DNA from: Fibrobacter sp.
GTDB taxonomy: Bacteria > Fibrobacterota > Fibrobacteria > Fibrobacterales > Fibrobacteraceae
Direction: 5' to 3'
NCBI GenBank assembly: GCA_024399065.1
Contig: JAKSIB010000037.1
Coordinates: forward strand, 1-32,203
Length of the DNA stretch: 32,203 nt
Shown here one piece after another: positions 1 through 32,203 of the stretch (its first letter is position 1; the number at the start of each line of letters is the position of its first letter). A program made the position numbers and the translations under genes. The notes below the pieces were generated by a model. That model was not told the DNA's origin. It made no database searches and worked only from the letters and a program-made list of their open reading frames with translations.

Positions 1-20
1 AAAGCCATAGGCTTTTTAGA

Positions 21-44
21 ACCACCGGCCTAGCCGGTGGTTTT
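21..44. terminator. Bidirectional-looking terminator hairpin
   Basis: A perfect 9-bp stem (ACCACCGGC / GCCGGTGGT) with a 3-nt loop is followed on the plus strand by TTTT. It probably ends a plus-strand gene left of the window. On the minus strand it lies beyond clpB and could serve as a backup stop. A shorter hairpin (AAAGCC ATA GGCTTT) sits at the window edge, positions 1-15. Confidence 0.6.
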
Positions 45-57
45 CATATACCCAAGA

Positions 58-85
58 AACAGCCTCGGACGAATCCGGGGCTGTT
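58..85 (-). terminator. Hairpin downstream of clpB
   Basis: A 12-bp stem with a CGAA loop (one T-G pair) lies about 70 nt past the clpB stop codon. On the minus strand only a weak TTTC follows, so this is a poor intrinsic terminator. It may act as an mRNA-stabilising hairpin or together with the hairpin at 21-44. Confidence 0.4.
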
Positions 86-152
86 CTTGTGCCGGATTTT
101 CGTCCAGCACTTCGGGGGTTAGGAGGAACTTTTTGCGACGTTCCGCGACGCT

Positions 153-2711
153 TTACTTCACAGTGAACACGCCGTTTTCGTAGTCGATGACCACTGGCTT
201 TGCTGCGGAAATTGCGCCAGACAAAATTGCATGACTCAGGGGGCGTTCTACATTGCGTTCAATGAAACGCTGAATAGGACGTGCACCGAATTCCGGCTGG
301 TAGGCGCCATCGGCAATGGCGTCCAGGGCGGTGTCGGACAGAGTCAACTGCAAATCCTGACGGGCGGCACGCTTTGCAAGGCCAGCGAACTTCAGCTTTA
401 CAATGTCACGGATCTGAGGCTTGGTAAGGCTCTGGAACACCAGAGTTTCATCCAGACGGTTCAGGAATTCCGGGCGGAAGAAAGCGTGAAGGTTGGCGTC
501 AATTTCATCCAAGGTCACCGGCGCCGTATTGCCAGAGGCCAATCGTTCCCGGAACTTTTCAGAGCCCAAGTTAGAAGTCATCAAGATCAGTGTATTCTTG
601 AAGTTCACCGTGCGGCCCTTACCATCAGTCAAACGGCCGTCGTCAAGAACTTGCAGCAAGGTGTTGAACACATCGGGATGAGCCTTCTCGATTTCATCCA
701 GCAGGATGACGCAATAGGGCTTGGTTCGTACAGCTTCCGTCAGCTGGCCGCCTTCTTCGTAGCCTACGTATCCCGGAGGCGCGCCAATCAAACGGCTAAC
801 CGTATGCTTTTCCATGTATTCGCTCATGTCGATACGGACCAGAGCATTTTCGTCATCGAAAAGTTCCACAGCCAAGGCCTTGGCCAGTTCCGTCTTGCCG
901 ACACCCGTGGGGCCTAGGAACAGGAAGCTGCCAATAGGAGCGTTCTCGCGGCTTAATCCGCTACGGTTCCTCAAGATGGCTTCAGACACAGCTTCCACTG
1001 CATCATCCTGACCAATAACGCGAGCGTGCAGGCGTTCATCCAAATGCAACAACTTGGACTTTTCACCTTCGCAAAGTTTCGTCACCGGAACGCCAGTCCA
1101 GCGGCTTACTACCAGGGCGATGGTATCTTCCGTCACCTCTTCGCTCAAATCGGAATCAGCTGCGGCCTTACGCATCGCTTCGGTCTTTTCGGCGATTTCC
1201 TTTTCCAAGTTCACGATCTTGTTGTACTTCAGTTCTGCGGCGCGGTTCAAGTCGTAGCGGGCTTCGGCCTGTTCCATTTCGTCCTTGGCCTGCTGCAAAG
1301 CTTTCTTCAAGTTCTGCAGTTCAGCACTCTGGGCGCGACGATCCTGCCAGCGCTCCTGCATGGCCTTTACCGCGGCTTCCGTCAAAGCCAATTCCTCACG
1401 CAGCTCTTTCAAGCGCTTTACAGAATTGTCATCCGTTTCCTTCGCCAGAGCCTGCTCCTCGATCTTCATCTGCAGTTCCTTACGCTGCAAGGTATCCAGA
1501 GCTTCAGGCACCGTATCCATCTGGGTCTTTACAAGGCTTGCGGCTTCATCGATCAAGTCAATCGCCTTATCCGGAAGGAATCGGTCGCTAATGTAACGGC
1601 TGGACAGCTTAACAGCTGCAACCAGGGCGTTATCGTGCAAACGGACTCCGTGGTGGGCGTCAAAGCCATCCTTGATGCCACGGAGGATGGAGATAGATTC
1701 TTCTTCGCTGGGTTCGTCAACCTGCACCGGCTGGAATCGGCGTTCCAACGCGGAATCCTTTTCGATGTACTTACGGTATTCCTGGGTGGTGGTAGCGCCA
1801 ATGCAGTGCAATTCGCCACGAGCCAGCTTCGGCTTCAGCATATTGCCCAAGTCCATGGAGCCCTCGGTCTTGCCGGCGCCCACGATGGTATGGATTTCAT
1901 CAATGAACAGAAGAGTATTTCCGTCTTCTTCAAGAGCGTCCAGAACAGATTTCAGACGTTCCTCGAAGTCGCCGCGGTACTTTGCGCCAGCCATCAGGGC
2001 GGACAAATCCAGGGCGAAAAGTTTCTTGCCCTTCAAGGCGTCAGGCACATCGCCGCGATAGATTCGCTCGGCGAGCCCTTCGACGATAGCGGTCTTACCC
2101 ACGCCAGGTTCACCAACGAGGCAGGGGTTGTTTTTCGTCTTTCGGCTAAGGATCAAGATAACACGACGGATTTCCTCTTCACGGCCAATGACCGGCGAAA
2201 GCTTGCCATCGGCAGCCATTTCCACCAGTTCACGGCCATACAACTTCAGCGGAGACTGTTCCTCGGCATTGGCGGCACCGGCGAAAGGATCGGAGAGCCA
2301 AGTCTCCACCACTTCCACAGAGCCCAGGGCATCCTCAAACACCTTGGCAAGGCCACGATCCCCTGCAAACTTCATCAAGGCCACCAGCAAGTCGCCGGGG
2401 GTCACCATGCGGTTCACCTGACGGGCCGCCTGCACAGCTGCACGCAAAACACGGTTCAAGTCGTTATCGGGGCCCACATCCGGGTTCGCCCCTTCCACAC
2501 GGGGCACCTTCTGCACAAAAGGCTCCAAACGACCGCGCAGTTCATTTCCCTTAATGCCCTTGCTCTTGTACAGCTTTTTCAGGGTAGCGTCAGGACCTTC
2601 CACCAGACCCACGGCCAAATGGGCACATCCCAGGTAGGAATGGGAATTACGGTCCATCAAACTCTGGGCCTTGGCCAAAACCTTTTCTGCATCGTTATTA
2701 AAATCAGACAT
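153..2711 (-). CDS. clpB: ATP-dependent chaperone ClpB
   Basis: Hsp100 disaggregase that works with DnaK to pull polypeptides out of aggregates in the cytoplasm. The 852 residues match the family length. Visible parts are the Clp N-domain (about 1-145), the first AAA+ module with Walker A GEPGVGKT (200-207) and Walker B FIDE (269-272), the long coiled-coil middle domain (about 405-525) that separates ClpB from ClpA and ClpC, and the second AAA+ module with Walker A GPTGVGKT (600-607), pore-loop Tyr near 651 and LLDE (670-673). The start has a good Shine-Dalgarno (AGAGG) just upstream. The gene stands alone, and a sigma-54-like promoter lies about 78 nt upstream at 2789-2805. No CIRCE element is visible. 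Confidence 0.98.
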
Positions 2712-2788
2712 ATTTGCCTCTTTTGGCGATTAGCGGCATTGCCATCCCGCTTTTTCGCACTTTTCCTTTTATTTATCGCTCCTTCTTA

Positions 2789-2805
2789 TGCAATTGTCAT
2801 GCCAA
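2789..2805 (-). promoter_or_regulatory. Sigma-54-like -24/-12 promoter for clpB
   Basis: The minus strand reads TTGGCATGACAATTGCA. This matches the sigma-54 consensus YTGGCACG-N4-TTGCW at every conserved position except one (T for C), with the exact 12-nt GG-to-GC spacing. Predicted transcription would begin near 2778, giving a leader of about 65 nt before the clpB start. No enhancer-binding site was identified. The match is seen directly; use by RpoN is inferred. Confidence 0.5.
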
Positions 2806-2995
2806 ACCCACGAAAAAAGCACTTTTTAGTACAATTCGCCATAAAAAAACGCATTTTTTATAAAAATGTGGTTTTTTAGCTCAAAAACGACAATTTTATT
2901 GTTTAAAACAGGAACTTCTCCCTTCTCAAAATAAATCGATTTACTGCTCCATTTTGCAACATGTCAAACTTGTAGAAGCAAGTAAATTTATTGTT

Positions 2996-3133
2996 TGCTG
3001 TTGTAAAACACAACAACGGAATATGGTCTTGGAGTATACCTCTTTGGAGGCTACAAATCTATCTTATAGATACAAAACCAAACATCCCATACACCAAAAA
3101 ACGGTTCCCCTTCAAAGGGAGCCGTTTTTTTTT
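2996..3133 (+). ncRNA. RNA-like unit A (copy 1 of a duplicated structured element)
   Basis: This is the first of two related units in the gap between clpB and the antitoxin gene. It opens with a small hairpin (TGTTGT aaaac ACAACA, 2999-3015), continues through GGAGTATACC and TTGGAGG, and reaches a 32-nt block (3072-3103) that is identical in unit B. It ends in a strong intrinsic terminator (stem 3101-3109 with 3117-3125, then a T run). The hairpin and terminator stems differ from unit B but still pair, which favours RNA structure over protein coding. A short frame also crosses the block (TKPNIPYTKKR), but here it has no ATG at the place where unit B has one. No known RNA family was recognised. 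Confidence 0.5.
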
Positions 3134-3350
3134 CGGGTCGCGGCGTTCGGCCGGGTGTGGCGTTCGGCCGGGTGTGGCGTTCGGCTTGTAGGGTGTGGCA
3201 CTAGCTTCGCTAGTGCTCACCCCATCACCTCGGCCATGCCCCAAAACAAGTTTTGGGTCGCGGCGCTCGGCCGAGTGTGGCGCAAGCGCCACCCTCTGCG
3301 GCTCGGTCATGCCAGAATGCAAGCATTCCGGCGCGACACTCGCCTTGTAG
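3134..3350. repeat. GC-rich cluster of modular small palindromes
   Basis: This block is much richer in GC than its flanks. It begins with two 17-nt direct repeats (GTTCGGCCGGGTGTGGC) and a partial third. Four tight palindromes follow: CACTAGC-TTC-GCTAGTG, CCAAAAC-AA-GTTTTGG, GTGGCGC-AA-GCGCCAC and GAATGC-AA-GCATTC. They are joined by recurring segments such as GTGTGGC, CTCGG(C/T)CATGCC and TCGCGGCG. The arrangement resembles a REP/BIME-type intergenic element. It lies exactly between the two RNA-like units, so the whole segment may have spread or duplicated as one. No credible gene is present. Confidence 0.6.
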
Positions 3351-3488
3351 GGTGTTGTAAAACTATACAACACTTTGTCATCCAGGAGTATTCCACATTG
3401 GAGGAGGAATATGTAATTTATGAACACAAAACCAAACATCCCATACACCAAAAAACGATCTCTCCTTCTCGGAGGGATCGTTTTTTTC
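3349..3488 (+). ncRNA. RNA-like unit B (copy 2 of the duplicated structured element)
   Basis: This unit has the same order of parts as unit A: a 5' hairpin (GTGTTGTA aaacta TACAACAC, 3352-3373), GGAGTATTCC, TTGGAGG, the same 32-nt block (3426-3457) and an intrinsic terminator (stem about 3456-3465 with 3471-3480, then seven T). The terminator stem differs from unit A at several paired positions yet still folds. Here an ATG (3421-ish) follows a GGAGGAGG sequence and could begin a peptide MNTKPNIPYTKKR. A leader-peptide or small-protein reading therefore cannot be excluded, although the run-on past the terminator argues against it. Confidence 0.5.
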
Positions 3489-3590
3489 TGCAAAGACCTT
3501 TGGAGCACAACTACACTAACAATATCCTATCCCAGGTTGTCCTAGAAAAGCCGTTTCAGGCTTTGTTCATAGGCATTTTCGTCATGGAAT

Positions 3591-3911
3591 TTATGCAAAC
3601 GCAGCATTATCCAGCAAAACATTCACATATGTCTGGTACGGGATGCCCGCTTCTGCCGCTTTTTTCTTGATTGCATCAACGGTTTTGACCTTGAGTCGGA
3701 TGGAATACATCTTTTTCTCTTCTTTAGAATCAGCAACGGCTTTCCTGATTCGGGCCAACGATTCTTCAAGAGTCTCCGATTCATTGCCACCAGTGATTAC
3801 AGTCATAGGTTCTCTCACGGAGGTGTCATTTTCGAGTTCCTCAATTTCCTCCTTAGAAAGGAAATCATCAACCAGTTTAAAGCCCTTGGGCAGTCTAGTC
3901 TTCTTACGCAT
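3591..3911 (-). CDS. CopG/BrnA-type ribbon-helix-helix antitoxin, solitary
   Basis: A 106-residue protein whose last 40 residues (MYSIRLKVKTVDAIKKKAA, then GIPYQTYVNVLL) match the ribbon-helix-helix of CopG/BrnA-like antitoxins. These proteins bind operator DNA as dimers and neutralise a partner toxin. The N-terminal part is acidic and probably toxin-binding. The frame is open further upstream (to 4034), but ATG 3911 is preferred because it has a GAGGTG Shine-Dalgarno and an excellent promoter 35-60 nt upstream, inside the longer frame. No BrnT, RelE or HicA-like toxin gene is visible on either side. The gene is therefore an orphan antitoxin, or a regulator derived from one. Confidence 0.75.
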   Translation of the reverse strand: MRKKTRLPKGFKLVDDFLSKEEIEELENDTSVREPMTVITGGNESETLEESLARIRKAVADSKEEKKMYSIRLKVKTVDAIKKKAAEAGIPYQTYVNVLLDNAAFA

Positions 3912-3945
3912 CTTGCACCTCGTCTTCTCATCTATTACCCTCATT

Positions 3946-3977
3946 ATTATAGCAAATGTATTGACAATTATCAATAC
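3946..3977 (-). promoter_or_regulatory. Promoter with overlapping palindromic operator for the antitoxin gene
   Basis: On the minus strand TTGATA (3969-3974) and TATAAT (3946-3951) are separated by exactly 17 nt, close to the sigma-70 consensus. The -35 hexamer lies inside the inverted repeat 3958-3977 (GTATTGA CAATTA TCAATAC), which has perfect 7-nt arms. This is a natural operator for an autoregulating ribbon-helix-helix dimer. Transcription would start near 3939, about 28 nt before the start codon. Confidence 0.65.
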
Positions 3978-4035
3978 AAGCCAACATTCATCCACCATTT
4001 TCCCCTTAGACTCGGCGACCATGGCCGAACTCATG

Positions 4036-4089
4036 CTACGATGTCGGAATCATAACGATTTGATTCCGAGAAAATTCATCTTTAGTCAT
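4036..4089 (-). CDS. Possible 17-residue peptide or gene remnant
   Basis: A short frame, ATG through TAG, with a near-ideal GGAGG four nt before its start. It encodes MTKDEFSRNQIVMIPTS and lies upstream of the antitoxin promoter. It may be a leader peptide or the beginning of a lost gene, for example a toxin partner. The rest of the 3912-4317 interval shows no other gene; it holds the antitoxin promoter and the terminator at 4151-4191. Confidence 0.2.
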   Translation of the reverse strand: MTKDEFSRNQIVMIPTS

Positions 4090-4150
4090 AAAGCCTCCTT
4101 TGTTCATTTACTGTTTCCAGAGGCGTCTTTAAAATACGGCAAAGCCATAT

Positions 4151-4191
4151 AACAAAAAGACGCACTTCTCCATTTGACAGAGAAGTACGTC
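4151..4191 (-). terminator. Intrinsic terminator of the DUF6261-like gene
   Basis: On the minus strand a 12-bp stem (GACGTACTTCTC / GAGAAGTGCGTC, one T-G pair, 9-nt loop) is followed by TTTTTGTT. It lies about 130 nt past the stop codon of the gene that ends at 4318. Confidence 0.7.
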
Positions 4192-4317
4192 GGGCAGTAA
4201 TGTAGGTGATTTTTAGAAAGTTGGCAAGGGAGGGAAAATATTTTTACAAAGCAAAACCTAATCAAATAAAAAATTCTTTGGCTCGCAATCTACTTTCCTT
4301 TTGGGGGTTAGGTTAAG

Positions 4318-5142
4318 TTATTCGGCCTTGGGTTCTTCAGTCGAGGCGTCGACGCTCACGGACGGCGTTTCGGCGGGGGCGCTCGCTTCGGAATCCTCGG
4401 CGTCCACAGATTCTTCTTCGTCGCTCTTGACGGTCTTCTTGGTGCTCTTGGCAGCCTTGGAGGCCTTGACACTTTCGATGAAGGAGTTCACGTGGTTGAT
4501 GAAGGTCGGATCGAAGTCCTTGTTTTCGCCCTCGATTTCGGCAATGGCGTTCACGCGCTTCACCAGGGCCTTGTAGGCGTTCTCGCAGTTGAGCTTGGCG
4601 GTCCTGATATCAGTACCGATCTTGGTTGCGCCAGCCTCCATCCTGTTGTGGACGGCTTCTACGAAAGCTTCCTGGGCGGATTCAAGTTCCTGGAACCAAG
4701 ACGTAAAACCAGCCTGCTTGTGTACGGACTTGTCCAGGGCAGAGATATCCTCGATCAAGTTGCCAAGAATACCGGATTCGGTATTGTTGTTTGCCTTGCG
4801 GATATCCGGGAACTTGTCGTACACCGCCTTGATGGTCAATGCGGCCTCGGCAACTTCTTCCGTGGAGCTCTTGACCATGGCATTCAGGTAGGCAAGGCCG
4901 TTTGCATAGGCCTCGTCGCGGCGCTTGTCTGCAGCCTTCACCAGTTCGTCCATGGTAAGGTCTCCTTGGTTGTTCTTCAGAAGAACCTTGAGCTTTTCCG
5001 CTGCGGAACGGTATTCCGCAAGAAGCTTGCCGGTGGTTGCCTCGGGCAACACAGAAGTTTCACCGAGAATGTGACTGTGGAAACCAAGAGCCTCATTTGC
5101 AGAGAACAGATGGGTGCTATACTGAGTGATTTCGTAACTCAT
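4318..5142 (-). CDS. DUF6261-like protein of unknown function
   Basis: A 274-residue predicted cytoplasmic protein without a signal peptide. The start (MSYEITQYSTHLFSANEALG) and the largely helical 1-230 region resemble the DUF6261 proteins common in Bacteroidota. Residues 231-274 form a low-complexity tail, first Lys/Ser-rich and then Asp/Glu/Ala-rich, unlikely to be folded. The start is supported by AGGAG seven nt upstream. Its promoter must lie in or beside the 42-bp repeat array immediately upstream. It is monocistronic, with its own terminator at 4151-4191. No function can be proposed, and the family call is from memory of the sequence pattern. Confidence 0.7.
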   Translation of the reverse strand: MSYEITQYSTHLFSANEALGFHSHILGETSVLPEATTGKLLAEYRSAAEKLKVLLKNNQGDLTMDELVKAADKRRDEAYANGLAYLNAMVKSSTEEVAEAALTIKAVYDKFPDIRKANNNTESGILGNLIEDISALDKSVHKQAGFTSWFQELESAQEAFVEAVHNRMEAGATKIGTDIRTAKLNCENAYKALVKRVNAIAEIEGENKDFDPTFINHVNSFIESVKASKAAKSTKKTVKSDEEESVDAEDSEASAPAETPSVSVDASTEEPKAE

Positions 5143-5276
5143 ATTTATCTCCTAACAAGTTTGCCGCTAAACAATTTTCACCCCATGACACCGTAGCGGC
5201 AGTCACCTCGAAAGAGGGACATCAAAAGAAATACGAATTTCAAGTATGCCAGACCATAAATCTTGTTATAAATTTC

Positions 5277-5592
5277 AAAAAAATTGAATCTTGCGTAAAT
5301 TTATAGATTACGAAGTACACTCAAGATGAAATTTCTACGCTTGTGAGTTTCCGAAGGTTCACTCGAGATGAAATTTCTATGCTTGCGCATTTCCGAAGAT
5401 TCACTCAAGATGAAAATCCAACACCCGCGAATTGCGGGAAGTACATACAAAATGGAATTTTAGCGAACGCAACTCGTCGAAAGTTCACTCAAAATGAAAT
5501 TTTAATTGACGAGACTCGCCAAAAGCACGTTGAAAATGAAAATTCAACGTGAGAAATTTCCTGAAAGTACATCAAAAATGAAAATGCAATGT
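5277..5592. repeat. Degenerate 42-bp tandem repeat array
   Basis: Six consecutive units of exactly 42 bp (5319-5360, 5361-5402, 5403-5444, 5445-5486, 5487-5528, 5529-5570) are flanked by a partial unit (5571-5592) and a decayed one (about 5277-5318). Roughly 20 nt per unit around ACTCAAGATGAAATTT and the end GAAAGTTC are conserved, and the middle varies. Some units contain inverted repeats, such as CACGTTGAA-N8-TTCAACGTG near 5525-5551 and CCCGC-GAATT-GCGGG in the third unit. A 69-residue plus-strand frame (5343-5552) has a 14-residue period only because 42 is divisible by three. The array fills the gap between tldD and the DUF6261-like gene. Confidence 0.85.
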
Positions 5593-5600
5593 ACGCAGCC

Positions 5601-7001
5601 TTAGCGGCCGCCAACAAGGATCTGGTCCACCTTGATGGAGGGCTGGCCCACAGTCACAGGAACGTGGCCGGAGCTTGCGCCGCAAACGCCTGCAGCAAGT
5701 TCCCAGTCATTGCCCACCATGCTAATGCGGGGCATGATTTCGTGGCCCTTTCCGATGAGAGCAGCGCCGCGGACCGGTTCGCAAATCTTGCCGTCACGGA
5801 TCACGTAGCCTTCATCCACGGCAAAGTTGAATTCACCAGTAGCCGGGTTCACGGAACCGCCTGCCATACGGGCGGCATACAGGCCGTAATCCACGCTGGA
5901 AATCATGTCGTCCAAGGTATCCTTGCCCGGGGCGATAAAGGTATTGCGCATACGGCTTACAGGAGCGTACTTGTAGCTTTCGCGGCGAGCGCTTCCAGTG
6001 CGGGCAATACCCACTTCCTGGGCGCCAACACGGTCAGACATGTAAGTCTTCAGCACGCCGTTTTCGATCAAAACGGTGCGTTCCGTGGGAGTTCCTTCGT
6101 CATCCACCTTCAGGCTTCCCCAGACACCGTCCAAGGTGCCGTCGTCAATGGCAGTCAGGCAAGGCTGACCAATGACTTCGCCCAGCTTTCCGCAGAAGGG
6201 GCTTGCATTACGGCGCACCGATTCCGTTTCCAGCGGATGTCCGCAGGCTTCGTGGAAAATCACACCGCCAAAGCCGTTGCCCATGACCACAGGCATCTGG
6301 CCGCCGGTAATGTAACCTGCAGTCAGCATGCGCAAAACGCGTTCGCCAGCAGAAGTAGCCAACTGTTCCGGATCGTAATTTGCCAGCAGTTCGTAACCGC
6401 CAATAGCGCCCGGACGTTCCGCAGAAGTCAACCGTTCCGTACCATCGGAAGCAGTGACGCTAACGCTCAAGCGCAGGTGGGAACGATCCATTTCGATGTT
6501 CAAGCCTTCGCTGTTGAGCAAATGAATATGGGTGCAGTCATCAGAAACGCTGACCGCAACCTGAGCCACCTTGTCGGACATGGCGCGAGCCGTCTTATCT
6601 GCACGGAACAAGAAGTCCTGCTTTACCGCCTGACCCAACACGCGGGGGTCCTTGAAAGCGGCGGCATTATAGTCGCAGACACGCTTTGCAGGAGCAAATT
6701 CAAAAGGCTTTGCAGCGGAGCCTACCCCACCGTTCATGGCGGCAATGCGGCCAAAAGCCAAAGTCTTCACCAAGTTCACCAAGGCTTCTTCAGACTCGTC
6801 GCTGGTAAAACCATAAAGCACTTCGGTACCATAGAGCAAACGAATGCCGATACCGTAATCCGTGCCCGCCGTAGCAGATTCAATCTGGCTAGACTTCAAA
6901 CCCAAGGAGGAACTGCGGGTTTCTTCTTCGAAAATTTCTACAAAGTCAGCACCGGCGTTTTTGCCGGCTTCAAAAATCTTTACTGCAACAGACGGATTCA
7001 T
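5601..7001 (-). CDS. tldD: TldD-family metallopeptidase
   Basis: A 466-residue TldD/PmbA-family protein. TldD and TldE form a heterodimeric zinc protease that degrades unfolded peptides, matures some peptide natural products and affects CcdA and gyrase inhibition in enterobacteria. The zinc motif HEACGH is intact (H250, E251, H255) and followed by PLETE, which marks the active TldD subunit rather than TldE. The C-terminus ends with the family-typical ILVGGR. The start follows hisF by only 3 nt and has a GAGG eight nt upstream, so the two genes are an operon. No tldE partner is present in the window. Confidence 0.95.
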   Translation of the reverse strand: MNPSVAVKIFEAGKNAGADFVEIFEEETRSSSLGLKSSQIESATAGTDYGIGIRLLYGTEVLYGFTSDESEEALVNLVKTLAFGRIAAMNGGVGSAAKPFEFAPAKRVCDYNAAAFKDPRVLGQAVKQDFLFRADKTARAMSDKVAQVAVSVSDDCTHIHLLNSEGLNIEMDRSHLRLSVSVTASDGTERLTSAERPGAIGGYELLANYDPEQLATSAGERVLRMLTAGYITGGQMPVVMGNGFGGVIFHEACGHPLETESVRRNASPFCGKLGEVIGQPCLTAIDDGTLDGVWGSLKVDDEGTPTERTVLIENGVLKTYMSDRVGAQEVGIARTGSARRESYKYAPVSRMRNTFIAPGKDTLDDMISSVDYGLYAARMAGGSVNPATGEFNFAVDEGYVIRDGKICEPVRGAALIGKGHEIMPRISMVGNDWELAAGVCGASSGHVPVTVGQPSIKVDQILVGGR

Positions 7002-7004
7002 CGA

Positions 7005-7781
7005 CTAAACCTCGCGAGTAGCCACGCCACCCTTGCGCATGGCGTCCTTGATTTCAGGAATGGTGTAGTCGCCAAAGTGAACCATAGAAGCCACCAAGGC
7101 AGCATCTGCGGAAGTCTTGTTGAACAAGTCCACAATGTGGTCCGGAGTGCCGGCGCCACCGCTGGCAATCACAGGAATCTTCACGGCGCGGGCCACCTGG
7201 TCCGTAATGTTCAGTTCGTAACCGTTCTTGACACCGTCGGTATCAATGGCGTTCAAGCAAATTTCACCAACGCCCAGTTCTTCGGCCTTCTTGGCCCATT
7301 CCACGGCATCCAGACCCATAGCCTGGCGACCGCCGCGAATATAAACTTCGTAACCGCTGGGGAACTTCTCGGAAACGCCCACAAACTTGGCATCCATACC
7401 CAGCACAATGCACTGACGGCCAAAAGCCTTGGCACCTTCTGCAATAATTTCCGGATGAAGAACAGCCAAGCTATTCACGCTCACCTTTTCGGCACCGGCA
7501 AGCAAAGCCTGGTGCATGTCGTCGAGATTGCGGATACCGCCACCCACTGCAAAGGGGATAAACACACGCTTTGCAATCTGGCGGATCATTTCCATGTCGC
7601 AGGGGCGATTCTCGGCACTGGCGGTAATATCGTAGAACACCAGTTCGTCCACGCCTTCGTCGCTATAGCGGGCACCCATCTCCACCGGATCGCCGATATC
7701 GATATTACCCTTGAACTTAACACCCTTCGTCACCTTGCGGTCACGGACATCCAAGCACACAATCAAACGTTTAGTAAGCAT
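7005..7781 (-). CDS. hisF: Imidazole glycerol phosphate synthase, cyclase subunit HisF
   Basis: HisF receives ammonia from HisH and converts PRFAR to imidazole glycerol phosphate and AICAR, joining histidine and purine synthesis. The 258 residues match the family. It is a TIM barrel with the two catalytic aspartates in place: D11 in CLDV and D130 in GMDA. The phosphate-binding AVGGGIR (78-84) and ASGGAG segments are also visible. It is first in an operon with tldD. No Shine-Dalgarno precedes the ATG; instead TAAATTTG ends 4 nt before it, suggesting a leaderless transcript. No other his gene is nearby, so the pathway is dispersed. Confidence 0.97.
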   Translation of the reverse strand: MLTKRLIVCLDVRDRKVTKGVKFKGNIDIGDPVEMGARYSDEGVDELVFYDITASAENRPCDMEMIRQIAKRVFIPFAVGGGIRNLDDMHQALLAGAEKVSVNSLAVLHPEIIAEGAKAFGRQCIVLGMDAKFVGVSEKFPSGYEVYIRGGRQAMGLDAVEWAKKAEELGVGEICLNAIDTDGVKNGYELNITDQVARAVKIPVIASGGAGTPDHIVDLFNKTSADAALVASMVHFGDYTIPEIKDAMRKGGVATREV

Positions 7782-7785
7782 GACT

Positions 7786-7793
7786 CAAATTTA
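7786..7793 (-). promoter_or_regulatory. TAnnTTTG promoter element of hisF (leaderless?)
   Basis: Minus-strand TAAATTTG fits the Bacteroidota -7 consensus TAnnTTTG. It is followed by AGTC and then the hisF ATG, which would put transcription start at or next to the start codon. No clear -33 TTTG was seen. Confidence 0.5.
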
Positions 7794-7840
7794 GTAATTC
7801 TTTTTTGGTTCCCACGCGGGGGTAGTTCTCACAGTTCAAG

Positions 7841-7873
7841 AAAAATCAAAAGGAGGATTCCGAAGAATCCTCC
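7841..7873 (-). terminator. Intrinsic terminator of trxA
   Basis: On the minus strand a perfect 9-bp stem GGAGGATTC-TTCG-GAATCCTCC with a stable UUCG-type loop is followed by TTTTGATTTTT. It begins about 30 nt past the thioredoxin stop codon and isolates trxA from hisF. Confidence 0.9.
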
Positions 7874-7902
7874 AGGTAATCTTTTCCGAAGTCCGGCAAC
7901 AA

Positions 7903-8226
7903 TTACAAATTGCGGTCGATAACGGTCTTCACAGTGTTCTTGGGAACTGCGCCAACCACATTGCCCACTTCAACACCGTTTCTGAACAGCTTCATGTTGG
8001 GAATGTTGGTGATGCCGAAACGAGCGCAAATGTCGCTCACACCCGGATCATCCACGTTGATCTTGGCGATGATAGCCTTGCCATCGTATTCAGCAGCCAG
8101 TTCTTCAACAACCGGACCCATCATCATGCAAGGGCGGCACCAAGTAGCCCAGAAATCAACGAAAACCAGTTGACCAGAGCTAATCACTTCATCAAAATTT
8201 TGAGCAGTAAGAGTCAAAGCAGCCAT
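7903..8226 (-). CDS. trxA: Thioredoxin with WCRPC active site
   Basis: A 107-residue cytoplasmic thioredoxin, the usual full length. The redox motif is W29-C30-R31-P32-C33 and the cis-proline loop is NIPNMKLF. Classical thioredoxin has WCGPC and usually IPTL/IPTX at the loop, so the Arg at the second variable position and Asn after the cis-Pro are unusual. They may shift redox potential or partner choice. The start has GGAGG seven nt upstream. The gene is monocistronic: a terminator follows at 7841-7873 and an unrelated envelope operon ends just upstream at 8264. Confidence 0.95.
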   Translation of the reverse strand: MAALTLTAQNFDEVISSGQLVFVDFWATWCRPCMMMGPVVEELAAEYDGKAIIAKINVDDPGVSDICARFGITNIPNMKLFRNGVEVGNVVGAVPKNTVKTVIDRNL

Positions 8227-8263
8227 TTAAAGCCTCCATTTACAAAATTAAAGATAGCAAAAA

Positions 8264-8905
8264 TTAGAAGGTAAAGCCAATGGTATAGTTAATATCGATT
8301 CCAATTCCGATATTCGTCACATCTTCCACATCATTTTGGCCATCTTTGTCAATAAAAACCTGACTATAGACAGCACCAATGTCCAAAGAAGTAACAAAAT
8401 GGGTGCCAAGACGGTACTTTCGACCTAAATAGGCGCTAAGAGCAATGCCATTTCCGGAATCTTTAAGGTTATCGTACCTGCTATCATCGTATTTATGAAT
8501 CAGCTTTACGTATTCATAGGTAAAATGAACCGATGTGAACCAGCCCACATGCTTTCGGTCAAAATAATAACGGAAACCTTCAGACAAACCGAAAACATCT
8601 ATGTAGCCCGACTCATGCTTCTTGGAAATTCTTTTTCCGGAATAGAACGGACGGGTGATAATAGAAGCGTTGGTATTGATTACCGCTTCCACAGTTGCAT
8701 AAAATGACGGATTGTCCCAAAATAAGGGATAAGTAATCAAGGAAAGAGGATGAAGTTCGACAGCGAACAAAGGCTCATCGCTTTCCACATACTTTTCCTT
8801 CGCAGGAACAGCTTCAGTCTTTTTTCCTGCAGCAGGAACCTGGGCAAAGGCGGCCACCGCAAGGACGGCCACACAAAGCAAAGATTTAACAAACCAATTC
8901 TTCAT
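8264..8905 (-). CDS. Predicted outer-membrane beta-barrel protein
   Basis: A 213-residue protein beginning with a clear signal peptide (MKNWFVKSLLCVAVLAVAAFA, cut before QVPA). The rest has alternating aromatic and polar strands, and the last residue is Phe (NYTIGFTF), as expected for a barrel inserted by BamA. ATG 8905 was chosen over a frame opening at 8950 because it begins the signal peptide and leaves a 17-nt gap to the previous gene instead of an overlap. Last gene of the four-gene operon that starts at 14204. Function unknown; it may work with the PCMD lipoproteins. Confidence 0.75.
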   Translation of the reverse strand: MKNWFVKSLLCVAVLAVAAFAQVPAAGKKTEAVPAKEKYVESDEPLFAVELHPLSLITYPLFWDNPSFYATVEAVINTNASIITRPFYSGKRISKKHESGYIDVFGLSEGFRYYFDRKHVGWFTSVHFTYEYVKLIHKYDDSRYDNLKDSGNGIALSAYLGRKYRLGTHFVTSLDIGAVYSQVFIDKDGQNDVEDVTNIGIGIDINYTIGFTF

Positions 8906-8922
8906 ACACAACCTAAAAGAAA

Positions 8923-11628
8923 TTAGTAGATAAAGCGGATAGCGTCGCAATAAAGTGTGGCGCCATCAACACCCACATAGAAATTACCCGCAGAACTAGC
9001 CGCCATGGCAATTCGAACGTGAGTTACAGGGAAATTTTCAGGAGAATTTGTATCAACAAGGTGATTGTCAATACCCTTCGAATTCTTTAATCCAGAAGCA
9101 TCCAATGCACTAGACTGATACAGCGGGGATCCAGTCAAAGCCTTACCATAATTAAGTTTCATTCTTATCGTTTTGAAACCCGTACGTTTTGCGTCCGTAA
9201 TCGAGACCACATCCGGGTCATCTGTAGAAGTTACTGTGGTAGCTCGATACCATGCAGAAGCAACCATCGTGTTCACGTCCGTTGACGTACGATACCTATT
9301 TTTTCCATCATTAGCAGTACGTTCAATTCCATCTTTGGTCAATCTACTTTCCAGAACAACATACAAGTCACAGGAATCTCCCTTTCCTTCATATTTCACA
9401 TCAAACTCTACATAACTGGGACGGCCATAGAAAGGACGACCAAAGTCAATAAGTTCATTACCATCCTTATAGCCTAACATTGATGTAGCTAATTCTCCCT
9501 TGGGGTTAAAATAGCCCGTAAAGGTATTACCACTTGCAATTTTTCCCATATACTTTGTAGTAGTCATTTTCAGAACTTCACCACTTTCAGTAGACACGGC
9601 CAATTGTTTCGTGAAGCTATTATTCCCGTTATCCCAGCCCTTAAGGTCATAATTGTTTTTGTTGTCATCTGCAGTCCAAACACTTGCAGTAATGTTCATA
9701 CTCGGGTATTGGTAACCAGCTTTAAGCTTATATGTCTTTGTTTCCCCTATGGAATTCTTCACGACAATGGTCTTTGTCTTTGCAAAATCGTAGCTTCCAC
9801 CCTTCTTGAATCCATCAATAACGGCATCCTTAGACAAAACCAGGGAATCAACAACCAAAGAATTCAATTTCAAATCCTTCGAGTAATCCATTTCAAAGAA
9901 AATCGAATCAGACGACGGATCAATAACACCGACAACCTTTTGAGAGCCAATAGAAATGTATCGCAATTCAGGGGATTCAGGTGGTTCTTCCACAGCAGCC
10001 TCAATGGTCCATTCCTTCGTAGAACCATCTTCGGCGGAAACGACAATAACCGCACTACCATCGGACAAATCCACAGGAAGTTCTGTTGTCAAAGACGCTT
10101 CAGCAGAAAGTTCGCTCATAAAGAAAACTTCACTCAAATTCGTTCCATAAGCAACCTTGAAAGCGATTGTTCTCTTTTCAGCATCAATTACCGGAGCTTC
10201 TGTAACAGAAATTCCTTCCAATTCAAACTTCACGATTTCTGCAGCGCTAGACTTAGGATAGTCCGCAGAAACAGTCCATTCCACATCGGAGCCGTCTTCA
10301 GCAGTAATAGTCAACTTCTGCGGAGTGCGCAAATCCTTAGAAGCCAGTGTAGCAGAAGCCAAATCAGAGACCTTGATGGTCACAGCCACATCAGCCATAG
10401 CATCCTTGGAAGTCATGTGGAGAACAACCGTCTTATTTTCGGCATTCACCGTTGCTGCAGAAACTTCTCCCGTTGCAGAAATAGAGACAAGTTCCTTTTC
10501 GCTAGAAGCCACATAGTCTGCCGCAGCAATGCTAAGCAGCAACACCCATGTCCTTTCCGTACCATCTTCGGCAGTAACCTTAAAATTCTGTGACTCAGCC
10601 CAAGATTCCACTTCACTGGGATTGGGAGCAATCTTTGCACCGCTGGAAAGAATGCAAGTATCGATCTTTGCAGTTTCCAAGGTTTCATCACTCTTCAGTT
10701 TGATGGAAATGGTATCAGCGGCGTCACCGTTCTTGGTGCTGGTACTAATCTGGTTCTTGAACTTCAGAGTCAAATTGGTAGCGGAGTTCTTGACAGCATC
10801 AACAACAACAATCCAAGTCTTCACAGAATCATTTTCCGCAGTCACCTTAAAGGTCTGAACCACAGACCAATCCTTTACAGACTTGGGATCAACATCAATT
10901 TTTGCAAGACGATGAACAAAGGAAACGGTGGAATCAAGAACTACCGTTTTCAAGTCCGTGCCCTGAGCAAAGGTCACAAAGATTGTATCATTACTAGTCT
11001 TATTTTCCAATTCATCAACAAACTTAATCGTAAAGTTGTTATCGCCGCTCTTCTGAACTTCAACGCTAGAAGAAGACTGATCGGCAGTCACACTGCTGCT
11101 AGATTTCACATCAGATTCTTCGCTAGAAGATGTTCCTTCGGAAGCAGAAGAAGTCACTTCCTTTTCCACGCCAGGAATGGTAAATTCAACCTTCCAGATG
11201 GCCGGGTCACCGTTTTCAGCAACCACCATCAAGTAAATTACCTGGCTCTTGGGAATACGGATCTTGTCTCCAGCCTTAAGGCTCTTCTTGACATAGGAGA
11301 CTTCCTGAGCCAAGGAATCCAGGCCAGCGGAATCACTGGGGAATTCCTTGAACTTGCCATCTACCAAATGCAGCGTAGCCAAGTTGCTGGCGCTGATGTA
11401 ACCAATGGTCAAAGAATCCCAAGTTTCCAGGGATTCAGCCGGGGCTACAGTTGTAATCTTGATAACGTGCTCGCTTTCCGAGAAGGACGCATCGCCATCC
11501 TGTTCTTCAAAGGCAATATTCTTGAAGACATTATAATGGGAGGTACCGAATTCGTCGTAGTCTGCGGTGCAGGCAACAAGGCCTAGTACAGCAAGAACCG
11601 AGACCAAAAAGATATACAACTGTTTCAT
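8923..11628 (-). CDS. Large lipoprotein with Ig-like repeats and C-terminal PCMD domain
   Basis: A 901-residue surface-type lipoprotein. The signal peptide ends in the lipobox LVAC (C20). About six Ig-like repeats of 80-100 residues follow, each closing with a strand such as TWIVVV, TWVLLL, EWTVSA or EWTIEA after a (T/S)AEDG motif, similar to DUF5018-type folds. A Ser-rich linker lies at about 159-190 between the first and second repeats. The C-terminal part (about 650-901) looks like the PCMD 'putative carbohydrate metabolism domain', with the hallmark FGRPFYGRPSYVEFDVKY. Family members are common in gut Bacteroidota and believed to bind glycans. SD AAGGGG supports the start, 9 nt after the paralogous gene upstream. 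Confidence 0.8.
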   Translation of the reverse strand: MKQLYIFLVSVLAVLGLVACTADYDEFGTSHYNVFKNIAFEEQDGDASFSESEHVIKITTVAPAESLETWDSLTIGYISASNLATLHLVDGKFKEFPSDSAGLDSLAQEVSYVKKSLKAGDKIRIPKSQVIYLMVVAENGDPAIWKVEFTIPGVEKEVTSSASEGTSSSEESDVKSSSSVTADQSSSSVEVQKSGDNNFTIKFVDELENKTSNDTIFVTFAQGTDLKTVVLDSTVSFVHRLAKIDVDPKSVKDWSVVQTFKVTAENDSVKTWIVVVDAVKNSATNLTLKFKNQISTSTKNGDAADTISIKLKSDETLETAKIDTCILSSGAKIAPNPSEVESWAESQNFKVTAEDGTERTWVLLLSIAAADYVASSEKELVSISATGEVSAATVNAENKTVVLHMTSKDAMADVAVTIKVSDLASATLASKDLRTPQKLTITAEDGSDVEWTVSADYPKSSAAEIVKFELEGISVTEAPVIDAEKRTIAFKVAYGTNLSEVFFMSELSAEASLTTELPVDLSDGSAVIVVSAEDGSTKEWTIEAAVEEPPESPELRYISIGSQKVVGVIDPSSDSIFFEMDYSKDLKLNSLVVDSLVLSKDAVIDGFKKGGSYDFAKTKTIVVKNSIGETKTYKLKAGYQYPSMNITASVWTADDNKNNYDLKGWDNGNNSFTKQLAVSTESGEVLKMTTTKYMGKIASGNTFTGYFNPKGELATSMLGYKDGNELIDFGRPFYGRPSYVEFDVKYEGKGDSCDLYVVLESRLTKDGIERTANDGKNRYRTSTDVNTMVASAWYRATTVTSTDDPDVVSITDAKRTGFKTIRMKLNYGKALTGSPLYQSSALDASGLKNSKGIDNHLVDTNSPENFPVTHVRIAMAASSAGNFYVGVDGATLYCDAIRFIY

Positions 11629-11637
11629 ACTAACCCC

Positions 11638-13248
11638 TTAGTAGTTCAGTTTGAATTCATCGATTGTGAGCTGGGAACCTTTACCACCACGATACTTTCC
11701 GCTATTGCCCAAGGTTCCACCATCAACAACAAATGCATAGGCAGAGGAAGCGAACATCACGCGAATAGAGGCGACTTCTTCTTCCCCTGTTCCCAATTCC
11801 AAGTCATTGATGCCTGCATAGCCCTTACCGAGCAATCCTGCATCAGAGCCATACTGAAGGTCAACCCTTTCTGTAGCAAATTCTGATGATGCGGTCTTCA
11901 CGATAGAACCCGCAGCTACAATTTCGTTATTTGCGCTAACAAGGATTACATAAATCAAACCCTGCTGCGGATATGTCGAATTGCTATTTGCCACGTGCTC
12001 ATAAGAATACGTTACATCAAAGGATACAGGTCGTTCACTAAACGGCTGTCCAAATGTCATGCCCAAAGATATATCGGAAGCATAACTGGCATCTGGAGTA
12101 CCACTTGTATAATTCCACTGATACAAATGGACTATGTCCGTATTAGCAAAGGATCCTGCAAAATAGAAGCCACCAGCCATCTTCCAGCTTCCATTTAACA
12201 AGAAGGAACCAACAATTTCTCGAGTAGTCAGAGTCAACTTTGAGCCTGCAAATTCAGCATTAGCAGCAGACTCTATTTTAATGGCAGCAACCGTTTTAGA
12301 TTTTGCCATAGCATCGCTGGTACTGCCCCAGAAGGTCTTATCCCAGCTATCGAAATGAGAGCCAGGCAACTGGGCGCCAACGTATTCAGAGGAACTGGAT
12401 TCCGGTTCCACCTGTTCACTGGAGGAGCTTACAACGATTTCTTCAGAACTGCTGGACTCCGGAACGACTTCGCTGCTAGAGCTTTCTACGACTTCAGAGG
12501 AACTGCTGGGAACAACAATTTCGGAGGAGCTAGATTCCACCACGACTTCTTCGCTGGAAGAACTAACCACGATTTCTTCAGAGCTGCTGGATTCTACAAC
12601 TTCTTCGCTGGAGGAACTTTCTACGATTTCTTCAGAGCTGCTAGACTCTACAGTTTCTTCGCTAGAGCTTGAGGGAATAATTTCACTAGAAGAGCTTTCT
12701 TCAACCGGTTCTACAGAACTGGAAGATTCGTCAACTGTTTCAGAAGAACTGGATTCTACAGTTTCTTCACTGGAACTAGATTCTTCGTCTTCGTACTTGC
12801 TGGAGCTAGAGACGTCGGCATCTACGGAGCTGGAAGACTTTTCTTCCACAGGGTAAGAAATAGTCCAAACAGCAATGGTACGATCCTTGTCATCCAGAAC
12901 AACAATACGAACCATATTAGTGTCAGCAAACTTGATCACGGAACCTTCGGTCAGTTCGTTATCCCAGTCAAAACTGGGATCCACCGGGTCATCATCCGTT
13001 GCGACAAAGTACTTTGCACCGCCCAAGGTAGACAAGGAACCAACGACCAAGGAATCAACGGCCTCGGGCAAGGTGATTTCCAGGTTTTTCTCATCTACGG
13101 AATATTCTGCAGATTCAAAAATGTCTGCAACCTCTTCGGGATTGATTTCATTAATCTTTTTCCCTTCTTCGCCACAACCGGCCACCAGGCCCAAAGATGC
13201 CAACAAGGCTCCACCAACCATCAACTTTTTAAAATAATTACGTTGCAT
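11638..13248 (-). CDS. PCMD-domain lipoprotein with long poly-serine linker
   Basis: A 536-residue lipoprotein with lipobox LVAGC (C25). Residues 26-135 form one Ig-like domain. Residues 138-287 are a low-complexity linker with 17 SSSS tetrads separated mainly by Glu, Val, Ile and Pro. Residues 290-536 match the PCMD pattern, including FGQPFSERPVSFDVTY. Linkers of this SSSS/E type are typical of secreted Fibrobacter proteins and probably act as flexible, possibly glycosylated, spacers. The gene is paralogous to the next gene downstream (same lipobox, Ig and PCMD order). SD AAGGAG supports the start, 11 nt after the preceding gene. Confidence 0.8.
   Translation of the reverse strand: MQRNYFKKLMVGGALLASLGLVAGCGEEGKKINEINPEEVADIFESAEYSVDEKNLEITLPEAVDSLVVGSLSTLGGAKYFVATDDDPVDPSFDWDNELTEGSVIKFADTNMVRIVVLDDKDRTIAVWTISYPVEEKSSSSVDADVSSSSKYEDEESSSSEETVESSSSETVDESSSSVEPVEESSSSEIIPSSSSEETVESSSSEEIVESSSSEEVVESSSSEEIVVSSSSEEVVVESSSSEIVVPSSSSEVVESSSSEVVPESSSSEEIVVSSSSEQVEPESSSSEYVGAQLPGSHFDSWDKTFWGSTSDAMAKSKTVAAIKIESAANAEFAGSKLTLTTREIVGSFLLNGSWKMAGGFYFAGSFANTDIVHLYQWNYTSGTPDASYASDISLGMTFGQPFSERPVSFDVTYSYEHVANSNSTYPQQGLIYVILVSANNEIVAAGSIVKTASSEFATERVDLQYGSDAGLLGKGYAGINDLELGTGEEEVASIRVMFASSAYAFVVDGGTLGNSGKYRGGKGSQLTIDEFKLNY
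12388..12837 (-). repeat. Poly-serine coding tandem repeat
   Basis: This is the 450-bp segment coding for the SSSS/Glu linker of the PCMD lipoprotein. It consists of 17 imperfect units of 7-11 codons. Serine codons are mixed (AGC, TCT, TCC, AGT), so the protein pattern is better kept than the DNA. This suggests selection on the linker, with possible length variation by slippage or recombination. Confidence 0.8.
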
Positions 13249-13259
13249 TTGTAGACTCC

Positions 13260-14204
13260 TTAAAAGAATGCGACCAAGGAGAAATTCAAGGCCAAAAGGT
13301 TAATGGTAAAGTTCACGATGTTCGCAACAATGCGGCTACTGGTTTCACCGTTTTCCTCAATATCCAAGACGCTGGTGCTCAAGCCCAACAATCCGACGGA
13401 GGTTTCAAAGGCAAAACGGTCCAGCACCATAATGCAAATACCAGGATTGATACCCACCTCGATAGACCAGGAGGAATTCCTGGACTTATCCATTTCCTCG
13501 CCGTTGTCGCTTTGGGATATGCCGTAGGAATAGCCCACGTTAATAGAGGTTTCGTTAAAGAAATAAAGGTTACGAGAATCAAACACCTTAAAGTAATTCT
13601 TCAGCATGGGCTGGAAGAAGAAGCCGTTACTTACATACTTGCGGTGTTGCTTCATGTCCAAAAGATCTTCCAGCATGGCGAAATCAATATCATACCAGGT
13701 GCGGGAGTAGCCAGCGCGCAAACCGATAGCCATGGCGTCCTTGATGAAGTAGCCCCCGAAGGCTTCCAAGGTAAAGGTGTAACCATAAGCTTCGTACACA
13801 TCGCCAATCATGATGTTCAAGGCGTCGTCTTCAGAATTAGCCTGGATCAGGGAAAGGGACAAACCGGAATAGACATGGCCCTTGGCAATGGCTTCGTCCT
13901 TTTCTACAGGGAACAAGGACGCGAGCAGACCACCTTTCTTTGCGGGTTTAGAAGTATCCGCAGCAACAGCAGTTTCCTGAACCTCAGTTTTTGCGGTATC
14001 TTCAGCAACCGTTACAGAGTTTTCTGCAGGCGCCACAGATTCAGCAGCTGGTTCCGAAACCTGTTGTGCTGTTTGTTCCAAAGAAGTCTCAGAAACAACG
14101 TTTAATTCAGCAGAAGTTTCAATATTTTGATCATCCTGCGCAAAAGACGAAACTGCCCCAAACAGCATCGTCAAAACAACAAATATGCTAAATGTTTTCC
14201 TCAT
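13260..14204 (-). CDS. Predicted outer-membrane protein, first gene of the PCMD operon
   Basis: A 314-residue protein with a signal peptide (about 1-22, cleaved before QDDQN). An extended Ala/Glu/Val/Thr-rich segment (23-90) follows, then a region of amphipathic beta strands (about 100-314) ending in VAFF. The C-terminal aromatic residue and strand pattern suggest a beta barrel anchored in the outer membrane. It leads the operon 14204-8264, with gaps of 11, 9 and 17 nt between members. No Shine-Dalgarno is visible; TATATTTG ends 4 nt before the ATG. Function unknown. Confidence 0.75.
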   Translation of the reverse strand: MRKTFSIFVVLTMLFGAVSSFAQDDQNIETSAELNVVSETSLEQTAQQVSEPAAESVAPAENSVTVAEDTAKTEVQETAVAADTSKPAKKGGLLASLFPVEKDEAIAKGHVYSGLSLSLIQANSEDDALNIMIGDVYEAYGYTFTLEAFGGYFIKDAMAIGLRAGYSRTWYDIDFAMLEDLLDMKQHRKYVSNGFFFQPMLKNYFKVFDSRNLYFFNETSINVGYSYGISQSDNGEEMDKSRNSSWSIEVGINPGICIMVLDRFAFETSVGLLGLSTSVLDIEENGETSSRIVANIVNFTINLLALNFSLVAFF

Positions 14205-14208
14205 GCCC

Positions 14209-14216
14209 CAAATATA
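14209..14216 (-). promoter_or_regulatory. TAnnTTTG promoter element of the PCMD operon (leaderless?)
   Basis: Minus-strand TATATTTG is followed by GGGC and the ATG of the first operon gene. It has the same layout as the hisF element, again without a Shine-Dalgarno sequence. Confidence 0.55.
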
Positions 14217-14294
14217 AAAAAGTCCCTACAATAAGGATTTAAAACTCCCTTCAAGTTAGGGTAAAATACTATACGGCAAACAAGTTAATTTGCG

Positions 14295-14882
14295 TTATTT
14301 TTTGAATCTGAGGAACAACCCCTCAATTTCCGAGCGGAACGCCTTGAACATGGTCATTCCACGCAAAGAATCATTAAAATAGTCCACTTCCATGAAATCC
14401 GGAGCCTCAACTTCAGCATTTTCCAGATCGGTAGTCATTTGTATGTAATTTGACGGATCCGCCACAACGACAACCAGCATGGTATAATCGGCAGTCACCG
14501 GCACACTAAATCCGACCTCAAATTCCAGGATTAAACGGCGATTTTCAAATTTCACCTTAAAATCCTTGATTTTTTCCGCAGTCAAGAATTTGGTACCAAG
14601 AAGAACATAGTTGTAATAGTTTTCCTTGACTATGGGGTCCAAAATTTCTTGTCTAAGAATATTCGTTTCCTTTTCAGACAAAATTCCATCGCCATCATCG
14701 ACAGACGATATCATGGCGGCACTGTAAATTTCGTCATAAGTCCAGCGATTTTTCACCCCAGCAAACCCCTGGTTATCAAAATCAACCGTTACCGAGGCAT
14801 CAAGAAAAACATGAGGATGTGCAAAAGCCGTCCCGCATACACTAAGCAATAGCAATACACAAAGAACGGCTTTTCGAATCAT
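14295..14882 (-). CDS. DUF1007-family periplasmic protein
   Basis: A 195-residue exported protein: signal peptide ending in TAFA, then the HPHVFLDA motif typical of DUF1007 proteins, which often accompany nickel/cobalt exporters or ABC transporters and may bind metal through the HPH. An acidic DDGDGILSE segment resembles an EF-hand-like loop. ATG 14882 is preferred because GGGGAG lies 7-8 nt upstream; the frame opening before it uses TTG. It follows the PEGA gene by 14 nt and is probably co-transcribed. No transporter gene is adjacent, which is unusual for the family. Confidence 0.8.
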   Translation of the reverse strand: MIRKAVLCVLLLLSVCGTAFAHPHVFLDASVTVDFDNQGFAGVKNRWTYDEIYSAAMISSVDDGDGILSEKETNILRQEILDPIVKENYYNYVLLGTKFLTAEKIKDFKVKFENRRLILEFEVGFSVPVTADYTMLVVVVADPSNYIQMTTDLENAEVEAPDFMEVDYFNDSLRGMTMFKAFRSEIEGLFLRFKK

Positions 14883-14896
14883 GGGTCTCCCCAAAA

Positions 14897-16474
14897 CTAG
14901 AATGCAAGAATAAAGCCGGCAGTGAGAAGGCCTATGCCCAAGGCCCCAAGGCCTACACCGACGCCGAATTTAGTGTCACCGCTGTCATTGAGACGGTGGT
15001 TATCCTTAACCATCTGGCGTGTGTCGTCACTATCAAAGGCGGCCAATTTTTCATACACCTTTTTCTTATCAGCAGCGGCAGACCAATCTCGTTCTGCAAG
15101 GAACCACAACACACCACCAGCAACAACGGGAGCGATGGAAGCCCACAACATAACTCGACCAACACGATGTTTGCTTCGTCTGCTGTTAAATTCGTTCTGA
15201 GCCTGAATGAAGTCCAAATCGTCAAGAACCGGAGTCATTTCGACGTTCACGATATTCGGCATATAAGGCTTGATTTCCAAGGTAACGGAGGTATCACGAT
15301 AGCCAACCTTACGCAGGTAGATCTTTGCATCGACCTGGGGCTTGATGCTATCAACCACCATGTCCGTAATGTAATGAGGCATCACGTACTCCGTAGGTTC
15401 CTCGTTAACAAATACTTCCACGGCTTCAGGATCAGTATTCAAAGTCAGTCGAGTAGACGGACGAAGAACAGGTATGGTCACCTTATTCAAGCTATCCTTG
15501 TTGATACGGACCACTGCAGAGCCCCACCATTCCACATCCTTAAGAACCTGCATTACAGAAATCGTGTACTTGCCAGGCTTGATGTTCTTGATGGTATCAG
15601 GAGCAGTCTGCTTCAACGGAATGCCATTCACAAAGAGAGAGCAAGCGGCCGGTTCAGAAACCACATAAAGATTTGCAGATCCCGGCGGATACAGCTCAAT
15701 CTTTTCTTCTTCCTCGACAATTTCAAGAACTTCATAATTGGAAAGGGAGAGGTCAATCATGACTTCGTCTTCCAAGTTATAAAGGCGCTTCAAGTCAAGT
15801 CGATAAATCTTGATAAAGGGATTTGCCGCATCGGCTTCAATACTATCCTGGATTTCACGCTGACGAATTTCTTCTTCAACCTTGGCGATTTCCTCCATTT
15901 TCTTTCGGTCATCTTCCTTGGCCAAGGCCGTTTCAAGGTCATCATCGGAGCCATCATCTTCTGCGACAGTTTCGGTTGCTGTTTCAGCTTGAGCAGCAAC
16001 AGATTCCTTCACGGCATCGGTCATAATGACGGCAGTATCTTTCTTGATTTCGACTTCTTCGTCTTCTTCTTCCTCGACTTCTTCAACTTGCTGGCCGTTG
16101 CTTCTCTGAAGTTCCGCATTTGCTGCGTCAGCCAGACGTTCAAAACGTTTCAGCTGTTTTTCGGTAGGCTTCTTGAGGTAAACAGTATCCTTTTCAATTT
16201 TCACGAAAATGGCTTCCTGTTCAACAGAATCGCCATTCACCCAATAACGGGCTGCAACTTCTCTTTTTTTCGGACCTTCGGGAACAGAGACCGCCACCTT
16301 TGCGGAATCTACAGCCGGAGCCTTCGCTGCAGAATCCACAGCAGCGGAGTTTTCGGAAGCAGCTTCAAAAGCCGCGTCCTGAGAGGATGCTGATTCCTGA
16401 GTCCAATCATCAGCCTCTTGTGCAAAGGCTACGGCACCCAAAAATGCAAACGAAATAAAAATCTTCTTCAACAT
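14897..16474 (-). CDS. PEGA-domain envelope protein
   Basis: A 525-residue protein with an N-terminal signal peptide (cleaved after AFA, near 18). A low-complexity, strongly acidic region follows (about 20-210, including a Glu/Asp run near 131-142), with likely coiled coil at 185-215. Two PEGA-like domains (about 267-330 and 341-413; NLYVVSEPAACSLFVNG and LTLNTDPEAVEVFVNE) come next. PEGA domains are surface or periplasmic modules often found in S-layer or gliding proteins. Two hydrophobic segments (441-460, 503-524) near the C-terminus may anchor it in a membrane. First gene of a two-gene operon with the DUF1007 gene. Confidence 0.75.
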   Translation of the reverse strand: MLKKIFISFAFLGAVAFAQEADDWTQESASSQDAAFEAASENSAAVDSAAKAPAVDSAKVAVSVPEGPKKREVAARYWVNGDSVEQEAIFVKIEKDTVYLKKPTEKQLKRFERLADAANAELQRSNGQQVEEVEEEEDEEVEIKKDTAVIMTDAVKESVAAQAETATETVAEDDGSDDDLETALAKEDDRKKMEEIAKVEEEIRQREIQDSIEADAANPFIKIYRLDLKRLYNLEDEVMIDLSLSNYEVLEIVEEEEKIELYPPGSANLYVVSEPAACSLFVNGIPLKQTAPDTIKNIKPGKYTISVMQVLKDVEWWGSAVVRINKDSLNKVTIPVLRPSTRLTLNTDPEAVEVFVNEEPTEYVMPHYITDMVVDSIKPQVDAKIYLRKVGYRDTSVTLEIKPYMPNIVNVEMTPVLDDLDFIQAQNEFNSRRSKHRVGRVMLWASIAPVVAGGVLWFLAERDWSAAADKKKVYEKLAAFDSDDTRQMVKDNHRLNDSGDTKFGVGVGLGALGIGLLTAGFILAF

Positions 16475-16491
16475 GTAAAGAAAGATAAATA

Positions 16492-16515
16492 AAAAAAGGG
16501 GCCAAAAGCCCCTTA
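16492..16515 (-). terminator. Intrinsic terminator of the RsmB/NOP-type gene
   Basis: On the minus strand the stem AAGGGGC-TTTTG-GCCCCTT is followed by seven T. It lies directly after the methyltransferase stop codon and only about 20 nt before the PEGA start. The PEGA promoter must therefore overlap it, for example TATCTTTC near the T run. Confidence 0.9.
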
Positions 16516-16519
16516 AATT

Positions 16520-17278
16520 CTAGGTTTTTATCATTTTTGCACAATAAATCGGGCCTCTTCCCTCGGAACGGTCAGGAAGAATATGAACACCAAATTCTGT
16601 ACGGTCCGCACCAGGCAAAAGATCCCTGATTTCCACCGACTGCATCGACGGCCTTTTCTTCAGAATTTTCTTGACAACATCGTCATTTTCCATGGGAGAA
16701 AGGGCGCAAGTACCATAAACAAGCATACCACCCGGACGCAAGGCATCCACAGCAGAGGCGAGCAGGGCTCCTTGTTCTACCGAAAGACGCTTCACTCGCT
16801 TACTGGACCATTCCGCCAAGTGGGTGGGAGAAGCCAAGACATGTCTATCAGAAGAACAGGGTGCATCCAACAAAATGCAATCGTAGGACTCCTTTTTATG
16901 AAGTCCGAACTTCATTCCGTCATAGCCGGTAACATTGATAATATTACGCCAGGATTCGGGCAAAGATTCGTCAATGACGCGTTTCAAACGCATTCTGCGA
17001 TCCGGTGAGCGATCGTTGCTCTGCAACGACCCCTCCCCCTTCAATTTTGATGCAATTACGAGAGTTTTACCGCCAGGAGCGGCACACATGTCCAAAACAT
17101 CCATGCCCGGCTCCACGCCCAGAGCTTCCGCAGCAAAAACCGAAGCCTCATCCAGAAAATAAGGCTCCAAATTGTCGCCAAACTGCAGTTTCGTCGCCCT
17201 GCCCTCGCCCTTCAGAGCTTCCAACAGCGCAGGCCAACGTTCTCCGTATAGTTTCTCGTAATAGTCAAAAAATTCCAT
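16520..17278 (-). CDS. RsmB/NOP-family RNA m5C methyltransferase
   Basis: A 252-residue SAM-dependent rRNA or tRNA cytosine-5 methyltransferase. Motif I is DMCAAPGGKT (about 64-73), motif IV DAPCSS (C141, resolving) and motif VI YGTCALSPMEND (C191, catalytic). Both cysteines needed for m5C chemistry are present. It lacks the NusB-like N-terminal domain of full-length RsmB (about 430 residues), so it is a minimal NOP2/NSUN4-type enzyme and its target base cannot be named. ATG 17278 is preferred over an in-frame TTG at 17287. No Shine-Dalgarno; TATGTTTG lies 6 nt before the ATG. A terminator follows directly. Confidence 0.88.
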   Translation of the reverse strand: MEFFDYYEKLYGERWPALLEALKGEGRATKLQFGDNLEPYFLDEASVFAAEALGVEPGMDVLDMCAAPGGKTLVIASKLKGEGSLQSNDRSPDRRMRLKRVIDESLPESWRNIINVTGYDGMKFGLHKKESYDCILLDAPCSSDRHVLASPTHLAEWSSKRVKRLSVEQGALLASAVDALRPGGMLVYGTCALSPMENDDVVKKILKKRPSMQSVEIRDLLPGADRTEFGVHILPDRSEGRGPIYCAKMIKT

Positions 17279-17284
17279 CACACC

Positions 17285-17292
17285 CAAACATA
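17285..17292 (-). promoter_or_regulatory. TAnnTTTG promoter element of the methyltransferase gene
   Basis: Minus-strand TATGTTTG followed by GGTGTG and the ATG. The spacing is 6 nt, slightly longer than the 4 nt at hisF, the PCMD operon and the gene at 20070. Confidence 0.4.
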
Positions 17293-17379
17293 GAAATTAC
17301 AAGAAGTTTCGCACAAGGATGACTATTCCTGCGTCCGCATCAACGGCATAATTAATGAATTCAGCCAAAAAACGAAAAA

Positions 17380-17399
17380 ACCTCTCGTTTCCGAGAGGT
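17380..17399 (-). terminator. Intrinsic terminator of the tRNA-Gln gene
   Basis: On the minus strand the perfect 8-bp stem ACCTCTCG-GAAA-CGAGAGGT with a GNRA loop is followed by TTTTTT. It begins 7 nt past the tRNA 3' end. Confidence 0.9.
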
Positions 17400-17406
17400 C
17401 TTTTCA

Positions 17407-17477
17407 TTGAGTTACCAGGATTCGAACCTAGACAAACAGAGTCAGAATCTGTTGTGCTACCATTACACCATAACTCA
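17407..17477 (-). tRNA. tRNA-Gln (anticodon CUG)
   Basis: A 71-nt cloverleaf read on the minus strand: acceptor TGAGTTA/TAACTCA, D arm GTGT-AATGGTA-GCAC, anticodon arm ACAGA-TTCTGAC-TCTGT with anticodon CTG, and T arm CTAGG-TTCGAAT-CCTGG. The discriminator is A and CCA is not encoded. The weak U1-A72 pair is characteristic of glutamine tRNA and is read by GlnRS or GluRS. It stands alone with its own promoter (17488-17518) and terminator. Confidence 0.96.
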
Positions 17478-17487
17478 TCGTGTGAGC

Positions 17488-17518
17488 CAAAGTTAGTTAA
17501 ACTATTTTGCTTTGGCAA
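17488..17518 (-). promoter_or_regulatory. Bacteroidota-type promoter of tRNA-Gln
   Basis: Minus-strand TAACTTTG (17488-17495) fits TAnnTTTG. A TTG (17516-17518) lies 20 nt upstream, within the 17-23 nt spacing described for the Bacteroides -33/-7 promoter. Transcription would start a few nt before the tRNA 5' end, leaving a short leader for RNase P. Confidence 0.55.
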
Positions 17519-17533
17519 GGGGATTTTTGAAAA

Positions 17534-18913
17534 TTATTTCAAGCTGGGGGGTGAATAGGTCATCCACTGCTGTTGCTGGGTGCCATCTTCCGGCAGAGAA
17601 ACCGGGGTCAGAGTCACATAAACCCATCTCGGAGCGTCAGATTTCTGCAAAACAGACATCACCTTCGGGTCGCCAGAGTACAGCACAATTTCCTGATTTC
17701 CCTTGGGCAAATCAGCCAAGGTCAGCAAATTGCAGGTCACATCGCGAACAAAGTGGGAGGTTCCCTTAATACCCACAACCACGCTATTCACCATGCAGTT
17801 GGAAGACTGGGTGGTATCATCACGATCAACAACCAGGGAAACGCCGCTAATCAAAGTCGACGGCTTGGACAAGGTATCCGCACCAATATCCAAAGTGTCC
17901 TTTAATTTTGCGATTTCCTTCTTTTGGACATAACGGGAAGTTCCAGCAAGGAACACAATATCATCCTGGACCTTGCGGAACTCCACTCGGAAGGAGTCTT
18001 CCGGGACAGATTTCGGCAGAGGCAACCACCAGCGGCCAAGACTATCAGTCTTTGTGAGGGTCTTGAATTCCAGGGAGTCCCCTTCAGTGAATTCAAAGCC
18101 GAACAAGTCCGTAATCAAGGAAACTTCAACACCTTCACAGGGTTTGCCATTCTTGCATGCTACGGTTCCAGACAAACGAGCAACATCCTTTGCTGCGGCT
18201 TCAGATTCCTTAATCAGGGAATCGATTTCGGTAGTGGTACTCCAGATGAAGGGACCCACGTCCAAGGTGTCCCCTCCCTTAATCGTGCCATCCATGTTCC
18301 AACGGCGATAGATCAGGGAATCAGCGACGCCAGATTCCTGCAACTTTGCAACAATCTGCGGGTCACCCGGGAAGAATTCCATCCACCAGTCACCTTCCGG
18401 AATCAGAACTGAGAAGGAATCGCCAGCGAAAACGCTTTCATGGAAAGGAGTTCCGGCCACATAGACCACAAAGTGAGAGCCCACCTGAACCGCAGGTTCG
18501 GCCACATCTTCATAAGTCATAGAGCTCTTGAATATAGCAGCCTTGGCCAGCTTGATGTTTCCAAGATCCTTGGATTTAGACGTTGTACGCGGCAGGTAGA
18601 AAATTTCAGCAACAGAGGCGTCAATAACAGCCAGCTGGAATGTATCGGCCAAGACGGAATCAAAGGAATACTTACCCTTGGAATCAGTCATAACCTCAAG
18701 CTGTTCAGGCATGCCAACGCCGTCGGCAACCTTCATACGGGCCATACGGACAATTGCATCGGAAGCAACACTGCCATCTTCATGATAGACAACACCAGCA
18801 ATGGTATTTCCGGTGTCAGTCACAGTGCCGGCAACATTCGGATTACAACCAACCAAACAGCTTGCAATGGCCAAAAGCACAAGCAAGGAAGACTTCAAAA
18901 CAATCTTACTCAT
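17534..18913 (-). CDS. Lipoprotein with carboxypeptidase-regulatory-like domains
   Basis: A 459-residue lipoprotein with lipobox CLVGC (Cys near 23). Residues about 30-120 (TIAGVVYHEDGSVASDAIV then GKYSFDSVLADTFQLAV) fit the carboxypeptidase-regulatory-like beta-sandwich. A second similar module appears near 245-335 (LSGTVACKNGKPCEGVEV then DSLGRWWLPLP). Such folds mediate binding or act as spacers on the cell surface. The start codon overlaps the stop of the TIGR02147 gene (ATGA), so translation is coupled to that regulator and the two very probably act together. Substrate unknown. Confidence 0.8.
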   Translation of the reverse strand: MSKIVLKSSLLVLLAIASCLVGCNPNVAGTVTDTGNTIAGVVYHEDGSVASDAIVRMARMKVADGVGMPEQLEVMTDSKGKYSFDSVLADTFQLAVIDASVAEIFYLPRTTSKSKDLGNIKLAKAAIFKSSMTYEDVAEPAVQVGSHFVVYVAGTPFHESVFAGDSFSVLIPEGDWWMEFFPGDPQIVAKLQESGVADSLIYRRWNMDGTIKGGDTLDVGPFIWSTTTEIDSLIKESEAAAKDVARLSGTVACKNGKPCEGVEVSLITDLFGFEFTEGDSLEFKTLTKTDSLGRWWLPLPKSVPEDSFRVEFRKVQDDIVFLAGTSRYVQKKEIAKLKDTLDIGADTLSKPSTLISGVSLVVDRDDTTQSSNCMVNSVVVGIKGTSHFVRDVTCNLLTLADLPKGNQEIVLYSGDPKVMSVLQKSDAPRWVYVTLTPVSLPEDGTQQQQWMTYSPPSLK

Positions 18914-19770
18914 TTTTCATCCTCTTCTGTTTCAGGTGGAAGTTCCATTTTTTCCTTGCTCAGCGGGAAGAACTGAATGTTCATCTGGCAGACCATGGTT
19001 TCACCTTCGTCGGAGCGAATGATGTCCACCACTTCCTTGCGGAACAAGTCAATCTTACTGATAATACGTTCCAGGCCTTCGGCAGAAACGCTCATCGTCA
19101 TACAAGATACATTTCTACGTTCGGTGCTGTAATGATCCAGGGCATTTTTACCCAAATCGATCATCTGCTTCTGGAATTCATGTACAAAAAGCGGCGCAAT
19201 TTCGCTACCGCTGAAGATAGCCTTGTTCACAGAACGGAAATAGCCATCTTCTGCAATTTCAATAAGACCCAAAGTCTTGAGCAGCTGGATAGCCTGCTTA
19301 GCCTGGGGCAAGGAGATCTTCGGGTTCAGGAACAAAGCCAGTTCCTGAATATTCTTTTCATTGACATTCAGGACAGACAATGCTTCGCGAGCAGCAACAT
19401 AATACCACTTGCTATAGTATTCCTGCTGGCTTTTGGTCAAAGACTTAATGGCATTGGGCAACAGGGCGGACATCTGGTCGAAGATAGCCTGCTTGGAAGC
19501 AGCCGTTGTTGCATGGGTAAAGTCGACCATCAAGGTGAAATAGCGGCCTTCCTTCTCATTCAAGCCCAAAGCTGCAATAAACTTCGGCAGCATCTGCGGA
19601 GTGAGGGACTTACGGCCTCGAATCAGGTCCAAATAGAAGCCAGACGAGGAATACCCCGCCTTTTTGGCGAAAGACCTGTACGAAAAATATCTTTGGACGG
19701 ACTTACGGTAGTCGTAGTAGTCCTGAAGATATTTTCGATAGTTATAATATGCGTATACGTTCATCGGCAT
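18910..19770 (-). CDS. TIGR02147-family transcriptional regulator
   Basis: A 286-residue member of the TIGR02147/DUF4423 family, a large paralogous group first described in Fibrobacter succinogenes. The opening VYAYYNYRKYLQDYYDYRK is characteristic. Residues about 30-80 form a lambda-repressor-like helix-turn-helix (SFAKKAGYSSSGFYLDLIRG) and the rest is an all-helical effector or dimer domain. No membrane segment. The start may be M1 (19770) or M3 (19764); there is no Shine-Dalgarno, and TATCTTTT lies just before M1, which fits a leaderless start at M3. It overlaps the downstream lipoprotein gene by 4 nt. GAACAC repeats upstream are candidate binding sites. Confidence 0.9.
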   Translation of the reverse strand: MPMNVYAYYNYRKYLQDYYDYRKSVQRYFSYRSFAKKAGYSSSGFYLDLIRGRKSLTPQMLPKFIAALGLNEKEGRYFTLMVDFTHATTAASKQAIFDQMSALLPNAIKSLTKSQQEYYSKWYYVAAREALSVLNVNEKNIQELALFLNPKISLPQAKQAIQLLKTLGLIEIAEDGYFRSVNKAIFSGSEIAPLFVHEFQKQMIDLGKNALDHYSTERRNVSCMTMSVSAEGLERIISKIDLFRKEVVDIIRSDEGETMVCQMNIQFFPLSKEKMELPPETEEDEK

Positions 19771-19783
19771 AAAAGATAATTTT

Positions 19784-19955
19784 TTTGCCTATTTTTGGGA
19801 ACACCTGTTTTTGAAAATTTACGAAATTTCAGGCACCAAACCATTCCAATCCGCACTATTACTGGGATAAGGAACACTTAGAGAACACTTTCGCGAACAC
19901 TCTTCATTTTTCCTATACCCACCTTGAAAAAATTTGCCTATATTTAGGGAACACC
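19784..19955 (+). promoter_or_regulatory. Two promoter-like repeats and a GAACAC cluster
   Basis: A 22-23 nt sequence starting TTTGCCTAT and ending GGGAACACC occurs at 19784-19805 and again at 19933-19955. Each contains a TAnnTTT(G/A) element on the plus strand (TATTTTTG at 19790-19797, TATATTTA at 19939-19946). Between them three GAACAC motifs follow at 12-nt steps (19872-19877, 19883-19888, 19895-19900). The pattern suggests tandem promoters with operator sites, possibly for the divergent TIGR02147 regulator. Function is inferred. Confidence 0.45.
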
Positions 19956-20008
19956 CAATCCCATCCCTCGGACTTTCGCTTCACTCCAAGCGAAAGTCCT
20001 TTTTTTTT
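19947..20008 (+). ncRNA. Candidate short untranslated RNA or attenuated leader
   Basis: A predicted start just after the TATATTTA element (about 19950) and a strong terminator at 19970-20008 bound an RNA of about 60 nt with no ORF. From the upstream promoter-like copy the RNA would be about 205 nt. It may be a small RNA or a prematurely terminated leader of the gene at 20070. Confidence 0.35.
19970..20008 (+). terminator. Strong intrinsic terminator with no gene before it
   Basis: A perfect 12-bp stem GGACTTTCGCTT / AAGCGAAAGTCC with a 6-nt loop is followed by nine T on the plus strand. No plus-strand ORF lies between 19771 and this point, so it must end a non-coding transcript or attenuate the next gene. 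Confidence 0.9.
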
Positions 20009-20057
20009 ATAACAAAAAAGGAACATTTTCAAGCCTTTTATAGCTTCGGGCTTTTAC

Positions 20058-20065
20058 TAAATTTG
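20058..20065 (+). promoter_or_regulatory. TAnnTTTG element of the gene at 20070 (leaderless?)
   Basis: TAAATTTG is followed by GGCC and the ATG. The stretch TTACTAAATTTG is identical to the one before hisF, and there is no Shine-Dalgarno. Confidence 0.5.
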
Positions 20066-20069
20066 GGCC

Positions 20070-20909
20070 ATGGAAATGAAAAAAACGCAAATCGTCCCGA
20101 AAATCAAGGAATTTTTCCTTCGCGCACTTCGTTTGGTAGGCGTTTTTGCACTTATTTACGTTTGTATGGTATTCTATCTGGCTCTCACCGAGCGCCAAAA
20201 AGCATTTCCTAGGGCTATTACGCATAAAGAAGCGAACGCAGCCATCCAAGGCAAGGCCAAAAGTCTATCCTGCACCTTAGAAGACGGCATTGTTCTAGGA
20301 GGATGGAGCCTGGGCAGCGAAAACGACCCTATTTTGCTGTATTATCCCGACGCAGAGGAGGACGCTGCGCAATTTTTGGCCGAAATTGAAGAAATTCCGG
20401 GAATTCAGCTGGTCACTTTCAATTATAGAGGCAGCGGAGAAAACAAGGGAAAACCGTCAGAAGAGAATTTTGAAACCGACGGAAGCCAAATTTTCGAATG
20501 TTCCGCCCAGGTAAACGGAGTTGAGCCTCCCTACGTCATGGGACGCGGTACAGGAGCCATACTTGCCGCTCAGCAGGCGTCCAACAAAAAATACGCACAA
20601 ACGGTTCAGTTAATCTTTAGCGATCCCATTTTCAGCATCGCCGACGCCGTATCACAAAAATATCGCAAGTTGTACCCAAAGTTTCTCGTAAGATCAAGGG
20701 TCAGTGTATCACAAAATATTTTCGATAACATAAAAAAAGATCCATTAATCATACTTGACCGTAAGCAGTTTGAGCATAGAACGAAAGATAATATTCGTAT
20801 CATAAAAAACAAAACAATTGTAAGCAGAGATGGAGAAACTTTAAACACCACTCTCCGAAAAGCATTGAATTTAAGCACATCAAACGCTGATTCGATTAAA
20901 ACAAACTAA
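20070..20909 (+). CDS. Membrane-anchored alpha/beta-hydrolase-like protein lacking the nucleophile
   Basis: A 279-residue protein with an N-terminal transmembrane helix (about 21-40) and an alpha/beta-hydrolase core resembling S33/BAAT-type hydrolases (ILLYYPDAEE, then FNYRGSGENKGKPSE at 118-131). The nucleophile elbow, normally GxSxG, reads GRGTG (158-162), with Gly160 (codon GGT) in place of Ser. The C-terminal part is short and no catalytic His is obvious. It is probably catalytically inactive, or its chemistry differs. The start may be M1 or M3; the leaderless-type element ending 4 nt before M1 favours M1. It sits alone before the AbrB-like gene, with a 149-nt gap. Confidence 0.65.
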   Translation: MEMKKTQIVPKIKEFFLRALRLVGVFALIYVCMVFYLALTERQKAFPRAITHKEANAAIQGKAKSLSCTLEDGIVLGGWSLGSENDPILLYYPDAEEDAAQFLAEIEEIPGIQLVTFNYRGSGENKGKPSEENFETDGSQIFECSAQVNGVEPPYVMGRGTGAILAAQQASNKKYAQTVQLIFSDPIFSIADAVSQKYRKLYPKFLVRSRVSVSQNIFDNIKKDPLIILDRKQFEHRTKDNIRIIKNKTIVSRDGETLNTTLRKALNLSTSNADSIKTN

Positions 20910-21058
20910 AAAAACTCTGTATACAGATAATTTGTTACAAAAAGTTGTTTTTCAAAAACTATTGTTCTTTTTTACTTATAATAGTTGCCTAAGGACAACA
21001 TTTTTTATTAATTTGCATAAAAATTTTAGCACAAACACATTAGTGAGGATGTAACAAT

Positions 21059-21805
21059 ATGGAAAGTGTTCTTGTCAAAATGGATATTCGCGGTTTTCTC
21101 CGTTTCCCTGCAGAAGCAATCAAGTCCATGAAGTTGGATAAGATGGCCAAGCCGGAAACCGACAAAAAGGGCAACACAGTCGATGCAGGTCCTTATGCGG
21201 ATATCGAAGTTGATCCCGTCGGCAAGCGCATCGCAATCACCCCGACCAAGGATGCCAAGGCTACCTCTTTCCGCTTTATTCTCGGCGTGAACGGATCCAA
21301 GTCCAAGTTCCTTTATTTCAAGGGTGCCCTGAATGCAATTGGCGAAACCATCGCTACCGGCGCATACACTCTTGAAAAAGACGGCAATAGATACGTCTTC
21401 ACCAGCAAGAACGCACCCAAGAAGAAGGGCGAATGGCAGTTGATCGCCTGCCGTAACGCAGTCGCAAACAAGACCATGCTCTCTATCGACTCTCGTGGAA
21501 CCATTATTTTCGACAAAAATTCCAAAAACGCCGTGAATACTGTCGTAAATAATACTATGATTGCAGAGTACGACGCTGCAAAGAAGAATTTCAAGCTGAC
21601 TTTCAGCAAGAAGGGCTTCATCAACGTCCGCACTATCGCTAGCCATGCTAACGCATCCTTCATGGGAACTCTTTCTTCCCAGGGCATCGCCCTTCCCAAG
21701 AAGAGTTTCCGTACCGAATGCAAGATTGACGGCAAGGTGCTCACCTTTAACATCGCTGCTTTGGTTGCCGAACAGAAGGCCGCAGCTAAGGCTAGCAAGA
21801 AGTAG
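21059..21805 (+). CDS. Lys-rich protein with AbrB-like segments
   Basis: A 248-residue cytoplasmic protein of no recognised family. Residues 5-62 follow the SpoVT/AbrB swapped-hairpin pattern (VKMDIRGFLRFPAEAI, then ADIEVDPVGKRIAITP). A weaker similar segment appears at about 139-185 (LSIDSRGTIIF, then AEYDAAKKNFKLTF), and a third hint lies near 206-236 (TLSSQGIALPKKSF). It may be an AbrB-type DNA-binding protein built by duplication, but this rests on eye comparison. The C-terminus is Ala/Lys-rich. Codon use is strongly biased, suggesting high expression. SD GAGGA supports the start. The next gene follows after 24 nt, probably in one operon. Confidence 0.6.
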   Translation: MESVLVKMDIRGFLRFPAEAIKSMKLDKMAKPETDKKGNTVDAGPYADIEVDPVGKRIAITPTKDAKATSFRFILGVNGSKSKFLYFKGALNAIGETIATGAYTLEKDGNRYVFTSKNAPKKKGEWQLIACRNAVANKTMLSIDSRGTIIFDKNSKNAVNTVVNNTMIAEYDAAKKNFKLTFSKKGFINVRTIASHANASFMGTLSSQGIALPKKSFRTECKIDGKVLTFNIAALVAEQKAAAKASKK

Positions 21806-21829
21806 TCAAACGTAGCCACGAGGTTCAAT

Positions 21830-22267
21830 ATGATTGACGTTCTTAAAGTCTTCTACCAGACTCACTACAACTTTGCTGCTCTCAGCATTTTGTTGTTGCT
21901 TCTGTTCATCTTTCTTCTGACCAAGAAGAACATCCGTGCAGGCATCATTGTTTTCGCAATTTTGATTGTCTTCAACGTGTTCATCTTCAAGAAGACCGAC
22001 GGAAAGGCTTGGACCATTTATATTGAACAACCGGCAGTCACCGACTCCTACGGCTATACTTCTAACCCCGAGCCCATCACCATGACGTTCTCCGTCAAGA
22101 AGAACTGGACTATCAAGGACGAAAAGGGCGAAGTACACCATTGGTGCTGGGTTGACGCAGCCTGGGACAGCTTTGCCAGCATGGATCTTGTGGCCAAGAT
22201 TTGGGGCGAAAACTCCGCCAAGAAGATGACGAAGTCAACTGAGACCCGCGTCAACGGCGTAGAATAA
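21830..22267 (+). CDS. Small membrane protein of unknown function
   Basis: A 145-residue protein with two transmembrane helices close together (about 14-31, FAALSILLLLLFIFLLT; and 36-53, AGIIVFAILIVFNVFIF). A soluble C-terminal domain of about 90 residues follows, containing TIYIEQPAVTDSYGY and HHWCWVDAAWDS. No family recognised. GAGG lies about 7 nt before the start. It follows the AbrB-like gene by 24 nt on the same strand and converges on lpxH, whose stop lies 2 nt beyond its own, so any terminator would lie inside lpxH. Confidence 0.75.
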   Translation: MIDVLKVFYQTHYNFAALSILLLLLFIFLLTKKNIRAGIIVFAILIVFNVFIFKKTDGKAWTIYIEQPAVTDSYGYTSNPEPITMTFSVKKNWTIKDEKGEVHHWCWVDAAWDSFASMDLVAKIWGENSAKKMTKSTETRVNGVE

Positions 22268-22268
22268 A

Positions 22269-22991
22269 TTAAGCGTCCTGAAAATTCAAAACTGAAATTT
22301 CACCTGCTTCCATCTGGAGGTAGGTGAGTTTTTTTATCCAGTCACCAGGGGAAGCCACCAAGCCCTGTTCCACGTTCCATTTTCCAAAAATGTGGTGATG
22401 ACCAAGGACGCACATATCGCAGCCTTTCTTTTGCATGGAACGATTAGCCCAGTCAAGATATTCTTCCATCTTGATAACACGGGATTCCCCGTACTTACGG
22501 CTATTACGGCCAATAAACTTGGCGAGAGCCATTCCCCAGTCAGGATGTAACTGTTTAAACAGCCAACGATTCAATGGCAAGTCAAGAATTCTGCGAAACA
22601 GCCTGTAGCCGAAATCAGATTTCGCCACACCATCACCATGTCGGCAGAGAACCTTCTTTCCCTGAATATCAAGGACGACTTCCTTGTGAACCTGGACACC
22701 CAAGGTTTTCGGGAAAAAATCGCCGTAGGCAAAATCATGATTGCCCTGAAGCAAATGCACTTCTGCACCCGACTCAACCAACGCAGACAACGCCGCAAAA
22801 AGTTTAAAGTGATCGCGGCTCACATAATACGAATACTCGTACCAGAATTCAAACAGATCGCCAACAATCACCACATGAGAAGCTTTACCCGTAATGGATC
22901 TAAAGAATTCTACAAGCTGATTTTCACGATCGGGAATACAGCCTGGTGGGTCTATACCGAGATGGGCATCACTGATGAAATAAGCGTTCAT
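22269..22991 (-). CDS. lpxH: UDP-2,3-diacylglucosamine diphosphatase, LpxH type
   Basis: A 240-residue calcineurin-like metallophosphoesterase that cleaves UDP-2,3-diacylglucosamine to lipid X and UMP in lipid A synthesis, at the cytoplasmic membrane surface. The two-metal motifs are complete: D8-A-H10, GDLFEFW (D45), GNHD (N84, H85), HGD (118-120) and GHHH (197-200). The FEFWYEY stretch after the second motif is characteristic of LpxH. A close relative with another substrate cannot be fully excluded. The start is only 32 nt from the divergent lipoprotein gene. Its stop lies 2 nt from that of the convergent gene ending at 22267. Confidence 0.88.
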   Translation of the reverse strand: MNAYFISDAHLGIDPPGCIPDRENQLVEFFRSITGKASHVVIVGDLFEFWYEYSYYVSRDHFKLFAALSALVESGAEVHLLQGNHDFAYGDFFPKTLGVQVHKEVVLDIQGKKVLCRHGDGVAKSDFGYRLFRRILDLPLNRWLFKQLHPDWGMALAKFIGRNSRKYGESRVIKMEEYLDWANRSMQKKGCDMCVLGHHHIFGKWNVEQGLVASPGDWIKKLTYLQMEAGEISVLNFQDA

Positions 22992-23011
22992 GCAATTAAT
23001 TTAGATAATAC

Positions 23012-23019
23012 TATCTTTA
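23012..23019 (+). promoter_or_regulatory. TAnnTTTA element before the lipoprotein gene
   Basis: TATCTTTA followed by AAGC and the ATG at 23024, with 4-nt spacing as in the other elements. It lies in the 32-nt divergent gap shared with lpxH, which also contains the small palindrome AGATA-ATAC-TATCT (23004-23017). Confidence 0.35.
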
Positions 23020-23023
23020 AAGC

Positions 23024-23596
23024 ATGAAACTCAAGTTTATTTTTACAAGGATTTTGCCATTGGGCCTAGCCATCCTGTGTGTAGGATGTTCCGTAAATTT
23101 GACCCGAGGCAACCTTGAAGGTCTCCCTATAACAACAGAAAAATACAGTTTCTTCGGAAACATTCCGATGATTTTCAATGGAGACACCCTTCAGCTCAGC
23201 CAGAACCTACTAAGGGCATATACCGCAGCGGCAAAGCCAGAAAGTTTTCCTAGAGAACATTGTCGAGGCACGGCTGCTATTAACGCCAGCGTAAAACAGA
23301 ATTCCAAGGGATCCGCATTGGCACTTGGCGCTACAATTATTCCCTTTTGGCCTTTAATGCCAGTAAACGAATCTTGGACTTACCAACTGACGGCACGAAT
23401 CTATTGCGAAGGAACTCTGGTAAAGCACATAGAATTCACCGAAGAAGACCTGGTCAGGGCAACCCTCTACGGAAAGTTCCGCAGCGACCTCTTGAACAAG
23501 GCTTCAGAAGAAATGCATCGCAAACTGGTACAAAGGCTTTCCTACGAATTGGGCATGAACAGACCTGTCGACCAGAATTCCGCCAGCGATTTTTAA
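23024..23596 (+). CDS. Hypothetical lipoprotein upstream of rsmI and lnt
   Basis: A 190-residue lipoprotein: basic start, hydrophobic core and lipobox LCVGC (Cys near 22). The mature part has conserved-looking cysteines (near 84 and 128) that could form a disulfide, a hydrophobic stretch at about 98-115 (ALALGATIIPFWPLMPV), and an amphipathic helical C-terminus. No family recognised. It begins a plus-strand run with rsmI (25-nt gap) and lnt (11-nt gap), so a lipoprotein and the last enzyme of lipoprotein maturation are likely co-transcribed. Confidence 0.75.
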   Translation: MKLKFIFTRILPLGLAILCVGCSVNLTRGNLEGLPITTEKYSFFGNIPMIFNGDTLQLSQNLLRAYTAAAKPESFPREHCRGTAAINASVKQNSKGSALALGATIIPFWPLMPVNESWTYQLTARIYCEGTLVKHIEFTEEDLVRATLYGKFRSDLLNKASEEMHRKLVQRLSYELGMNRPVDQNSASDF

Positions 23597-23621
23597 AACA
23601 GATTTTCATAATTTAAGCAAT

Positions 23622-24308
23622 ATGTCTCATACTTTATACATTGTAGCCACTCCTATCGGAAACATGGAAGATATCACCTACCGTGCAGTCCGTATTCTTA
23701 AAGAAGTCCCGTTGGTTCTCGCCGAAGACACCCGTCATTCACGAGTTCTTTTCGACGCCTACAATATCAGCACTCCCATGGAGGCTTACCACGACTTCAA
23801 CAAGGAAAAGGTTACCCCGAAGTATGTCGAGTTTCTGAAAAACGAAGGCGACATCGCCTTGATTAGCGACGCAGGCACTCCTGGCGTTGCCGACCCAGCA
23901 TTCAATCTCGTTCGCGAATGCGTACGCGAAGGCATTGATGTTCGTGCAGTACCAGGCCCCTGCGCCATGATTACCGCCCTCGTTAGTAGCGGCATGCCAA
24001 CCGACCATTTCACATTCCAATACTTCTCCCCCAAGAAGAGTGCCCAGAGAATTCATTTGCTGGAAAAGCTCAAGGATGAAGAAGCCACCCAGATTTTCTA
24101 CGCCAGCCCGCACAACATCGATAAGTTTGTAGAAGAAATCAAGCAGGTCTTCGGCGATATCAAGATCGCCCTGATGCGCGAGCTGACCAAGAAATTTGAA
24201 GAACATCTCATCGGCACCCCCACCGAGATTTCTGCACATTTCAAATCTCACCCGCCCAAGGGTGAATTCGTTCTGATATTCAATCCTCAGGACAAGAGCG
24301 GACTCTAA
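23622..24308 (+). CDS. rsmI: 16S rRNA (cytidine1402-2'-O)-methyltransferase RsmI
   Basis: RsmI methylates the 2'-O of C1402 in the ribosomal P site, together with RsmH, and fine-tunes decoding. The 228 residues contain the family motifs LYIVATPIGNMEDIT (5-19), AEDTRHSR (34-41), SDAGTPG (about 82-88), VPGPCA and the ELTKKFEE segment near 185-195. It is a tetrapyrrole-methylase-fold enzyme that uses SAM. It lacks the C-terminal extension of some homologues (E. coli has about 286 residues). No strong Shine-Dalgarno is seen. It sits between a lipoprotein gene and lnt. Confidence 0.96.
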   Translation: MSHTLYIVATPIGNMEDITYRAVRILKEVPLVLAEDTRHSRVLFDAYNISTPMEAYHDFNKEKVTPKYVEFLKNEGDIALISDAGTPGVADPAFNLVRECVREGIDVRAVPGPCAMITALVSSGMPTDHFTFQYFSPKKSAQRIHLLEKLKDEEATQIFYASPHNIDKFVEEIKQVFGDIKIALMRELTKKFEEHLIGTPTEISAHFKSHPPKGEFVLIFNPQDKSGL

Positions 24309-24319
24309 TAGGATTTAGC

Positions 24320-26293
24320 ATGAAGAAACTTTTAGAAAAGTTCAAATCTTATCCAAGAATTTTTTGGATTTATTTTGCAACAATTCTTGTCGCTGAAATT
24401 ATCGTATTCAGCCAACGCCCCGACATTCCCGGACTCTACACACAAAATCTTCAGCTACTTCCCTTTGTCCTCGCCCTCCCCTTCTTGATAGCAAAGAAAA
24501 TCCGCAGCAACTTTACCCGCTGGATTTACGCCTACAGCATCCTTGCTTTCGCTTTCCTTGCCATAGACTACAACACCGCAGATTACAACGGAGCCGGCCA
24601 CGCAGGCCTCATCCAAATAGCACTGACTTTCCTCCCCGTAGGCTTATTCTGGATAGGTCATTTTATTCGCTGGAATATCCGTCATTTTAAGGAATTCGAT
24701 TCCCGGGCCGCTTTGATAATTTCCGTATTCGCCTGGGGACTTTACGCATTTGCATTTCCGCCCATGCCTTTGGGTGCTGCATCGTTGCTTATCCTTGTGC
24801 CATGGTTCATAGTTCTTAATAAATACAACCGTCAACAAGTTTTATTCGCAACCTTCTGGTCTGGCGTCATCTACAACAGCATCAACTACTACTGGATTTA
24901 CAACGTCATGCACGTTGATGCGGCTCCGTCCGGACTTATTCTTTTCGGATTGTTCCTGCTCATCGCCTACTTTAGCGCCTACAATGTTCTTGCTGCATAC
25001 GTTTATACTCTTGCAAAGAACATTACCATCAAAGGCCACAAGATTCTGTTGTGGTTCTTCCCCATTTTCTATGCTGGTCTGGAAATGACCCGCACCCGCG
25101 GCGACTTCAGCTTCCCATGGAGCCACCTTGGCTACGCATTCGGAAACAACATTGAACTTTTGCAAATGCTTCCCTGGATTGGAATCTTTGGGTACACCAT
25201 TCTCATCGTGGCATCAAACCAAATTGTCGCCTGCAGTTTCGAAAAGAGTTCTTTCAAGCAGGAACAAAAAAATGTTCGCAGACTGAAAACCCTTCTGCCT
25301 AACGTCTGTGTTCCCATCGTAATTTTCGTAGCCCTTTTAATCCAAGGATCCATCGTCCTATCCGCTCCGGAAGCAGCCCCGTTCTACAACGCAGACAACG
25401 AAGAAAACCCAAAGTTGACTCTTGTTCAGCCCAGTATTACCCAGGGTATGAAATGGAGCAAAGATCGTTTTGACTCCATTGTCGATAAGACTTTAGGAAT
25501 GGCTATAGACAGCACTGAAGAGAACGCGAACATCATCGTTCTCGCAGAAACAGCAATTCCTGAATACCTCCGTCGTCAACCACAAATTCAAAGCCGACTT
25601 CAGAAAATTGCGAACGACAAAAACGCGTTTATCATGACAGGCGCTCTTGATTACAAGAGAAACCCCGCAGGATCCATTCGTAAATACGACATCTACAACG
25701 CAGCGTTCCTTTTCACTCCGAATTCCCGAGGATTTCAGCGCTACATCAAAAAGCACCTCGTACCATTCAGCGAGCGAATTCCCTTTGACGACATCTTCCC
25801 CATTTTGAACTACGTAGATCTTGGCGAAGGGGACTTTGTTCCCGGAACTGAAACCCCAGTCTACGGCCCCTACAAATGGACTCCCTACATTTGCTACGAC
25901 GCCATCTTTGGAGATCTCGTAAGAGAAGCTGTTCGCGAAGGCTCCCGCCTTATGGTAAATATTACCAACGACGGTTGGTTCGGCAGAAGCACAGCCCCCT
26001 ACCAGCACATGAATCTGGTACGTTATCGCGCCATCGAAAACGGCATGCCAGTAGCACGCCTTGCAAATTCCGGCATTTCCTTGTTCATCGACCAGTATGG
26101 TCACTATGACATGAATACCGAAATCTTCACTGACGCCGTTATACAAAGAAAAGTGCCTCTCAAAACGAGAGACACTTTATACACCAAAATCGGCGATGCT
26201 GTAGAAACAGCTTTGTTATGGTTCTTCTTGTTCTACTTTGTTGGTTGTTTCGCAGCCAACATAGCAAAGAACAAAATCAGAGCAAGAGCATAG
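24320..26293 (+). CDS. lnt: Apolipoprotein N-acyltransferase
   Basis: Lnt adds the third acyl chain to the N-terminal cysteine of lipoproteins in the inner membrane, using phospholipid as donor. The N-terminal half (about 1-345) contains many hydrophobic helices, and residues about 365-600 form the nitrilase-like domain. The catalytic triad is recognisable: E410 in VLAETAIPE, K477 in YIKKHLVPFSE and C525 in ICYDAIFGD. At 657 residues it is longer than E. coli Lnt (512), mostly from extra N-terminal helices (about 1-130). AGGA precedes the start. Its last 17 nt overlap the convergent BioH-like gene. The enzyme suits a genome rich in lipoproteins. Confidence 0.93.
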   Translation: MKKLLEKFKSYPRIFWIYFATILVAEIIVFSQRPDIPGLYTQNLQLLPFVLALPFLIAKKIRSNFTRWIYAYSILAFAFLAIDYNTADYNGAGHAGLIQIALTFLPVGLFWIGHFIRWNIRHFKEFDSRAALIISVFAWGLYAFAFPPMPLGAASLLILVPWFIVLNKYNRQQVLFATFWSGVIYNSINYYWIYNVMHVDAAPSGLILFGLFLLIAYFSAYNVLAAYVYTLAKNITIKGHKILLWFFPIFYAGLEMTRTRGDFSFPWSHLGYAFGNNIELLQMLPWIGIFGYTILIVASNQIVACSFEKSSFKQEQKNVRRLKTLLPNVCVPIVIFVALLIQGSIVLSAPEAAPFYNADNEENPKLTLVQPSITQGMKWSKDRFDSIVDKTLGMAIDSTEENANIIVLAETAIPEYLRRQPQIQSRLQKIANDKNAFIMTGALDYKRNPAGSIRKYDIYNAAFLFTPNSRGFQRYIKKHLVPFSERIPFDDIFPILNYVDLGEGDFVPGTETPVYGPYKWTPYICYDAIFGDLVREAVREGSRLMVNITNDGWFGRSTAPYQHMNLVRYRAIENGMPVARLANSGISLFIDQYGHYDMNTEIFTDAVIQRKVPLKTRDTLYTKIGDAVETALLWFFLFYFVGCFAANIAKNKIRARA

Positions 26294-26915
26294 GCGGCCA
26301 ATGACCAGCCTTGGGTCGTTCCTTAAATTCGGCCCCAGGCATGAATTCCTTTAAGGACAAAGTCATTTCCGGTTTGATAGCTTCATCAAGCCTCCCATAC
26401 AGGACCTTTGTTTCTGCATCCACCGGGATACTTTGCTCAATGCGATTCTTTGCAAGATAGCTTAAGCCATCACAAAGAGCTTGTGGGCTCATCTTCTCGG
26501 CCTTTTTCAACCAATCGTCCTGCCATTCACCAAACTCATTCTCATACAGTTCCATGAATGCATTCAAAGACGGTTGCACAGTAGACAAGGTCTGATGCGC
26601 CATGAATTGCAAATTCTGTTCCGTCCAGTTTCCATCTTCCGAACAGAAATCTGCGAAGGGCGAAAGTAAAATCCACTTCTGATTTTTTGGACGTTGAGAC
26701 ACGTTGTTCATCAGGACCAAGGCGCCAAGCCCCCACCCAACAACAGTGGACGCATCCTTCATCCCGGACAGGTCATAAACATGATCCAAGCATCCGGCCA
26801 TTTTTTCATAGGGTACAAAGGTATGATCTGCAGACGAATCGACAGCAATCAGGTCATCTTCCCAAAGCTCTAAGTCTGCAGCCCAATCTGGTAGCCAACA
26901 CCATTTTTCACTCAT
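26277..26915 (-). CDS. BioH/BioG-like alpha/beta-hydrolase with Ser-to-Gly nucleophile change
   Basis: A 212-residue protein resembling BioH/BioG pimeloyl-ACP methyl ester esterases (biotin synthesis), with the opening WLPDWAADLELWED. The elbow reads GWGLG (60-64) where the family has GWS(L/M)G, so the nucleophilic Ser is Gly62 (codon GGG, two changes from any Ser codon). The other triad members look intact: D177 in YGRLDE and H205 in AGHWP. The protein is full length, which argues against simple decay. No bio genes are adjacent. Start supported by GAGG seven nt upstream. It overlaps the end of lnt by 17 nt on the opposite strand. Confidence 0.7.
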   Translation of the reverse strand: MSEKWCWLPDWAADLELWEDDLIAVDSSADHTFVPYEKMAGCLDHVYDLSGMKDASTVVGWGLGALVLMNNVSQRPKNQKWILLSPFADFCSEDGNWTEQNLQFMAHQTLSTVQPSLNAFMELYENEFGEWQDDWLKKAEKMSPQALCDGLSYLAKNRIEQSIPVDAETKVLYGRLDEAIKPEMTLSLKEFMPGAEFKERPKAGHWPPMLLL

Positions 26916-26980
26916 AAAGCACCTCTACCTAAGCACTAGAGAATTCATACTCTTTTTTAAATATATTGCGATTCCAAGAC

Positions 26981-27012
26981 AAAATGATTTTCACATTGAT
27001 AAAAATCATTTT
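26981..27012. other. AT-rich inverted repeat between divergent genes
   Basis: The 11-nt arms AAAATGATTTT and AAAATCATTTT flank a 10-nt spacer. It lies between the divergent starts at 26915 and 27046 and may be an operator or a weak bidirectional hairpin. A TTGACC follows at 27016-27021, but no convincing -10 was found. Confidence 0.35.
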
Positions 27013-27045
27013 TACTTGACCACGCCATAATGATTAAATAACTTT

Positions 27046-27870
27046 ATGTACGTGATTTCTACAAAGTTTTTTTTATCGGCAGTTACAATTGTGACGCAAA
27101 TCGCAAAATTTGGTTTGCATATTCCAAGTTGTAATACGGTAAAAAAAGTTTTTGTCACCACGTTGCTATTTATTTGTACCGCATTTGCAGAAAGCAATCT
27201 GCCCACTAGACCTACAGACAGCTTCGTTTACGACGAAAATCACTTGATGTCCACGCAAGAAATACGTTTGTTCAATGCTTTGGCAGAAGAGCTTCGCAAT
27301 AAAACTGGCGTAGACATGGTCTGCGTCCTTATGAATGACATCGGCAAGAACGATTATAAAAAGTTTGCCACCCAAACAGCAGAAAAATGGACGCTAGGAA
27401 ACGAAAGCGTTCTCATTTTCGTCTCACAAAAACAACGCAAGCGAAGCATCGAAGTTCACCCAGGATCACAAAGTTATTTTACCGATGCCGTGGTCGAAAA
27501 ACTCCAGCAGAAAGTACTTCTTCCCGCATTCCGTCAACAAAAATATGGCGAGGGCATATTAGCTCTAGCCTGGAACCTAGCCCAAGTTGCCGCCCAAGAG
27601 AAGGGCGCGACCATTGATCTTGACAGCAACCAATTTATTGAAGAAGAAAAGGAAATCCCAGCAAGAATGATTCTATTCATTATGCTGGTTATATTCCTGC
27701 TTTTAATGTCCAAATTCAGCGGAGGCCGTGGCAACGGATGTCTATGGTTCCTTTTCGGAAACGCAATGGAAACGAAGAAAGACGACGTCCATAAAGGTTT
27801 CGGAGGTGGTTTTGGACGAGGAAAAGGCGGTTTCGGGGGCGGTTTCGGCAGAGGAAATTCCGATCTATGA
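27046..27870 (+). CDS. TPM-domain membrane protein
   Basis: A protein of up to 274 residues. Its TPM domain (about 52-185; TDSFVYDENHLMSTQE then TGVDMVCVLM) is the fold found in YgcG- and Psb32-like proteins, usually facing the periplasm. One transmembrane helix follows (about 207-223), then a Gly/Phe/Arg-rich tail with repeats of GGGFGRG. The signal peptide ends in CTAFA near 48, giving an unusually long leader from ATG 27046. A downstream GTG or TTG start (codon 15 or 24) is possible, and no start has a Shine-Dalgarno. It overlaps the next gene by 4 nt (ATGA). Confidence 0.78.
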   Translation: MYVISTKFFLSAVTIVTQIAKFGLHIPSCNTVKKVFVTTLLFICTAFAESNLPTRPTDSFVYDENHLMSTQEIRLFNALAEELRNKTGVDMVCVLMNDIGKNDYKKFATQTAEKWTLGNESVLIFVSQKQRKRSIEVHPGSQSYFTDAVVEKLQQKVLLPAFRQQKYGEGILALAWNLAQVAAQEKGATIDLDSNQFIEEEKEIPARMILFIMLVIFLLLMSKFSGGRGNGCLWFLFGNAMETKKDDVHKGFGGGFGRGKGGFGGGFGRGNSDL

Positions 27871-28553
27871 AAAAGAACTTGAGCATACTAGAATTGCAAA
27901 ATTCAAATTGGGCCAACTTGCTGAAAGAAACTCTTGGCGACAATCTAATTTCGGCCTTTGCCCATGGGGATTGTCTCATGGAAGGTTTCGACGCAATGAA
28001 AACGCCTTGGACAATCAGCTTTATCCTGCGAGACAATTCAACACCGCAATTGGAACCTCTGCAAAAATTATTGTCCAAAGCCAAGAAGGACAATCTTGAA
28101 TTTCGTTATTTCTTTACCATAAAAGAAATTCAAACATCCGAAGATGTTTATCCGCTGGAATTTTTGCATATCGCGAACAGAAACAAAGTTATTGCAGGAA
28201 ATCAGCCCATTCCAGGATATGTCCCGAATCTTGAATGTCTGCGTTTGGAATGCGAACACGAACTTCGCGGTTTGCTAATCCACTTGAGACGAGCTTTCGT
28301 CCACCTAAAGGAAGACCGAAATCCTCTCGGATTTTTCGTCCGCGCAAACGACACTATGCTTCCCATTATGTACGGAGTTTACTACTTAAGCCACGGCATT
28401 TATCCTGAGAACCACCAACAAATCTTTAATGACTATCCAGCATTAAAAGCTCCCATCAGCAGTCGAGACGAAAAACTATTCCTAGATAGCGTGAACAGCT
28501 ACATCAATACCGTCACAGACATTGTCGCATTCGTAGATTCCATGAAAGTCTAG
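27867..28553 (+). CDS. Nucleotidyltransferase-like protein of unknown function
   Basis: A 228-residue protein translated from an ATGA overlap with the TPM gene. Residues about 15-60 resemble the start of a pol-beta-type nucleotidyltransferase (NLISAFAHGDCLMEGFD, then TISFILRD). However, the usual GS is GD and no DxD pair is evident, so it may be non-catalytic. The C-terminal half is helical (HELRGLLIHLRRAFVHL), as in HEPN- or KNTase-type helical domains. The coupling suggests a partner role with the membrane TPM protein. The fold assignment is an inference from a short motif. Confidence 0.55.
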   Translation: MKKNLSILELQNSNWANLLKETLGDNLISAFAHGDCLMEGFDAMKTPWTISFILRDNSTPQLEPLQKLLSKAKKDNLEFRYFFTIKEIQTSEDVYPLEFLHIANRNKVIAGNQPIPGYVPNLECLRLECEHELRGLLIHLRRAFVHLKEDRNPLGFFVRANDTMLPIMYGVYYLSHGIYPENHQQIFNDYPALKAPISSRDEKLFLDSVNSYINTVTDIVAFVDSMKV

Positions 28554-28565
28554 CGGACGTTTTTC

Positions 28566-28603
28566 AAAAAAAATAAAGGGCCTCCCCATAACGGGGGGAC
28601 CCT
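28566..28603 (-). terminator. Terminator of the DUF3300 operon, possibly bidirectional
   Basis: An 11-bp stem (28577-28587 with 28593-28603, one mismatch and one T-G pair) is followed on the minus strand by TTTATTTTTTTT. On the plus strand only CTTTG follows, so it works mainly for the minus-strand genes. It lies between the convergent genes ending at 28553 and 28628. Confidence 0.75.
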
Positions 28604-28627
28604 CTTTGTTCTCCTTCCCAAAGAAGC

Positions 28628-28870
28628 TTACATAGTTTTTTTCTTAGTAGGAATCTTTTCAACAGCCTTAACTGCATAGATATAGAATTCATTTTCAGCA
28701 ATGATATCTCCGTCGCACAAGGCGCAATCCACACGGATATCCAGCTCAACGCCATCTCTAGCCATCTTCATGAATATTTTGTTTTCCAATTCAGAAAACT
28801 CAAACAAAACATCGATGACTTTTTTATAGGTTCCGTGATGAATCGTTCCAAGGACTTCAGTACAAAGCAT
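28628..28870 (-). CDS. Small protein resembling the UreE N-terminal domain
   Basis: An 80-residue protein. The opening MLCTEVLGTIHHG and the later GVELDIRVDCALCDGDII-type stretch, ending in YAVKAVEKIP, resemble the N-terminal beta-barrel (peptide-binding) domain of the urease metallochaperone UreE. The nickel-binding C-terminal domain is absent and no urease gene is nearby. The frame is compact and has AAGGTG about 10 nt upstream. It follows the DUF3300 gene by 23 nt and ends at a good terminator, so it looks expressed. The similarity is weak and could be chance, so the role is unknown. Confidence 0.5.
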   Translation of the reverse strand: MLCTEVLGTIHHGTYKKVIDVLFEFSELENKIFMKMARDGVELDIRVDCALCDGDIIAENEFYIYAVKAVEKIPTKKKTM

Positions 28871-28893
28871 TGATTTCTACACCTTTGCGTTAA

Positions 28894-30159
28894 TTAACGT
28901 CTAGAATGAGTTCCATGACTGTTGCTACGGGCGTTGACTGCAGAGGTGGAACCCGAAGAACGACGGGAATCAGATTTGCTGTTGTCATCCCAGCGGCTGT
29001 CAGAGCGGCGTTCCGAAGAAGGTCTTGCAGATTCGCGGCTAGGAGCCGGTTCACTGCGGCGAACTTCTTCACGGGAAGTGCGGCTTTCTCCACGGCGAAT
29101 TTCTTCGCGAGACGGAGCCGGGCGTTCAGCACGAGTTTTAGATTCTTCACGTACCGGAGCCTTTTCTACACGACGCGGCTGTTCACGATTTTTAATCACA
29201 GACAGGCTATTCTTCTTAGCAGAGACTGCCTGGGAGTGAACGTCACGAGAATGATCTTCTCGACGAGCCGGACGAAGGTCTTCGCGGCGAACTCGATGAT
29301 CATCTTTGGACGGACGATCGTAACGATCGTTGCGAGAATTGCGGGGCGGTTCTGCACGATGCTTCTGCGGAGGAGGCGGAGCCGGACGATAATGATGCGG
29401 CTTGCGCGGCGGCGGGCTATAACGGCGCGGGTGGTGCGGAATCGGACGATGCGGATACCAGCGGTAATCACGGACATAGATGAAATGAGAATGCCAGTCA
29501 AACCAGCAGGAACCCCAACCCCATTCGCCGTACCAAGTACCAAGCCATGCATGATGATGGTAACGAACGGCCGGATGATAATGATCGGCATACACATAGT
29601 AGACTACATGGGGATTGTAAACCGGAACGTAGACATACTCGGTACGAGTCGGTTCAATGATGATTTTTTCTTCCTTGGTAACTACGACCTGGTCATCAGA
29701 CTTCAAGTGGCCATAGTTATAGGCGGTTTGACGCATACGCTGAATAGCGTCAAGGACCTGATCCTTTTGGAAAGAAACCGCATCACCCAACTGGTCGGAC
29801 CAAGTGCGATACTTAGCCATGGTTTCCAGAATGGTGGGGAACGGAATCAAAGCCTGAACACTGGGATCAAACTTAAGATTGGCATTTTCCATTGCTGTTG
29901 CAAGAGCTTCGCCATTCAAGTTCTTGTGAGACTGAGCCCAAGCATTAGCCTCGGGAATCTGGTTACCGTAGGTTGCTGCGGTAAGCACATGAACCAGGAG
30001 CGGATCCGGATACAATGCAATAGTCGCTACCAAGGTATCCAATTCATTGTTTGTGAAACCTTCAGCAGCCTTAGCTGAATTAGGAAGACAAAGGAAAGCA
30101 GCCAGTAAAACCCAAAGCCACTTCGACATTGCTGTCTTATAAGTTTTTGCGTTAATCAT
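28894..30159 (-). CDS. DUF3300 exported protein with His/Arg-rich tail
   Basis: A 421-residue exported protein with a signal peptide (hydrophobic core about 14-28, cut after AKA). The DUF3300 domain at about 35-150 shows the family pattern LDTLVATIALYPDPLL, then QIPEANAW and TWSDQLGDAV. An aromatic region (about 165-235; YVPVYNPHVVYYVY, many His, Trp and Tyr) follows, then a Pro/His and Arg/Ser/Glu-rich low-complexity tail (about 236-421). The tail is very basic and probably disordered. ATG 30159 has GGAGG close upstream; an inner ATG at 30129 lacks one. It is first in an operon with the UreE-N-like gene and divergent from the CotH gene. Confidence 0.85.
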   Translation of the reverse strand: MINAKTYKTAMSKWLWVLLAAFLCLPNSAKAAEGFTNNELDTLVATIALYPDPLLVHVLTAATYGNQIPEANAWAQSHKNLNGEALATAMENANLKFDPSVQALIPFPTILETMAKYRTWSDQLGDAVSFQKDQVLDAIQRMRQTAYNYGHLKSDDQVVVTKEEKIIIEPTRTEYVYVPVYNPHVVYYVYADHYHPAVRYHHHAWLGTWYGEWGWGSCWFDWHSHFIYVRDYRWYPHRPIPHHPRRYSPPPRKPHHYRPAPPPPQKHRAEPPRNSRNDRYDRPSKDDHRVRREDLRPARREDHSRDVHSQAVSAKKNSLSVIKNREQPRRVEKAPVREESKTRAERPAPSREEIRRGESRTSREEVRRSEPAPSRESARPSSERRSDSRWDDNSKSDSRRSSGSTSAVNARSNSHGTHSRR

Positions 30160-30348
30160 ACAACCTCCGTTCTTAAATTACAACATATTTGATGCTCTGT
30201 GTGGAAGAGAGGTTGCAAACGACCCCATTTTTTATAAAAAAATTTTACGTTGCACACTTTTACACGCTTTTTAACATGTAAACAATCCTTTCTTTGGACT
30301 CTTTAACCGCCCTATATAAATTAAAGGCGTGTTTTTGGAGGATTACAA

Positions 30349-32172
30349 ATGGGAACTTGTTACAAGACCATTGCAGCATTAGCTCTCGCTGCGCAAACAT
30401 TTACATCAGCACAAACCATCGACCTGCCTGCCATTTTTGTGGACACAAAGCAAAAATGCCTAGACAAGAACGTTAGCGAGAAAATCCCCGCCACGATGAG
30501 GGTGCTTGATGCAGCAAAAAACAACATTGCAGATAGCGCCAAGGGAACGCTTTACGACATTGGAATCAAGGTGCGAGGTCAATCTTCCGCCTTATTCCCG
30601 AAGCCAGGCTATAGCGTTGAAGTTAGGGACTCTGCAGGCGAAGGTATTGACGTTGCAATGCTAGGCCTACCCCCTGCTGACGACTGGGTTTTCCACGGTC
30701 CTTACGTGGACAAGTCCATGATGAGAAATTCTCTCGCTCATTGGCTCTTTAGACAAGCGGGCCGATACAGCCCCCGCACCATGCACTTTGACTTGTACAT
30801 CAACGGAGTGTATCGCGGAGTGTATGTTCTTATCGAGAAAATCAAACGCGGCAAATATCGCGTGGACGTTTCCAAACTTAAAGAAGAAGATATCAGCGGT
30901 GATGATGTTACCGGCGGTTACATCTGGGCATTTGACAAAACCGGCACAAACACAGGCGGGGCGGGCTCAGGCAGCGTCAATGCAGAAGGTTTCGGCACCT
31001 CCGATGGTTTGAACGTTATTCTTCATTATCCTAAAAAGGAAAACATCAAGAGCCAGCAAGAGGAGTATCTAAAAAAATATTTGAATGACCTTGAAGGTTT
31101 ATTTAAAAATGGCAAGAACGGAGACGGCTACGAAAACTATGTGGACGTAGGTTCCGCTGTAGACTACGTTCTTCACCAGGAAGTTACCAACAATGCAGAC
31201 TCCTACTGGTGCAGTTTCTTCCTGCATAAACCTAAGGACAGCAAGGGCGGAAAGGTGACCCTCGGTCCTCCCTGGGATTTCAACTTGGCCATGAGCAACG
31301 GTTCCACACCCGAAGGCCAGAACAACAACAATGGTGGCTGGGGCGGTGGCTTCGGCGGTATGGGCGGAGCTGGCGGATTCGGTAGTTCCGGAACCACAGG
31401 CTGGCAAATTGAAAACAGCAGTAAGCAAATCGCCGATGGAAACGGCGGTGGTGGCATGTGGGGTGGCTTTGGCGGAAGCTCCCTAAAAGCACCCCGTTGG
31501 CTCACCAGCATGTGGAAGAATCAAAACTACCAAAGCGAATTGAAAAAACGCTGGGCAGAACTTCGTAGTGGTGTTTGGCACACCAAGACTATGGATGCCT
31601 ATCTTGACTCCATGAAGGTTTATTTGAAGAACGCGGCCACGAGAAACTTTGAACGTTGGCCCAATTTAGGCAAAGCCAGCGGTCAGAATGACGCTGATCC
31701 GCAGCCCATGAAGTATTGCAACCAGTCTGGTGGCGGCGGATTCGGTATGGCTATGGGTGGCTATAACGCAACCACTTGGGACGGCGAAGTAGAACACCTT
31801 CGCAAGAAGATGAAGGAACGCATGGCATGGATGGACCAACAACTCGGTTTTACGGAACCGGCAGCGCCCATCGTCACCGAGCCTGTAATTCATATTCCTG
31901 TTATTGAAGACAAGAAGAAAGATACGGTTGTAACGCCTCCAGTTATGAAGGTTGATTACAGTAGGCTCTCCCCCACCAACTACTTTACCGTGAATGGCAA
32001 TAATTTGGAAATTCAGACGGATATGGGCGGAACATTTGCCATCATTGATCTAAAGGGAACCACACTTTTCAAAACGAAGATTAAGGTAGGAACAACATCC
32101 ATGAAGATTCCTGCAAAGGCGATGAATCAGCATTGGATTGCCACCTTAAATGGAAAAATGTTGTCTAAATAA
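30349..32172 (+). CDS. Secreted CotH-kinase-family protein with putative T9SS tail
   Basis: A 607-residue exported protein (signal peptide 1-21, cut before QTIDL). Residues about 70-500 fit the CotH kinase fold: RGQSS (76-80), an ADDWVFHGPYVDKS stretch, YRGVYVLIEKIKR (155-167) and the metal-binding GPPWDFN (306-312). Spore-coat CotH phosphorylates serines, so this one may modify poly-Ser proteins, which is only a hypothesis. A Gly-rich insertion (about 328-376) follows the DFN motif. The final 65 residues (FTVNGNNLEIQTDMGG, then TTLFKTKIKVGTTSMKIPA) resemble type 9 secretion C-terminal signals. SD GGAGG seven nt upstream; TATAAA lies about 30 nt before it. Confidence 0.85.
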   Translation: MGTCYKTIAALALAAQTFTSAQTIDLPAIFVDTKQKCLDKNVSEKIPATMRVLDAAKNNIADSAKGTLYDIGIKVRGQSSALFPKPGYSVEVRDSAGEGIDVAMLGLPPADDWVFHGPYVDKSMMRNSLAHWLFRQAGRYSPRTMHFDLYINGVYRGVYVLIEKIKRGKYRVDVSKLKEEDISGDDVTGGYIWAFDKTGTNTGGAGSGSVNAEGFGTSDGLNVILHYPKKENIKSQQEEYLKKYLNDLEGLFKNGKNGDGYENYVDVGSAVDYVLHQEVTNNADSYWCSFFLHKPKDSKGGKVTLGPPWDFNLAMSNGSTPEGQNNNNGGWGGGFGGMGGAGGFGSSGTTGWQIENSSKQIADGNGGGGMWGGFGGSSLKAPRWLTSMWKNQNYQSELKKRWAELRSGVWHTKTMDAYLDSMKVYLKNAATRNFERWPNLGKASGQNDADPQPMKYCNQSGGGGFGMAMGGYNATTWDGEVEHLRKKMKERMAWMDQQLGFTEPAAPIVTEPVIHIPVIEDKKKDTVVTPPVMKVDYSRLSPTNYFTVNGNNLEIQTDMGGTFAIIDLKGTTLFKTKIKVGTTSMKIPAKAMNQHWIATLNGKMLSK

Positions 32173-32203
32173 ATTCTACACATAATCCCAAAAACAAAAA
32201 AAG

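Follow-up and report, generated by a model that had tools for sequence, protein, structure and literature searches.

Fibrobacter is a leading cellulose degrader of herbivore guts and digests plant fibre. A 32,203-nt stretch of a Fibrobacter sp. genome (the window; its genome is designated G000) carries two similar units that each end in a strong intrinsic terminator, unit A at ~2996-3133 and unit B at 3349-3488, as an earlier sequence-only reading had described. What do these units encode, which part of them is transcribed, and on what would the product act? The two could be aligned gap-free over 113 nt with 74% identity, and they have in common a 32-nt identical block (ACAAAACCAAACATCCCATACACCAAAAAACG) and, within the window, the elements GGAGTAT and TTGGAGG. 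Both folded more stably than their dinucleotide shuffles (z of -5.0 for A and -4.4 for B), and 0 of 200 shuffles equalled either.

Distribution and genomic context

BLAST found the unit in 31 of 61 relatives, every one of the same genus, and the exact pattern AAWCCAAACATCCCAWACACCAA occurred in 39 genome-contig stretches, all from MAGs named Fibrobacter or its family or order. A covariance-model search of 168 genomes of the phylum Fibrobacterota recovered homologues in 61 of ~80 Fibrobacter genomes, with one or two copies each, and one weak match in a sister genus (G167, E of 9e-7); no homologue was found in the other Fibrobacterota searched. Several near-complete, mostly smaller Fibrobacter genomes (G028, G120, G128 and G149) had no sRNA by this model, and the sRNA-less subset of the genus provides a natural control set for target evolution. 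Weak covariance-model matches with E values of 1e-6 to 6e-4 (G009:C17:41740, G014:C1:64535, G024:C64:7589, G000:C1:93955 and G167:C7:19174) may be diverged paralogues or mere terminators.

The usual locus combines a divergent ClpB-like gene (29 copies) with a convergent TldD gene (34 copies), as counted over partly redundant loci. Both neighbours are present in the window:

153-2711 (-): ClpB/ClpA-like AAA+ ATPase gene (Pfam AAA_2, ClpB_D2-small), the conserved divergent neighbour
5601-7001 (-): TldD/PmbA metallopeptidase gene (Pfam PmbA_TldD), the convergent neighbour

Since the window retains clpB and tldD, the sRNA locus is ancestral and unit B a tandem duplicate; G011 has a tandem pair of its own. 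Two extra genes lie between the sRNA and tldD in the window. A CopG/BrnA-type antitoxin gene (3591-3941, -), with no toxin gene recognised beside it, and a DUF6261 gene (4318-5142) form this insertion. The spacer between the two sRNA copies (3131-3345) is a G+C-rich dispersed intergenic repeat of the GGGTCGCGGCGTTCGGCCGGGTGTGGCG / CTCGGTCATGCC type, which is found elsewhere in the genome (G000:C4:63550, C9:81579 and C12:36008), and pieces resembling it lie beside the sRNA of other species (L007, L010, L011).

Gathering-threshold and E-value searches of Rfam 15 matched no family at the gathering level, the best match being NrrF (RF01416) with 25.6 bits against a threshold of 60, and the literature searched describes no sRNA for the genus Fibrobacter. 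Genus-wide conservation, synteny and terminators support the earlier suggestion of a small RNA family, and the units are probably copies of a previously undescribed small RNA of most Fibrobacter species.

Conserved anatomy and predicted promoter

An alignment of 53 homologues showed four constant parts: a dyad (GTTGTAAA-N5-ACA), a linker of near-fixed length whose sequence is free to vary, the motif CTAnnTTA, and the block CCAAACATCCCA(T/A)ACACC followed by the terminator. The corresponding features in the window are:

3000-3017 (+): unit A dyad GTTGTAAAACACAACAAC, putative operator, invariant in the 53 homologues; centre at about -63 from the predicted start
3059-3066 (+): unit A predicted -10 element C-TATCTT-A, at the invariant CTAnnTTA columns (genome motif CTAtaTTT)
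3072-3133 (+): unit A predicted sRNA, ~60 nt, with the start placed from the -10 element to within +-3 nt
3078-3095 (+): unit A invariant seed CCAAACATCCCATACACC, of which one T/A position varies among the 53 homologues
3096-3133 (+): unit A intrinsic terminator, a 17-bp inverted repeat and a T run
3354-3371 (+): unit B dyad GTTGTAAAACTATACAAC, putative operator, from the homologue alignment
3413-3420 (+): unit B predicted -10 element G-TAATTT-A, the top promoter-matrix site upstream of B
3426-3488 (+): unit B predicted sRNA, ~62 nt, from a predicted start
3432-3449 (+): unit B seed, identical to that of A
3450-3488 (+): unit B intrinsic terminator, fully paired, with a stem sequence unlike that of A

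A match to the -10 element of the genome follows the dyad at a distance of 59 bp, and this spacing is nearly constant despite the diverged linker. In 184 upstream regions of G000, CTATATT occurred 27 times versus 2.1 in shuffles, and a motif model of these regions (L074-L093) yielded CTAtaTTT, preceded at 17 bp by a weak TTG. This genome-wide Fibrobacter -10 motif, A/T-rich just upstream, is unlike TATAAT. Because CTAnnTTA matches it, the simplest reading of CTAnnTTA is a -10 box, and the dyad at about -63 would then occupy a position where an activator could bind. The insertions seen in some species fall directly after this box. With the genome-derived matrix, the unit B site scored 8.9 versus 2.3 for the runner-up. 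The matrix placed its best site at CTAnnTTA in 23 of 54 copies, above the ~16% expected, while an AT-rich upstream site outscored it in the 31 others, so that the transcription start is a predicted one and a longer transcript is possible.

RNAalifold detected no covarying pair in the 5' hairpin and no linker structure in the 53-sequence alignment. The dyad is more likely operator DNA, because of its fixed 59-bp distance to the -10 element, the missing covariation and its recurrence upstream of xylanase genes. The sequence-only reading had proposed a structured RNA in which a 5' hairpin is accompanied by GGAG elements; its sRNA family holds, whereas the hairpin, which resembles operator DNA, is probably wrong, and GGAGTAT and TTGGAGG are unconserved across the genus. 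Similarly, the compensatory change that it saw in two stems applies to the terminators (3096-3112/3114-3130 in A and 3450-3465/3471-3486 in B), which differ yet pair, but not to the 5' hairpin, for which none was seen in the 53 homologues. The terminators are of many sequences (37 distinct among 49 copies) and all those displayed fold; copies with stems that vary without pairing, named in the same reading as counter-evidence, were not among them.

Recurrence of the dyad at protein genes

A single occurrence of the strict dyad GTTGTAAANNNTWACAA was found in the window's genome, at C65:3354-3370, where a gene for a GH11-family xylanase follows directly. G036 repeats the arrangement of dyad, linker (GGAGTATTCC..TTTGGAGG) and -10 element with unchanged spacing before a GH11-CBM6 xylanase gene (L116), and in G014 the dyad precedes a BD-FAE-type esterase gene (L095). 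A 2.4-Mb scan for composites of dyad and -10 element gave two further sites at 56-61 bp and no strong regulon. These occurrences make a regulator common to the sRNA and xylanase/esterase genes, with a handful of sites, plausible. Dyad matches before DUF4423/TIGR02147-type genes (L097, L100, L107, L118 and L121) were rejected as probable coding coincidence; the dyad-like sequence there belongs to the end of the preceding gene, whose last codons are conserved (..VVNFHNG*).

The predicted RNA and its seed

The RNA proper is probably the last ~60 nt of the unit only. It would comprise an unpaired 5' part and the terminator, with fold energies of -19.6 (A) and -22.2 kcal/mol (B). The unpaired probability of the unit A seed was 1.00, with a mean of 0.93 for the 18-nt core, and the unit B seed was likewise unpaired in the predicted fold. 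The RNA has its own terminator, and in most loci the first gene downstream runs towards it, leaving none co-directional to lead into. No Hfq (PF17209) was found in 41 Fibrobacter genomes, in a search whose controls gave matches, and a Pfam search of G000 found no RRM_1 (PF00076) protein, with a matching Bacteroides control.

Two other products were weighed against the ~60-nt RNA. A longer structured RNA of ~140 nt, starting upstream of the dyad and including the 5' hairpin, would account for the folding of the whole units (z of -4.4 to -5.0), for the promoter-matrix preference upstream of the dyad in 31 of 54 copies, and for a conserved dyad able to form a hairpin. We nevertheless regard it as unlikely, since that hairpin lacks covariation across 53 sequences, the linker is fixed in length yet has no common structure, the CTAnnTTA within the linker matches the genome's -10 motif, and the dyad recurs at protein-gene promoters. 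The short peptide gene that had been offered as an alternative (TKPNIPYTKKR core) draws on the ATG after GGAGG in unit B, but in many homologues the frame contains TAG or lacks an ATG, and there is no conserved start. Furthermore, length changes of 1-3 nt right after the core break the frame, whereas the adjoining nucleotide core is invariant, and we rejected the peptide as highly improbable.

Complementarity to the starts of secreted-enzyme genes

Complements of the core with at most three mismatches were observed in genes for secreted enzymes, either at the start codon or in the 5' leader; these included GH26-CBM35 (L164), GH16 (L171), GH27 (L173), a CBM4_9 esterase (L169), a PETase-like lipoprotein (L172) and an unnamed secreted family (L155-L162). 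The GH26 protein, the unnamed family and a DUF4859 protein are unrelated secreted proteins that share the start ATGGGATGTTTGA. As these sites had been noticed by eye, an unselected test was run afterwards on 1.6 Mb and 1139 genes (~43% of the window's genome). RNA duplex energies, which include no term for accessibility, were computed over -50 to +30 of starts predicted by a simple gene caller, and shuffled cores preserving the dinucleotides and both CAT triplets served as controls. In the set of secreted proteins with 250 aa or more, 20 genes reached -16 kcal/mol or lower, compared to 8.6 +- 3.5 in shuffles (0 of 80 as many). The enrichment had dropped once CAT-containing shuffles were used, and the result is the one kept under these stricter controls. 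No significant excess was found for cytosolic and membrane genes of the same genome in the same energy test. Core-complementary 7-mers in the secreted starts of this genome numbered 82 versus 45.8 +- 11.1 (reached by 1 of 400 shuffles), and the ratio of secreted to non-secreted 7-mers was reached by 2 of 400 shuffles.

Carbohydrate-active proteins made up 14 of the 27 best-paired secreted genes but 6 of the 40 secreted controls with poor pairing (p of 0.0015 in a one-sided Fisher test), and CBM6 was present in 5 of 27 versus 0 of 40. The carbohydrate-active best-paired genes encoded GH2, GH5, GH10, GH16, GH43, GH44, GH45, GH127, GH141, pectate lyase, CE15-like, SASA, CBM4_9 and CBM6 proteins. 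The predicted pairing overlapped -20 to +6, that is, the start codon or the Shine-Dalgarno sequence, in 93% of the best-paired secreted genes. These data suggest that the sRNA probably acts as a common off-switch for secreted hemicellulose- and pectin-degrading enzymes.

In G005 (0.8 Mb, 23% of the genome, 113 secreted genes), the genome's own seed variant gave three genes at -18 or lower versus 0.6 in shuffles (0 of 60), which lends weak support, and no 7-mer enrichment was found in its secreted starts. Two of these three best-paired genes encode GH10 and GH9. Raw counts of near-complements were not lower in the sRNA-less genomes G002, G022 and G028. Raw counting of 18-mer complements was set aside, since sRNA-less genomes show as many and many of the sites are coding (e.g., feoB-like).

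A separate observation concerns the lipoproteins L165, L166, L283 and L314, in whose signal peptides the first codons are nearly identical, of the WCxxCL type (GGTGTGTGGAATGTTTGG), and match the seed complement. The shared codons could reflect an RNA-level constraint or paralogy.

Pairing in orthologues of the top target

The top target (G000:C9:75635) is the secreted DUF4859 protein, and its orthologues were read in 26 genomes. The six closest were left out; the 20 distant ones have different leaders and had not been used for selection. Their mean energy was -14.8 versus -10.9 +- 1.0 in shuffles (0 of 80), and 8 of the 20 reached -16, compared to 0.7 in shuffles. The complementary block shifts in position, lying at the start codon in G000 (ATGGGATGTTTGA) and upstream in others (gggatgtttATG, gggatgtttATGAAA), which is hard to explain by protein conservation. 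The T/A position of the seed showed no compensatory change in the targets. Two features expected of a trans-encoded base-pairing sRNA were thus predicted: a terminator of its own, and an unpaired conserved seed whose complementarity to mRNA start regions exceeds expectation for G000 and for the orthologues of a single target, and weakly so for G005.

Proposed mechanism and alternatives

The explanation that we favour, and consider moderately probable, is an Hfq-independent base-pairing sRNA that represses translation of hemicellulases and pectinases, each unit having its own regulated promoter. What the sequences show is that the units are conserved, how they are built, which genes flank them, and that the seed is statistically complementary to start regions in a single genome and a single orthologue family; that the RNA is transcribed and regulated, that it pairs with mRNAs in vivo and that it represses them is what we infer. 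A transcription factor would bind the dyad TTGT-N8-ACAA ~63 bp upstream of the start. RNA polymerase would start directly after CTAnnTTA and end at the terminator, giving an RNA of ~60 nt whose first ~25 nt are predicted to be unpaired and to carry the invariant seed CCAAACAUCCCAUACACC. On many mRNAs that encode secreted hemicellulases, pectinases, esterases and CBM6 proteins, the seed would pair with the Shine-Dalgarno/start-codon region (e.g., GGTGTATGGGATGTTTGG) and would block initiation of translation with no part played by Hfq. The xylanase and esterase genes under the same dyad might conceivably couple the sRNA to plant-cell-wall sensing.

Instead of pairing with these mRNAs, the core could bind a protein or another RNA as a sponge or decoy, the complementarity being a by-product of a C-rich, anti-Shine-Dalgarno-like sequence. 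Its CACC and CCC would indeed match many ribosome-binding regions, and both the fall in enrichment under CAT-containing shuffles and the weak replication in G005 are in keeping with this. However, the excess is restricted to secreted and carbohydrate-active genes, and distant orthologues keep the pairing at changed positions, which makes the sponge or decoy somewhat unlikely. If the pairing is real, the sRNA could also activate or stabilise its targets, and the dyad common to the sRNA and the xylanase/esterase promoters means that co-induction with targets might occur. We consider activation quite unlikely, as nearly all of the best-paired secreted genes would have their start codon or Shine-Dalgarno sequence masked by the predicted duplex, and such pairing normally blocks initiation, as established for Bacteroides FopS (PMC11697453).

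Repression by base pairing also has a more far-reaching form, possible but doubtful, in which the sRNA is a master post-transcriptional switch of the secreted hemicellulase/pectinase repertoire, is wired to xylanase genes by an operator in common with them, and has moulded the N-terminal sequences of the proteins that it controls. Enzymes with no relation to one another would then start with MGCL, since the bases at their start codons would have to read ATGGGATGTTTG.

Relation to known small RNAs

FopS of Bacteroides thetaiotaomicron is described in PMC11697453 as having 14 copies, targeting the susC transporters of PULs and being associated with the RRM protein RbpB; it acts on susC mRNAs by start-site pairing that leads to translational repression. 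The Fibrobacter sRNA resembles this account in its 5' single-stranded seed followed by a terminator, in its predicted binding to start-codon regions of polysaccharide-utilisation mRNAs, and in not being Hfq-based. In contrast, it has one or two copies, secreted-enzyme targets, no RRM_1 partner in the Pfam search of G000 and no gathering-level Rfam 15 match. Because it differs in copy number, in the kind of target and in the partner protein, and no Rfam relation was found, it would work like FopS but is not assigned to that family. GibS of Bacteroides, as described in PMC11697453, likewise binds where translation starts on the mRNA of a GH13 enzyme, but has two seeds as opposed to the one block here, and again there was no gathering-level match. 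With RyhB/NrrF-type sRNAs and the Hfq-dependent sRNAs of enterobacteria, the Fibrobacter sRNA would share a short trans-acting RNA and an intrinsic terminator, whereas Hfq is absent and the NrrF score is below threshold.

A conserved seed that matches the starts of hemicellulase-type enzymes is a directly testable candidate regulator. If the proposed repression is true, it would be a second, apparently independent, Hfq-independent sRNA ruling polysaccharide breakdown, beside FopS. In F. succinogenes S85, hemicellulase genes (CBM6, CBM35, GH10 and GH43) are reported to be tightly controlled in the accessible text of PMC6204037, which names no regulator for them, and this control fits the predicted targets of the sRNA.
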